DNA from: Alentia gelatinosa
Taxonomy: Eukaryota > Annelida > Polychaeta > Phyllodocida > Polynoidae
Reading direction: 5' to 3'
DNA length: 64,000 nucleotides
NCBI GenBank assembly: GCA_950022655.1
Contig: OX465583.1
Coordinates: forward strand, 30,531,360-30,595,359
A program made the translations under genes and the position numbers. This document shows positions 1 through 64,000 of this stretch, one piece after another. The notes below the pieces were generated by a model, which saw only the letters and a list, made by a program, of their open reading frames with translations, was not told where the DNA came from and ran no database searches. The number at the start of each line of letters is the position of its first letter. Position 1 is the stretch's first letter.

Positions 1-1090
1 CAATACCATATAATTTCATTATTGTTTCATGCTTTTGAAGCAGAAACTTCGATTCAGACGCTGAGCAAGTGTTGCGAGCAATCCGTGAGTTCATCAATAG
101 AACCTGGAAGCGAGTGGTGCGCATGGTGACATGATAGAGCTCTCTAATTGGCTTCCATCAAATGCCGCTCGCCAATTGGCAGAAAAGGGGACGAGAAAGG
201 ATCTATTGGGAACGCCAAGCGGTGTCCCGACGTGTATTTACCTTTGGGACGGAATCAGTGGCGGAGGATTGTGTAGATGGATGATTCCTTGGCATGTTTG
301 GTCATGTATCTGTTTCCACAGTGCGTGTTGGTATGAAGTTACTGGTCTGCTTGTCTAAGACAGCCAGTGATAATTCTGCAAAACATCGTTATTATAGTAT
401 ATTGACACATCATCCAAAGTATTAACTTAAGTGTTTTCTAATTTTCAATTTTTTTCTTCTTTTTGCACCTCATTTAATTTTTTCTTTGCCTCTGACATCG
501 CTGAAATTGGCGATGTAAAGATGAGTACGTTAATTAGCATGATATTAGCATTTTTGGTTGTCATAAACTTATGAATATGGAATATGGAAATAGGGTTCAC
601 TGGCATTGGAATCTGCCTATACGGTGTGTAATCAAGTTATTGTGTACATGTAACTTTTTACATAGTAATAGTTGTCCATCTGTATAGTCCTGTGATACTT
701 GTTGAATCGATTTAGTGATGTCTTGATTAGTATGATTGTATTTGCTTGATCATGTCTCTTTGATAGGATAACTTGTGTATTGTATCGTATTTTGTGGTTA
801 GGTACGTCCATAGCTTCGTTTATGATAATTTATTTTACGTCTCATTATACTTTGTTTAGGTACATATATATATAGAGAAAAAAGAGCATTTGCCTTACGG
901 ATGTAATAGCTTTATATGACGATCTTTGATGATTGAATGCGATATAATTGTTTTTTTTTGGACTTGAGAAGGAACTAATCCATTTCTATATAATTTTGTG
1001 CTTCACATAGATATATTGCAAATGGAAATTATGAACCTCTCTTGTATTTGCAATAGTATGATTAATAAAGAAGAGCATTGCCCGCTATTA
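1..1090. other. Unassigned AT-rich sequence
   Basis: No convincing reading frame, RNA gene or inverted-repeat element was seen here. Only short T-rich and TA-rich runs stand out. Confidence 0.4.
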
Positions 1091-1160
1091 AAAAAAAGAC
1101 CCACAACCTTGGGGTCACGAGTTCAATGCCTTAACCACTGAGATAACTCATCACTCCAAC
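1091..1160 (-). repeat. tRNA-derived SINE remnant (partial)
   Basis: Read on the minus strand, this stretch resembles the 5' half of a tRNA. An A-box-like segment (TATCTCAGTGGTTAAGGC) is followed by an anticodon-arm-like segment and then GGTTGTGGGTC, where the sequence runs into a T tract instead of completing a B box. This is how the heads of many tRNA-derived SINEs look when truncated. It is too short and incomplete to be a tRNA gene, and no SINE body is recognisable. Confidence 0.4.
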
Positions 1161-1734
1161 AGCCTCTGGATCTCATCATTCACATCACTCACAGTCACAC
1201 CCTCCTTCTGTTAAATTGACTTCTGAACACTTTTACCACTTCCAAACTCATCGTCAAAAAGCACCGCAACATCTCAACATTAATATACGTATTTGTAATA
1301 CGATGCTAGGCATGGCATTGAGCCAGTGTGCTGTAAGGTAGGATTATGTATCGGACTTTAATCCAGCAGGCTGAGGACAGCTTGAAGGGCATGCACTCAT
1401 TACCATGTTGATATCCAGGGAGGTTGGGTACCTTTTTGTTTTGTTTTATCTATCAGGTAATATACAACGGCAGTCTGCTGGTTTACCGGTTCTCTATGCC
1501 GCTGTAGGGTGAAATTACATATCTCCTTCAGGAACAATGTGTAGAAATGTAGAAATGGCTCTTGCAAAGGTGAGGCCAGATTGGTTAAATGATGAGATTG
1601 ATTATATGAGATGGTACGATTATACAATAGCCAACAAGCATCATATCCATAAAATAAACCTATATGCGAGTTTAGGACATATCATTCCGTATTACTTCTA
1701 GTTATTGTTGTACTTCCGGCTACTACGTCCTTCT

Positions 1735-2740
1735 TATACAAGTATGTTAACTCCACATTCTGCACTTCCAATGGCAGACTATTCCATTATGTCATCCCAA
1801 TATACGGAGGATTTCGTTTATAAAAGGAAATACGCGGCCTTTTTAGTTTTACCAGTATTTTTGATTGTATCTTGTTTTTGGATTTTTATCAGCAATTATT
1901 CTTTACGCATGTCTTCTCATATATATACAAGTGTAAAAGAAATGTTCATCTACAATCTAGTCTCTCTACATTACATCTTGTGTGGAGTTCCCTAACACTT
2001 ATTTCTCAGGGTAGTCTTATGAGTACAGATTCTTAGACCCCGGTTCTGGGCCCGTTGCAATTGATCTACCAAGTACTTACCCCCCCCCCCACCCCCCCAA
2101 CCTAGAAAGTATCCTAAATGAGCACTTATAAGATTATGGTCTGTTACTACACCTAGGACATGCCTACTGTCCGATAAATACATGATCCACTCTCTGCTCT
2201 TGTAATATCGGTCATGTAATTTTCTAAGTTATGTTCCTTTATGAAGTTCATAAACCTTTGACATGAAAGTTGATTCCTTTCTATTATGTTAATATTATCG
2301 TCACCAACATATAAATCCATTCATAATTCTTGTACTCGATCATTGTATGAATATCCTCTAGGAAACTAAAAATTCAATTCAGCTCCCCTGATGGCGCCCT
2401 GTAATAGAATACCATGAGTAATTATTTAGTGCTCGGCTTCTCTACCCTTACCACTATAGCCTCCATATCCTCATTGGAACATGACAGTTGGTGCTCTATA
2501 GCACAATATTCCATGTATTCATTCTTTATATTGCAACTCATACCTCCCCCTATTTTTTATATTAGGTCCTGTTTTACCATTCATGAACTCTCTTGATTAA
2601 TCATGCCATGTGTATAGTTGGGAGTCAGCCATGTCTCACTATAGCACATAAAACCTATGTTATGATAACATTTTTGTACCTCAGACAGGTGTTTATATAG
2701 GCTTCATACTTTTAGATGTCACAAACAAATTTTTGGCCTC
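1735..2740 (-). pseudogene. Decayed LINE: endonuclease remnant joined to reverse transcriptase C-terminus
   Basis: On the minus strand, several broken frames together read as a Jockey/CR1-type LINE ORF2. From about 2,740 down to 2,110 there are endonuclease-like pieces: a SETWLTPNYTHG segment near 2,640, KIGGGMSCNIKNEY near 2,550, a GDDNIN segment near 2,290 (the GDFN-type motif), and DHNLISAHLGYF near 2,140. At a C-rich tract (2,080-2,098 on the plus strand) the sequence jumps straight to the C-terminal part, LQRAQNRGLRIC, followed below 1,990 by degenerate frames ending with a WNSLPLEVQN segment near 1,770. The catalytic RT core is absent, so an internal deletion has occurred at or near the homopolymer. 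Multiple stops and shifts show an old insertion. It is related to, but clearly different from, the LINE at 5.1-8.4 kb. Confidence 0.7.
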
Positions 2741-3987
2741 CCCATCACAAATGGCAACATACCCTACATCTGTTTCATAAACCGTCTTATGATGGAAAAT
2801 GAATGAGATGGTGAGGGTGAGAAAGACTATCTTACATAAACCGCCTCACTATACATTTATACATTGTGCGACACTTTAGAAGACAAAAGATGGCCGGTGT
2901 CCTATAAACCACATGCCAGAGACACTGTCATAGCCCGCCACTGGAGATCGCCGCGAAAAATGTCGCTCGTTACGACAAATATAGAGTTGTCGTAGGTTCT
3001 ATACTCGCCAGAGTGCCAGGTACAAGCTTCATGACTGAAGGTATCGATCTGCACCTATTATCGTTAGTGTGGGTTATCCAAAAATGTAAACAATGGCCGC
3101 AGCCCCAGGGTTTTCCCACTTAGAATCAGATATTCAATTTGAGTTGATTCAATAGCAGAGAATGCACCTTTTCGATGTTGAAAACTACCACGATCGTCAT
3201 GTAGGGCCCACAACTTCAAATTGATTCTATCGATGTTCCAAACACCACAAACGATGACAATAATTGCAGGTGGGATATGGAGAGAACAAATATTGCTGTG
3301 TATTTAGAATAGAAAAAAACTTATTTTGTGAATTGTGTTCATGTCTCCAGATGATAAACTGCCCATAATATTATACATGCTACTTCATTCCTTTTGTCAT
3401 CAACCAAATAACAGTAAAATCGTATATGCAATGTATTGTTAGGATGCTATCGTTATAATTTCACTTGTAATAACTGGTTATTGAATACTACGGCTACGAG
3501 AAGATGGCCTGTGAAGTTATTGACAAGGTTCGAACGGTGTTGTCCTTGGATAGATCATGCCCTCATGGTTTATCCTCGTCGTGAACTCTTTCCTTATATA
3601 CTATCGTTCATGATACAATCTATGCTGTGATTGGCTGACAACGATTACTAACAGCTGTCGCACCACTACGTGATATCATATAGGAAGGGAACAGAAAGCG
3701 TTGGGGTTTTTGTCAACCAATGGAAATCCAACTTATGTGAGAACGTCAGGCTTCATTGACCACCATCTTTCTTTGAAACCACGGCAGTCTATGGTTAATG
3801 CAGGCCTAGGTGCGACAGGTCAGCTACTTTAACAACATTGGATCTGCGTAACACACGTCATTACCTTTTATGACCTGACACTTGCTGCTCTCACTGCTAG
3901 GGAAGATGAGAGAGTCAGTCGTTACATGAAATACATGGTTCATATTGCGCAGTGATTAATAGTCAAACAATTATTATTATGTATAAT
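2741..3987. other. Unassigned sequence
   Basis: No reading frame with recognisable similarity and no strong inverted or tandem repeat was found in this stretch. Confidence 0.35.
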
Positions 3988-4130
3988 TATAATCAACCTA
4001 CATTTCTCAGAACTACGTGGGCCCCTAGGCCTATAGGGCTCGACTAGCTGAGCATGCAGATTCAGGGGGAATATGTATTTGGCCTGGCAGAGGGCCCTCC
4101 TTGGCTCTGAGGAATCTAGGTTGATTATAA
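3988..4130. repeat. Short TIR element (MITE-like), about 143 bp
   Basis: The two ends form an inverted repeat of about 22 bp. The left arm begins ATAATCAACCTACATTTCTC and the right arm is its imperfect reverse complement (CTGAGGAATCTAGGTTGATT). The interior is GC-rich compared with the surroundings and has no coding potential. Target duplication is uncertain because the flanks are AT-rich. Confidence 0.65.
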
Positions 4131-5110
4131 ATAAACATCACAATACTCGTTTATTTGTTAATTTGACATATAGTCTGCTCAAGGAGATGTGGGGTGTCGC
4201 CCCTGGGCTACTTCAACTCGTTCCGATCAGTGATCCGATTTTCACTTAAAAAGAGTAGATATATACTGAAACAGCTAACAGCACGTCTAAATTTTCGGGA
4301 TCATCAGGAATATTTAAATTTTCAACCTGTGAAGAAAACACATATGTTCAACAATAGCCTGATGGAAGTTCTGATCCTCAAGGATATAATGTAAACACCA
4401 AATTGGTATTCTCCGAGTTATCTTGCAACTTCCGATTCAAAATCCCCTCCAAATTCTCTCAACAACGGACATTTCTGCTTTCTAGCTGGTGACAACAAAT
4501 TGCTGTCAAAGTGCAAAATGGCGAGAAAATGTTGTTTCCGTCATTCATACGGCCAATCTCTACATGGAATCGTTTAAATAGGATTATATACAATATCCAC
4601 AAATGATTTGAACGTGCCAATTCGAAGAAAATAGATCTATACTGAGTCGATCACATAATGATTTCATCTGAAACTGCCAGGAAAGTCTTATTAGCGCCAC
4701 CTACTTCCAGGCTGACCCTAGTAATGTACCCAGAAAATACAGTTGACACAGCACACACAATGCACCCGCACAGGTATATGAAATTTCTTGACATGGGAGT
4801 CGTACCATACAATGTTGAGAGAAAAACAGAAAAATCTTTTCAATGAATTAGGCCGCACTTGAATTGACCCTCTTGATTAGAATATAGGTTTCAGCACTCA
4901 GTGACTGTATTTGGTTTAACTACACAGTATATAAAGATAAGGATAAGGATACCGATATCGATATGTATGAAGCGTGAAGACAAGCCCTGCGACCGTACAA
5001 CAACAACAACAAATAGTCTACATTTATATGTCAACCCAATGCACAGTACAGGTCATTTTGATTTGATAGAATTCTCCATCGTGTAAACTTATATCATTTA
5101 CTATGAGCGA

Positions 5111-5403
5111 TCATGGCCAGATAATAGGTATATAGTTTAGTGATTTTACATATCTTTTAAAGGCACCTTTACTTTGCATTTCCTCGTGGCTTTGGGCGTT
5201 CCACAGTCGCCGACTCGGATATTCAGGGGATTTCTTGTAGAATTCCGTTCTAGGGCGAGGTAGTTTAAAATTATGCTTACTAGCTGATCGTAGATTTTGT
5301 CTGATATTTCGTTGTTGTGTGTTGTCTGCTTCCACATTTCCCAATAATGAACGACTGCACTCAGTATTATTATCATTAGCGATTACAGGACCATGCTCCT
5401 TAA
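5111..5403 (-). pseudogene. LINE ORF2 C-terminus beyond the MITE insertion
   Basis: On the minus strand the LINE frame entering the MITE ends at RRLYI. On the far side of the MITE it resumes with KEHGPVIAND and runs to a stop near 5,111. The segment FKLPRPRTEFYKKSPEY followed by RRLWNAQ is the characteristic ORF2 C-terminal block of Jockey/CR1-type LINEs. Counting one TTAA instead of two at the insertion gives an uninterrupted reading frame, which shows that this fragment and the upstream one were one protein before the MITE arrived. Confidence 0.82.
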
Positions 5404-5771
5404 CCCTTTCCAGGAGAGCAGGTTGGTGGGTACCAGTGGCTACAGGGGCGAGGATGCCCCTGGGTTGTATGTCTCTGGGGGGCGAGAATGCCTTGAGGCA
5501 TTCAGGAAAGTTTCACTTGTCATGTGACCTAGAATGCTTCTTTTTTGTCATAGTTCAAATTTTTTTGAAACAGTATACAAAATATTTTGATTTCCACACA
5601 TATCCTTCCACATTTTAAACAAACTCTTTAAATTTGTTTTTTACTTATTAGAAAATGCCTGAATATATCATGAATGCCTGTAGGCATTCTCGCCCCCTGT
5701 GTACATAATGCCTGTAGGCATTTTCGCCCCCCATGTACATAATGCCTGCAGGCATTTTCGCCCTGAAAGGG
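5404..5771. mobile_element. piggyBac-type MITE (copy A) flanked by TTAA, nested in the LINE
   Basis: The element is bounded by TTAA at 5,400-5,403 and 5,772-5,775. Its ends are CCCTTTCCAGG and CCCTGAAAGGG, an inverted repeat of the CCCTTT type. TTAA targets with CCY-type ends are the hallmark of the piggyBac superfamily. One side has three subterminal palindromic units of the form ATGCCTGTAGGCATT followed by TCGCCCC. There is no transposase, so the copy is non-autonomous. It shares its end and a GTGGCTACAGG-like segment with copies B to D at 57.7-60.2 kb. Confidence 0.85.
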
Positions 5772-5841
5772 TTAATATAGAGTCTCCTCATATATGAAAG
5801 TGACAGTTCTTGTCTCCTTCTTGTTAACATACAGACATTCG

Positions 5842-6309
5842 TTAAAGTATGAAGCTGTTCAACAGTGTGCACATGGCCCTATCCTCAAGTATTATCCGCA
5901 GTGCACGGTTCTGCAGACGTTGCAATTTGGTCAACCACTTCATATTGGCACCATCAGTCAAGATCGAGACATAGTCAAACAACGGCAACACTGCTTGTTT
6001 GTAAATTTGGATAGCTACACCCTTTGTTATCATAAATCGTATCCTTCTTAATATGAATAGTTTGTGGTTAACTTTTTTGATTGTATGTCTACAGTGTTTT
6101 TCTAAGGTCAGATTTGTGTCCAAATGGGCACCTAAATACTGGTATGAGGTAACTTTTTCTAACTTACCAAGACCCATAAATAAATCCAAGTTTTTGGTCC
6201 TGGTCAGTTTGTTTTTGGGAGCAAACCAACAATACTTGGTCTTTTTCGTATTTGCCATAAGAATGTTGATATCTGACCATTGTACAAAATTATGTAATGC
6301 CCCTTCCAT
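5842..6309 (-). pseudogene. LINE reverse transcriptase thumb region
   Basis: The frame carries the post-palm LINE segments: NTKKTKYCWFAPK, YQYLGAHLDTNLT (the YLG block), KQAVLPLFDYVS and LQRLQNRALRII. Extending the frame upstream of the first ATG recovers LYADDLVAYYSAQNPHD, so the catalytic YADD belongs to this frame. It breaks near 5,860; the next segment HTVEQLHTLTNV continues in another frame toward the MITE insertion at 5,775. Confidence 0.85.
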
Positions 6310-6353
6310 TACAGTGATGATGTCATGTGGATTCTGTGCCGAGTAATAAGCTA

Positions 6354-6794
6354 CTAAATCATCAGCATATAAGTATAATTGACTCCTGCAAAACAGTCTA
6401 CCACATCATTAATAAAGTAGTTAAACAAAACCGGCCCCAGAACCGAGCCCTGGGGAACTCCATACGTAACACTGGCCCATTGAGAGGAGGTATTTCCAAA
6501 AGCTATTTTCTGTTGTCTGTTTGTCAGATACGAAGAGTACCACTCCAATATAGTAGGACACATGTTTAATAAGCCGAGCTTCCCAAGGAGTCTACCATGA
6601 TGCACACTGTTGAACGCTTTGCGTAAATCAATAAACACAGCACAAGTAAATTCACCTCGATCACGAGATCTATACAAGTCGTTAGTTAATGAGTAAATAG
6701 CATCCAGTGTGCCACGCTCACTACCATATCCGTATTGTGCATCAGATAGTATATGATTATTATCTATATAAGACAAGAAATTTGCATGGACCAA
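6354..6794 (-). pseudogene. LINE reverse transcriptase core fragment (palm motifs A and B)
   Basis: The frame contains AQYGYGSERGTLDAI, then VFIDLRKAFNSVHH with the motif A aspartate, and YGVPQGSVLGPVLF (motif B). It ends just before the catalytic YADD. In the minus-strand DNA at about 6,355-6,375 the codons for LYADDLVAYYS are present but in a neighbouring frame, so a one-base shift separates motif C from motifs A and B. This piece joins the fragment upstream at 6,925 and the thumb fragment at 6,309. Confidence 0.88.
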
Positions 6795-6924
6795 TTTTTC
6801 CAGAATCTTTCCGGGAACAGGAAGGAGAGATATCGGTCGCCAGTTGTTAGCGTCAGAAATATCACCTGATTTTGGAAGTGCAGTGATTTTCGCAAATATG
6901 AGGGAATTTGCCCGTAGTTAAACT

Positions 6925-8094
6925 CTAGTTATATAGGAACTCAAATTGTTCTAACGTCAAACACATATACTCTTTGAGCACTGATGCCCGGATATCATCA
7001 AGACCCGAAGTTTTAGTTGGATTAATATCCATAATCAGCTCAAACAAAGTTTGAGTATTAACTACAGGTGTAGTGTACGGTACATTAATCTCATGTGGGT
7101 TCATGTCGTCAAGATTAAGAGCTGCATTTATGCTTTTATCCTGAGCTAACTTCATGCCTACTGTACTGAAAAACTTGTTCAGATAATCGGGTGACCTTTC
7201 GGATGGTAATTTCTCGCCACTAATTGGGTCCTTCAGTACAGGTGCAACAGTATTTGCTCTAGGTTTCAACATCTTGTTTAGTTCTAACCAAAATTTCTTT
7301 GGGTTCTTCTTGTTATCATCTAGTATGTTGGTTACATAATCAGCCTTGGCTGCTCTAACAAATCTCTTAACTTCTCTTTTTTTATTTCTAAGTTTATCTA
7401 AGCTCCAAGTACTTGGATTCTCTAGATAGTTTGATAAAGCTATTTTGCGTTCTTTAATGAGGGCTCTGATATCATTTGTCATCCAACGATTACCTACCTC
7501 TTTTGTTCTCCAACTTTTCTTCGGACAATTATAATCTAGATAATCAGTTAAGTTATTCAAAAGTTCTTCCCATATTTGATCAGGATCACTTAGTGTCCAA
7601 AAATGTGCCCAGTCTGTGTGGAAGACCCAATCTTGGAGTTTCTCATTGGAATGTCTGTTATAAATACGCCCCGTAACCGATACACTCTGGCTATCGTGCT
7701 TAGATTTAGTCTTAACCATATATACAGGCAGATGATCACTACAATAAAAATTAACTTCACCATAATCCAATGAATCAGTCGACGAACAAAGTATGTTATC
7801 AAGACACGAGCCCGTTTTGGCAAAAGGCCTGGTACACTGGTTAATAAGTCTTTTCAGTGAAAAATCTTTACAAAAATCACTAATTAAGTCTATATTTGCT
7901 CCAGAAGGGATGAGGAAATTAATATTATAATCACCTAACAAATAGAACTCATGCTTGGCATACTGTACATCTCTTAGGATTTCATTTAGATAAGATAAAG
8001 CTCTTGCCAAGTTGCTTCCATGGCAAAAATATATTGTACAGACAATGATAGGCTTTGTATGGGGTTTCATTATTTCCATTGTTAGTATTTCCAA
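6925..8094 (-). pseudogene. LINE endonuclease C-terminal half and start of reverse transcriptase
   Basis: This 389-codon open stretch is the longest intact piece of the LINE. GDYNIN at residues 54-59 corresponds to the GDFN-type catalytic block of apurinic-type endonucleases, and SDHLPV at 119-124 is the terminal SDH catalytic motif. A lysine- and arginine-rich linker (residues about 205-290) follows. The segment NPTKTSGLDDI at 358-368 marks the N-terminal RT block. The frame ends near 6,925; immediately beyond it, in another frame (6,800-6,900), are the expected RT pieces ITALPKSGDISD and NWRPISLLPVPGK, so a frameshift rather than a true stop ends it. The protein would nick target DNA and prime reverse transcription, but this copy is inactive as it stands. 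Confidence 0.85.
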
Positions 8095-8146
8095 ATCTAT
8101 TGTTATATCACAATATTTGTTAACACGAAATGCATAGTTAGCTAGA

Positions 8147-8398
8147 TCATTCTTGATATAGCAAGCTACCCCCCCCCCCTATTTTGTTTTCACGATCCAT
8201 TCTATAAACTTTCCTATCTTGCCATAGTACCATGTCGTCTGTGTAATTGCTATTAAACCAAGTTTCACTAAAAGTAGCCACGTCGGCTCTGGCCAACGCA
8301 TCGAATACTTCATCAAATTTGTTGCACAGGCTCTGACAGTTCAGATGCGATATACATAATCCCGTCATACCATTCAAACAAGTAATACTGTTAGTCAT
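8147..8398 (-). pseudogene. LINE endonuclease, N-terminal fragment
   Basis: This frame opens with ISHLNCQSLCNKFDEV at about residues 16-31 and continues to SETWFNSNYTDD. That is the usual start of a LINE apurinic-type endonuclease, whose first catalytic residues lie in the N and E of these blocks. The reading frame is lost at KIGGGG, where the DNA has a run of eleven C (8,169-8,179, plus strand). Shifting frame at the run gives VACYIKNDLANYAF, the expected continuation, so a length change in the homopolymer is the probable break. The first ATG at 8,398 is a plausible ORF2 start. Confidence 0.8.
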
Positions 8399-11300
8399 GA
8401 TATATGATAGGTGAACAGTTATGAGATACAGTTATTTATAATACAGTCCAAGAAAGCAGAAACAGCTAAGTTGGAAAGAGAGTCCTGGGCATAAAGTGTA
8501 CACTGCCACACACAGTATACATTTATCTGTGACTCAGCGAAGGTGAACGATGAGATATAGAGAATGAAAAGTAAACACTCTGCTAGAGCACGACCGACCA
8601 ATACGCTTATTCTTGATCCTAGACAATAAGTTTATGAGTATTTCAGTTTTTCAGATAGTAAGCCACATACCTCCTTCATAGGTAGAAACTTCAAAATATA
8701 CATATATATAGATATAGTCAATATAGAATATAGAAAACTATAGCAGTACTCACAGTTTGCCCACTCAGCCAGGAAATCTCATCATCTATATCTCATTTAT
8801 AGACTATGACACCATCAAGTAGTCATATGTTTGGTGGGTGTTTTGCTATAGTCCAGTGACTTACTTCCTTAGACTCTCAAAAATACACAGTGTGAGTCTG
8901 ACCAGACTCGATTTGATGCTTGCAGTATCGTCTTCATCCATGCGACGATGGTCCTGGAGTTAGTTAATACAGTTGTCAAACGTATCTGCCTTATTAATTC
9001 AAATTAAGGTAAGGCTCGCCCGTACAATGAAGTCTAAACCAAGACTAGGTAACGGGTAGCAGTAACATTCGAAGTTTTCACGTGGTCATTAGTCTAAGTT
9101 AACTTTTAAAACTGCAATTTGGGTATCGATTCTGTCAACATTGTTTTCGTCAGTTTTTTTTAGCATTACCGACAGACTATTAGGGAAACTCAATTAATCG
9201 GTGCCGTTTTCGTTTGCTCTTGGAAAATGGCCTATACACAGATAGATCTCTAACAAAAACTGTCAACCCTATAGCCTCCCTGGCCTCTGGCCCCGTCAAT
9301 CCACTTTGAGCTTGCCTTCTTTCTGATCGCGTGTTTCCTGCCAGGCGCGCATGTCGTAAATCTGATAACACCAATACTGAAGACAAACACCTGTTTATCC
9401 AATCAGATTCCTCATTCGCAGTCCTGCCCCATAACATCTATTTCTATTTCCGGTGTGGAGTTCACCTCGCATGCGTACGCCTCGTGACGTAATTTGTCCT
9501 GGAATGAGAACTATTCCCGAGGTGGAGATGCTCTGTAGTTACCTTCTGATGGTAATGCAGCAACAATAACAATGAATCCTACATACCCTGATTCCCTGAT
9601 GAACAGCCCCACTGTTTCAGGCTTCTCATCAAAAACAATCCCCATAGAGGGAGCTTGTTCTGAATCCTTCTTCTCCTCTGAGCTCAATCTGGCGAATATA
9701 TAGACGCTCTGGCTGCTTTCTTAATGGTTCCGAAGGGAGGTACACTACTTAAACAACCACTATGTAGATAATAATTCTTTTGTTTACATGACTCTTAAGG
9801 GATTCCATACATGGCCCCATCATATATTTTGTACACAATTACACATGCAGTTCTTGTCTATTAGTTTGTTGTACTTCGTTGTTTTTCAGTTTCGCGTGAG
9901 CTTTATTGTGTTCACTTCATATATACAAGGGCATGAGAACGAAGTTCAGAGCCGACAGGAAGGTAAGCGTTTTTGTATTCTTAAATTCACTTTGCCTTCC
10001 CTAACGTTATTTCTTGAGCGGGTGAAGGTATGACAATGCAGAATAAGGGTCTATTTTGCATCATGAGATTTGGGGAATATACTTTCACGGACTATATGCT
10101 GCCTGATAAAGAAACGTATTGGAGGGAAGTTTTACAATATTTTTCATCACAATTCTTTCCTTAGTATGCCAGGTAATAAAATGATACGAAATCTAGGAGA
10201 AGGCAAATATTTAGTATTGATTTCTGGTTTCTCACTATTTCCACGTCGCTGCGACTAAGTAACAGCACCGTACAAAAACGCAAGTTTACAACCAAAAACT
10301 AAAGCAATACATGAGTCACCATTCTTCGCCGCCGAGCCATGTATTATGTTTCCTTAGGTCGCCCCTCGGTCAAACACTGGTCACTTGAGCCTTGTGCCCA
10401 TGGAATTAAGAGCTTTTACACCGAAATTGTGAATGGTAGGTGTGAGAGCATGACTGTTGTTTATTTTTGCAAGATGTGACTGTTAGTGTTGCACTATCGG
10501 GTACAGGCTGTCTTATTGATAATTGTCCAAACTTCCCATATATAAAGATCAATAGATATATAATTGCCGGCCTGTTAATTTACTGTTTACCTATGTCGTA
10601 GTTACTGTAAATTATACGCACCGTTTTGCCATATAACGTAAATATATCGTACAGAAACGGCAAAATACGGAACACGGTTTTGTACAGGTTGAATAAAACA
10701 TTAGCTGTTAGGCAAAATCAATTTGACTTAAAAACACATAAATTTAAGGAATACAGATATTATACATGTATTTGGTTTAAATATTTTCTTTCACTGTGGT
10801 TCCTTCACCTCACTTTCCCGTGGGGATTTATTGGTGTGGATACCATTTCATGAATGAAAAAAATGTATACATATATTTGATATAGAATCAACTCTCATGT
10901 TTGTACAAGCCATAAAACTCGATAATAATTTATGTAAACGCCTTGTTCCGTACTAACCGTAAATGATCTCGTTTTGGAGCTTGTACGGCATGGTCAGGTT
11001 GTCCTATATGTGTACTATAGTACATCCATGTGTGGTCTTCCTGTGCTATCTAATCTGAAGTATTACTGAGGCGATATACATGTTTCACACAGCTAGTTGG
11101 AGCTAGAATACAATGTAATCACTGCACCTTTTCTGGAATAATCTAACTTTATATTATAGCCGTATTGCGCTCATACATCAACAAGTCTTACGGTAAAGAA
11201 TACGTTGCTACATGATTGTTTGGCCGAAGGCATTGCATAACTAGATAGATAAGGCGCACGATCGGCCTGTCGAAAAGGGTCCATTATTGATAATGCTAGC

Positions 11301-12130
11301 CTGTACCCATTAACAGCACCTTCTGTTCCGCATTTTACATTTAATTGTGAACTGGAGGTGTCCCTGCCAACACAAACATTACCAGGAGGATTAATCAGTA
11401 ACAACGCATACTCTCCCATCTGTTTACATAACAACCATACAACTCAGAGCACAACTTGTGGCATCTCCAGGATGCCAGGATGCCACGCCCGATATTCTCT
11501 CTATTGAGTGATAAATGGTCTGTTTGGCAGCTGTCAGTTGGTAAAACATAGTTGAGTGACTCTTATCCTAAAACACAGAATTGTTAACGTCACGTTTTGT
11601 GGATCAGACAATCGTTATTCTAGGAAAAGTGACCTTATGTACCCATGGGAAATCCCCATAGTAGAATTTCTATTGGCTGACTCGTGGTACCAACAGATTT
11701 TACAGTAGCGACTGATTGATGTTATGGTACTTTTGACAAAATGTTGCTCAATGGGAATTAGAAACCGCGACTAATTTTAGTACTGATAAAAGTGATATTT
11801 GGTACTGAAGAAAAAAAAACCACTTTCGGCAAATTCGAATGGGTCACTTTTCTAATATTTGATCAGTAGAATCCAGGATATTTCGTCTCGAATAACAATT
11901 TCTAGCTTAAGTGACAGACACATCTTCGACCTATTTCCTACAAGAAGGAAAAGTAAATCGCTCGGATTTGTTCAGCTAATCAAAACCCAGCTGATCCAAC
12001 ATTTTCCCTTATAATCGCCCATTATGTGGTTCATATGGTCGTAAAATTCGAGACCTAGCGATAATATAAGTATTATAGTAGTTTTTTCTTTATTTGTTTT
12101 TCGCCACGGTCTAGACTTCGTCAGGCATCA
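8399..12130. other. Unassigned sequence upstream of the LINE
   Basis: The first kilobase may include the 5' UTR of the LINE, but no ORF1 with a zinc knuckle or other known domain was found. A somewhat GC-richer patch lies near 9,280-9,540. The remainder shows no recognisable gene or repeat structure. Confidence 0.3.
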
Positions 12131-12139
12131 TCCAAACGT

Positions 12140-13257
12140 GCTTATACGGAATTTTACGGTCTTTCCCTGGCAACTGGGGTGCCAGGGAAATACCATAAAT
12201 TGTATGGGTGACCGTAATATAATTCTGACCGTAAATCTTAACTGTTCTAAACTGCATTTTGCTGGCGGTTTAAACCTGTAATATATTTCAGACCATACAT
12301 TTTCACTTTAATAAACTGTATTTTGAAAACGGTTCAAACCTGTAGATATGAAGGTGCAAAGCTGAATGAAATACACTACATATACAGCCCTTCAATATGC
12401 ATATACCAGAAATATTGTTATTGAGGTTCTTGAGAACTGTTACATGTAGAGAACCATCCATAAAGTATGTACACAGAATTTCTGAATATTTTTACTCCCC
12501 CCCCCCAATATTGTGTGCAATAGAAACAAAGAAGGACCATATATGCAGAATTTCCAAAATCCTTGACCCTCCAACCCCCCCCCCCTCCCTCAATGCATGT
12601 GGACTTTATGGATGGCCCCCAGGAGCTATTGAAATCATGAAAACAAAAGTGAATATTTTGTGATGGCTACCATCATAGATTCCATATCAGAATATAGGCT
12701 TATCAGTGTCATCAATAATCATTATCAATGATATTTCAACATCTAAGTTTTTCAACTCTGATGTTATTAGTGCAGACTATGTCACAGGAATACTCATCAG
12801 AATCTGAGAGTACAAGGCTGCATTTGATATGATAGGGTGAAGTCAATCCTAGTTATTTTTTAGAAATGTCCTATGAAAGTGGTGTCTAATCCTTTGAATG
12901 ATATTAATGCCATGACAACCTCAGAATAAATGTGCTCTAAATAGCAGAAACCTCAAAGGAGATTAATGAATATCTATTACACATTCTGATGAAGTTAACT
13001 CTTGCATTTTATTCACCACTTTGGTTTATTGCTGATATTGGAGTTATTCTTAGTGTATCTAATGTATCCATATTTACAATTTTATACTGTAAACTGACCG
13101 TAGATTGGGTGAATTACAGTCCTCAATATGCTTACAGTTAAATACTGTTTTTATTATACCAAATATACGGTATGGAACTGTGGATAAGATTACAGTGATA
13201 TACCGTCTACGTTTACGGTAGTATCCCGTATATTTTACTGAACTTTTTACAGTGTAG
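12140..13257. repeat. Degenerate ACGGT/TACAGT-rich repeat, extent uncertain
   Basis: Several related units occur here. Near 12,170 there is a hairpin (TTTCCCTGGCA and TGCCAGGGAAA). Two adjacent units near 12,250 and 12,320 each contain AAACTG(C/T)ATTTTG followed by GGTT(C/T)AAACCTGTA. At 13,100-13,257 there are repeated TTTACGGTA and ATACGGTA stretches ending in TTTTTACAGTGTAG, which resembles a transposon end. No matching left terminus was found, so whether this is one element or several is unknown. The CCATCCATAAA element at 12,449-12,621 lies within it. Confidence 0.35.
12449..12621. repeat. MITE of the CCATCCATAAA family, copy 1
   Basis: The ends are inverted: CCATCCATAAAGTATGTACA on the left and GACTTTATGGATGGCCCCC on the right. 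Two C-rich runs lie inside. The element shares its end and the adjacent ACAGAATTTCTGAAT segment with the copy at 20,681-20,794, which is in the opposite orientation, and its end sequence with a lone end at 17,058. It has no coding potential. Confidence 0.65.
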
Positions 13258-13768
13258 TGTACGATTCAACAGGCCCGTTCCATGGCTGACGCGGTACGTA
13301 GGAAAGCCCATTTAATAACAGACTTCGGCCATATACCGATGCCGGCCCATGAGCATTTGGCCTGCTCCACCACACAGGTTCTATATATATCTCCCTCGCA
13401 GTCATTAATAGGGCGTCCGTGCGGCGCCCATTCGGCATCATTGAATGAACCTGATGGAACATGCCCTATATCCAGGAGCGTATCAAATTAGGCTTCGAAA
13501 TGTTTAGGGATATTTCAATATATCATATCTGACTATCCACAATATGGCAGTTGTAATAATGTTGCATTGTGCCTAATGGGGTTGGGATTCTTGCAGTAGC
13601 AGGAGAGAGAGCGGCATTTGCTAAAGACACCCAAACACGACCAGGGCCTCTGTACCCGGCCCCCTTCACTCGAGGTCACATGACTGAGTGCAGCATTACC
13701 CTACTTACTGAGTGCTCAGCCTCACTCTCTCCCACTACACTGTCCATGGCACTGCAGCCCGAGCAACC

Positions 13769-14120
13769 CACATACATACACAATATTGAATGGTTTCAGA
13801 TACAAGCGGCCGTGTGCTCCGACGAGTTGACGCGTAGTGATATCCGAGAGTGTGCGAGGATATTGCACAGAGTCAACTCCGAGGAGCATACAACATGCTT
13901 TTATCTGAAATCAGTCTATATTGTATTTAATATCCACCTTTTCTGGGCCAGTGGTATGTCAATATCAGTTCATTTTAGTAATGCACTATTTTCCCATACG
14001 CACTATTTTTCCGTATGCACTACCCGGAGCATACAACATATCCGTATATGCGCTGGGTATTCCATAAAACTCCCTATGTATTTTCTATGGACACTTTGTA
14101 TTAGCTGGATAATAAATCAC
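13769..14120 (+). repeat. Two-module palindromic repeat, copy 1
   Basis: The left module (about 13,780-13,935) is a long imperfect hairpin. One arm runs ACAATATTGAATGGTTTCAG to GAGTTGACGCG, and the other arm is its inverse, AGTCAACTCCGAGGAGC to CAGTCTATATTGT. The right module (to about 14,120) has related outer segments, TAATATCCACC and GCTGGATAATAAA. The same two modules occur, inverted, at 46,799-47,147. Both copies keep an open frame with shared peptide blocks such as WFQIQAAVCS, but the long hairpin makes a structural, non-coding repeat more likely. Confidence 0.7.
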
Positions 14121-14453
14121 CACATGGCCAGTAAGATCCATCAAAAATGGGCAAGTTAACAACCGAATTCACGTAAACAGCTGACACAGACATTGAAGAA
14201 AAGGGCTACACCCATAGCCAATCGCCCTGCGATCAACATGAGGCAGACTCGAAAGCAAATTTTGCCCGGCTGTAGGCAGCCATCAACTGCCTCATGGTCA
14301 CGGTCAAGACTGGTCCGGGAGAGAGGCAATGCAGCACTTCACTTCAGGTAGCTGTACCATCTAACTCTCTGCCCAACAGGCACCTTAAATCCCTATCGGT
14401 GGTACACTGAGAGCCACCCGGCACCACCCGTACGCCCAACTACTGTCTACTGG

Positions 14454-14696
14454 TTGGCCCTGTCCCTGCTACCACCATCAGAGACCACATGGAGGGTCGT
14501 GTGCAGGCTCCAAGAGGGAGAGAACAACGCTCGGCACACTATTGTTAGCCAAGCACCTATGGCTTGTCCCCCCCTCATGGATGATCCGGACACCCCTGAT
14601 TGCTTGTATTGCCAGCCCGTAGGCATTGTCTACCACCACACTAAGGCCACTTGCCATATTAAAGCAAAGGAAGCTGCCAAGGTGGCCACCTTTTAA
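14454..14696 (+). CDS. Unrecognised small ORF with a CCHC-like cluster (possible gag or exon fragment)
   Basis: I do not recognise this frame. It lies in a patch (about 14,160-14,900) that is clearly richer in G and C than its surroundings. The open stretch has no ATG at its 5' end, so if real it is an exon or a remnant. Near its C-terminus it contains CLYCQPVGIVYHHTKATCH, which fits C-x2-C-x8-H-x4-C, a longer spacing than the C-x2-C-x4-H-x4-C of retroviral-type zinc knuckles. It ends KEAAKVATF before a stop. It could be a degraded Gag from a retroelement, a host exon, or chance. Confidence 0.2.
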   Translation: MALSLLPPSETTWRVVCRLQEGENNARHTIVSQAPMACPPLMDDPDTPDCLYCQPVGIVYHHTKATCHIKAKEAAKVATF

Positions 14697-14699
14697 AAA

Positions 14700-15344
14700 T
14701 AGGCCAGGAGAGACTGACCGACCAACCAGCTCCGGCAGCGAAGAACCCTGGATACAGGATGCCCTGGTGCCACCCGGAGTCCCCAGGTCACTGTCGCATG
14801 CCTCCTAGCCCTTCACTACCTTACCACAACATCTCAACCCACCCACCCCCTCTGAGGGCGCCTGTCCACAAGACTGCTGAACCCCCCTCAGTTGGGCAGA
14901 TATAGCACATGGTTGTACATTTCATGAAACAAGCATGAATTTTGGTACATGGGACAATTTTTATATGCATGGGCATTGCAGATTTATACATTCAGGGAGC
15001 AGGGTGGCAGTCAGTTTGACCATCAAAGAGCACTATAACCACAGAGCATTATTACCAAGAACAAACCTATATGAATCACCTCAAATGTGTGCAAGAGGAA
15101 TATCAAGATCTATATGGAATGATTGATTTATCAATGTTTTTACCATATACAAGCATGTGGAAAGGGGCCATCTTAGACTTTCCTCCAAATATTTCATAGA
15201 TCTGGAAATTCTTCATGTAGGACTCTAATCGCAACCACACAAATGACTGATGACTTATACAATGATATTTTCTGTGTGGGCTTTGCTGTTTGACCCTAAT
15301 AATGTTCCAAGATAGCCTCAATTGTGTGACCCCTTCCTTGGAAT
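14700..15344. other. Unassigned sequence between the GC-richer patch and the satellite
   Basis: The first part is still C-rich (to about 14,900). No gene or repeat structure is seen in the remainder. Confidence 0.3.
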
Positions 15345-16240
15345 TAAATCCTGAATATAGCTTGTAGGATTCTCAACGTACAAGTGTACCCAGGGGCTTC
15401 CCCCCTCCATCCCTATAGAGGCACTTTGCCCCTGACCCATTCCGACCATGTAGTCTCAAATCAGTAACCATCCTGCCCCTTGAGACAAAATCCTTAAGAC
15501 GGCTTGTATAATGTTTAAACGCCAAGTGCTTGCTCAGGCTTTGCCCCCTTGACCTATAGGGGTAGGCAGGGCTTTGCCACTGGAACCCGCTGATCTTCCC
15601 TGGTAGTCTCAGATATGTAATTCCTCACCCCTGAAAATAAATTCTGAGAACAGTTTGTATAATGTATGAAACCCTAGTGTTTCCAGGGTTTGCCCCTTGG
15701 ACTACCAGATGCCATTTGCCACTGGACCCCTGACAATCTCCCAAGGTAGTATCAGGGGTGAAAATCTCCCCAAGACATAACCCTGGGTACAGCTTTTATA
15801 AATGTAAAGTCCAAGTATTTCCAGGTTTTTTCCCCCTTAGCTCCCATGAGGGCTTTACTGCTCATACCCCTGGTAATATTTCCATATAACATAAGGCATG
15901 TAACACAACTCCTGGAAATAAGATCCTGGATACAGCTTGTATAATCTTTTTTGTCTAAGTGCTCCCAGGGGGTTCCCCCTGGACCCCAAAAAGGGGCTAT
16001 ACCACTAGACCCCTGGCAATTTCTCAAGTAGCGTTAGGTATGTATCTCCCCTTCCCTGAGACTTGGGATAGGACAGTCTAACCCCAATCCCTGAAACAAA
16101 ACCCTGGATACAGATTGCATTTTCTTCTAAGGGCTTTGCCCCTGGACCCCCAGAAAGGGCTTTTCTGCTAGACCCTGACAATATTCACGCATGACCTAAG
16201 ATGTGTATGGCCCCCCCTCTCCATGAAAATCCTGATATTT
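15345..16240 (+). repeat. Degenerate tandem satellite, about six units of roughly 143 bp
   Basis: A landmark of the form CCTGGATACAGCTTGTATAAT recurs near 15,350, 15,492, 15,640, 15,780, 15,923 and 16,101. The spacing is therefore about 142, 148, 140, 143 and 178 bp. Between landmarks, each unit repeats a C-rich block like GGGGCTTTGCCCCTGGACCCC and a (C/T)TCCC(A/T)GGTAGT-like block. Units differ from each other throughout, so the array is old. No element boundary was seen. Confidence 0.75.
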
Positions 16241-17950
16241 ATGTTCATCTATGAATTATCACATATTGACTGTATAGGATAGTCCATTATGCCTAGGTTG
16301 AAAGTACACATGTCAGTCTTAAATGAGAAATGTAGAATTAATTTCTATTATTATCAATAAAAAAGAGCAAAGCTCGTTCAATAGAAAAAGAAGATAAATT
16401 CAAGTATAACAAAGTGTTTGGCTTAAGTAATTTTTACTGAAGGAATGATATTTCTGTTGAAATTAAAGTAAGAATTTTTGACAAATGTTAATTGTTTGCC
16501 AAACGTTTGCTTTGGTGCACCTGTAGTGCCGTGGCTTGTGTTGGTACCGTGGTTACCATTCTATTTCCCCAAAACCAGTCCGACTTCTCCGACACACTGC
16601 AACACAGCCCACCCCATAAATACAGCTACAATGTGGAAAGTTTCCGTCATAGCATTGCATATCGGTATCTGTCAGGACCAGTGGGTGAATGTCTCTTTTG
16701 TGTACAGCAAGCTGAAAGTCTATATGTAAAACCCTCCCTACGCTCTGCAGCATATCTGATCTTGTTCCACTCCCGATAATATCAGGTCCAGGCAGCAATT
16801 AGGGAGGTTATTTGTCTATCAGTGTAGTCCTAACTGTACAATCTTAGGACCATTTAGCCACGGAGACATGCTATTTGACACACTGTCAATGAGGTGTTGA
16901 TGGTCACGTTCAGGCCTGCTAGCATCACTTAAATAGAATCAGGCAGTGCATTACAGAGCATCTTTTAGCTAAAAAGGGAACTCTATAGTATTAGAGACGG
17001 CAAATCGGGGTGTCTTGAGGAAGGATATTTGGCTTTCTTTATAGGTTTATTACATCTATGGGGCCGTCCATAAATTATGTCACATTTAGGGGGATAGGGG
17101 GTAGATTGAAAAGTGTGACAGCCTAAAAATCACAGGGGGGAGTGTCCAGAGATGTGTGACAGAACACACGTCACCTAATTCCAGGACTTTAGAGGCAACT
17201 TTCCAAGACTTTAGAGTCAACTTTGCGCATGCTGGAAAGGTGTTGGAAAAATATGATAATAATAATTCTAAGCTTATCTGTCATTGATGGACCACAGTCA
17301 GCTCCTTGTTATCGCCTGGGAAGTTCTAGGATAATCCGCTCTGCAATTTGTGAGCCATGAAAATCATGATCAATCTTCATTAAATCAAAGCGCCAGACAT
17401 CATATTAGCAAAAGCTAAAAACTGAAATGATCTCCTCAGTTTTTTTAGATTTCTAGATTGTGATCACATTACCTCCGACTGACATGTTGCTTCAAAAGCC
17501 AAATTTAAAGTCCAGACATCCTTACTTTGGCCTGCCAGAAATATTCATATGAATATGTATACTTTGAAAAGTGAAAAACTTATTTCTTCTCATTTCTATA
17601 CATCAAGATTCAAGATTTGGTATAAAACGTATATATATATATAACAATTTTGGCGGTTCATCTCAACCACCGAGACAGTAAGGAAGTTGAAACAAGTAAT
17701 AATCCAAGCTGATCCATCGCTTCGGAGAGGCTAGAAGCAAAGATAGTCTATGCGTGTGATTTTGTACCACTCCATGCATGTCCATTTTCTGGCGCATACG
17801 CCCGCATACATGTTCCTTGATGGTAGTTAATGACTTTAATTCCGGATAGGTGCTAATACATGTATGTACATCGTAAACATTAATAATAAACATTAATCAT
17901 ACATATACCTACACTTCGGAATACACACACATTTATATATAGAAAAAAAG
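16241..17950. other. Unassigned sequence, with one lone CCATCCATAAA-type end at 17,058
   Basis: The segment GGGGCCGTCCATAAATTATG near 17,058-17,078, followed by G-rich runs, looks like one terminus of the MITE family found at 12.4 and 20.7 kb. Its partner end was not found. No gene is recognised in the rest of the stretch. Confidence 0.35.
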
Positions 17951-17962
17951 ATAATAACATGA

Positions 17963-18800
17963 GACGTCACGAGTTTGAGTTTGAGTTTATCTATGCCCAG
18001 AGGAGGTGCACAGCGCAGCGCCCCCTATACCGACTTGGTTCATATATATACGATCGTGGCTGCCTCACGGCGCCACTTTCAAACATGACAGCTAGGAGAA
18101 AGGAGCTCCCTAGTCTGACCCTCACCAAACACATTTCAGGTGATAATTACGTTAATAATGATTGTAAGAACACAGAATAAAAACCATTAGAGAGGTTTTG
18201 AGCCCCCGCATATGGGTATTTTTTAGGGGGGTATGAAATATAATCCTAATAATTAGGTATCATATTTTAAAGATATTGTATTCAAAAGCAGCAAGAACAC
18301 ACATTTATCCGGAGGTGCTATTGAGTTCTTTGGTGGTTTTAAATACATTAGATATCAATCTACCAATAGATCAAAAGATCTTTGATAGAACTCGATTAGT
18401 TTGGATGCAGAAGCTGTTCAAAGTTAGCCAAATTTGTCATGTTTTAGTGAGGGAATCTGACTCAACTGTCAAAAGAAACCAAGACCGATTTACATAATTT
18501 ATAGATAATGACATTCCTAAAGTAAGCAATGGGTCCAATCAACACAGTGTTAGGGAGATGTTGGTTGTTGAAACTCTAGAACTTTAGCTGTTAATGTCTG
18601 TATCAACTATTCTGTTACGCCTCGTAAATACACCTTTAACTATTCTGTGTCAGTTAAGAGGCAGCAGGTTGTACAGTGCGTCATGTGTTGTTTTGGTTCT
18701 CTATTATCGCCCAGCACTACAGAGGGCGCTGCGCTGTGCACCTCCTCTGATCTATGCCGACACAATGTGCGACAAAAATAAACTCAAACTTAAACGAGTG
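17963..18800. repeat. Foldback element copy 1 with a loop of about 700 bp
   Basis: The left arm (about 17,966-18,025) reads ACGAGTTTGAGTTTGAGTTT and continues to GAGGAGGTGCACAGCGCAGC. The right arm (about 18,718-18,803) is its reverse complement, ending CAAACTTAAACGAGTGGC. The interior shows no gene. The outer arm sequence is shared with the foldback at 32,241-32,370, while the inner arm sequences differ. The short TIR element at 18,812-18,950 directly abuts the right arm, as at 32.4 kb. Confidence 0.7.
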
Positions 18801-18811
18801 GCGTCTAGATT

Positions 18812-18950
18812 TCATCCTACCCCTTTTCCCTGATTTTGGGATATTAGAAAGTAGTGCCATAAACAACACTTTATGCCACACTCGTGACATATTTACAAAC
18901 CCCATATTAAGCCTATGGCGTTTTTTTTTATTAGGGGTCGAATAAAGAAT
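18812..18950 (-). repeat. Short TIR element of the CATAGGCTTAACAT family, copy 1
   Basis: The left end is TTTCATCCTACCCCTTTTCC and the right end is TTATTAGGGGTCGAATAAA. The inverted ends resemble those at 32,377-32,508. The interior contains ATTAAGCCTATGGCG, the reverse complement of the motif CATAGGCTTAA that also marks copies at 22.7, 35.9 and 49.6 kb. Confidence 0.65.
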
Positions 18951-20680
18951 TCTACCTAGTCGCCTGTATACACAACCGCAACCACACTATGGCAACAGCG
19001 CCACTGCTACCGCTACTTTTCACCTGCCGACAAGATGTCTGTCAAAGTTTAGCATGCATTTAATCTAATGTGCAAATTAGGGAATGTTGGTGAGATCGCT
19101 AAAATTCTGCACAAATGATTCAACCCGGCTTGATTTCATTGTGTTATGAAAAATTGGTTACCAATATGCACCTTGGCAGGGAGAAATTATTGCCCGGGTT
19201 TGGAATTTTGCTGTATAAACTTATTGGTACGTTTTTTTCCCGAAACGTCTAATCATCAGTCGGCGATTCCTAATTCTATAATCAGTGGTCAAAATCGGTA
19301 GGTGTTAACTCGGCCAGACACGCCAGTATACGAACCGGCAAGTGGAAACAAGCTTGTTGGCAGGTGGAAATAAACCTTAAAGGCAGTGTAGTGCTGAGAC
19401 AATAAGATCCCGCGAGATTAACCAGTGAGCTGATCCCAAAGTCACAGGAGTACCACCCTTCTCAGTAATAATGTCACGTCAAGCCAAGAGTTAACCGAGA
19501 TGGAAATGCGACCATTTTGCCATCCTTTCGGGACCGCTACGACTAAGCAACGCGATATAGTGATAAGGGAACTTTAGTATCTGACAATTAGATGGCAAAG
19601 TCTCGTTGGGTTACAAGAAGAGTGTTATGGAGGCGTAGAGAAAAATGAAAATAAATTGATAATAAGAACAGATAAATGGATCCACCTGTGTCTACGATAG
19701 CGGCTATACTATGTCCTTTTTTCGTGAAGAATATGTAGGTATACACATATATACATGACCCATTCTCACGAATATATGACCCGTTGTCACGTTCTCATGA
19801 ATGTTTTTTGTCCTGCCTCTAACATGTACATAACAAACAATGAATACAAAACACATTTTGCACTTTAACTATGATCTTAACAAAGCTGCCTCATTGTAAG
19901 CAAAACGTGTCAAGCAGTTTTAAACAAAACAAGCCTTTAAGAATTATTTTTCCAACACTTTTTGGCTGATATGCTATATCTTGTGGTATTAACGTCGTCC
20001 ATTTCCTACTGAAAAAATATAAAATGTTATAATGAATCAATATTATTGAAAGTTACATTCTTAGAAAGGTGTGATATTCGACCCTATCATAAAGCTGTTT
20101 TTTTTTTATATTCAAAAACCAGCTTAGCTCTTTTTGTATTGATCAACATCTATTAAAAGTTCAAATTAACGTGTGTACAACTCCAAAGCTGAACAATTGC
20201 CTATCCCCAAGACTACATGTGGTTATCGAACGGATAACAAACAGTTTAGTGTTGAAAGATATTTGTACAGTCTACCGCTGAAAGATTCACACCTTATCAA
20301 TAATGGAATTATTTTATTAGGCAGCTCTTTGTCTCCACGTAAAAGGTATGGAGGGGAAAACAAGAACAGACATGACATAACTACGGAATGACAGACAAGA
20401 ACCAACAAGACATAACAGGACATCATCACATCTTTTTAATCACATTCCGGTTCTCCTTGAAGAGGAGTATCCGCAGCTTTGGACATTTCCTAAGTCAATG
20501 TAGACAGACCTACATACAACACCGATGAATGTATCCCAAGGCTTGATCTACACTCGAGCAATGGACAAGAAAATTATCAATAGTATCCAGCTTATTACTG
20601 GTGACACAAAGTGGGGATTCAAATAAACCTCTTATAACATCAACAGCAATTTTCAACTTTACGAAGAAGGCAGAGTAGCT
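18951..20680. other. Unassigned sequence
   Basis: No reading frame, RNA gene or strong repeat structure was recognised. Confidence 0.35.
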
Positions 20681-20794
20681 AGGGGTCATCCATAGAGTAC
20701 GTACACACTGAGGGGGGAGGGGGATAAACATTTTTGGAGGTCGGGGGTCCAAAATTTCAGAAATTCTGCGTACATATTTTATGGATGGCCTCCC
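20681..20794. repeat. MITE of the CCATCCATAAA family, copy 2
   Basis: The ends are AGGGGTCATCCATAGAGTAC and TTTTATGGATGGCCTCCCT, imperfect inverted repeats. It contains a G-rich run and the segment TTTCAGAAATTCTGCGTACA, the inverse of the corresponding part of copy 1 at 12.4 kb. It is non-coding. Confidence 0.65.
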
Positions 20795-23560
20795 TACCCA
20801 AATATCTTTTCACTGTCATACTCATCTTTGTGCAATAACATACACCATTGTTATTTTTTAACCGTGCATTGGGTTTACACCTTACTTGGAAACTTGTACG
20901 ATCACAGATCAGATCACTGTAAAAGATCTAAATCATTATAAAAGAGGCGAACCGCTACACGGATTCAAAACGCAACTCCATGTAGTGGCCAGCTACTTGT
21001 GTCTATGATGATTATTCATCATGTGCTAGCAACACAGGTTAGACTACAATTTAATACAGGTTTGGGAAGTAACAGATAAATATGGGTTATTAGGGGAACA
21101 AGGAGTATCTTTGTGAGGGGTAATTTTGGTTGGGGAGGGAGAGTGGGTAACGCAGGTTGTCACGATTCCATATTACCATATGCGCAAGATTGTATAAATG
21201 TTATCTTTATGTTGTTTATTCCAAAGTCTCATATAAACACATATATCTATTGTATGACGCGGAAACTATATGATGATAGCATTTTGAATTTTAAAAAAAC
21301 TATCCTGCAGGATTATCGGCATATCTGCCGGTACGATCTACCTCTACGGCAACTTCTATGATTCAGGTCATAATAATGTATGCATCCCAAGTCAAGAGGT
21401 GTTACTGAGTAGGCAATATTAAACGATTGGAGAAGGTTCTTTGATCAAGGAATTACAATCTTTGATTTGGTTTCCAAAGTATGATTCGTAAAGATGATTC
21501 GCAAAGTTCAACACGATCTTTTATGACTGATTCAAAAGTGGATGAACTAGAGTTCTATGAAAAGTTCACTGATCATTAGTCTATTGTCCACATCATTCAT
21601 AATTCAAATTTACAGTGAGTACATGTAGTTTGTGGTATTCTTGCAATTAAGCTTAAGTCCCAGTTCCATTCGTGCTTATGAATATCCCTGATCCGTTTTA
21701 TAGACATTACCTTGTTATTTTCAAATAAATCCTTGAAATAAATATAAACGTTTTTTTTTAGCTTGAAAAGACACTACTCTTATTTTGACATTTAATGAAG
21801 TCGTTATTCTATAAACACTCATTGGCTTTTTCCTTGTTGAAAACAGGTTGCTATGTATACAGTAACAATGACTTCCTGCACACCCGTGTGGAAACGGACG
21901 TTACGCCTAGAGTGTTAGCGGATGGATAACGGCCGACAGAAATTAGCGGCACGTCGCCTCGATCGTATTCATTGTGATATACGGCAAAATACAATAGATA
22001 TTCACACCTGACCACATCTAATCCTAATTAGATACGTAAATACATCGAGATATCAAAGAAATAACGTAAATAATATCGGCACTCACCTTTATAAGCACTA
22101 TAAATTATCCAAAGATAGCATTGGAACTAACCTTACCTCAAATCGCGGGAGCAATCTACTTGTCATAGGCCTACTGCCTGGGCCACACATCCAGCTTGCC
22201 CCCATGGTTAATGATATTAATTGTTTGCTTTTAAGAAGTATGTCAGACTAAAATATTATGACAGTTTTGATGAGGACAATGCTAGATAGATAGGCAAACT
22301 TGATAATATCTTGCTGTATATTTCTTCATTCTATACCTATCATCATCATACTCATCCTTTGTCTATACTGTATAATTGTAATATGGAAGGGGCCTGTTAA
22401 TGACCTGCGGCTTGTTTGTTATCAGAATGGCCAGAATACCTGCCTTGGCAGAGGCCATTTACGTACTTTTTTATGCGTAAATTAAAAAATTAAAAAATCC
22501 GAATAGGCCATCCAGATCAATGTATTTGTCTCCATCCAGTCACAGTAAGGCTATCAGATCAGTGTTCTAGTTTAAATTGAACATGCTTATAGCTCCACGC
22601 AGTAGGTTTGTTTAAGTCGCCACATTTGCGAGGATGACGTCAGAAACGTGACCCATTTAGGTGTGCTTGGTAACGGTAGATCGGGTGGGAGAATGAGGTC
22701 ATGGCAGCACATGGGCGTCTTGGATACAATCGGATTCATATATCATCCTATCCCTAATAAATAAAATGCCATAGGCTTAACATTAGCTTATTTCATGCGG
22801 CATGCAGTGACATAAAGTGTGATATATGTCTCTAGGGGCATTAAAATATTGATCAATCAGCGACCAGATCATGAGCAATTCTGAAAAAAGTTCTGGTTGC
22901 ACTCAAAACGACCATTCAAATGTTTGCTCACCTGAGAAAGAATATTGAGAGTGATTTACGATACCAGCCCCACCCCAAACGTCATTCTAATATAGACGAT
23001 GAATAAACACTTAAGGAAATTGAGTCATAATCGCCTACCAATGTACGCATACTAAATGATCGCTTCAAACTGAAACGGTGTCCTAATAAAGTGATGACAT
23101 CTCAAATAAAGTTTCGAGGAGTTGTTTTGTTTATAATATTAATATAATTCAGATACTTATTAGTTTGAAAATGAAAATAAGAATGCGAGTGCAGTGAGAA
23201 GATCGCGAGAAATATTGTTGTCAATGCATGGAAGAATCTACCGCAGTAGCGGTAGAAGTGATTCCGACACACGAGAAAGTCAAACAACATGGAGGAACTA
23301 AAATGGCGATTTACATATTATCAAATGGATCTCGGTGAGTGTTAGTATATTTCCTAATATCATAAAGTTGTGGAGCAGGGTAAGATAAATACCAAACCGA
23401 ACTCGCGGTAGATCTGGTCAGTTCTGTTACTATACCCATGCCGTATGTAAATACACACTGTTTCGCCATATAACGTAAAAATACTGTATGGACCAGTGGT
23501 CCAAGCTGGATTTTATGCTTGACGTTGAAACCTGACCAAAAGTTATTGTGTGATGTCATC
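20795..23560. other. Unassigned sequence with a partial CATAGGCTTAACAT repeat at 22,741-22,800
   Basis: At 22,741 the segment TATCATCCTATCCCTAATAA followed by GCCATAGGCTTAACAT matches one end of the short TIR family seen at 18.8 and 32.4 kb. No second end was found. No gene was recognised. Confidence 0.4.
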
Positions 23561-23567
23561 GCTGCCA

Positions 23568-25655
23568 CTCACTCTCCCAGCAGATCTTTCATGGTGATTG
23601 TAAATCTCTGCTTCAACCCTGCTATCACTCTTCCTGCCAATGTTGGTACGTCAAGGATATCACCACGCAGGTAATCATAGTAACATTACAGCCAGAAACA
23701 ATGTGTAATCGAAGTTCTGCCATGAGGTTTGTGTGCCCAAATGACTCTAATAGCTTGACTATGGTAAATATTGTAATGATTTACAGGCATATAGTAATAT
23801 AGTATATCTTTGTTTGTAATCCTCCGATACCCCAATGTTGCCAAACACTTAAAACTCGTTCTAATGAAAATGTTTAAAACATCCAACGAACACGGGTTTG
23901 GAACGGGAAGATTACTTATATTTCTCCAATCTGCACATATAGCCGAGCATTTCTGTAGCTTATTTTCATTGTTAAAATACACAGAAGGAGATGAGGATAC
24001 ATAAATCCCCAAATCCTGTACATATGTTTAATGACTGCTATTGGACAGTCTGAAGGGGAGAAGGCAAGATTTTACATAATTCATCTTGAGTCTGGCATAT
24101 CCCATGAACCTCCTGAGAAGGTCTAAAACACTAACATCAGAGATTATTGGTCATTCATAAACCGGTAATGACAGTGGCGGTAGTGATAGCAAAATCAGCT
24201 ATATAACTGGATTCTGAGACCACGCAACACAAAAAGAAATGAGAATAGAAACACGATGCTGTAGGTCACTGAGGAGACATATTTTGATTCTGTTTGCTGT
24301 GCAAAATGATTTAAAGAATATTGAACTAAGTAATAATTTTCAGCACTCAGAATTATATGTGTTTGCAGGCATTTTGATGGTAGGCCTCTTCAACAGCGGT
24401 TTTCATGGTAATCTGACCACTAGCCAGAGCGACAACAAGTGGAAATTTTAATTAGAGAAAGCTACAATATAAAACAATAAAACACGTATATGTTTCAGGG
24501 GAAGAAGGAAAACTCCTTGAATAAGTTACTTTTCCAGATTGACCCAAGGACTACAGACCCAAATGTTTCAGGTAGGAGGAGGGGGGGGGGGGTAGCCGAA
24601 ATGAAAATTTAGGGTCTCGACCCAAGGACTACTGCCTATGAGAAGTCAGTCAATATCACAGAAATAGTCCCAAAGGCTTATGGTACATGGAAACAAGCTG
24701 CACTTCAGATGATGATTACTGTCATCCAAACACTTAATCCTAATGGCGAAGGATACATCAAATTGCTGTATGGATGGTGCTTCGAGCCAGTCTCCTAACA
24801 GATCCTCCAAGACGTTTCAGCATGCTTGTCTCGGCAACAGCTCTGTCACACGATATAGGAGTTCTCCGTCAAAGGTGTCATCCTATCTTTGACGATTTTG
24901 ACCTTCCCCCAACACCTCTCCTATTGTCACGTTTTGCCATGTACAACCTTTGTCATGCTTGGTCATGGAGACTGGAGCTCCCCCCCCCCCTTTGCTGCAT
25001 GATGTCTTTTGTGGATAGCCCCATACCGGAACAGGAACTGAAACTAATATCGACTGACAAATCAATGGATTCAATCCAATGTATCATTTACAGGGGAAAA
25101 CTGTTAGTGACAAAAATGAGTTTCACTAATAATCCAGCTGCTTGCCCTTCAGCCCTAAACTACTACAATATACATCTAAAGTTAATGAAACTGTAAACTC
25201 GAATGAGTACTCGGGTCTTGTTTGCGAAATAGAAACCCTGCAACACATGAGGTGTTTTCCACACACGAAAGTAGCCCTAGGCAATATGCCAAACTTACCA
25301 CCACAAACAAGAAGAAGCAGTGTATTTAACGTATTGTACAATGCACGTCTTTTTCTTTTACAAATAAAAAAGAATTAATGTACACCCCCGGTTCCTTCTG
25401 GTCAATGTTTTATCCTGTAAATAACATTGTGATGTATGAAATCGAGCCATTCATTCGACATCAATACAAGGTGGACTTTTGCCATTTTGAGGTATATAAC
25501 AACGGATTAATCCAATTGACAACGGTGAGCTTGTTTCGGTATTGTATTCCCCAAAGCGTCCAGAAACTGAGTAAAAAAGCGTATATGACATATTTCTCCA
25601 CAAAGAAATAGTCTAGGACAGAGAAACGACCAACAGTCCCAAGATCTCTGCTAGG
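23568..25655. repeat. Pair of inverted AGATCTGCTAGGAGAGTG-type motifs about 2.1 kb apart
   Basis: The segment CACTCTCCCAGCAGATCTTT at 23,571 and its near-inverse AAGATCTCTGCTAGGAGAGT at 25,641 bracket about 2 kb. The same pair, closely spaced, forms a hairpin at 28,242-28,298 inside the GGGCCC element. The two distant sites could be the ends of an element or two unrelated fragments; the interior shows no transposase. Confidence 0.3.
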
Positions 25656-27817
25656 AGAGTAACGTGAAGACAGAGGAACTCCTTTTACAGTCCATAGATG
25701 GCATATAGCGTTGGGCGTGGGTGAATACGTTCCGTAGGGTAGGCTTTAATACTGATATCACTTATAGGCAGGGGTCGCCATATGAGCCGGCTATCGAACT
25801 GCAGACAGGGCTATCTTTAGCCGACCCTGGGGTCTGCAGGGTTCGATCCATGAACCTCAGGGACGGCACGAATTCGGAGACCTTCATTGGCAATTTACAT
25901 CGCGTTTGCTCAATTTCCTCATGGTGACACGGCCGCACATGCGCCATAGATATTTGTTTGGTTCTTGTTTTGTGTTGCCAGACAACACTTAGTCTACGTT
26001 CTATGAAACTGTTTCTTTTGTCAGCAGCTGTGATGGAAATCAAATACCTAAAGGTATTGAAAGCTAAGATATATGTTATTTTGTTGTTGAGAAGAGGCCA
26101 AAACATGAATTCATGCAAATCACCTAAAACACACTTTAATTCATAGTACAATTTACAATATCATTTTAAATTTCCAGACTAATTCATGAAAGCTTATCTG
26201 CAATTATCAGAATATGTGTGTTTAAAGATGAATTACACCAAGTAAGCTGAGTTAATGACTCTAGAATAGTAAGCTCTGCCTACGACGCCCTTGAGCATAC
26301 GCAGAGTGGGGCTAGCAGGCACAATTCCTGACTGGGAGTAGCATGGGGCAATGCAGGTGACCACCACTGACAGCCCTGTGTGAGTCTACACTGGACCTTT
26401 AAGGCAGTTGGTCGCCTATGATGCCTCTGCTCCAAAGCTAACACATAGGCGCAGTGTCAGGACATCATTACCTGCAGCAGGGGCTGTAATGGGGCTAAAA
26501 GATAGATACTTAGTGAGCAACGGTCAGTGAGACATGCATGGCACTGAGCAGGGCACACACAGGCGTGATTATTGGCTATGATAAGCATTATAGGCAGTGC
26601 AATGACCACAACAAGAAAATTTGGTAACTGATACAATATATGCTCAATATCTATGTATTTCTGTGTATCTGGGTATGTGTATCTGTGTTTAATACTCAGT
26701 AAAGGCCTCTGTAGCCTAGTGTCTTATGGTATTATAGAAACGTAAACTTGAGTAGTAATATGGACTATATCTAACTATAAACTCGATGGGAATTTAAGAA
26801 TTGGGCGATCTAAAGTGCCGATAGGAAAATACATCCTCAGAGAGTTGGGAAAACGAGTTCAATGTCAAAGATGATCCCTTTATGGCCTTATTTGGGCATT
26901 TCTGGCCACTGATCCTGGCCACCCATGTACTGGAAACATCATATACCCATAGACGTTAGAGCTTCCATACAAGCTGCCTGAACATTTTATAAGCTAGTCT
27001 AGACAACTGGTCTGCAAAGATATTATGGAGGTCACAGTTGTTGGGAACGATTGATTATCAATAAAAATTGCATGTTAGCTATGTAGATTAAAACTCTAAA
27101 ATCTTTCTGAATTATTTAAGCCATCGTTTGCGGTTGACCACAATTGGCCAGAGTCCATAGACATTGACGTTTTGGGTGGGATATCAAATGAAGAAAGCAA
27201 AGGCCTCTGCCACAACCCCAAGAGAATACCTCCTTATCTGGCCATGTACCAAAAAGATGATTGCACCTATACCAGGCAACAAATCCCTAGAAAGATGGAA
27301 TCAGATAGCAAAGGAACTTTGTAACAGGACTCAAGTATAATAGCCCTACCGTTGAAAACTTCGCCACCATCTGAGATCCTCTATATCTTCATCCAAATGG
27401 GATCTTTTGTTGTAAGTGGTAGAGGCACACTGATAAAGAAAGGTCTACGTGAAAATGCCCTTTCCTCCTTAATATCTAGGGAACTTATTGTATGTTTGGC
27501 TAGCTCCTACTTCCATGCACATATAGAGTCGGAGAATTCTGTAAGTACTGTATAGAACTGTATCGAGAATCCTATTAAAAACAATAATCCAAGAGTTTGG
27601 TTGTGCAATCATCGTCATCGAAGCGAAGCCCAGTAAAAAATGCAGTGCATCCAAACAAATGGATTGAGACTTGAGTGCCGTTCTATATCTATCTCACGCC
27701 TTTGATTGACATTAAATAGCAACATAAGATCAGAATAATAGAAATCACTTAAGCAAATCCATTTAGGAACAGAAAAAATATATACATGTTGGTGTCTTGC
27801 CTACTCTCTCAAATCCT
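25656..27817. other. Unassigned sequence
   Basis: A GC-richer patch lies at about 26,270-26,560 with no recognisable coding content. A palindromic stretch around 25,800-25,860 contains GGGTTCGATCC, which resembles a tRNA B box, but no tRNA cloverleaf fits around it. Confidence 0.35.
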
Positions 27818-28660
27818 GGGCCCTGTTTTTCAGTCACGATATCCTCTTTGTAAGATATCTTACAGCTGTCAGTGTACTATAGATAAGACATCTTTGGAGA
27901 TTGGCCAACGATTGCCCGTCAAGAGCACTTAGGCTGCAGTCAGGTGTACTATAGACAAGACATCTTTAGGGTCACGTGGTTCCAAATGTCTTCCAAAGTG
28001 TCTTAGACCTAAGACATCTATAGACATGTCGTACAGAATGCGCAACTTCACTTCCCGTAGGAATTAAGCAATGAAACTTTAACACGAGTAAGGTATACAT
28101 ATAACCTATCATCGTACCAAATATGAAGTAAAACGGCCGCACCGTTATGAAGTTATCGGCGTGTGAAATTCGTCATACCAAATGTTGCTGTATCAGTGAT
28201 CTAATTCATGCGGCGACCTTGACATCGACTGCGCTTATGTCACTCTCCCAGCAGAGATTTCGCGCGCTATACCGCGGAAGATCTGCTAGGAGAGTGCGTG
28301 TACGATATCCGATCGAAAGCTCAATGTTTCATATTCAAACGCCGATAACTCCAAAACTATACGGCCGTTCTTCTTCATATTTGGTACGATTATAGGCTAT
28401 ATGTATCCCGTACTCGTGTTAAAGTTTCATTGCTTAATTCGTATTAGAAGCACAGAAAATCCTCTATATACGCACAGTGAGGTTTGATAGAACCTGAGAC
28501 AGTTCTATACTTGAGACACTTTTAGCGGCGATCGAGCGCGCCGCACTGAGACCGTGTCTATAGCACACCCGCCATTTTGTGTCTTCCAAACAGTCTTCCA
28601 ATCGCAGAGATGTCTTAAGGAATCGTTGGCCGATTATGTCGTGACTAAAAAACAGGGCCC
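27818..28660. mobile_element. GGGCCC-ended TIR element, 843 bp, with a long internal palindrome
   Basis: The element starts GGGCCCTGTTTTTCAGTCA and ends TGACTAAAAAACAGGGCCC, a near-perfect inverted repeat of about 22 bp. Inside, an imperfect palindrome covers about 28,043-28,445. One arm includes GGAATTAAGCAATGAAAC and the other GTTTCATTGCTTAATTCG, with a central hairpin at 28,242-28,298. No transposase is present. GGGCC-type ends are common in PIF/Harbinger elements, but no clear 3-bp target duplication was found, so the superfamily is only suggested. A partial copy of the internal arm occurs at about 55,430-55,515. Confidence 0.72.
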
Positions 28661-29182
28661 TGGCCTCTATCCTGGTCAGTTGATTATCATATTGCATCAT
28701 TCTGCGACGACCATGGCGTATTATTGTCACTTTAAGTAGGTTATGCTTGTGCATATCATGACCGACGCACGTACGTAATGCATATCCGGAGATAGTATTT
28801 TTATTTTCATATACATATACAATACACGATAATTCAGGAAATACTGCATGGTTATGAATAATGTTTTACTAGTATTTATTGAAAACCTTTAGTTTTGTGC
28901 ATAAATCACCATGTTAGCAGTGAAGATTTGTCTATACATCTTTTATATAAATCCGAAATTTCATAAATTCTATGAGAATTAAATCTGTATGGACCTGTAA
29001 AATGTAGGAGAAAAAAAGGATACACTGCACCCTCACCGATTATTTTATACCTATGTGTAGTCGGTGCTCAATCATTCGGTGCTCTTTGAGTCGGCTAATG
29101 GAAAATGGGTTATATATAAAGCATATTCCAAATAAACGGCGAAAACGGCAGAGAGTTTATGAGTTCCCCTTAAGGTCTGTAG

Positions 29183-29380
29183 GTGGTGCCTCAGACTGCA
29201 CGCCAGTATAATAATATCGGTAAGGGTACATTCTACATAATCTATGCAAAATTAATTTCTAAGCAGTTTCTGCAGGTCTCGTTTCGAATCGCCAATTTGG
29301 CATCAGTGTACTCCAAAAATCTATCGCTGGTGCCTGACTGCAGGTCGGTGCCAAATAGTCGGTAAAAGGGCTTAGAGGGG
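29183..29380 (+). repeat. Dispersed repeat fragment, shared with 31.4-31.6 kb (inverted)
   Basis: The segments TATGCAAAATTAATTTCT and CTGCAGGTCGGTGCCAAATA recur in altered form on the minus strand at about 31,430-31,610. Aligned translations also resemble each other (for example AKLISKQF and AKIIGDHF), but both copies lack a starting ATG and a recognisable domain. This is probably a degraded repeat. Confidence 0.4.
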
Positions 29381-29403
29381 TCCGTGCTGAACATCGTTCT
29401 ATA

Positions 29404-29650
29404 AAGGGTGGCGTCCACCAACTACGTCAAGGCTACGACAAGCGCCGACAAGAAAGTTCCAATCGGCGCTTGTCGCAGCCTTGTCGTAAGAAGGGGGGCT
29501 TTACAACAGCGTTGTCGGGGCGTGTTGGAAGTGCACGCTCCACCAAAATTTCCTATCGTAGACTACAATGGCCTCCAATCGTAGGCTAATCGTCGACCTT
29601 ATCGGGAAGCCATTGTTGTAGCCTTGTCGTGGTTGGTGGATGCCTGCCTT
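29404..29650. repeat. MITE-like TIR element, about 247 bp, with an internal hairpin
   Basis: The left end reads AAGGGTGGCGTCCACCAACT and continues to AAGGCTACGACAA. The right end is its imperfect reverse complement, running from TTGTAGCCTTGTCG to GGTGGATGCCTGCCTT. Inside, CGACAAGCGCCGA (29,438-29,450) pairs with TCGGCGCTTGTCG (29,463-29,475). The element is non-coding. Confidence 0.7.
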
Positions 29651-31429
29651 AACTGTGTTACAAATGTATTCTTGTGTGCATACCCCCCGCGTCACCGTAG
29701 GTGTTGTAGATTTCAGAGATGTCAGGCTCAATGCTCACTAAAAACAGATAGCATTGTAGAGATTTATAGGAATATCATTTTAATAAATTCCTATATCTTG
29801 GGCTAGTTTACAAAATCTACAGAAAATCACGAAAAATATAGCCTTAGCTGCCAACCTCTTAAAGTTTGTAGGTGAATTTCATCCAGTCACATCAGACATT
29901 CACTATCAGCGAAGTTTCTCGCCTGTGGCCGGACCTTAGTAGCTAGCATCTCTGATTTATGGATCACCTACTCAAGGTAGTGCAGTCCATCTGAGCAGCT
30001 GCCATCTTAACCCTCATCTGTCTATCTCACCGCCACTCATGTCCGACCGAGGAACCGTTCATGCCTGCGCCGTGCTGACAACACTCTCAGGCTGGTAGCG
30101 CATCAGGCAGCTCCAAACAGAGGTAACATAGGTATCTAACAAATTATGTATATTGATTAGAAATATAAATCATTTGGATGTAAACAGTGCCATAAGCTTA
30201 TCATTATTTGCAGATTGCAAATATTCTGAATTAAGCGAGACGAACAGCACACTTTATGAATTTCATGTACAAGAAACTATGTAAGGGAGATCTGTTTGTG
30301 ACCAACCAGGGCTACGGGACGAGGCCACACGATGCACAGGGGTCTGTTTTCAAATTTAGTAGGTCGAATAGTGAAAAATACAGAGATTATGTAATTATAA
30401 GGGTGCAGTATAGTGGAATACCTTGGAACCAGGTATTCGACTAATTGATAGCTATGTGAATTTCAAAGAACACCAGAAATTGTGGGCATTGGCACAGAAT
30501 TGGTGGATTGCAAACTGAAGTCAGACTGTTTGTGGAAACAGCACTTGACAGAGCGACCTGGGCCACATTCCCGAGCATTTATTCTGTAATATACACATTC
30601 CTCAAATGAGCAGTATTAGGTATGAGTTACATTGGCTGTAATAACGACATAAGATTGTTAAGAGTGGTGCGACCAAACATATGAGAAATAACATTTTGTT
30701 ATACTAAAGAAGAATATGATTGAAACGAGCAGTTAACAACAATGGGTGCATAATCAAAACAGCTAACCGCAGACTGTAATTCAGAACGAATAAAAGTCTT
30801 AAAAAATATCTATCTATAGATTCAAAATACTTATAACATACTCCCCAAGGTTAAAATGGTTTATTTCGAAATTGGTCTATAGTAGAAGGCACAAATCCCT
30901 GGTTGGAGTATAAAGACCCCGCAATATTTTCTTTGTGAAAAAAGATTTCACTCAGACTGCAAAACAAATGAAATCTTGAAATATGTTTTTCTTATAGGAG
31001 AACAATTCCCACTAAGGTTGCAAAAACCTACCCTGTTTTAGGATAGGGACCCCTCAGCTGCCCTGCTACCCCTACATGGTCTCCTGTCTCTGCCTGACAG
31101 GAAATTCGCAAGGTCCCTTGTTGTTTGCACGCAAATCCAACTCACGTGCTGGCCCAGGAGACCAATAGGGCCATGTCTCATAAAGTCGGCTTAATGACCC
31201 CCTTTATCGCCCGCCGGTAGCCCGGTGAGTCTCCGTCAGGTGGCTAATGGGGGGCAGATTATCGCTGTCCGGACTTGTAACTTATGGTGATCTTTCATGT
31301 AAGTAGGTGGCAGCACGGAAGGTTGTAGAAGACATCCGTGCTTGACAGGTGAGAGGAAAGGGCATAGCAGGATCCCCAGAGGCTGGCAAGGGCCTGACAG
31401 AGATCTACAGGTTCACTTTTTTTAAGTCC
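29651..31429. other. Unassigned sequence
   Basis: No recognised gene. A G- and C-richer patch lies near 31,060-31,260. No repeat boundary could be set. Confidence 0.35.
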
Positions 31430-31659
31430 TGTTTCCATTAACCGATAATTCTTCATCGATCTGCCGTCGGGAACCACCAATTGATAATTTTTGAATACCG
31501 ACAGAAGATCGGTGAATAGAAAAAGCCTGCATTCAAAATGGTCACCAATTATTTTGGCAAAAATTACGTAATAAGGCCATGATGGATACTGGTAAAAAAA
31601 TGAAAAAAGGCTCGCCACCCGACTGCCTTGCCAGCCGCGCAGCTGCCTGGCCGCCCTAT

Positions 31660-32180
31660 CCCCCACCTTCAATTTCCTGACTACTCGTCTGTACTATAGT
31701 GTTGGTAGACGTTGTGGTGGTAGACGTTGCAGTGGTAGACGTTGTGGTGGTAGCGGTTGCGGTGTTATCAGTGTCTCCCTACAGCCCCTGGCTCTAACAC
31801 AGAAATCCCCGCTCCGATTCCAATTCTGACTCTGACCCTGACCCTGACCCCGACCCCAAGCATGGGCCCGAGCCCAACCAAATGTCTATAACCACAGGCT
31901 CCTAATGCCTTATAAGGAGCCAGATTCAGAACCCTACAGAAGAGTGGTGTTTTGAAAGTATAATCTATTTAAAAAACCGGGGTGAAATATCCTTTACATG
32001 CTTTGAAGTATATTCTATTTAAAATCGGTGAAAAAACAAAAGACTGCTGCGTTTATTGTATGTAATAAATGAAAAGATGATCGATAGGGTTTTAGAAAGA
32101 TTTTATAATGAGAATATATAACATAGATTTTCTATATACCACAGACTGGATGACTAATGGCAAATGAAATAAAAACACCA
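31660..32180 (+). repeat. Dispersed repeat family R, copy 1
   Basis: The family begins with a C-rich run followed by CTTCAATTTC and CTCGTCTGT, then has a region containing AACCCTACAGAAGAGTGGTG and TTTTGAAAGTATAATCTATT, and ends near GACTAATGGCAAATGAAAT. Related copies lie at about 42,860-43,430 and 48,360-49,560. No protein or terminal repeats are recognised, and the copies are well diverged. Confidence 0.6.
31701..31763 (+). repeat. Minisatellite, 15-bp unit, four copies
   Basis: The unit GTGGTAGACGTTGTG is repeated four times with small changes. It lies inside copy 1 of repeat family R, at the point where the other copies have only a single GTTGGTAGA-like segment, so it probably expanded within this copy. 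Confidence 0.8.
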
Positions 32181-32240
32181 GTTTATCATATAGGTTATTT
32201 GCATTATTTAATCAATACAATTTAGATTTTATCAAGAGAC

Positions 32241-32370
32241 GTTACTAGTTTGAGTCTGAGTTTATTTATGCCACGCATTTTGTTGGCTCCATAATTTCAC
32301 GAGTCGAAGACACGTGACATTACAGAGCCAACAAAATGTGTGGCATAAATAAGCTCAAACTCAAACGAAT
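32241..32370. repeat. Foldback element copy 2 with a short loop
   Basis: The arm at 32,249-32,288 (TTGAGTCTGAGTTTATTTAT, then CATTTTGTTGGCTC) pairs with 32,325-32,366 (GAGCCAACAAAATG, then AAGCTCAAACTCAA) over about 40 bp, leaving a loop of about 36 bp. The outer arm matches the foldback at 17.97-18.80 kb, but the inner arm is different. Confidence 0.78.
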
Positions 32371-32376
32371 GGCTTC

Positions 32377-32508
32377 TAGATTTTATCCTACTCCTTTTCC
32401 CTATTTTTTCAGTAGTAGTGGCATAAACAACACTTTATATCAAACCCGTGACATAAACAAATAACATGTTAAGCCTATGCCGTTTTTTATTAGGGGTAGG
32501 ATAAAAGC
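32377..32508 (-). repeat. Short TIR element of the CATAGGCTTAACAT family, copy 2
   Basis: The ends are TTTTATCCTACTCCTTTTCC and TTATTAGGGGTAGGATAAAA, with about 15 bp of good inverted repeat. The interior contains ATGTTAAGCCTATGCCG. It directly follows a foldback, in the same arrangement as at 18.8 kb. Confidence 0.7.
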
Positions 32509-33725
32509 TCATATATGCCACAACAATCGATAACAAAAAGTTCACTCGATGGGATCCGCAGTGGGCGACACACAGACAGACTGTCAAACTCTAGCAGTTG
32601 TCAAAGACACTAATGACACTCTCGATTCGCGAAAATGTAAACAAAACCGGAAATGCGCTGTCAGTTACACTGTATCACCAAATCAACACACATATAAGAT
32701 TGAATTAGGGGTTAATCTTTTGAAACTTGAAAAATATGAATATCCCCGTCATGCTTTATAATGACTTTACTGTGATTCAGCATTTTGGATTTAGAGTATC
32801 GAAGCAGAACAAAATGGCCGTCGATCTCTGCTGTCACTTTGGGCAAAAAGTAGTTCTGTAAGTGTCATATAGAAATCTGTACGGAATGGCATGTATGACA
32901 CTGCTCAGACGGAACGTATATAATAGAGTAGTAAAAGTATCTCTCAAGTATGCCGAAATTGTGCATGGGCTCACTCCATGTTCCTACTTGTTCCTGTACT
33001 TATATTGCTGTTCACAATAGGCTTTTACCATTAATTTAGTGTGAACAACAGTTGAGACAGTTCTGAAGGCTGGTACTAGGAACACCACTCACTGCTCCGG
33101 ATAAATATCGTTCTGGCATGCAACACTAAATGACACCCAACGTTAAACACTGACGATATCGGTCAATAATAACTCTCTCTTTAACTCGATACAACGTTCA
33201 ACGTTCACAAACAACCATTGGATTGATAATCACTGGATTCCAATGTGGCATGAGCTCATGCGAACTTGGTCCAAGATTATTGACTGCCAGAATTTCTTAT
33301 TCATTTCAGCATGGTTTGAATTAAGCATAAAATTCTGGGCCTTTAAATACAAATAATTATGTCAGGTGGGTAGTACAGCTCCTTTTTCATTTTTTTATGA
33401 TGATGGTCTTCCATTATGACCATAAATAGTTTACCCAAGGACGTCCACAATTTAACCATAACGAAAATATTGTACCTATACATTGTAAAAAGGTAAAAAC
33501 CAAATTATGATGAAACATTCTATGAGTGAATGAGATAGAAATGAATGATTATAATCCAATAACAATGACGAATGTTTTCGGTATACTGTAAAAATGTTGT
33601 TTACTATCCGCACACCAATGTTTAGAAGGTAAAGCCTGATGCCTATCTACTGATTCAGGGTTGAGCGATTAGTTCCCAAATCGTATAGGAGTCGGTCGAC
33701 TTGTCGCAGCAAATTACGTAAACGA
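32509..33725. other. Unassigned sequence
   Basis: No gene, RNA gene or repeat structure was recognised. Confidence 0.35.
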
Positions 33726-34010
33726 GTTTGATTCTGAACACGTTTAGGTAGACATCGTTTAATTTCCGAAAGCGTTTGAATATAAAACGTTTAGTTCTAT
33801 AGTGTTCAGCTTTGGCAGTTGTTTATACTCATAATGTTTAACTTTGGAGCCTTTTTTTAAAGTGTTTAAAGATATAGTGTGCAGCTTTTGTAGGCATTTA
33901 GAGATTTAGTATTTAACTTTTGGACGTGTTTAGATACAAAACGTTGTTTAGTTTTTGGAGGATGTTCTGATAGAAAGTGTTTAGAGTTAGGAAGGGTTTA
34001 AATACATTTA
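33726..34010 (+). repeat. Degenerate minisatellite with GTGTTTAG-type units
   Basis: Units of the form GTGTTTAGATACAAAACGTT followed by TAGCTTTTGGA recur about seven times with many differences. The spacing is roughly 40 bp, judged from successive TTTGG or TTTTGG landmarks. The array ends near GTGTTTAGAGTTAGG. Confidence 0.6.
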
Positions 34011-35594
34011 TTTTTTTATTTCAAGCTTGGCTCCGTTTATTTTCCAATTCAAGAATTTTCCACTTAAAATGTGCTCATCCATTGCTTTTACATGTCCAAC
34101 GTCGACATTGTGCATTAAATCACAGCGGAATATTGCTCCGGCACCCGGAAAAGCGTGGACTGGACACGTTGCATTTAGCATGTAAGACGGTTACAATTCT
34201 TTATTCATAAAGTCGTCCCTCTCCAATAAGAACAATATTAGGGGAAATAAAACTACCCCCCCCCCCCCCCCCACACACACACAGATGCACTAAAACATGT
34301 CATGTCACAGATACAGAACATTTTCTAGGGATCTTGAACAGGTTTCTCCATGAGCGACAGGTGCTTATACTAGCTGCAAAGTATAGTCGAGCATGGCTTT
34401 GACCTATTCGCTTGAGTTAAGAGACCCCCATCCATGTACTCCTCCCAAACTCCTTTACAAAAAGTATGGTTGCTAAGGAATTTCAAATGTTTTAACCAAC
34501 ATAACTAAGCAAAACAGACTGTATTATAATGATCAAATTTCTGTTCAGCTCCGAATTAAAAATAGAAGATACTGTCTTCGCGAAATAATCCTTTCTCTTT
34601 TATTTGTAATCCAACACGATAATTGGTAATTTGAAGGATTGTTCTTCATGACAAATGACAGAAAGTGGGTCCGAGATACATGTCAATGACACATGCACCA
34701 AAAACCTCGACCCCAAATACCTTACTCTCCAAGCCCGAAACATTCCTTGACATTTTCTTACTCGTTCATATATTAATTTCTCCTACGATGTGTTTTGATC
34801 ATAAGAAGTGTCCTTGAATTCAGCAACTTAAATCAGTGCAGAATCATTTCCGGTGCAATGACAGCGTCGAGGCCTGATATTTCTATGTCTATTCCAAAAT
34901 GTTTGTTTTCTTTTTAGATTGCATTCATTATAAAATTAGCTATTTATAAATGTCAATAAATGTTGTTTACATATATGTCGAGCCAACGCTGTACATCCAT
35001 CGACCAATCCATCGATGCATATGTGACGCTGCTCTCTTGAACGTTTCATTTTATTTGGCAGTCCTAATTATGTTGAGTCACACAAAAAATACCAAGTACA
35101 TTAATCCTATTCAGATGTTATATTTTTCATGTTGAGGTTATAGGTTGGAAATGTGTCGTAGTGTTAATTTAGGGCCTTCGCTCACTGCTTACGACACACT
35201 CCCCCATGGCTATGATATGGCTACGAAGCAGGGGCTCGTTGTATGTTTTGGACAAATGAGAGTTTATGGTCATTCGATATGTCTTAAGAAAGTCTCGTTA
35301 GATTACCCTAAATTTTAGTCCCGCACAAGTCTTGTTCACGTTGATAATTCTATACTCGTCGTATATTTATACGTGTAATAATATTATAAATGATGAAATA
35401 GTTGCCAACAAGAACCCTTGTACATACTGTCCTCTGACCTGTCTTTAGTTCTATTTTGTCCTCACAAACGATCTGAGTGACTTAAATGACCCTTGGATGA
35501 CACTTGGATGATGATTTCTCTATCCACTGGACAACACCAGTTTTAAGCACATATTGCCTCAACTAGGCATTCTTTTGATGCTAGGCCGACCTCT
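34011..35594. other. Unassigned sequence, with a poly-C and CA run near 34,256-34,284
   Basis: A run of about seventeen C followed by a short CA repeat is the only simple repeat. No gene was recognised. Confidence 0.35.
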
Positions 35595-35745
35595 CAGCTG
35601 AGCTTTTACCCAGCGCGTGGTCTCCAGCTGGCTGAAAATGATATTTTTTTACTGCACTCTTCAACCAACCACCTATTCTAGCTGGCCGATGCCCACACAG
35701 TGCCCATACACCAAGACCTAGCGCTGGGTAGGAGCTTGGCTAACA
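35595..35745. repeat. MITE-like TIR element, about 150 bp
   Basis: The left end CAGCTGAGCTTTTACCCAGC and the right end GCGCTGGGTAGGAGCTTGGC are imperfect inverted repeats of about 25 bp. The interior is non-coding. Confidence 0.6.
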
Positions 35746-35956
35746 AGGGTCAGTGGTGGCACATGATGGATGTTGGCTGCATTAATATGGTGCACAAGTT
35801 TCCTGTTCATTCAACAGGGGGTACTTTGAGCAGTTAAAAACATGTCCTGCATTTTGGGATTTACACGATTCAATTAGAACACTGCAATTATCCTCTGAGG
35901 TATGCTGTTGACAGAGTATTGAAGGTAAATAAAGATAAGAATTAGTGTTATGAATG

Positions 35957-36100
35957 TTTATCTCACCCCAGATATTTTTTCTCCATAGACTTAACATTGG
36001 AAACTCGTATCTAACATCCATTAGATATTTAGGAAATATATCCAATGGGGGATAATGTCACAAATGTAAGCCCATTAGTCAAAATTAAGGGTGAGACAAA
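35957..36100 (+). repeat. Short TIR element of the CATAGGCTTAACAT family, copy 3
   Basis: The ends are TTTATCTCACCCC and GGGTGAGACAAA. The interior has CCATAGACTTAACATTGGAA followed by ACTCG, closely matching the copy at 49,564-49,706 next to the Ngaro element. Confidence 0.65.
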
Positions 36101-36106
36101 TTCAGA

Positions 36107-36243
36107 AACCCATTCAAGTTTAGGGTCAGAGTTCGATCCCATCTCATTTGAATCACATAGCAATTCACGCGACTTTGCCTTGTGAATTACTACGTGATTC
36201 AAACTCGATGGGATACGAGCTCAGACCCTAAACTTTCATGGGT
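36107..36243. repeat. Imperfect palindrome, about 137 bp
   Basis: The left arm contains TTTAGGGTCAGAGTTCGATC and ATTTGAATCACATAGCAATTCACG. The right arm is its inverse, with GTGAATTACTACGTGATTCA and GAGCTCAGACCCTAAACTT. The arms are about 55 bp and the loop short, which suits a foldback or MITE. It abuts the short TIR element ending at 36,100. Confidence 0.7.
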
Positions 36244-38384
36244 TTCCTCTATAGTATAGCACACTCTGGAATTAAGATTTTGTCCTGAGTACCCAAACCC
36301 TTTGAGCCTTCAGTCTCCACTTGTCGGTTAGTGACCCATGGGTGCCACCAATTCATGTTGACAGGGTCTCTTGCGGTATTGGTGGTCTACTGTCAATGGC
36401 GGGTGCCGTAAAGGCGCACAGATACATCCTGGGTATTGCCTGGGGGTCTCTGGCCACCTCTATTGTGGTGTTGGTGGTGAACTGTCAATGCTGGTCCTAT
36501 GTCTCATTAAACCTAGTTCTAGCCAGCAAAATCTAATAAATCAGTGTTTGTTGAGGGGATGAAATCACGCTAGGCCAGGTGGGATGCCGGGTACAAAACC
36601 TATTTAGTCGGACAGTGTGGAAGGACTATTTTAGCTGGCGAGTGGCACTCAACCCCAGCCAACGCTCAGCAACCTCGAAGTGACGTGCAAACAAACTCCA
36701 ACAGGCACCATTTTCACTGCTTGCTAGGATAGGGTAAAGGGCACTGCAAGGCTGTTCCACCAAGCAGGTCGTTACCAGCTTTAAGCCAGGTCTGCTGGCA
36801 AATGCTGTATGGTTGGTGTACGTTTTCGCCTGGTTGGCGAAACACACACTATACAAGTTAGCCAAAGGTCGTCTATATTGTCCTCTATCTTTCAATGTGT
36901 CATCACCATTGTCGTCGTGGGCGATCCTAAATTATCCAACGATCTCTAGAACTACCTAAACCCAGCCATTTTGGTAAGTTTAACAACTCTGTGTGTCGGA
37001 ATGTTTTCTCATTCACCCTAGCCAAGTTACGTGAGGTAGAACATATATATCGGACTATATTAATCATGTTATTTTCCAGAGAGGAACAGTTTCATGGAAT
37101 CATTAATTAGGAGTTGTGTCTTCAGTCGTAATTCCTGATGAATAATCAGGAGATCTTTAATCTAGATAACCACGTTTGACATTCTGATGGACATTCCAGC
37201 ATGTACCCAAAGAAATCTCGAAGGGATAGAGGTGACATAAACAGGAAGGGGAATTGGACGGACGCAAGAGTACACTGGATCACTAATCGTTGCAGATGAC
37301 CAAAAAGTAGGGGACAATCGAAAATGGAGACAGGTGGGTAAAAATAGTCTTTCAGCTCATTGGGCCTGCCAGCAACGATCCTATTAGTTTTGGCAAACGG
37401 AGGGAAGATGCTGAAACTCAATTTTACCTGCCATCAGATTATCTCGCCTACGATTGCCTCAGTCGGTTAAAATAATTGTCTGACAGGAATTTGGCCATGA
37501 AAATTTACGTCAGTGAGATTGACGTGATGGCTGAGAAATAAACCCAATGAAAAAATAAAGATATACCAGGTCTGCCTTTGTCTTTGGGTATTGTATTGAT
37601 CATTACGGGAAAATGGAAGCAGTGAAGGTTCTGCCCATCTGGTTTCAAGCTGGTTTCTACCCAATACCCGCCTACACACCCACCTACTCTCGAGGGGATC
37701 ATGTCTTCAATTAGTCAGTAAACTTAATTCTTAACTGTATCTCAGATGATTTTAATTAATTTTATTTTGCAGTTCTCTTTTTGTGTTTATAAAATGGATA
37801 GATTTATTAGAGATTGTTTTTTCCTAATCTCTTCCTAATCTGGCTTGAGTGGGTCTACTGAGAAAGCGACGCTAAGCATTATTTACTTTTGAAGTTTTTT
37901 CTAAATCTCATACATTGGATTATGTTATCAAAATATAAGGGCACGAATTATGCACATGTATCTCGGCTGATTTCCGGTAATATTCCTCTTCTCATTCGGT
38001 GAGAGTGTGGTTGTCTGTGGATACATGTACACACTGAAGTTCAGGGGATGTGGTTGATTGTTCAGAGAGGAGTGCCCCCTCTGATCAACCTTGACTTCCG
38101 GTTTCTGTCATGGTGGTAGTATTGTTTATCCCCTAAAACTGAATTAAACTGTGCAGTTCTGCCATCAGATACATTTCAGACTTGTACTTGAAGCTAAGAT
38201 GTGTTTTCCTACTTGTTCCTTTTGTTTGTGTCAACCTGTGTTCTTGTTTCACGTTTATGTGTGTGTGTTTTTATGAGTGGGCGTATGTCATCCTCTCAGT
38301 GCGCAGTGTTGTTGATTTTGTGTTCACTGACTGTGTGGTTACCTGGTCATGATTCCAGTCTGGAATGAAGGGATATAAGAAATA
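36244..38384. other. Unassigned sequence
   Basis: Near 36,380-36,490 a roughly 100-bp unit appears twice (GGTATTGGTGGTCTACTGTC and GGTGTTGGTGGTGAACTGTC). A small hairpin (GGTTGATTGTTCAGAG and CTCTGATCAACC) lies at about 38,051-38,090. No gene was recognised. Confidence 0.35.
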
Positions 38385-38513
38385 ATATTTCCAAATTTCT
38401 AGGTCCCTGGTTTCGGATAAAGATCCGATTCTAGAGTTTCTAACAATTTTCTATTTTAGATACTCTTGAATTGGATCTTCATATGAAACCAGGGACCTAA
38501 AATTTGGGAAATA
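38385..38513. repeat. Imperfect palindrome, about 129 bp
   Basis: The left arm ATATTTCCAAATTTCTAGGT and CCCTGGTTTC is answered on the right by GAAACCAGGG and ACCTAAAATTTGGGAAATAT. The inner parts of the arms, near 38,425 and 38,475, also pair (AGATCCGATTC and GAATTGGATCT). The structure is MITE-like and non-coding. Confidence 0.7.
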
Positions 38514-39314
38514 TCATAGTCTGAACTTCGTTTAGATTATTTCACCTTATCATGATTCAAATCTTCAGAATTCATTTGTTTGTTTAGAACTTAATTCTGT
38601 TCCTCCAAAGACGTTAGATCTTTTACAAAATAATCCAAACAGCAATCATGCCAATTTTACAATTATACAGTATCGTATCTAGCTAGCCAGTAAGTAAAGT
38701 TATCCCTCATTCATTTATTTTATAAACCCTATAATTATCCGCTGTGTTAAGGCAGGCGTTGTCAGGGGAATGGATGTGAACCATACTTTGAGTCAAGTCT
38801 GTCGCATGAACGGAAAACCTAAAGGCTATGGCACCATAGTATGCTCCGTGAAAGCGTGAGAAAAAGATAACGGATGCTCCCCGCCCACGTGCATTCCCAT
38901 GATGCCCCGCAGGAGCCTCGTTTTGGTCTGCCCCCTTTTAGAGCTACGCCTTTGCTACCAACGGCTATAATGCACTCTAACAGGTACTGAACACACTTTG
39001 CCCATTATATGTATGTTTTATTCTTGCCGTATATCGATTTCAAAATAGAAATAGGATGCAACCATGAAGCTAAACACGGTACCATATACCAGTATGAAAT
39101 TGTCATCTAAACTATGTTCATTTAGAAAAAAAATACCAACCAATATGATGCAGATTTAATGTCTTGATATCTGAGGGTATTGAATCATCCTAATCCTTCA
39201 CATATCCAGTATGGGCCCAGTTGAACAAAAATAACGCTCCACAAACGATAGTAAAAAAAAAAAAGTAAACCTATAGTAGTGATGAGCGCATGACGCATCA
39301 CAAAGAGGAGGTGG
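38514..39314. other. Unassigned sequence upstream of the truncated LINE
   Basis: No endonuclease fragment was found here, which supports 5' truncation of the LINE that follows. A short A run lies near 39,253-39,264. Confidence 0.4.
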
Positions 39315-39551
39315 ATGATGTGGATGATGCTGCCTCTGACCCATCTGCCACATTTGGGCTGCTTAACCCATAACTGGAGTATGAATCTAAGGGCTCAAAA
39401 ACTTAAGGAAATGACTCAAAATCGATCTAGTCAAAAGCTATCAGATCTGCGTAAACTGCGAAAACTAGTAAACACGCAAATCCGAAAGTATAAATCAGAA
39501 AGAATGGAATTACTAATATCAGAAAACCGAGAAAACCCACGCCGATTCTGA
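39315..39551 (+). pseudogene. LINE linker between endonuclease and reverse transcriptase, ends at an in-frame stop
   Basis: The second half of this stretch, QKLSDLRKLRKLVNTQIRKY, is the basic, coiled-coil-prone linker that precedes the RT in Jockey/CR1-type LINEs. It is in the same frame as the RT frame that follows. The two are separated by a single TGA at 39,549, after which RIINEVWDPDDQT continues without a break. A TGG-to-TGA change would explain this. The first 25 codons do not resemble a LINE and may be flanking DNA. Confidence 0.7.
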
Positions 39552-39650
39552 AGAATTATTAATGAAGTATGGGATCCTGACGACCAAACTAGTGAAGACT
39601 ACAAGAAATGTGGTAAACCTGGTGAGGATGACCTGAGAATAAGTAATAAC

Positions 39651-41300
39651 ATGAACAACTATTTCTCGGAAATTGGAGAAAATATACTAAGAAATTTGGG
39701 TCCGGTTGATATAGATGAACTAGAGAAAGCCCAGACTATGCAATATCTAGAAAATAATGAAACAGTAGTTACAACGGTAAGCAATAAGGAAGTTATGGAC
39801 GTAATTAAGACGCTTGAGACTAATAAGTCAACTGGAATCCCACATTTAAAATCGGGACAACTAAAGGAAATAATGTTAATAAATCCATCTATTGTTCGGG
39901 ACCTAATAAATTACACTATAACAACTAGAACCTACCCAGAGACACTAAAAGAAGGGGTGATAACCCCGATCCCTAAGGCCGGAGATCTATCAAATTTTAC
40001 CAATTGGAGGCCCATAACCGTAATACCAACTGTTTCAAAAATCATCGAAAAGGTCTTACAATCACAGATCATGAAGTACCTAATACAAAATAACATAATA
40101 AACAAAAATCAATACGGATTTATGCAGAATAGAAGTACTGGCCAAGCCATCTTCCGAATGACACACATTCTGCATCAGGGTATGAACAGAAATCAATACA
40201 ACCTATGCACACTGATAGACCTCCGAAAGGCGTTTGATAGTGTCTCGCATCAGATACTATTCGTAACATTGAGCAAACTGGGTTTCGATAATAATACCAT
40301 AGACCTGATGAGATCATATTTAAGGGATCGAAACCAACGTATAAAGCTACAAAAAACTCATTCAGCAAAAAGAAAGGTAGACTGTGGGGTACCACAGGGA
40401 TCGGTACTGGGTCCGGTTTTATTTATAATTTTTATTAATAGCATCTTCCGAGTAATTACCCATGGTACCGCAATAATGTATGCCGATGACCTGGCAATAG
40501 TTGTTACCTCAAATACCCCATTATCAGCCAGAATACAAATGCAGAAGAATCTTGACAGCATATCCGCATGGTGTGACACCCATAAAATGCTGGTCAACAC
40601 CAAGAAATCATACCAAATATGGTTCGGGAAGGGCACAGGAATAGGTGAAATACCAGCCTGTTATATTAAAAATGAAGAACTGAAGGAGGTAAACAGTGTT
40701 ACCTACTTAGGCATTATCATGGATTCCAAACTGACCTTTAAACAACAAACGGAAAAAATAGTATATGACTTAAGACAAAAACACAATAAACTAAGACTAC
40801 TGCGATATTGCATCCCAAAACAAACATGTGTAAAAATTCTAAAGCAGATGATATTACCTAAGATTGAGTATGTGGGATATATATATATTGGAATGTCAGA
40901 TAGGAATATTGATAGATTGAGAGTGGCATTTAATAACTGCATGCATACAGCCCTGGGGATAAGAAGAGCCATTGAACACCCTGTAGCTGAAATGTTCACT
41001 AGTTGCAGCATAAAACCACTAAAATATCGCAGGTTAATACAATTGATGATGATGATGTACTGGTGGTCACATGACCCTGAGCATATAATATCAAAAGAAC
41101 AGCACATAACACGTAAAGACCATAAAATAAATATAAAATTAAATAGACCCAGAACAATGAAATATCAAAATTCACCACTATATCTAGGAGTAAAAATATG
41201 GGAAAAGCTACCAACTGAAATTCAATCGGAAATTGCGATAAGTAACTATAAACAGCATATAAAAGTCTTTTTGGACGAACATCCAGATTTTTGGTTATAA
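39651..41300 (+). CDS. LINE reverse transcriptase (549 codons, uninterrupted)
   Basis: The frame holds all the expected RT blocks in order. PIPKAGDLSNFTNWRPITV spans about residues 107-124, LIDLRKAFDS is at 188-197 with the catalytic aspartate D190, CGVPQGSVLGPVLF is at 245-258, and MYADDLAIV is at 276-284 with the catalytic YADD at 277-280. Downstream are TYLGIIMDSKL (351-361) and a C-terminal LGVKIWEKLPTEI block (512-524), typical of Jockey/CR1-type ORF2. The product would copy LINE RNA at a nicked target. ATG at 39,651 is only the first methionine after the stop at 39,549, not a natural start. With no endonuclease the copy cannot transpose by itself. Confidence 0.9.
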   Translation: MNNYFSEIGENILRNLGPVDIDELEKAQTMQYLENNETVVTTVSNKEVMDVIKTLETNKSTGIPHLKSGQLKEIMLINPSIVRDLINYTITTRTYPETLKEGVITPIPKAGDLSNFTNWRPITVIPTVSKIIEKVLQSQIMKYLIQNNIINKNQYGFMQNRSTGQAIFRMTHILHQGMNRNQYNLCTLIDLRKAFDSVSHQILFVTLSKLGFDNNTIDLMRSYLRDRNQRIKLQKTHSAKRKVDCGVPQGSVLGPVLFIIFINSIFRVITHGTAIMYADDLAIVVTSNTPLSARIQMQKNLDSISAWCDTHKMLVNTKKSYQIWFGKGTGIGEIPACYIKNEELKEVNSVTYLGIIMDSKLTFKQQTEKIVYDLRQKHNKLRLLRYCIPKQTCVKILKQMILPKIEYVGYIYIGMSDRNIDRLRVAFNNCMHTALGIRRAIEHPVAEMFTSCSIKPLKYRRLIQLMMMMYWWSHDPEHIISKEQHITRKDHKINIKLNRPRTMKYQNSPLYLGVKIWEKLPTEIQSEIAISNYKQHIKVFLDEHPDFWL

Positions 41301-41302
41301 GT

Positions 41303-41620
41303 CATTGGAACATTTCAACCACCACCACTATCTCTTTTTCTTTTCCTTTTGTCCTTGTTTCCGTCTTGTATGTTTTGTACATAGCGAACTGTATTGTTCT
41401 GTATGTCCTGTATTGTACTGTAATGTCTTGCTCGGTGATAAACACTATTCTAGACCGAATAATCAAATGATAAACATTGACCTTGACCAAGGTCCATAGC
41501 ACTCTTTTTTGGAGAGCGCTCATATTGTTGTCTGCTCGTATAGACATACATTTAAAAACACCTATCTAAGGTGAACTGTATCGTCTACTTTTTTCCTGAA
41601 TAAAAAAAAAAAAAAAAAAT
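41303..41620 (+). other. LINE 3' UTR and poly(A) tail
   Basis: After the ORF2 stop there is a pyrimidine-rich stretch, a non-coding segment, then CTGAATAAAA leading into a pure A run ending at 41,620. The AATAAA overlaps the tail. A clear target-site duplication was not found. Confidence 0.8.
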
Positions 41621-42640
41621 GTCAGGAACCTGCTGTCATGAATTATACTATTAGGATTGACCCCCTATGTGGTTAATGCTAAAATTGACACTTCACCTAT
41701 AAAGATGGAGATTCATTCTGGAACATCTCTCTCTACCATCAGTGATATTGTCTATCATCATAAACTGTCAAAATATCCTATTCAGCTTTCAGAGGTTCAC
41801 CTTCATAGCTTCATAGTAGTGATGAAGTGCTAGTGGTAGGGGTTTTATGTGTGCCCATCAGTGTTCATGGGTCCAAAATTGTAGAAATTAATCTTTGGTG
41901 GTAAGAGGTAATAAACCTTGTCTTCTAGGCAGGGACTTGCTGGCCAAGTTAGACTTAATTGGGTAGAAATATTCTATGTCCACCAAAAGAAACCCCAGGC
42001 ACAGGATATCATGGTGCACCGGGGCTCAGTGGATGCGGGGCCTAAGCTCTCCCACCAAAAACACCAACATCAGATACCATATGTAGATGGCATAGACGTT
42101 TATGCAGCATAGGAGACTACGTGGTTTAGACTATATGCATAATGCAGAGTGCTTGTGAAGTTACACCTAGCCAGAGTAGCTAATATTGGGTTTACACCAT
42201 CACCCGACAGTCGCCACAGTCCCGACAGTGCGTCGCAGTATCTCAATTCGTCTGCCGTAGTCCACCTCAAGTCATCGTACTTCATATTCATTCAACTTCC
42301 AACAGTCATAGCGAGAGAATACATTGAATAAGATACATGTACATGTTTGATGAATGTTTGTTTATAAACCCGTTTCTTTATAAACCCTATTCAGTTCTCT
42401 TTTACAACAATGAATTATGGGAAGGTGTACAAGTAAATTCCCTTTCATCTTTTTTTCAAGAATTTCTTTATTGAGGACTAGTTTCATCGTAAGTACATCA
42501 TCTCTTCTTTTTACTGTGTGACACTCAAAAAAGAGGCGTTGGATCTCAGCCCATACAGAGAGCTGGTTTCCATGGTCCTGCCTTACCCTAAATTATAACA
42601 TACCTAAATCATATTCACTGCGTGAAAACCCCCCGTTATT
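41621..42640. other. Unassigned sequence
   Basis: No gene or repeat structure was recognised. Confidence 0.35.
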
Positions 42641-42641
42641 T

Positions 42642-42826
42642 CATATACACGCCACCGCGTTAATGCATGTATCTGATGTACATTGGCATGTGTATACATA
42701 AAGTGTTTTTCATTATATACAGACACATAATGGCTGTATTTGCCGCCAAGCATATATTAGAAGAAATAGCCTGTGCGTAACATGTCAGTATACACTGATC
42801 ATATACATTTGGCGCATATACATGTA
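42642..42826. repeat. ATATACGCC-family TIR element, copy 1
   Basis: The ends are CATATACACGCCACCGCG and TTTGGCGCATATACATG. The interior includes AATGCATGTATCTGATGTAC and TGGCTGTATTTGCCGCCAAG, matching the copy at 46.58-46.80 kb almost step for step. It is non-coding. Confidence 0.65.
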
Positions 42827-42859
42827 TGTATACTGATAAAAGGACAAAACAGGTTTTCC

Positions 42860-43305
42860 ACCCTGTTTCCCCCCTTCAATTTCAGAACATTTATCTGTGC
42901 TGAAATGTTGATAGGCGTCGGCAGCAGAGGTGTTGGGCGGCGGACGTGGCAGGGACAGTATGGCCTGATCCAATGTTTATATACACAACCTCTCAAAGCC
43001 TTATAAGGGAAATATCAAGAACCCTACAGAAGAGTGATGTTTTGAAAGTAAAATCTATTTAAAAAACGTTAAACAACCCAAAGAATGCTGGGTTTATTAT
43101 ATGTATTTAATGAAAAGATGATAAATAGGGTTTTAGAACGATTTTATAATCAGAATTGATGATATAACATTGGATTGTTCATATACCAAGGACTTAATGA
43201 CTAATGAAATGGCAAACCAAATGAAAACAACCATGGTGTCCCCTAGGTGCAGAAGTCGGAATTATTGGATAGTGACATAAATACAAAAGAATCAGGTGTA
43301 TATTT

Positions 43306-43374
<69 letters not shown>

Positions 43375-43430
43375 CTGCAACATGGACGCTTATATACATC
43401 TATAGATGAAGCGTATACATGATGGAAAAT
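42860..43430 (+). repeat. Dispersed repeat family R, copy 2
   Basis: The copy begins with a C run plus TTCAATTTCAGAAC, contains AACCCTACAGAAGAGTGATG at about 43,020 and continues to ATGACTGCAACATGGACGCT. A long TA tract (43,309-43,372) stands where copy 3 has only ATATATGACGTATATAAG. Confidence 0.6.
43309..43372. repeat. TA microsatellite, about 64 bp
   Basis: This is an uninterrupted alternating AT tract inside repeat family R copy 2. Confidence 0.95.
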
Positions 43431-43601
43431 AGGACTTCCCTATTTATGCAAAATCATAGCTATATTCGCTGGACGTATATGTATGTAGATTAGGGTTTTT
43501 TTCATGCTGTGTTTACATCTCAATAGTTCAATCAGAGAACAGTTTATATATATATACATATAGGTGTCTCTGTGTGACTTGTATCCCGAAAAGCACATCA
43601 G

Positions 43602-43650
43602 GGAGCTGTTTCAAAACTATAGACTTCACTCGACTTTTGAAACAGCTCCC
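43602..43650. repeat. Hairpin around GGGAGCTGTTTCAAAA
   Basis: GGGAGCTGTTTCAAAA at about 43,603-43,618 pairs with TTTTGAAACAGCTCCC at about 43,635-43,650 across a 16-base loop. The motif is reminiscent of GGGACCTGTTTCAGTAG at 48,511 and 55,595, so it may be a trimmed member of the same repeat. Confidence 0.65.
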
Positions 43651-43802
43651 AGGACCACACTGGGACCGCAATGGTACTGCACCAGGACTGCATCGGCATA
43701 AAGAGTCGATACCAGGACCCTAGTGGGACTGCCGTTAGTCACCTCAATTCACTAAGGAACGATCCATAACCTACTGGAATCACAACGTGATCGCCGCACA
43801 GC

Positions 43803-43859
43803 GACACCACGATGACACCACGATGACACCACGATGACACCACGGTGACACCACGGCGA
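43803..43859 (+). repeat. Minisatellite, 11-bp unit, five copies
   Basis: The unit GACACCACGAT is repeated five times, the last copies carrying GGT and GGC in place of GAT. Confidence 0.85.
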
Positions 43860-46572
43860 CCTGCAGCAACCTTAACTCACCATGGTGGGCCTTAATTCGC
43901 TGGGATATTTGGGGCCGAGCAGTGCAAATGCCATAATAAGGTCATAAAAGGTCCACATTCACTTACAATTTGAGGAAAATTCATTGACCGGACTGTCGAG
44001 GTGATGTAAAAGTAGCATCAGGTCACCCAACGACATCTATTGCAGCAACGTGCATAGGCAGGAAGCGCTTGCTTTAAGAATAAGATAACACAGATCTGAT
44101 TTTTTTTATGAATATTTGATGAAGTTGAAAATCCAATCTAGATTCAGCAAAGGAGATAGGTCTCAAAGGTTTCCAAAATTGAAAAGGAAGCAGATCCTTT
44201 ATCGGGCTTCGATATTTCTCATTTTAATTGCAGAGAGTTATCTTCAACTTGTCCTCACTGCATGGCTTCCCAGTTTTAGGTAGTTTGAGCAAACCATTTG
44301 TAGTATTGCTTAAGTTGGAACTATAAAGAGTGATATAAACCTGGCTATTATTTTATGGAGCGCCATACATATACGACGAGTTGTTGACAGTAAGTAAACC
44401 AAATCCGACATTAATAGTAATGGGAAACATCTATCTTTAGCATCTCATTTCCATGCAAATGTTCTATGCTACACATATCTAACAAGGGGACCATATATCT
44501 GCATTGAGAGTTCACCTCCCCATAAAGGGTACGGAACCTGAGGAAAATGTCGGGTGAGGGGTGGCAGTTAGTTCATCCATGGGATGTGGGCACAGTTCCT
44601 GACTGTGAGAGGAATTGGGGCGGGGGAGGGTTGGATGGGGATGAGTGGGTTGGGTGAAGCATGAAATAGAAAGAAAAGAGAGCATTTCACACACAAACGA
44701 ACTCTGTAGGTCTATTTTGGCATGTCTACAGCCTAACCTTATAGATTCAAAGCTAAAAGACAACAAAGGGTTGTTGATTCGACAGTCATCGTTTGTGGTG
44801 ATAGGTCGTTACACCTACATATTCAAGGGTGGGGGAAAATAGTACCAGCAGATACCACGGGTGTTGCCACCATATAATAATCGTCTTAATTATCTTTCCT
44901 CCGTTATTTAATGAGTTTAATACCATACTCTCTCAAGGAATCGATTATGAGTAAAATAGAGTCCTGAAAATCATTTCAGTACTTCACACACTGTCATTTT
45001 CATAATTTAATTTAGTTTCCGACAGGTTCCATATGTTTTTATTTGTTGATAAGAAACGGCACCTACGACACCCCCAGTGGTGTTGTCTGTTAAGATACTC
45101 ATCAATGTGTTAAGAGCCTAAACGCACTTTGCACTTAGCTGCACTTAAATGTACTCAGACTATCAGAACTATTCACATATTTGACTAATGTCCTGATAAA
45201 GAAATGAACGCCTCCAGACCGTTGATACAATTAGTCCTTTAAAGCTATTGAATTTGCAATCTGCCCGACAGTAGAGTAAACATTTGGAAAGTGAGATGTC
45301 CCGGAGTTATGACGTTTTGTCATCAGACTAGTGATCCAAGCTATTTCGCACACACCTCCCAAAGAGGTATGATTTCCGAGCTCAGGAAGATGTCGGGGCA
45401 TTTGTTATGGCAACAAATTACCATTGTTGAGAATGGATTAGGATACCTTTCCACGGATGAAAGGCGTTTATAATACTATAATATAATACTGAGGCGTTCT
45501 TCTATATCAACCGGAGGCTCACCTAACACACAATTCCAAAAAGCTAAATCTTAATTGCCGTTCACAAACGAGGCTTTATCCTGCAGAAAAGGGTTAATAA
45601 TCTCAACCGTTTTCCTCATTGCAACTTCATTTACTACCCCCTCCCTCTCTCACCATCCATTCCACATCCCTTCCACTTCTTACCCACAGTCACGTGGCTC
45701 GCCACGTGGTACGGTTATCTGCTCATGCGCTGGTCATGCCTTGGCACATGCGCGAGACGTGTGGTTCCGATCGCCAAGTGGTGTTGGCAGGACTCGCTTC
45801 AGTCCTCGAGCATTAAATTGAGAACGGGATTTTTTTTAAACCACGTCGTCTTCCTGAGACCCGTTTATTTGAGAGATTATCAGTGACTGGTGATTACATC
45901 GAGCTGTCCTCATGAATGAAAGCTGAGCTCAGTCTAGGGATACTTGATGTAAGATAATCCATCATCGTTTCCTGTTAGTCGAGTTGATATGGATATGAAT
46001 TATAATGGCGCATTGTGGTATAGCATGTCCTTACGGTAATAACTACAAATTCATGCAATGGACTATAAGATCTGCATTAGATATATGCTTATCTCGGATT
46101 GCAGCATTTTGACATAAATCTGTGTTAAAGGCTTTCCTTTTAAAGTACATGTACAGCCTAGGGATTCCTATGTACATGTATATCCTAATTGGAAATTCCA
46201 AGTAAAAGAAGTTATTACGGCGTAAGCCACTAAATATCTACACGCCGCTATAAAAATCTTAAGGTTACGTTTCACTGTGTTAACGTATGGAATGATGCTG
46301 GTCACGTGATATTTACTAAATGAGCGATATCTTTTATCGCTTCGACATCGGTATCAGCAACGTTATGATCCGTAAACAATAAGCACACGGATATATCGAA
46401 ATGAAAAACATCTACACATTGATAACTCAAAGATCAAACTAGTACGATAGAATTTTATTTTGCGGTGGAATTCTCACTTTAACCTTTGTCAAGGCTGTGG
46501 GTTCAGCAGTATATATTAAGGTGGTTTTCGCTTCTGTAACTAGGATAACAAGCATTGACTGCCACTCCACTT
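43860..46572. other. Unassigned sequence
   Basis: No gene or clear repeat element was recognised. G-rich patches occur near 44,560-44,660. Confidence 0.35.
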
Positions 46573-46800
46573 ATTCTATATATATATACGCCACCACGTG
46601 AATGCATGTATCCGATATATTGACAGGTTTTTATATGTATACGTCCACATTTCACGCCAGCGTATGTGGCATATACAATACAGTTTGACAATACATGTAT
46701 ACGGGCTGTATTTCCCGCCAAGTGTATATGAGAAAAAATGTCCCGTGTGTGACATATACGCCAGTCGTATACAAATCATATATGTTTGGCGTATATACAT
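46573..46800. repeat. ATATACGCC-family TIR element, copy 2
   Basis: The ends are TATATATATACGCCACC and TTTGGCGTATATACAT. The interior repeats GAATGCATGTATCCGATATA and GGCTGTATTTCCCGCCAAGT from copy 1. The right end abuts the palindromic repeat beginning at 46,799. Confidence 0.68.
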
Positions 46801-47147
46801 TTATTATCCACCTAATACAAAGAGTCCATAGAAAACACATAGGGAGTTTGTATGGCCATACCCAGGACATAAGGATATGTTGTATGCTCCGGGTGGCGCA
46901 TATAGAAAAATAGTGCGTACGGAAAAATAGTGCATAACTAAAACGAACTGATATCAACATGCCACTTGTCCAAAAAAGGTGGATAATAAATACAATATAG
47001 ACTGGTTTCAGATAAAAGCGGTTGTATACTCTTCGGAGTTGACACTGCGCAATATTCTCGCATACGCTTGGATATTACTACGCGTCAACTCCTCGGAGCA
47101 TACGGCTGCTTGTATCTGAAACCAGTCAATATTGTGTATGTATGTAT
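46799..47147 (-). repeat. Two-module palindromic repeat, copy 2 (inverted)
   Basis: One module (46,799-46,992) has perfect 13-bp inverted ends, TTTATTATCCACC and GGTGGATAATAAA. The other (about 46,989-47,137) is a long hairpin with ACAATATAGACTGGTTTCAG on one arm and TGAAACCAGTCAATATTGT on the other. The same pair, in the same order when inverted, forms the repeat at 13,769-14,120. Confidence 0.75.
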
Positions 47148-48360
47148 ATACTAATAAAGAATAAATACACAATATTACCATTATTTGAATCTGAGTGGCC
47201 GTATTCATGGTAATGTTGTATTTATTACTCACCTTTCAAGTAATTATCAGGAAAAATATAGTATATTATTAGAAATTCGACCCTAGCGCCGTGCTTTGTT
47301 TATATGAATTAGTTCCTATAATGCCTGTCAGGTGGCCGAAAAAGCCGTATTCCCCTAGGAGATTCCGGAGGTTCGTATTCTACTCAGTAGCGATCTGTAA
47401 CCTCCATAAGCTTAGCATGGAAACTCCATACTAGGTGGGGAATAAAAAATAGTAGAATAAAATAGTAGAAGTAGAAGTTGTGGGAAATAGGTTAATCAGT
47501 GAGCAAAGTAGAAATCATTGTGGATTAATAGATATAACAGCTGTCATCATGTTTGATTAAGAATCTACCAAATCTCTAAGAGGCCTAAAGAGGAAACCAA
47601 ATACAATATAATTCTCTACATGAATTGCTAAACTTTGTAATGCAAAACATGATATTTCAAGTAATTAGACCATATATAACACACAATCAGCAGTTAACTT
47701 CTACATAATGCATCAAATAGTGATTCTGACACCATAATTGGATTTCTCATCCTTGAAAACCCCCTAGTAGAGATATCACACTATTGAATAGGATGATTTC
47801 TGGCGTAACTGAAATTTAATGAACGATATGGTGGCCATATTGGCAGCCATCTTGAACGTCATATACTTGTCAGCACTGCATATATATAGCCAACAATGGC
47901 TCAATGAAAGTCAGCATGTTTATTTAATAGTGCAAAAATACATAATAGGTACAATCTGTTGTTGAGATTTCAATACCAGCTACTGTTGTCATTTAATCGG
48001 TGATATTTCGAAGTAAATCCAAAATGGCTGCCACCTAATTTCTACAAATATTAAAATCTTCACTAATATTTTGTCACATGGTTATTTATGTTTAAAATGG
48101 TGTCTTAGTCAATAGTAGATGTCTTTATGCACAAAGTAAGTGGACTTTTCCAATAATGGCCCATAGTTCATGGTGGCCATATTGGAAAACGGCCGAAAAT
48201 GGGTGTTACGTCATTATTTCAGCTTGTGCCCAGGACACAATTTTTTCCTTATGTAATTTCCTACCTGCATACCAAATTTCATACTTTTGTCACAAAAATA
48301 AATGTTCTGACCCTAACTGCCCTGACTAAAAAGGTTCACCACCATGACCGCCTTGTCTCC
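47148..48360. other. Unassigned sequence
   Basis: The phrase ATGGTGGCCATATTGG occurs at 47,828 and again at 48,168. Nothing else is recognised. Confidence 0.35.
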
Positions 48361-48624
48361 CCCCCCCCCCTTCAATTTCTGACCACTCGTCTGTGCTGTT
48401 GTGTTGGTAGAGTACCCCCCCTGCCTCCTAGCGAAATGAATAAGGAAGTGGTTATATATTCTTGGGTAGACGACTATTATGGCCGAGATTGCATAATCGA
48501 GCACCACCTGGGACCTGTTTCAGTAGTCTCCTGACATTAGGCCTAGACAGACATCAACAGCAGTACCAACAGTGCAAGCAACAGCAGAAAAAGACTAGCA
48601 ACACTGCACGAAAAGCACTATTTT

Positions 48625-48838
48625 ACATATATATACGCCATCGCGATAACGCACATATTGGCTGCTAAGTCGCTTGTTTATACTTGTATACACCTCTTAT
48701 ACGCGTCTACGTTTCGGGCGTCTACAAGACAGTTTCCATATGTAGACGCGCGCGACTTGGCTGTCTTTGACGCCTGGCGTATCCAAGATAAAATATACTC
48801 TACGCAACATATATATACGCCAGGCGTATATATAATAC
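48625..48838. repeat. ATATACGCC-family TIR element, copy 3
   Basis: The ends are ATATATACGCCATCGCG and CAGGCGTATATATAAT. This copy is more diverged than the other two, and TACGCGTCTACG-like stretches form inner inverted repeats. The sequence just outside its left end (GCACTATTTTACATATATA) recurs inverted near 55,370-55,395. Confidence 0.6.
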
Positions 48839-48859
48839 CAAAAAATTAAAAAAAGTGCG

Positions 48860-49200
48860 TCTGCGGCCCATCCGGGCCTGTGGGTGTTGGTAGAGGATAC
48901 ACCAACACTGACCCGCCACCCGCGACCTCCCAACCCCACCCCCTACCGCCCCCCCACCACCCCACGCCACCCCCAGCCAGCCTCAGTGAGAAGCCCCCCG
49001 CTGCCCGCCGGCCACCGCCCACCGCCCGCCGCCAGTCGCGTTTGTACAGGTTGACTCAGTGGGAAACCCTCCCTCACCCTCCACCGCCTGCCCATCTCCG
49101 CCGCTGCCCACCGCGAGGTGTTATGGTGTCGGCGGGGGCCGGGTAGACATGTGGTGTGAATGCGGCTGCATTCACACCTGTGCGGTCGCATTCGCAGGGG
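48860..49200. other. C/G-rich low-complexity block with a short hairpin
   Basis: This is the most C-rich stretch outside the Ngaro element, dominated by CCACCCC- and CCGCCC-like strings. Open frames on both strands follow from the composition and carry no recognisable domain. At about 49,153-49,175, TGTGAATGC pairs with GCATTCACA. Confidence 0.5.
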
Positions 49201-49563
49201 GTAAGATGATCTCAGTAGTTAGCTATAACCTTGAAGAGGGTGCTTATATGCTAAGCCAAGATTGACCACACATAGGCATGGTGTTTTAAAGTCAAATCTA
49301 TTAAAAAACGGTAAAAAAAACTACAAATACAGGGTTTATTATGTGTAATTAATCAATTTATACTTAATTAGGTTTTTATAAAATAAATTGGTAATATAAG
49401 ATTGCAATTTTCATATAATACAGACTTGGATGGTTAATGGCAAATGAAATATGCTACCAGTAGTGTCCCTAAGTGGCAGAGAATGGAACTTTTTGAGATT
49501 GGTGTATATACAACGGAATCAGGCATATATATGACGTATATAAGACCGCACCATGGACATGTA

Positions 49564-49706
49564 TTTATCTCACCCCTGGAATAAATGCCCATAGGCTTAA
49601 CATTGGGAACTCGTTCTCCATGCCCCTACGAGTATTGTGGTCCGTTCTCCATGGTCTAAATCCTGTGTGTCATCCATTCTTTTCATGTGTATAGGGGTGA
49701 GATAAA
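49564..49706 (+). repeat. Short TIR element of the CATAGGCTTAACAT family, copy 4
   Basis: The ends are TTTATCTCACCCC and GGGGTGAGATAAA, perfect inverted repeats of 13 bp. The interior begins GCCCATAGGCTTAACATTGG and continues to GAACTCG, as in the copy at 35.96 kb. It lies about 115 bp upstream of the Ngaro insertion. Confidence 0.75.
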
Positions 49707-49820
49707 TACAGAAAGCAACTCGTTTTGGTCAAAGAAGTCATTCTGCAACTCGTTTGAATGCTACATGATATTCACTTGGCTGTCGCCTTGTTCATATCAC
49801 TCCGCATCAAACTTGGGGAG

Positions 49821-50010
49821 AATGGGTTGCCCATGGCCTTTGGTCAGGGGTGGTCATTGCCCCCCCTGGTGAAACCACTCTACACTCGCGCACCCCTGCG
49901 CCACCTCTCCCCTCTCGGCTGCACTAAACATCAAAGTGCGCGAGTGCGACACTGTCCTCTGTCTCATTCGCTTCACTGGTCTCCTTCGCTCAACACCTAT
50001 TTTTTCTACC
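49821..50010 (+). repeat. Ngaro split direct repeat A1 (190 bp)
   Basis: This repeat starts AATGGGTTGCCCATGGCC and ends CACCTATTTTTTCTACC. It is identical by eye to A2. An 11-bp stem, CACTCGCGCAC (49,883-49,893) with GTGCGCGAGTG (49,936-49,946), forms a hairpin around a loop of 42 bases. In the Ngaro model it is the 5' terminal repeat and contains or lies near the promoter. Confidence 0.95.
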
Positions 50011-50118
50011 GCTCCTTGGCCCTATCGCCCTCCGTACCTTCGGTCTCCGTATTCCCCTGAATATCGGCAGACGAGGACAGGGTTACCAAGCGATTCAGTA
50101 AGGAATTATAGTTCAGGC

Positions 50119-51303
50119 ATGTTGACCAGAAGCGCTGTGGCGGCATCCGCACCCGCGGAGGCCGAGACGGACTCGGAAATAACGATAAGACAGCCGGCAG
50201 CCGAGAGCGACCACGTGGACTCGGTATCTCAACAGGGAACGAGCGCCAGCGCACGGACTCGGACTTCACGCATCACAGCCCTGGAGGCCAACCTCGGGGG
50301 GGTCAGGACAGACGTCAACAAAGTAAAGACAGACGTCGGTGAAGTCAGGACGGATATGACCAAAATATCGCGCCAGATGGACGGCATGATGGACGCGATC
50401 ATGCAGATCTCCAGACCGACCTCGCGCCGGGCCGACTCACGGGCTTCGTCAGCGGCCGAACGGACGAGAGACTGGGCCCAGGATCAGAACGAGCGCCTCC
50501 TCCCCGCGCCCAGGGCACTCCGAGAGGCATACACGACCGAGGAACACCTCCAGCGTGAATTCGGCCGTGAGGCCATGCGACACGACCGCACAACGGGTAA
50601 GAGCCTACTTTCTGACTTAAATGCCCGGAGGCCGACGGCGAAGCCGTACATGTTTATGGACAGAGATGGGGTGTACACGCTGCACCAGAAACTGGACCTA
50701 CGGTCGAGCCTCGGGCCTCTGGAGTACATTTCATGTTTTGTGGCCTTATTGAATGACGATCGCGCCTTGCACCCCGAGGACAAGGAGCATATGTTCAAAC
50801 ATCTATACCAGGTGACCGTTGATGCGCAGGCACGGCCGTGGGCCGGCGTCAGACGCTGGTCAAACTATGTTTTCGACCAGGTCGAGTCGGGCAGGATGCG
50901 ATGGTCGGATCACGGCCGGATACAGGAAGAACGTGTCCGGCTCGCGATGACCAGTGCCCACACCGCAAACAGCAGTCAAAACACGGAGACCGGACGTGCC
51001 CGGGGGAGCGAGGCCCCGTGCCGGGACTTCAATGGAGAGAGGGGGTGCCGCCACCGCAGCGACCACACTGAAGGGGGTATCCGGTGGTTGCACGTGTGCA
51101 CGTTTTGCGACTCGGTGGGCAGGAAGTGCGGTCACTCTGTGCACGCCTGCAACCGCAAGCTGACATACGGACACGGGTACGACAACACGGCGGCTCCCCC
51201 TGTACCCACACCCCGGCGGGTACCCCAGGCGGGGTATCAACTGCAGGCTACTACCAGGCCGGCGGCAGCGCAGAGTGTGGTACACCAACCTCAGCCGAGT
51301 TAA
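50119..51303 (+). CDS. gag: Ngaro Gag-like protein (ORF1)
   Basis: This is the first ORF of the element, placed where Gag lies in Ngaro and DIRS elements. The frame is open from 49,936, inside repeat A1, but the first ATG is at 50,119 and gives 394 residues, so I chose it. Residues 52-97 form heptad-like repeats (VRTDVNKVKTDVGEVRTDM), a likely coiled coil for multimerisation. A serine/arginine-rich stretch follows. Near the C-terminus is a Cys/His cluster: C301-x8-C310, then HVCTFC with cysteines at 327 and 330, followed by GHSVHAC. This is a nucleic-acid-binding finger of the type found in DIRS-group Gag proteins. The tail is rich in P, A and Q. The stop TAA at 51,301 opens a run of seven A, and the RT frame overlaps the end in the -1 frame. 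Confidence 0.82.
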   Translation: MLTRSAVAASAPAEAETDSEITIRQPAAESDHVDSVSQQGTSASARTRTSRITALEANLGGVRTDVNKVKTDVGEVRTDMTKISRQMDGMMDAIMQISRPTSRRADSRASSAAERTRDWAQDQNERLLPAPRALREAYTTEEHLQREFGREAMRHDRTTGKSLLSDLNARRPTAKPYMFMDRDGVYTLHQKLDLRSSLGPLEYISCFVALLNDDRALHPEDKEHMFKHLYQVTVDAQARPWAGVRRWSNYVFDQVESGRMRWSDHGRIQEERVRLAMTSAHTANSSQNTETGRARGSEAPCRDFNGERGCRHRSDHTEGGIRWLHVCTFCDSVGRKCGHSVHACNRKLTYGHGYDNTAAPPVPTPRRVPQAGYQLQATTRPAAAQSVVHQPQPS

Positions 51304-54227
51304 AAAAACGGGCCGGCCGCGCCCCGCCAGTAGACGAGGCGCGCAAGAAAGATGAAAGGGGTGCCGGCAGGACTGAGTGTTGTGTTACGAATCCGGCTCC
51401 CCCACGTGACGTCACCTATCACGTGACCCCCTCGGCACGTGGCCGAGGGGTCCAGATAAACAACAACATTGACGGGCCGAATACACTCCCGGAGGAGATA
51501 CCCCCCGTTTCACCGGCGGAGGCCGCCCCCGGCACCGTGGGGGATGATGGTCTCAGTCGCTTGCCGGGTGTTAGTGTTAGTGCGCCGGAATCTAACACTC
51601 CCGACTTTAAAGCACTCCGCGATGTCTGCGAAACGGGAATCCACCGGGAGGGCGTGAGTACGGACCCGTTAGCCTTCAAACAACATCGCCGGGAGACTTG
51701 GCCGGAGTTCACGGCCGTGGGGCCCGCCAGGCACGCGGAAATATACCGGACCGTGCGTGACACGGGAATCCCCAACGCACTCGGCGCCAGGGTCGAGGTG
51801 CCTTCGGATCTAAACCTACCTGCATGGGACCATTACCTAGGACACATGGAGGAGGCGCAGGAGCTCCTAGGCTTCCTGCGATACGGTTTCCCCCTGGGAT
51901 ACCTGGGACCGGAGAGTGATACCAGAGGGGTGGCCAACCACCCCAGCGCAACCTCTCACCCCGTGCAGGTAGAGAAGTTTCTCGAAAAGGAGGCGGGCTT
52001 TACCAATATGATGGGCCCGTTCGCCGAACCGCCTTTTAGCCCGTGGTGTCACGTGTCGCCACTCATGACACGGGAGAAACGCGGGACGGACGACCGGCGC
52101 ATCATTACCGATATGACTTTCCCGAGGGAGTGCAGCGTGAACTCGTTCATCATTAAGAACTCGGTCTACGGACTGGAGCGAGAACACGGCCTCCCTACGG
52201 TGGACGAGTTTGTGGCCAAACTCGTCAAGGCAGGCACGTCGGCCTACATGTCGTCCATCGACGTGTCGCGTGCCTACAAGAACTTTAGGTGCGATCCCCT
52301 CGACTGGCCTCTGTTGTGTTTCACGTGGGGGGGCGGGCACTACTGCGATACGGCCATGCCGTTCGGCGCCCGTGCCTCCTCATACCACATGCAGTGTGTG
52401 GCGGAGGCCATCGTGGGGATACTATCATCAAAGGGAGTCACGGCCGCGATGTACCTCGACGACCTCATCATCCTCTCCGAGGACCGAGGTAAGGCGGCCG
52501 AGGACTTCAGGGTCGCGCGAGACCTTTTCTCGGAATTGGGCCTACCCGAGGCACGCGACAAAGCACAGGAGCCGAGCCAGACCGTGACGTGGTTGGGGAT
52601 AGAGATCGACGCCCGTGCCATGTCTCTATCGATCCCCACGGCCAAGCTGGAGGACATCCGTGGTCACGTGTCGGCCGTAGCCAAACGACGAACGTTGACG
52701 AAACGACAGCTTCAGTCGGTGCTCGGCCGGATATTACACGTGGCTAGGTGTATACGTCCGGCGCGGGCATTCGTCTCAAAGCTACTCGAGGCCCTACGGG
52801 GGATGAGGGGCTTTTACATGAACATCAATTCCGAGATGCGCCAGGACCTCGACTGGTTCGTTAAGTTTGCCCGGGGCTGGAACGGCCGCGCCCTCATCCC
52901 TCGGGGTCCACCGACGCGGAGGATCACGGTGGATGCATGCCTGTCGGGCGTCGGAGGGACCGACGGCCGGTTCTCGTACTCCGGACAGGTGTGCCCCGTC
53001 TTCGATCCCGTGGAGTGCATCTCAGAGCTCGAGGCTCTGAATACCATCTACGCACTCCACACATTTATCACAGACAGGGATCGGGGATCACGGATTGAGG
53101 TGTTCTGTGATAACCTCGGAACTGTTCAGACCCTCAATAGCGGGCGTGCCCGTAACCCTGTCCTGGCGGAGTGTGCCCGCCAGGCATGGATGGTGCAGGC
53201 ACGTCTGCAGGTGGAACTGGTCTTCAGCCATATCCCCGGGGTGCAAAACGTCATCGCAGATGCCCTGAGCAGAGCCCATCTGTCGAGGACGGAATACGAT
53301 AAGGCCACTTCCCTCATTCACATTCATGAGTTGTACCCTATCGTACCGTGTACCCATGCCTCTTTTGTACCCGTACTCCGTCTCTTCTGCAGATCGGGCG
53401 CTTCTCTTACTCCAGGCGAAGGCATCTGCGAGGCAGTCAGAGGCGCGTGCCCCAGGTACGCTCGCAAACCAGCGATCCGCAGTCACCACCTACCTGGCGT
53501 TCTGCAACCGGATGAGAGCGGACCCCCGGGCACCGACCGTGAGCCTGATCACGTCGTATCTGGAATACGTGGCGGACCACGCCCCCTCGCCGGCCACGGT
53601 CGCCAACCAGTTATCGCACGTCCGGGCACACCTCCGACTGACGGGGGGGGACGTGCAGCCAACAGAGGATCACCGGGTGAAGCGTGCCCTCGAGGGCATG
53701 AGGAGAAACAAGCTGTACGTGCCAAACGTGAAGGCCCCCATACCAATGGATGTGTTCAGGGCGGTCCTCGACGCACTGACGGGATCGCCCCTCCATACGG
53801 CAATGAGGGCGGGCATGCTCCTCATTTTCTACGCGGCCCTACGGCAGGGGGAGGTGGCGCCGCAGTCGGCTCGGGCATTCGACCCGGCTCGGAACCTCAC
53901 TCGCGGGGACGTGGTCCTCGGCCGCCGGCATCTCACCATCACCATCAAGGCGGCCAAAAATCTTCAATACGTAGGGCAACAGAAAGTGATGCGCCTCGAG
54001 GCCGCGGACGATATCCGGGTGTGCCCGGTAGACGCGGTTCGAGGCCTACTACGGGCGGCCCCTACGGCTTCATTGTGGGACCCGTTCCTGACACTGCCCG
54101 ATGGGACGACCATCACATCACGGGTTATGACCAACGAATGGGACCGCCTCCTACAGGCCACAGGCCAAACGGTGAAGACATACACCCTCCACAGCCTCAG
54201 GAAGGCCGCTGCCACTCAGGCATTTGA
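51084..54227 (+). CDS. Ngaro reverse transcriptase / RNase H (ORF2)
   Basis: Counting from the start of the open frame at 51,084, the RT part shows SSIDVSRAYKNF with catalytic D393, AMPFGARASSYHMQ (motif B) and MYLDDLIILS with catalytic YLDD at 457-460, followed by VTWLGIEID. RNase H follows with ITVDACLSG (D617), ISELEALN (E648 or E650), VFCDNLGT (D676) and HIPG...IADALSR (H716, D726). The frame opens inside gag in the -1 frame and has no ATG until 51,846 (residue 255), just before the RT core. It may be made by -1 frameshifting, by reinitiation after the gag stop, or from the internal ATG; no canonical slippery heptamer was seen. Beyond about 53,400 the frame stays open as a P/G/R-rich tail overlapping the recombinase and is probably not functional. 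Confidence 0.94.
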   Translation: MVARVHVLRLGGQEVRSLCARLQPQADIRTRVRQHGGSPCTHTPAGTPGGVSTAGYYQAGGSAECGTPTSAELKKRAGRAPPVDEARKKDERGAGRTECCVTNPAPPRDVTYHVTPSARGRGVQINNNIDGPNTLPEEIPPVSPAEAAPGTVGDDGLSRLPGVSVSAPESNTPDFKALRDVCETGIHREGVSTDPLAFKQHRRETWPEFTAVGPARHAEIYRTVRDTGIPNALGARVEVPSDLNLPAWDHYLGHMEEAQELLGFLRYGFPLGYLGPESDTRGVANHPSATSHPVQVEKFLEKEAGFTNMMGPFAEPPFSPWCHVSPLMTREKRGTDDRRIITDMTFPRECSVNSFIIKNSVYGLEREHGLPTVDEFVAKLVKAGTSAYMSSIDVSRAYKNFRCDPLDWPLLCFTWGGGHYCDTAMPFGARASSYHMQCVAEAIVGILSSKGVTAAMYLDDLIILSEDRGKAAEDFRVARDLFSELGLPEARDKAQEPSQTVTWLGIEIDARAMSLSIPTAKLEDIRGHVSAVAKRRTLTKRQLQSVLGRILHVARCIRPARAFVSKLLEALRGMRGFYMNINSEMRQDLDWFVKFARGWNGRALIPRGPPTRRITVDACLSGVGGTDGRFSYSGQVCPVFDPVECISELEALNTIYALHTFITDRDRGSRIEVFCDNLGTVQTLNSGRARNPVLAECARQAWMVQARLQVELVFSHIPGVQNVIADALSRAHLSRTEYDKATSLIHIHELYPIVPCTHASFVPVLRLFCRSGASLTPGEGICEAVRGACPRYARKPAIRSHHLPGVLQPDESGPPGTDREPDHVVSGIRGGPRPLAGHGRQPVIARPGTPPTDGGGRAANRGSPGEACPRGHEEKQAVRAKREGPHTNGCVQGGPRRTDGIAPPYGNEGGHAPHFLRGPTAGGGGAAVGSGIRPGSEPHSRGRGPRPPASHHHHQGGQKSSIRRATESDAPRGRGRYPGVPGRRGSRPTTGGPYGFIVGPVPDTARWDDHHITGYDQRMGPPPTGHRPNGEDIHPPQPQEGRCHSGI

Positions 54228-54360
54228 GGCAGGAATACCTGAACTTAACATCCAGAGGTATGGAGGGTGGAGGTCCCAGGCTCATAGAGACTACATCAAA
54301 GTATCAGACCAAGAGACTGTCAACAAGTCTCTCATTGAGTCTCTCTCCTTCAGAAAGTGA
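53326..54360 (+). CDS. Ngaro tyrosine recombinase (ORF3)
   Basis: The 344-residue frame starts at an ATG and overlaps the RT/RNase H frame. It shows the tyrosine recombinase fold: a SAM-like N-terminal part (residues about 40-130, with TLANQRSAVTTYLAFC) and a catalytic domain. ALRQGEV carries R173, and HSLRKAAATQAF carries the H289-x-x-R292 pair. GGWRSQAHRDYI carries W315 in the second histidine position, a common replacement, and the nucleophile Y323. K208 or K211 is the likely catalytic lysine. In this family the enzyme inserts a circular double-stranded copy into the genome by strand exchange, in place of a DDE integrase. All catalytic residues are present, so the copy may be active. The stop is 48 bp before repeat B1. 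Confidence 0.95.
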   Translation: MSCTLSYRVPMPLLYPYSVSSADRALLLLQAKASARQSEARAPGTLANQRSAVTTYLAFCNRMRADPRAPTVSLITSYLEYVADHAPSPATVANQLSHVRAHLRLTGGDVQPTEDHRVKRALEGMRRNKLYVPNVKAPIPMDVFRAVLDALTGSPLHTAMRAGMLLIFYAALRQGEVAPQSARAFDPARNLTRGDVVLGRRHLTITIKAAKNLQYVGQQKVMRLEAADDIRVCPVDAVRGLLRAAPTASLWDPFLTLPDGTTITSRVMTNEWDRLLQATGQTVKTYTLHSLRKAAATQAFEAGIPELNIQRYGGWRSQAHRDYIKVSDQETVNKSLIESLSFRK

Positions 54361-54408
54361 CTATAAAAAACTTTCCCACCCTCCTCTTCCCTTAACTATT
54401 GGCTTCTT

Positions 54409-54707
54409 GGCTATTTCTATTATTTTATTATTACATGTTATGTTTAACTATGTAATATCACATAATCGTCATTTATCTTATATCAAATATTATCAGAAAT
54501 TGACAAATACATATCTATGTCATTTTCAATATTTGTCATATTCTCACAAATGTTATCACAATTGACAAACACATATCTATGTCAATTTCTATATTTGTCT
54601 TATCATTGATACTCATGTATTTCTCTTATTCATATCAATAAGACTCATAAAATTAAATAAAATTTTATAAGCCCACTACGGCCTTCACTCTGTTTCATTG
54701 GGGATCT
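54409..54707 (+). repeat. Ngaro split direct repeat B1 (299 bp)
   Basis: This AT-rich repeat starts GGCTATTTCTATTATTTT and ends TTTCATTGGGGATCT. It contains two related hairpin units, GACAAATA (54,502-54,509) with TATTTGTC (54,530-54,537), and a second about 60 bp later. AAATAAAATT near 54,655 supplies an AATAAA polyadenylation signal. It runs almost directly into A2. Confidence 0.95.
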
Positions 54708-54712
54708 GGGGT

Positions 54713-54902
54713 AATGGGTTGCCCATGGCCTTTGGTCAGGGGTGGTCATTGCCCCCCCTGGTGAAACCACTCTACACTCGCGCACCCCTGCGCCACCTCT
54801 CCCCTCTCGGCTGCACTAAACATCAAAGTGCGCGAGTGCGACACTGTCCTCTGTCTCATTCGCTTCACTGGTCTCCTTCGCTCAACACCTATTTTTTCTA
54901 CC
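54713..54902 (+). repeat. Ngaro split direct repeat A2 (190 bp)
   Basis: This is identical by eye to A1. Its junction with B1 (GGGGTAATGGGTTGCC) contains, in order, the right-end sequence GGGTAATG and the left-end sequence AATGGGTTGCC, overlapping by AATG. It therefore reproduces the junction expected in the circular form. Confidence 0.95.
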
Positions 54903-54944
54903 CACCCACCCACTCCTCTTCTCTCCTACTCCTTACACTCGTAG

Positions 54945-55243
54945 GGCTATTTCTATTATTTTATTATTACATGTTATGTTTAACTATGTAATATCACATA
55001 ATCGTCATTTATCTTATATCAAATATTATCAGAAATTGACAAATACATATCTATGTCATTTTCAATATTTGTCATATTCTCACAAATGTTATCACAATTG
55101 ACAAACACATATCTATGTCAATTTCTATATTTGTCTTATCATTGATACTCATGTATTTCTCTTATTCATATCAATAAGACTCATAAAATTAAATAAAATT
55201 TTATAAGCCCACTACGGCCTTCACTCTGTTTCATTGGGGATCT
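54945..55243 (+). repeat. Ngaro split direct repeat B2 (299 bp), right end
   Basis: This is identical to B1 by eye over 299 bp, then differs at one base (TTGGG against TGGGG) before the shared TAATG. It includes the AATAAA signal and the two hairpin units. Host repeat sequence resumes at about 55,253 with ATGACTTTGACC. Confidence 0.95.
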
Positions 55244-55252
55244 TGGGTAATG

Positions 55253-55620
55253 ATGACTTTGACCAAACCTTGTTGGTTTCTTCTTTAATACGCCACTTGA
55301 TAAGGCGTCTATGAGACGGATAACAGGTCTAACTTCTAGACGCAAAATCCTACTGTTAGACGCGTTTCTTATACATATGTAAAATAGTGATTTTCATGCA
55401 ATGCAAATATCAGAAGATCGAAGTAACCAATCTTCTCCATATTTGGAACGGTTATAGATTATATGTATCCCCTACTCATGTTAAAGAGTCATTGCTTAAT
55501 TCCTACGAGAAGTGAGTGAAACTCTGTGTGTCATCGATTGCAATCTTGTGATCTGTCCGTATGGTGTCACAGACGCCATCTAGACATGTCACGAAACTAC
55601 TGAAACAGGTCCCTGATAAC
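55253..55620. repeat. Host repeats flanking the Ngaro element on the right
   Basis: The first 40 bp (GACTTTGACCAAACCTTGTT, then GGTTTCTTCTTTAATA) continue the dispersed repeat interrupted by the element. Beyond this lie CTAGACG/TAGACGC-type segments, a partial copy (55,430-55,515) of the internal arm of the GGGCCC element at 28 kb, and GAAACTACTGAAACAGGTCC at 55,583-55,602. The last is the inverse of GGACCTGTTTCAGTAGT at 48,512, on the other side of the element. Confidence 0.55.
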
Positions 55621-57711
55621 TATTGACTAGAAGATCTACGGCCGTCTAGCGTAAACGCCGGGTTAAAAACATTTGGTAAATCATAGCCAAAGGGCACTTT
55701 TGACACCAAACATATCAATATTATAACGATATTAGCTTTAGTTTAGCATTGCCTAACTCCGAAAAAATAAATCCGCCTATTTCTTCTTTTACTTGGTGGA
55801 CCTTCATAATTTCTCTCTGTACCTATTCTTCCAAGATGTCTCCGTTTTATATAATGAATTGGCGATAATCTTACTTATTATCTAGTAGTTTTTTAATTTA
55901 CGTATGCGATGGTAGCACTTCTCTTTGGAACCGTTGACTTCCCAAGACCATTAACCGTAGAGTTCTGTATATTTATTACCCCCGAAGAAGCTAGAAAATA
56001 GCTGAACCACTGGGGCCTATTCCAAACACTTATCGCTGTATCCACACATCCCCACCAGAAGACCAAAGCTATTGATCACTCAGAGTTATTTATTGCGGTT
56101 TTTTTAACCCGAAGTAAAGAACTCGCACCAGGCTACTAACTATCACTTTGATTAATTATATTTTTCAGCTTGATTTTCCCAAGTGTGCATATATATGTTC
56201 CACTACACTGACGTTCATTATATTATGGCTTTGAGTTTTCTCCCCTATTGAGGACCCTTCCCCTATTTGTGAAGGGGGCGGGGCTATTTATTCCGAAGCG
56301 GGGGAAAATTGTAGTTATGTTTAGGATATTACCTTCGGCCAAATAACTCATTTACCTTTTAAGATTTGTATTAAATACAACATATTCATTAAAGAGGTGT
56401 AATCACTTCAGAGGATACAAATTAGGAACCATGTGCGGGCCCTCGGTTTACTTCTTATGGTTTTGTTTTTATAGTGTATCTTTTACTGTGAGAAGGAGTA
56501 TCTAAGGCATTGAGAAATTATTGTTGGTCAATACCGGCTACCAGATGTCGGATGGTGCTGTGTAGTCCATAGAGTGTCCTTTCATGTACGCTGGCATAAT
56601 TTGCCCGATGCTTGAAGCCTTACATTGGATAAAATAATTTACATCATATAGGTTTCCCATTTATCTAAAATTCTGAAAACATCAACAGATTAATTTGACT
56701 TTGTTCGAGCGCCAAAAAATAAGTGCTAACAGGGCGTTATACAATTACCAGGATATGCATGCTACTATTTCTACACTCAATTTTGAGACAATATCAGTCG
56801 TGCGTCATGGATTTAATGTTGACTGCTAGACTCTGCTACGTCATGCGTTACTCATAGAGACATTCACAACATACAGGCACATCCTGTTTATTTTACAAAA
56901 TGAATTATCGCACCACCTTCCAAGTACAAAAGAATCAGTAATTGTCGGTATCCCAGCAAATATTGGGCTAATAGATTGTGTTGTATATCCACAGTGGAAT
57001 TGAGACAAACAAGTTATGAATACTTCCACAAGATTGTCTTTAGTTCCTCACATTGGCGTTTTCATAGGCCGTCATGGTGAAATATGAATCTGAAGCGAAG
57101 GCATGTCACTTCTCACTACCAGGGGTAGAAATCAATGGCGGTTCTTTCAAGACAGCAAAGGATAGTGGGATTGAGTTTCGTCTGGAGTCCGGCAATCATG
57201 CGAACAAACACCACTGTCTTAAGGATAGACTTCTAAATTTAGGGCTTAATCAAATTGTACGACTCTTTATCGGCAACATAAAAGGCGAGACCACGACTGT
57301 TCTGTTACAAGGGGCTTATGCCAAACTTATCTCTAAGGGAAAATTATCTAAATTGCTAGTCCTCTGTGTTATACCAACTCACAATATTGCACATTGGAGA
57401 TGAATATTGGGCGCGCCCAGTCAAGTTAGTCCTGAGGTCAGAGCCAGTCTGAAGGCTCAAGTGTGTTTGGTAGTACATACGATGTTTTATGATTATTTCT
57501 AGAGCCCCTGAATCTTCTGATTCCGAATCTGCTTCGTGCCAGTTTGTATGGGCTCAGCATTTTGAGTTATAACTATTTGAAAATAAAAAATAATTTAATT
57601 CTAGGAAAAATAAGGAAAAATTGTGCAAATCTGTCAAATCTATGATTATTTAGCCATTCTAGCCTTATTAAGCACATAACTGAGTGCTGATAATATCTAA
57701 GAACATATTAA
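55621..57711. other. Unassigned sequence with one open frame of unknown value (57,074-57,403)
   Basis: A 109-codon ATG frame at 57,074-57,403 on the plus strand contains HFSLPGVEINGGSFKTAKD but no domain I recognise. It could be chance. Nothing else gene-like was seen. Confidence 0.25.
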
Positions 57712-57719
57712 CCCTTTAA

Positions 57720-58048
57720 CCCTTTAAGGACAACTGCCTGGGGTCCAGCTAGTCCCATAAGGACGGATACTGGTGGCAGTCTCGCTGGCTACAGGACGGC
57801 CACATAATAGTAAAAACTGATATCCAAGTTTGTAATCATGCAATATGATACATAATCATAAATATTTTATTTCTTTTTAATAGAAATACCAAATATGATA
57901 TTATATCTACATTTTCTGAAGATTTTTTGAATATTGCTCTATTATTTCTTTGTTAAAACATTTTTCTTAATATTGGGGCAATGATACCTCAAGGCATCAT
58001 GCATCTTTAGTGCGGTGATGCCTCCAGGCATCATGCGTCCTTAAAGGG
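57720..58048. mobile_element. piggyBac-type MITE copy B, left half of a tandem dimer
   Basis: It begins TTAACCCTTTAAGGAC, with an extra TTAACCC step outside (TTAA at 57,708 and 57,716), and ends GTCCTTAAAGGGTTAA. Subterminal palindromes of the form GATGCCTC(A/C)AGGCATCAT lie near the right end. The interior contains TTGAATATTGCTCTATTATT. There is no coding sequence. The TTAA at 58,049-58,052 is shared with copy C. Confidence 0.82.
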
Positions 58049-58050
58049 TT

Positions 58051-58409
58051 AAGGACGGGTGCCTGCGGCCGAGCCATCCCCTTAAGGAAGGGTGATGGTG
58101 GCAGTTTCTCCCGCTAGGGGACGGGCACATATTTGTTAAAAACTATTATTTGAAAGTTCAATCATGTGATATGAAACATAATCCTAAATATTGTATTTTT
58201 TCAGAATAGAAATATTAATTGTGGTGTTAGACCTATATTCTGTGAAAATTTGAATAATATTGCTCCATTATTTATTTGTTTAAAACGAATTTGTATATTT
58301 TGGAATAATGATGCCTCAAGGCATCATTCACCCTGGGCCGGTTGATGCCTTAAGGCATCATTCGCCCTGAGCCGAATGATGCCTCAAGGCTTCATTCGCC
58401 CTTAAAGGG
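58051..58409. mobile_element. piggyBac-type MITE copy C, right half of a tandem dimer
   Basis: It follows copy B in the same orientation, starting AAGGACGGGTGCC without its own CCCTTT, and ends CCCTTAAAGGG before TTAA at 58,410-58,413. Three GATGCCT(C/T)AAGGC units precede the right end. The interior GAATAATATTGCTCCATTAT matches copy B with many differences, so the dimer is old or was formed from diverged members. Confidence 0.78.
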
Positions 58410-58413
58410 TTAA

Positions 58414-58949
58414 TTAGCTATAGTGTTATTATGATTAAATTAATTGATAATAATCATTGTTTCAATGCGTATTTTACTATGTGAATAGTAAAAAGCCCTA
58501 TGGAGTAGGAGAAGTTGAGAACATGAGATTGAAGAGTGTTTGTAGGATGGGTTGGTGGTTCCTTCCTTGTTGGCGTCCCAGGGTTGAAGTGGATGCAGGC
58601 AGCTTGGAGTGGAGTGGTCAAGTGACCGGGACCACATGACCGGAACCACTTGAGTGAGTCCTTAACGACCAGGAGTGAGTCCCTAGTGACTATGCTCTGT
58701 TTCACATTAACTCTTCAGTTAGCCCCAATGACTAACACAAAGCACAGGTATGGACATTTCTTGAGTACAAGTAGAAGTATGAAATAACTTTTAGAGGTCC
58801 ATAATAACATAAAATTTAGAGATAAGAGATAGTTTGCGTGCTATTGAGAAGCCAAAGGCCAGAGTCCACAGAGTGGAAAAATCTGTAGACGATGACTATA
58901 GTGAGGGAAAGGAAAGAGGGGTTGTTGAAGAGAGAACTGATGTCAAATA
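58414..58949. other. Unassigned sequence
   Basis: A GTGACCGGGACCACATGACC-like repeated stretch lies near 58,620-58,700. No gene was recognised. Confidence 0.3.
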
Positions 58950-58950
58950 T

Positions 58951-59663
58951 TTCTCCAGGGCAATTGCCAAGGCAATTGCTCCATGGTTGGGAAGGTTCAA
59001 GTTCAGTAGGTGGGCCGCAGGCAGCTGTCAGGGGAGGGGGCAATGGCCAGCCGGCCCCGGGTCGGGGCCCTGGCCTTGCTTAGGTAGATGGCCGGCAATT
59101 GATCCATGGGTGGGAACATTTGAGTTTAGTAGGTGGGCAGCAGGCATCTCCGGGTGCCACAGGCCCCGGCGGCATGAAATGGAGCCACAGGCACACTTTT
59201 AGGTGAGGGGGCGGTGGCCGGCTGGCCCAGGCTCAGGGCCCAAGCCCGGGCCTGGCGGCCAGTGGTATTCCAGAGAGGAGGGTGCCTGAGGCATGGAGGG
59301 CAACCTGCAGTGGACCTGCGGTGGACCTGTGGGTCCCGAGGGGCGGTGGCGATGACCCGGAGAACCTGGGAGGGTCCCGAGCTCCTGGTACCCAGGATTT
59401 GTTTGGCCCTGAGCTTTGAGGACATGTGTGAGACATGTGGTGTGGAGGTGAGGCTGGAGAAGAAGGATGTGTGTGCTGCATGACGACATATGAAGAGGTG
59501 GCTTGGCAGACATGCGAGGCGTGAAGAGAAGCTCGGGGTAAACACCAGTAGACAGGTGTGAACAGATGAGAAGAGATGAGGAGGTCAGCAAGACGTGTGG
59601 TGAACGACTGAGGTCCGAGTTGAGGGGGTTAGTCGTCTATGAATTTCTTCTCCAGGGCAATTG
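58951..59663. repeat. G-rich island with an internal duplication, bounded by TTCTCCAGGGCAATTG direct repeats
   Basis: The 16-bp phrase TTCTCCAGGGCAATTG occurs at 58,951 and 59,648. Between them, a unit containing CATGG(T/G)TGGGAA followed by AG(T)AGGTGGGC(C/A)GCAGGCA is present twice (about 58,975 and 59,100), each copy followed by a G-rich GGCC block. Frames on both strands are open because of composition. One reads FSRWAAG in both units, which reflects the DNA duplication rather than a domain. The identity is unknown; an LTR-like or minisatellite origin is possible. Confidence 0.45.
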
Positions 59664-59845
59664 GCAATTGGAATATATAAATCGAGTCACGTTACCCCAA
59701 GGGGATAAAAGGCTGGGGGCCTTTGACGAGGAGAGGTGAGATGTGGCGAGTAGGTGTAGACACACATAGACCATCTGGACAGAGTTGAAGTGTAAGTTTT
59801 TGTAAAACATAAAGTCTTACTTCTTTGACCTTTTTCTGGACTTAA

Positions 59846-60204
59846 CCCTTTCGCGACCGCTGCTGCTATTTGGCAGCACCATAGAAATACCAATGCTGCC
59901 AAATGGCAGCACCACGGGAGAACTGCTGCTGCCAAATGGGGGCACCATAGAAAAACCGTGCTGCCCAAATAAAATGAAATATTAGAGCAATATTCATGAA
60001 ATCTTTACAAAATGTAGATATTATATCATATTTAGTATTTCTATCCAAAAGAAACATAATTTCTATGGTTATACATGGTATTAGGTAATTACAAACTTGA
60101 ATTATGATTTTAACCAGAGTGTGCCGGTCGTCTAGGGGGACAAATTGCCACCAGCACGCGTCCTTAAGGGAGTAGCTTGGTCACACTCACCAGTATGGAA
60201 AGGG
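59846..60204. mobile_element. piggyBac-type MITE copy D (inverted relative to B and C)
   Basis: It is flanked by TTAA at 59,842-59,845 and 60,205-60,208, with ends CCCTTTCGCGACC and AGTATGGAAAGGG. The interior AATATTAGAGCAATATTCAT is the inverse of the matching part of copy B, so this is the same family in the other orientation. The subterminal palindromes differ completely: CTGCCAAATGGCAGCAC units instead of GATGCCTCAAGGCATC. Confidence 0.82.
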
Positions 60205-60882
<678 letters not shown>

Positions 60883-60959
60883 CATGAAACCAATTAATAA
60901 TAGAATAGTGTAATAAATAATATGAACAATAATTGACACAAAGGCGTGGATGGCGGAAT

Positions 60960-61283
60960 AATTAGTAAAACAGGGTTTATTAAAAAGGTAACATTGGGAC
61001 CTTCCCCTGCCTATACATCAAGAATTACAGGTAAGCTAAAGCTTGAAACCTGAAATAGTAAGATTAAAAACGAACTGCTCGGTTGAGCAAATGGCAGGGG
61101 AATGAGGATTTGAAGCTACGGGCGTCACCAAGTAACCTCCGGCTACCGCATCAGTAACCGGGATACCTAGAAGAGTGGGTGTGACGCCCAAAACAACAAC
61201 AACAACAACAACAAGACCGCAGTGAATATTTGCGGGAGTTATATTGGTTGATAATTTATATTTATATAAGCATGGTTATATAG

Positions 61284-61284
<1 letters not shown>
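60960..61284. other. Unassigned sequence with an AAC trinucleotide run
   Basis: An AAC repeat of about nine units lies at 61,194-61,221. The stretch before it (ACAGGGTTTATTAAAAAGGT onward) recalls retroelement ends, but no element could be delimited. Confidence 0.35.

Positions 61285-61365
<81 letters not shown>
61285..61365. repeat. TA microsatellite, about 81 bp
   Basis: This is an uninterrupted alternating TA tract. Confidence 0.95.
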
Positions 61366-61368
<3 letters not shown>

Positions 61369-62688
61369 AAAGTATCTATGATCGGTCCCTCAACTAACCC
61401 CTTAATTCAACATTAAAGATAACGTTGAGCAAAGTTTGGGAGCAATGTTTCATGAAAGGTTTATTTTGGGGATGCTAACATCGTCATATCCCCTATGACT
61501 TGAGTGCCGTAACATGAACTAAAGGTACAAATGGAATCCTGGATTGGGTGGGTACTTACAGGCTGTCGAGAAATCAGTGATGCATGCATGAGAGGAGAGT
61601 GTAGAGACCACAGGCATGCAGCATGGACAACACAGTCTATGCGAAATAGAGACCTGCCAAATTGTTGCTGCAGAATCTTGGCAAAGTTCACACAGCTTCG
61701 CTCCTGCCCAGCTTTCTGCTCTGCTCCTGGTCCATCATCTGTCTCTGCACTCAGCCTTCTCTGCTCTCACCTCAGGATTTGCCTGTGCCCCCCCAAATTC
61801 CCTCTTTTTATTTCATCTCATCACCCTTTGTTCCCTAGCATTGGCCACTCGCCTCAGGACACGTTACTTCACCAGGGTTGGGGATCTGGTTGTGTCCAAG
61901 CCTCATTGGCTGACCCTCCCATGAGCGTACTCGCTGACATCACATGATCAGCCTTGGATGGAGTGTGTCCCATATTGTTCTATCCATTATCTGTTGACTG
62001 GAGTCCTTACCTATCCAGTAACGGTTTTGATACTCTACATATACCACATAAAATACAATTCTGAACTAACTACAATATAACAAATGATAGCTGCAAATTA
62101 CACACTGATATAAATGGTTACACTCAGGCCCATATTGACGAAATCTAAACGAAATCCTTGCAGCTCAACTACAATATTTCACATATATATGGTCGAATCC
62201 CACAAAAGTGGTGCAATTTTGACATTTTTATCTTAATCATTTATCTTCCAATTAGATTTTGACTACAGGAGCAAATATAATTATAATAAAGAAAAGTATA
62301 TTGGTGGCCTTATTTCAGGGAATAGAGATATGAGATGATTTGTCAAAAACGGATTTTTTTTTAGTTTTTTAAAGCTTCTTCGACTAATGTAGGTATAATA
62401 ATAACCATTTTTATCGATATTTGAGCGTTTATAGTAATAGGGAAACCAAAGTCTCGCTAACTTGGTAAGGCTCGGTAACTTTGACTTTCTTTCACCGGAA
62501 CATAGCTTCCTTCTAATACCAGAATGAGTTTTAAAACAATAATATGATCAAAAAGACCAGCCACGGAGAGGTAGAAATGCAGTCTATTATATAGAGCCAT
62601 GAAATTGTGGAATTTGATTCCTGCTAGTTTGCAAAATATTGTAACAAAATAGTTTTTAAAAAATTAAAAAATATCTATTAAAACGTTC
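61366..62688. other. Unassigned sequence
   Basis: A somewhat C-richer stretch (about 61,530-61,950) has open frames without a recognisable domain. The rest is AT-rich. Confidence 0.3.
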
Positions 62689-62800
62689 AAACGCTGGGCG
62701 ATATTCACTCAGCTTCGCGTTGTTCATATATCGCTCCGTGTTTGAATTCGTGGAGAACGGTGACTATGACCAAAACTTGTTGGTTTCTTCTTTAGTATTG
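62689..62800 (+). repeat. Dispersed repeat, copy without the Ngaro insertion
   Basis: The segment GCGATATTCACTCAGCTTCG, through TTGTTCATATATCGCTCCGT, to GTGGAGAACGGTGACTATGA and CCAAAACTTGTTGGTTTC matches the left flank (49,760-49,824) and right flank (55,253-55,287) of the Ngaro element, joined without a gap. The target core AATG corresponds here to AACG at 62,756-62,759. Confidence 0.85.
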
Positions 62801-64000
62801 ACTCTAGGCAAAATCAAGGCCCTGCGTCCACTGTGCTCCCGATACCCTACAATAGGCCTTATGATGCGTGCAGCTGGGTGCATCCTTGGGTGTATTGGCT
62901 TCAGATTAAAGTTGACTTTTTGATGCGATATCGATTTGTGTTTGGAGATGAATCATATGTCCTATCGGAGTGTATTGGGAGGTCAGTGGACGCCGAACAG
63001 AATTCTGCTTCTGATTATTTGTACCAAGAGATGTTTCCTCAGTGATACGAAATGTCAGTAGTTGTGCCGAAGTACATATTGATTTAGGCAGAAATAATTG
63101 ACTTGTAATATCTATCCCTATTTCCAACTCAAGATTAATTGACCAAAAGTGGACGTTCTATATAAGTGCCTAGCAGATGGCTGAGGAATCAGGGTAGGTT
63201 ATGTGCTCTGTATCTAGCATTATCAAGTTTAGCCATAACCGATTCCTCCGATGCAATCACTTCCAGCTCGTATTTAATTCATGTTGATTGTATCACCTTA
63301 AAAACAAGTGATTAGCAAACTGAATCGCTTGCAAATTCAACAGAGTTGAGTCAGCAGTTGCGCAGAGTGTAGATTATGTTTGGGGCCTTATACATCTTCA
63401 ATGATGTATTGGCAACTATTCAGTATCAACCGATTAGTTTTTAGTCGGACTTCCCAGGCGTGACATCCAGTCCCCTATGTGATTGATGGAGAGGTATTCT
63501 GCTGGAGTCAGGGGGAAATGTTTTCGTTCTGCTACATGGCACATTCGACTGACCCAATTTAACACTCTCTTTTGTCACGATCTGAAACATGGCCCATTGT
63601 CGAGCCAGTCTTGGCTATGGTTGGGTACTCGTCTGACAGTGTTTCGTGTCATAGGAGCATGGCTTTGAACCAATCAATTAAAGTTTTTGTTTGTCTGTTT
63701 CAATTTTACGTTCATTCAGGATTCAGCTTTTTCTCACTGGTTTTACATCCCTAGGGTTGGTGATCGAATATATGAGATAAATTTAATTAGAAATCTCACC
63801 CCTAAACATGCCACTGAGTTGGGAGCTCCTTTACTTCCCACACCACATAACTAGTGAGAGGGTTAAGATTTGATGCATTTATCAATTCTATGGGAGGCCA
63901 TATATAGTGATGGCACTTATAAAGGTGTACCACGATTATATATATTGTTCAAATTGTGATTTTTATTTTGACTGGAGGCTAGAGTGGTAATTATCTGTGC
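62801..64000. other. Unassigned sequence
   Basis: No gene or delimitable repeat was found. TGAGATAAATTT and AAATCTCACCCCTA near 63,772-63,810 vaguely resemble the TTTATCTCACCCC ends found elsewhere. Confidence 0.3.

What the first reader, a model, noticed from the sequence alone, without database searches (positions are those of the whole stretch)
49821..55252. Apparently intact, recent Ngaro retrotransposon with all catalytic residues
Seen: three open frames with complete RT, RNase H and tyrosine recombinase motif sets, and A1/A2 and B1/B2 repeats that are identical or nearly so by eye. Known: in Ngaro, repeat copies become identical on insertion, so identity implies a recent event. Inferred: this copy could still be mobile and may be an undescribed family in its species.
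Basis: partly seen in the sequence, partly recalled or inferred. Interest (0 to 1): 0.8.

Follow-up and report, generated by a model that had tools for sequence, protein, structure and literature searches.

The report
Young Ngaro retrotransposon with overprinted recombinase
This is a recently copied, high-copy jumping element of the Ngaro type whose polymerase gene runs, in another reading frame, across most of its recombinase gene, and relatives keep that second frame free of stop codons far more often than chance allows.

Summary
A 5432-bp element lies at 49821-55252, built A1-gag-RT/RNaseH-YR-B1-A2-B2; A repeats are identical over 190 nt, B repeats over 307 of 308. It meets the structural tests for Ngaro available here. 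40 scored matches in its 1.23-Gb genome, itself included, are about 100% identical over 1 kb, so the family is young. "Intact" needs a reservation: a gag stop codon sits directly before the conserved A AAA AAC heptamer in this copy (12 of 39 copies; 27 lack it), so it probably cannot make Gag-Pol in cis. Two things go beyond an ordinary copy. (1) The pol frame stays open 276 codons into YR; other families do the same, two over 300 codons, and stops are avoided (combined P about 1e-10, five families), though the tail's residues are hardly conserved. Overlap as such is in the literature; stop avoidance I did not find. (2) In 25 of 25 informative insertions the left 4-nt core differs from the element's AATG while the right core is always AATG, which suggests one-sided strand inheritance. 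New variant of a known kind.

The parts
49821..50010 (+). A1 repeat; its first 4 nt (49821-49824) are the left recombination core
   Evidence: identical to A2; full copies start here
50119..51303 (+). gag-like ORF from ATG to stop, 394 aa, Cys/His-rich C-terminus
   Evidence: 2 distant homologs at 35% identity
51303..51309 (+). A AAA AAC slippery heptamer for a -1 shift into pol; in this copy the gag stop codon lies directly before it (its last base is the heptamer's first)
   Evidence: heptamer in 39 of 39 copies; stop in 12 of 39, sense codon in 27 of 39
51072..54227 (+). pol frame (stop to stop): RT, RNase H, then a tail overlapping YR
   Evidence: YLDD at 52452, RNase H motifs 52929-53273
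53356..54360 (+). tyrosine recombinase, 334 aa from the likely ATG (frame open from 53269)
   Evidence: AlphaFold2 pLDDT 88.5; Cre-like fold, TMq up to 0.69
53398..54227 (+). pol tail overprinted on YR: 276 codons open in both frames
   Evidence: no stop; P 0.0066 to 0.014 by the synonymous shuffles
54409..54716 (+). B1 repeat
54713..54902 (+). A2 repeat; shares AATG with the end of B1 (presumed model of the circle junction)
54945..55252 (+). B2 repeat, ends with the right core AATG (55249-55252)

Best explanation
A young autonomous-type Ngaro retrotransposon. Shown: its parts, its ends, its recent amplification, a pol frame that overlaps most of the YR gene, and insertion at TAAT(G/T)-like sites, with no target duplication at the two sites where an empty counterpart was found. 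Inferred: the RNA is translated as Gag, with Pol reached by -1 frameshifting at A AAA AAC; YR is made separately, probably from its own AUG near 53356; ribosomes in the pol frame continue through the YR gene and add a loosely constrained, probably disordered tail to Pol. Reverse transcription uses the internal B1-A2 junction as template for a circle whose junction reads GGGGT-AATG-GGTTG. YR recombines that junction with a chromosomal site that needs little more than AT, and one strand's version of the core is inherited, so the target's 4 nt stay on the left and the element's AATG on the right.
For: Domains and order. Ends. Copies. Variants shared by 2 or more of 38 copies: gag 20 synonymous to 5 nonsynonymous, pol before the overlap 28 to 15, so copying lineages are under selection. 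Frameshift: pol is -1 to gag; heptamer in 39 of 39 copies; first pol-frame Met is residue 259, after invariant columns Y20, N30 and W47 of alignment A1 of 22 rows. Overlap: of 114 homologs with a locatable RNase H end (of 120 listed), 39 tails are 70 aa or shorter, 11 are 71-199, 64 are 200 or longer, 30 of these 337-362. Two YR proteins fit two pol tails as overlapping frames for 214 and 210 codons, next best 20, among 24 x 75 pairs. Same genome: L048 308, L049 201, L050 324 codons open. Pooled: 348 TAA/TAG expected, at most 85 stops seen. Core: 39 of 39 right ends TAATG, left core differs from AATG in 25. Empty sites L043 and L027. YR start: in L050 a stop lies upstream in the YR frame and the one Met after it stands about 8 residues before the conserved block.
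Against: Tail residues are weakly conserved: 40% between window and sister family L049 against 71% for YR; shared fourfold sites differ 50/86 in the overlap against 67/95 outside, P 0.089. Tail similarity does not clearly exceed a shadow-frame null. L049 alone gives P 0.098 and window 0.0066 to 0.014. The RNA fold after the heptamer is not unusual for its composition (z 0.46). In L048 the nearest upstream Met of YR is some 24 residues before the conserved block, so a YR start like ours is not general. The left core is shown to be the target's own letters only in L043; in L027 the related repeat has other letters there; both copies lack A2-B2. No RNA, protein or activity data. The gag stop argues against function in cis.
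Confidence: 0.8

Rival explanations
1. The pol frame stays open over YR by chance and GC-rich codon use; the overlap is a passive shadow.
For: Tail residues are hardly conserved; some single sequences give modest P (window 0.0066 to 0.014, L049 0.098, L052 0.032).
Against: Five families, 37-45% identical to each other in YR, combine to P about 1e-10. L050 has 0 stops against 7.25 expected, none of 5000 shuffles as low. Pooled homologs: 348 expected, 85 at most, with Tyr codons as control for T before A.
Confidence: 0.1
2. The open frame matters for translation and not as protein: ribosomes must not stop inside YR, for instance because YR is reached from pol by a second shift, or because early termination harms the RNA.
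For: Stops are avoided while residues vary. RSG stands 39 residues after ADALSR in 44 of 75 tails of 80 or more. Six homolog tails score above 80 against YR itself, one of them only just.
Against: No shift signal was shown. YR homologs P0001, P0002, P0005 and P0006 and locus L050 have a Met some 8-13 residues before the conserved block. The in-frame fusions may be gene-model artefacts.
Confidence: 0.3
3. The one-sided core reflects a bias of mismatch repair acting on a normal double-strand exchange, not integration of a single strand.
For: Tyrosine recombinases of the Cre fold normally exchange both strands (recalled; fold).
Against: 25 to 0 is extreme for repair bias.
Confidence: 0.4
4. A PAT/Kangaroo-type DIRS element that lost its methyltransferase.
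For: PAT elements also have split direct repeats, and such a loss is suggested for a C. briggsae lineage (PMC4157794 passages).
Against: None of the 120 listed (of 213) pol relatives has the Dam/MT family PF05869 in its precomputed Pfam list.
Confidence: 0.05

Closest known systems
Ngaro-like elements of Xenopus (DIRS-53_XT, DIRS-54_XT)
   Same: A1-ORFs-B1-A2-B2 with identical repeats (DIRS-53_XT); gag-like, RT/RH, YR; [quoted passage not shown]
   Different: Xenopus elements carry an extra SGNH-hydrolase ORF, no match to it in the three frames scanned here; extent of overlap and stop avoidance are not described in the passages seen
Ngaro elements of Cafeteria burkhardae
   Same: A1-[ORFs]-B1A2B2, GC-rich, three ORFs, solo repeats (PMC8547959 section 11)
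   Different: there some types prefer virophage DNA; here AT-core sites in one 1.23-Gb genome; that section has no core analysis
DIRS1-like elements
   Same: YR, RT/RH, long ORF overlap in half of 28 elements, no target duplication (PMC3266345 passages and section 3)
   Different: inverted terminal repeats and a methyltransferase; there the YR catalytic part lies outside the overlap, here the overlap covers the first catalytic Arg and the H-x-x-R

Membership tests
Ngaro | Split direct repeats in the order A1 ... B1 A2 B2 | tested here: met
   definition from PMC9210276 and PMC8547959
Ngaro | RT and RNase H, plus a tyrosine recombinase with R, H-x-x-R and Y | tested here: met
   RNase H by a weak RVT_3 match (E 0.01) and its motifs
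Ngaro | No methyltransferase domain | tested here: met
   Pfam scan of the pol frame shows only RVT_1 and RVT_3
Ngaro | Internal repeats downstream of YR, YR on the same strand as RT | tested here: met
Ngaro | RT/YR fall in the Ngaro clade with named references | not testable with these tools
   homologs are unnamed; the tree of 108 pol rows has no reference
Ngaro | ORFs do not usually overlap (PMC3266345) | tested here: not met
   a usual trait in one paper, not a defining one; two other papers call overlaps frequent in the order, and one reports them in Xenopus Ngaro
DIRS1-like | Inverted terminal repeats with internal complementary regions, and MT | tested here: not met
   (no inverted pairs of 20 nt or more)
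PAT-like | MT domain with split direct repeats | tested here: not met
   repeats met, MT not found
LTR retrotransposon | rve integrase, target site duplication | tested here: not met

The most novel reading that the evidence does not exclude
A large part of the Ngaro group encodes an overprinted gene: Pol continues in a second frame across the recombinase gene, kept open by selection for hundreds of codons in many lineages. Ngaro integration also passes on only one strand's core, as expected if the reverse-transcribed circle enters the chromosome by a single-strand tyrosine-recombinase exchange.
Probability: 0.4. Interest if true: 0.75.

Novelty: new variant of a known kind. Interest (0 to 1): 0.45.

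Why it matters
How YR retrotransposons express their recombinase and how their cDNA enters the chromosome are, to my knowledge, unsettled. Here many near-identical insertions with readable cores, and several families with a stop-free second frame over YR, make both testable. If the frame is used as protein, it is an unannotated overlapping gene segment in a widespread retrotransposon group.

Tried and rejected
Viral and bacterial/archaeal contig scans for relatives gave nothing. PDB search by sequence with YR gave repeat-protein and other chance-like matches. NCBIfam matches (gag to IcmG/DotF, pol to group II RT, YR to Xer models) lie far below cut-off. Tail similarity against a shadow null was inconclusive. 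Tail charge did not differ from synonymous shuffles; Pro+Gly was higher (0 of 3000 shuffles as high) but may reflect dinucleotide bias. Lower polymorphism in the overlap was not used, because the copies were chosen by similarity over 53000-54000. Gag found only 2 distant homologs. Dropped rows: 6 of 120 pol homologs without a locatable RNase H end; of the other 114, 6 fused tails and 23 tails of 45 aa or shorter were left out of the pooled test, and 7 with short cores were left out of the tree (107 plus the window make its 108 rows); L009 dropped because L047 holds the same place; L049, L051 and L052 not in the combined P (L049 is the sister family, the others near relatives of L048).

Full report
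What is there. The window lies in an unnamed 1.234-Gb genome of 101 contigs. At 49821-55252 stands a GC-rich element (59-63% GC over 50001-54000, mostly 35-46% elsewhere in the window). Its frames are gag (50119-51303), pol (stop to stop 51072-54227) and YR (53269-54360). Pfam finds RVT_1 (3.6e-15) with a weak RVT_3 (0.01) in pol and Phage_integrase (1.5e-6) in YR; no methyltransferase. An AlphaFold2 model of YR (24 sequences, pLDDT 88.5) matches Cre recombinase best (TMq up to 0.69). The alignment of 24 YR proteins keeps R163 and K201 invariant and H279, R282, W305 and Y313 nearly so.

Ends and repeats. A1 and A2 are identical over 190 nt; B1 and B2 differ at one of 308. Of 40 scored genome matches one is the window; the other 39 lie in 38 loci (two matches in L047), all fetched and each compared with the window. 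They are the best of 2570 first-look candidates, so this is the most similar part of the family. Full copies align from 49821 to 55252. Within copies, B1/B2 show 0 differences in 26 of 30 copies with two B repeats of equal length and 5 differences in all 30, so the insertions are young unless gene conversion keeps the repeats alike. 7 of 38 copies end after B1 and lack A2-B2 (L013, L015, L027, L037, L041, L043, L046). That may be B1/B2 recombination or an alternative integration product.

Is it intact? Pol is in the -1 frame relative to gag. The heptamer A AAA AAC is kept in 39 of 39 copies. 27 of 39 have a sense codon directly before it; in the 22 of these whose gag is otherwise unbroken, gag ends ten codons later (404 against 394), the layout of a -1 frameshift site (recalled). 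In 12 of 39, the window copy among them, a stop codon stands there. The first Met of the pol frame is residue 259, but invariant columns of the pol alignment lie before it, so Pol most likely needs the gag frame. The window copy is therefore probably unable to make Gag-Pol in cis, although its catalytic motifs are present. Of the 38 other copies, 32 have gag of at least 394 codons and 36 have the full YR. Shared variants are mostly synonymous. The fold after the heptamer has a stem about 8 nt downstream but is no more stable than shuffles (z 0.46).

The overlap. In the window the pol frame has no stop for 276 codons of the YR gene; five stops follow in the last 45 codons. Reshuffling synonymous YR codons gives as good a result in 0.7% or 1.4% of cases, by two ways of counting. 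In protein homologs the length of the tail after RNase H is two-peaked: 39 of 114 end within 70 residues, 64 run at least 200, and 30 end at 337-362, near where YR ends in the window. Two homolog pairs show the same overlap by frame compatibility over 214 and 210 codons; P for no stop is 0.028 and 3e-6. DNA of other families in the same genome shows it directly: L048 (YR about 41% identical to ours, 308 codons open, P 0.009), its near relatives L051 (289, P 0.006) and L052 (287, P 0.032), the sister family L049 (71%, 201 codons, all that was fetched, P 0.098) and L050 (about 37%, 324 codons open, 7.25 stops expected, none of 5000 shuffles as low). The window, L048, L050 and the two homolog pairs are 37-45% identical to each other in YR; their combined P is about 1e-10, from shuffle tests for three and a codon-end test for two. 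With Tyr against His/Asn/Asp codons as a measure of T before A, 348 TAA/TAG were expected in 17,176 codons of 85 tails and at most 85 stops of any kind are seen. These homologs are related, so I lay no weight on the P printed there. A genome search with P0026 scored 47 of 14,326 candidates, among them copies of our own family; 46 of 47 had no stop in the matched pol frame. On a tree of 108 pol rows the long-tail label (180 or more, or fused) needs 11 changes against 34.6 when shuffled. Against a conserved protein: tail identity between window and L049 is 40%, YR 71%, and fourfold sites are only slightly slower in the overlap (P 0.089). The frame is kept open, its letters are nearly free.

Integration. 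Anchored without the last 11 nt, the right end reads TAATG in 39 of 39 copies. The left 4 nt vary (AATG 14, AATT 7, CATT 4, AATA 3, others 11); their second base is A in 37 of 39 and their third T in 39 of 39, and T precedes in 25 of 39. In L043 the target is a 26-bp tandem array, and the left TATT is the array's own. In L027 the joined flanks align through the junction, without a gap there, to a related repeat at window 58178-58338 (81% identical, different core letters). So at these two sites nothing was duplicated or lost, and in L043 the left core is the target's; both are copies without A2-B2. For the other insertions target origin of the left core is inferred. In 25 of 25 informative copies (18 of them with A2-B2) the foreign core is on the left and the element's on the right. 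A heteroduplex resolved at random would give both arrangements. I infer that one strand is inherited; single-strand entry or biased repair are both open.

How YR may start. P0001, P0002, P0005 and P0006 begin with Met 9-13 residues before the conserved block, and L050 has its only Met after an upstream stop about 8 residues before it; L048 has none nearer than about 24. An own AUG is likely here, not shown.

What is known. PMC3266345 (section 3) says Ngaro and Viper elements do not usually harbour ORF overlaps, and that DIRS1 integration uses a 3-bp junction and an identical genomic sequence. PMC9210276 (passages) says ORFs of the order frequently overlap and reports overlaps of all ORFs in Xenopus Ngaro; PMC6681497 (passages) says YR and RT/RH ORFs are frequently extensively overlapped. 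So overlap itself is not new, and I lowered interest from a first 0.5 to 0.45 on rereading these. I found no paper on stop avoidance or on core inheritance in Ngaro in searches (one returned none; 107 one, unrelated by its listing). Of PMC3783388 I saw the outline and the first part of the Results, of PMC4157794 passages, of PMC8547959 passages and section 11. The library lacks most subscription journals; the original Ngaro papers (recalled) were in no listing and I did not see them.

Verdict. The finding is a real, young Ngaro element whose species-level novelty cannot be judged here. What raises interest is the stop-free second frame over YR and the one-sided core.

Noticed in passing
L047 (G000:C13:28434885-28444884): One copy carries a 2.85-kb tandem duplication of its 3' half (element part from 52165 repeated, with an extra A and B repeat).
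   Followed up: partly
L013, L015, L027, L037, L041, L043, L046: All 7 copies without A2-B2 have a left core other than AATG, against 18 of the 32 others; P 0.03, found after the fact. May hint at a different integration route.
   Followed up: partly
window 54484-54603 and 55020-55139: Each B repeat holds about two 62-bp units with TTGACA...TGTCAA palindromes seen by eye; possible recombinase or regulator sites.
   Followed up: no
window 39552-41297 (+) and 5842-8178 (-): Other reverse-transcriptase frames, non-LTR by look (RVT_1 E 2e-39 and, for 6354-6917, 4.9e-24); the second is split over several frames.
   Followed up: partly
window 57852-58402: A repeat with AATGATGCCTCAAGGCATCATT units; a related copy elsewhere is the target of insertion L027.
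   Followed up: partly
window 49560-49710: An 18-bp inverted repeat (TGTATTTATCTCACCCCT and its complement), MITE-like, just upstream of the element; seen by eye.
   Followed up: no
window 51588: 9 of 19 copies aligned have a 12-bp in-frame insertion in pol here, found with and without the gag stop, which suggests recombination between lineages.
   Followed up: partly
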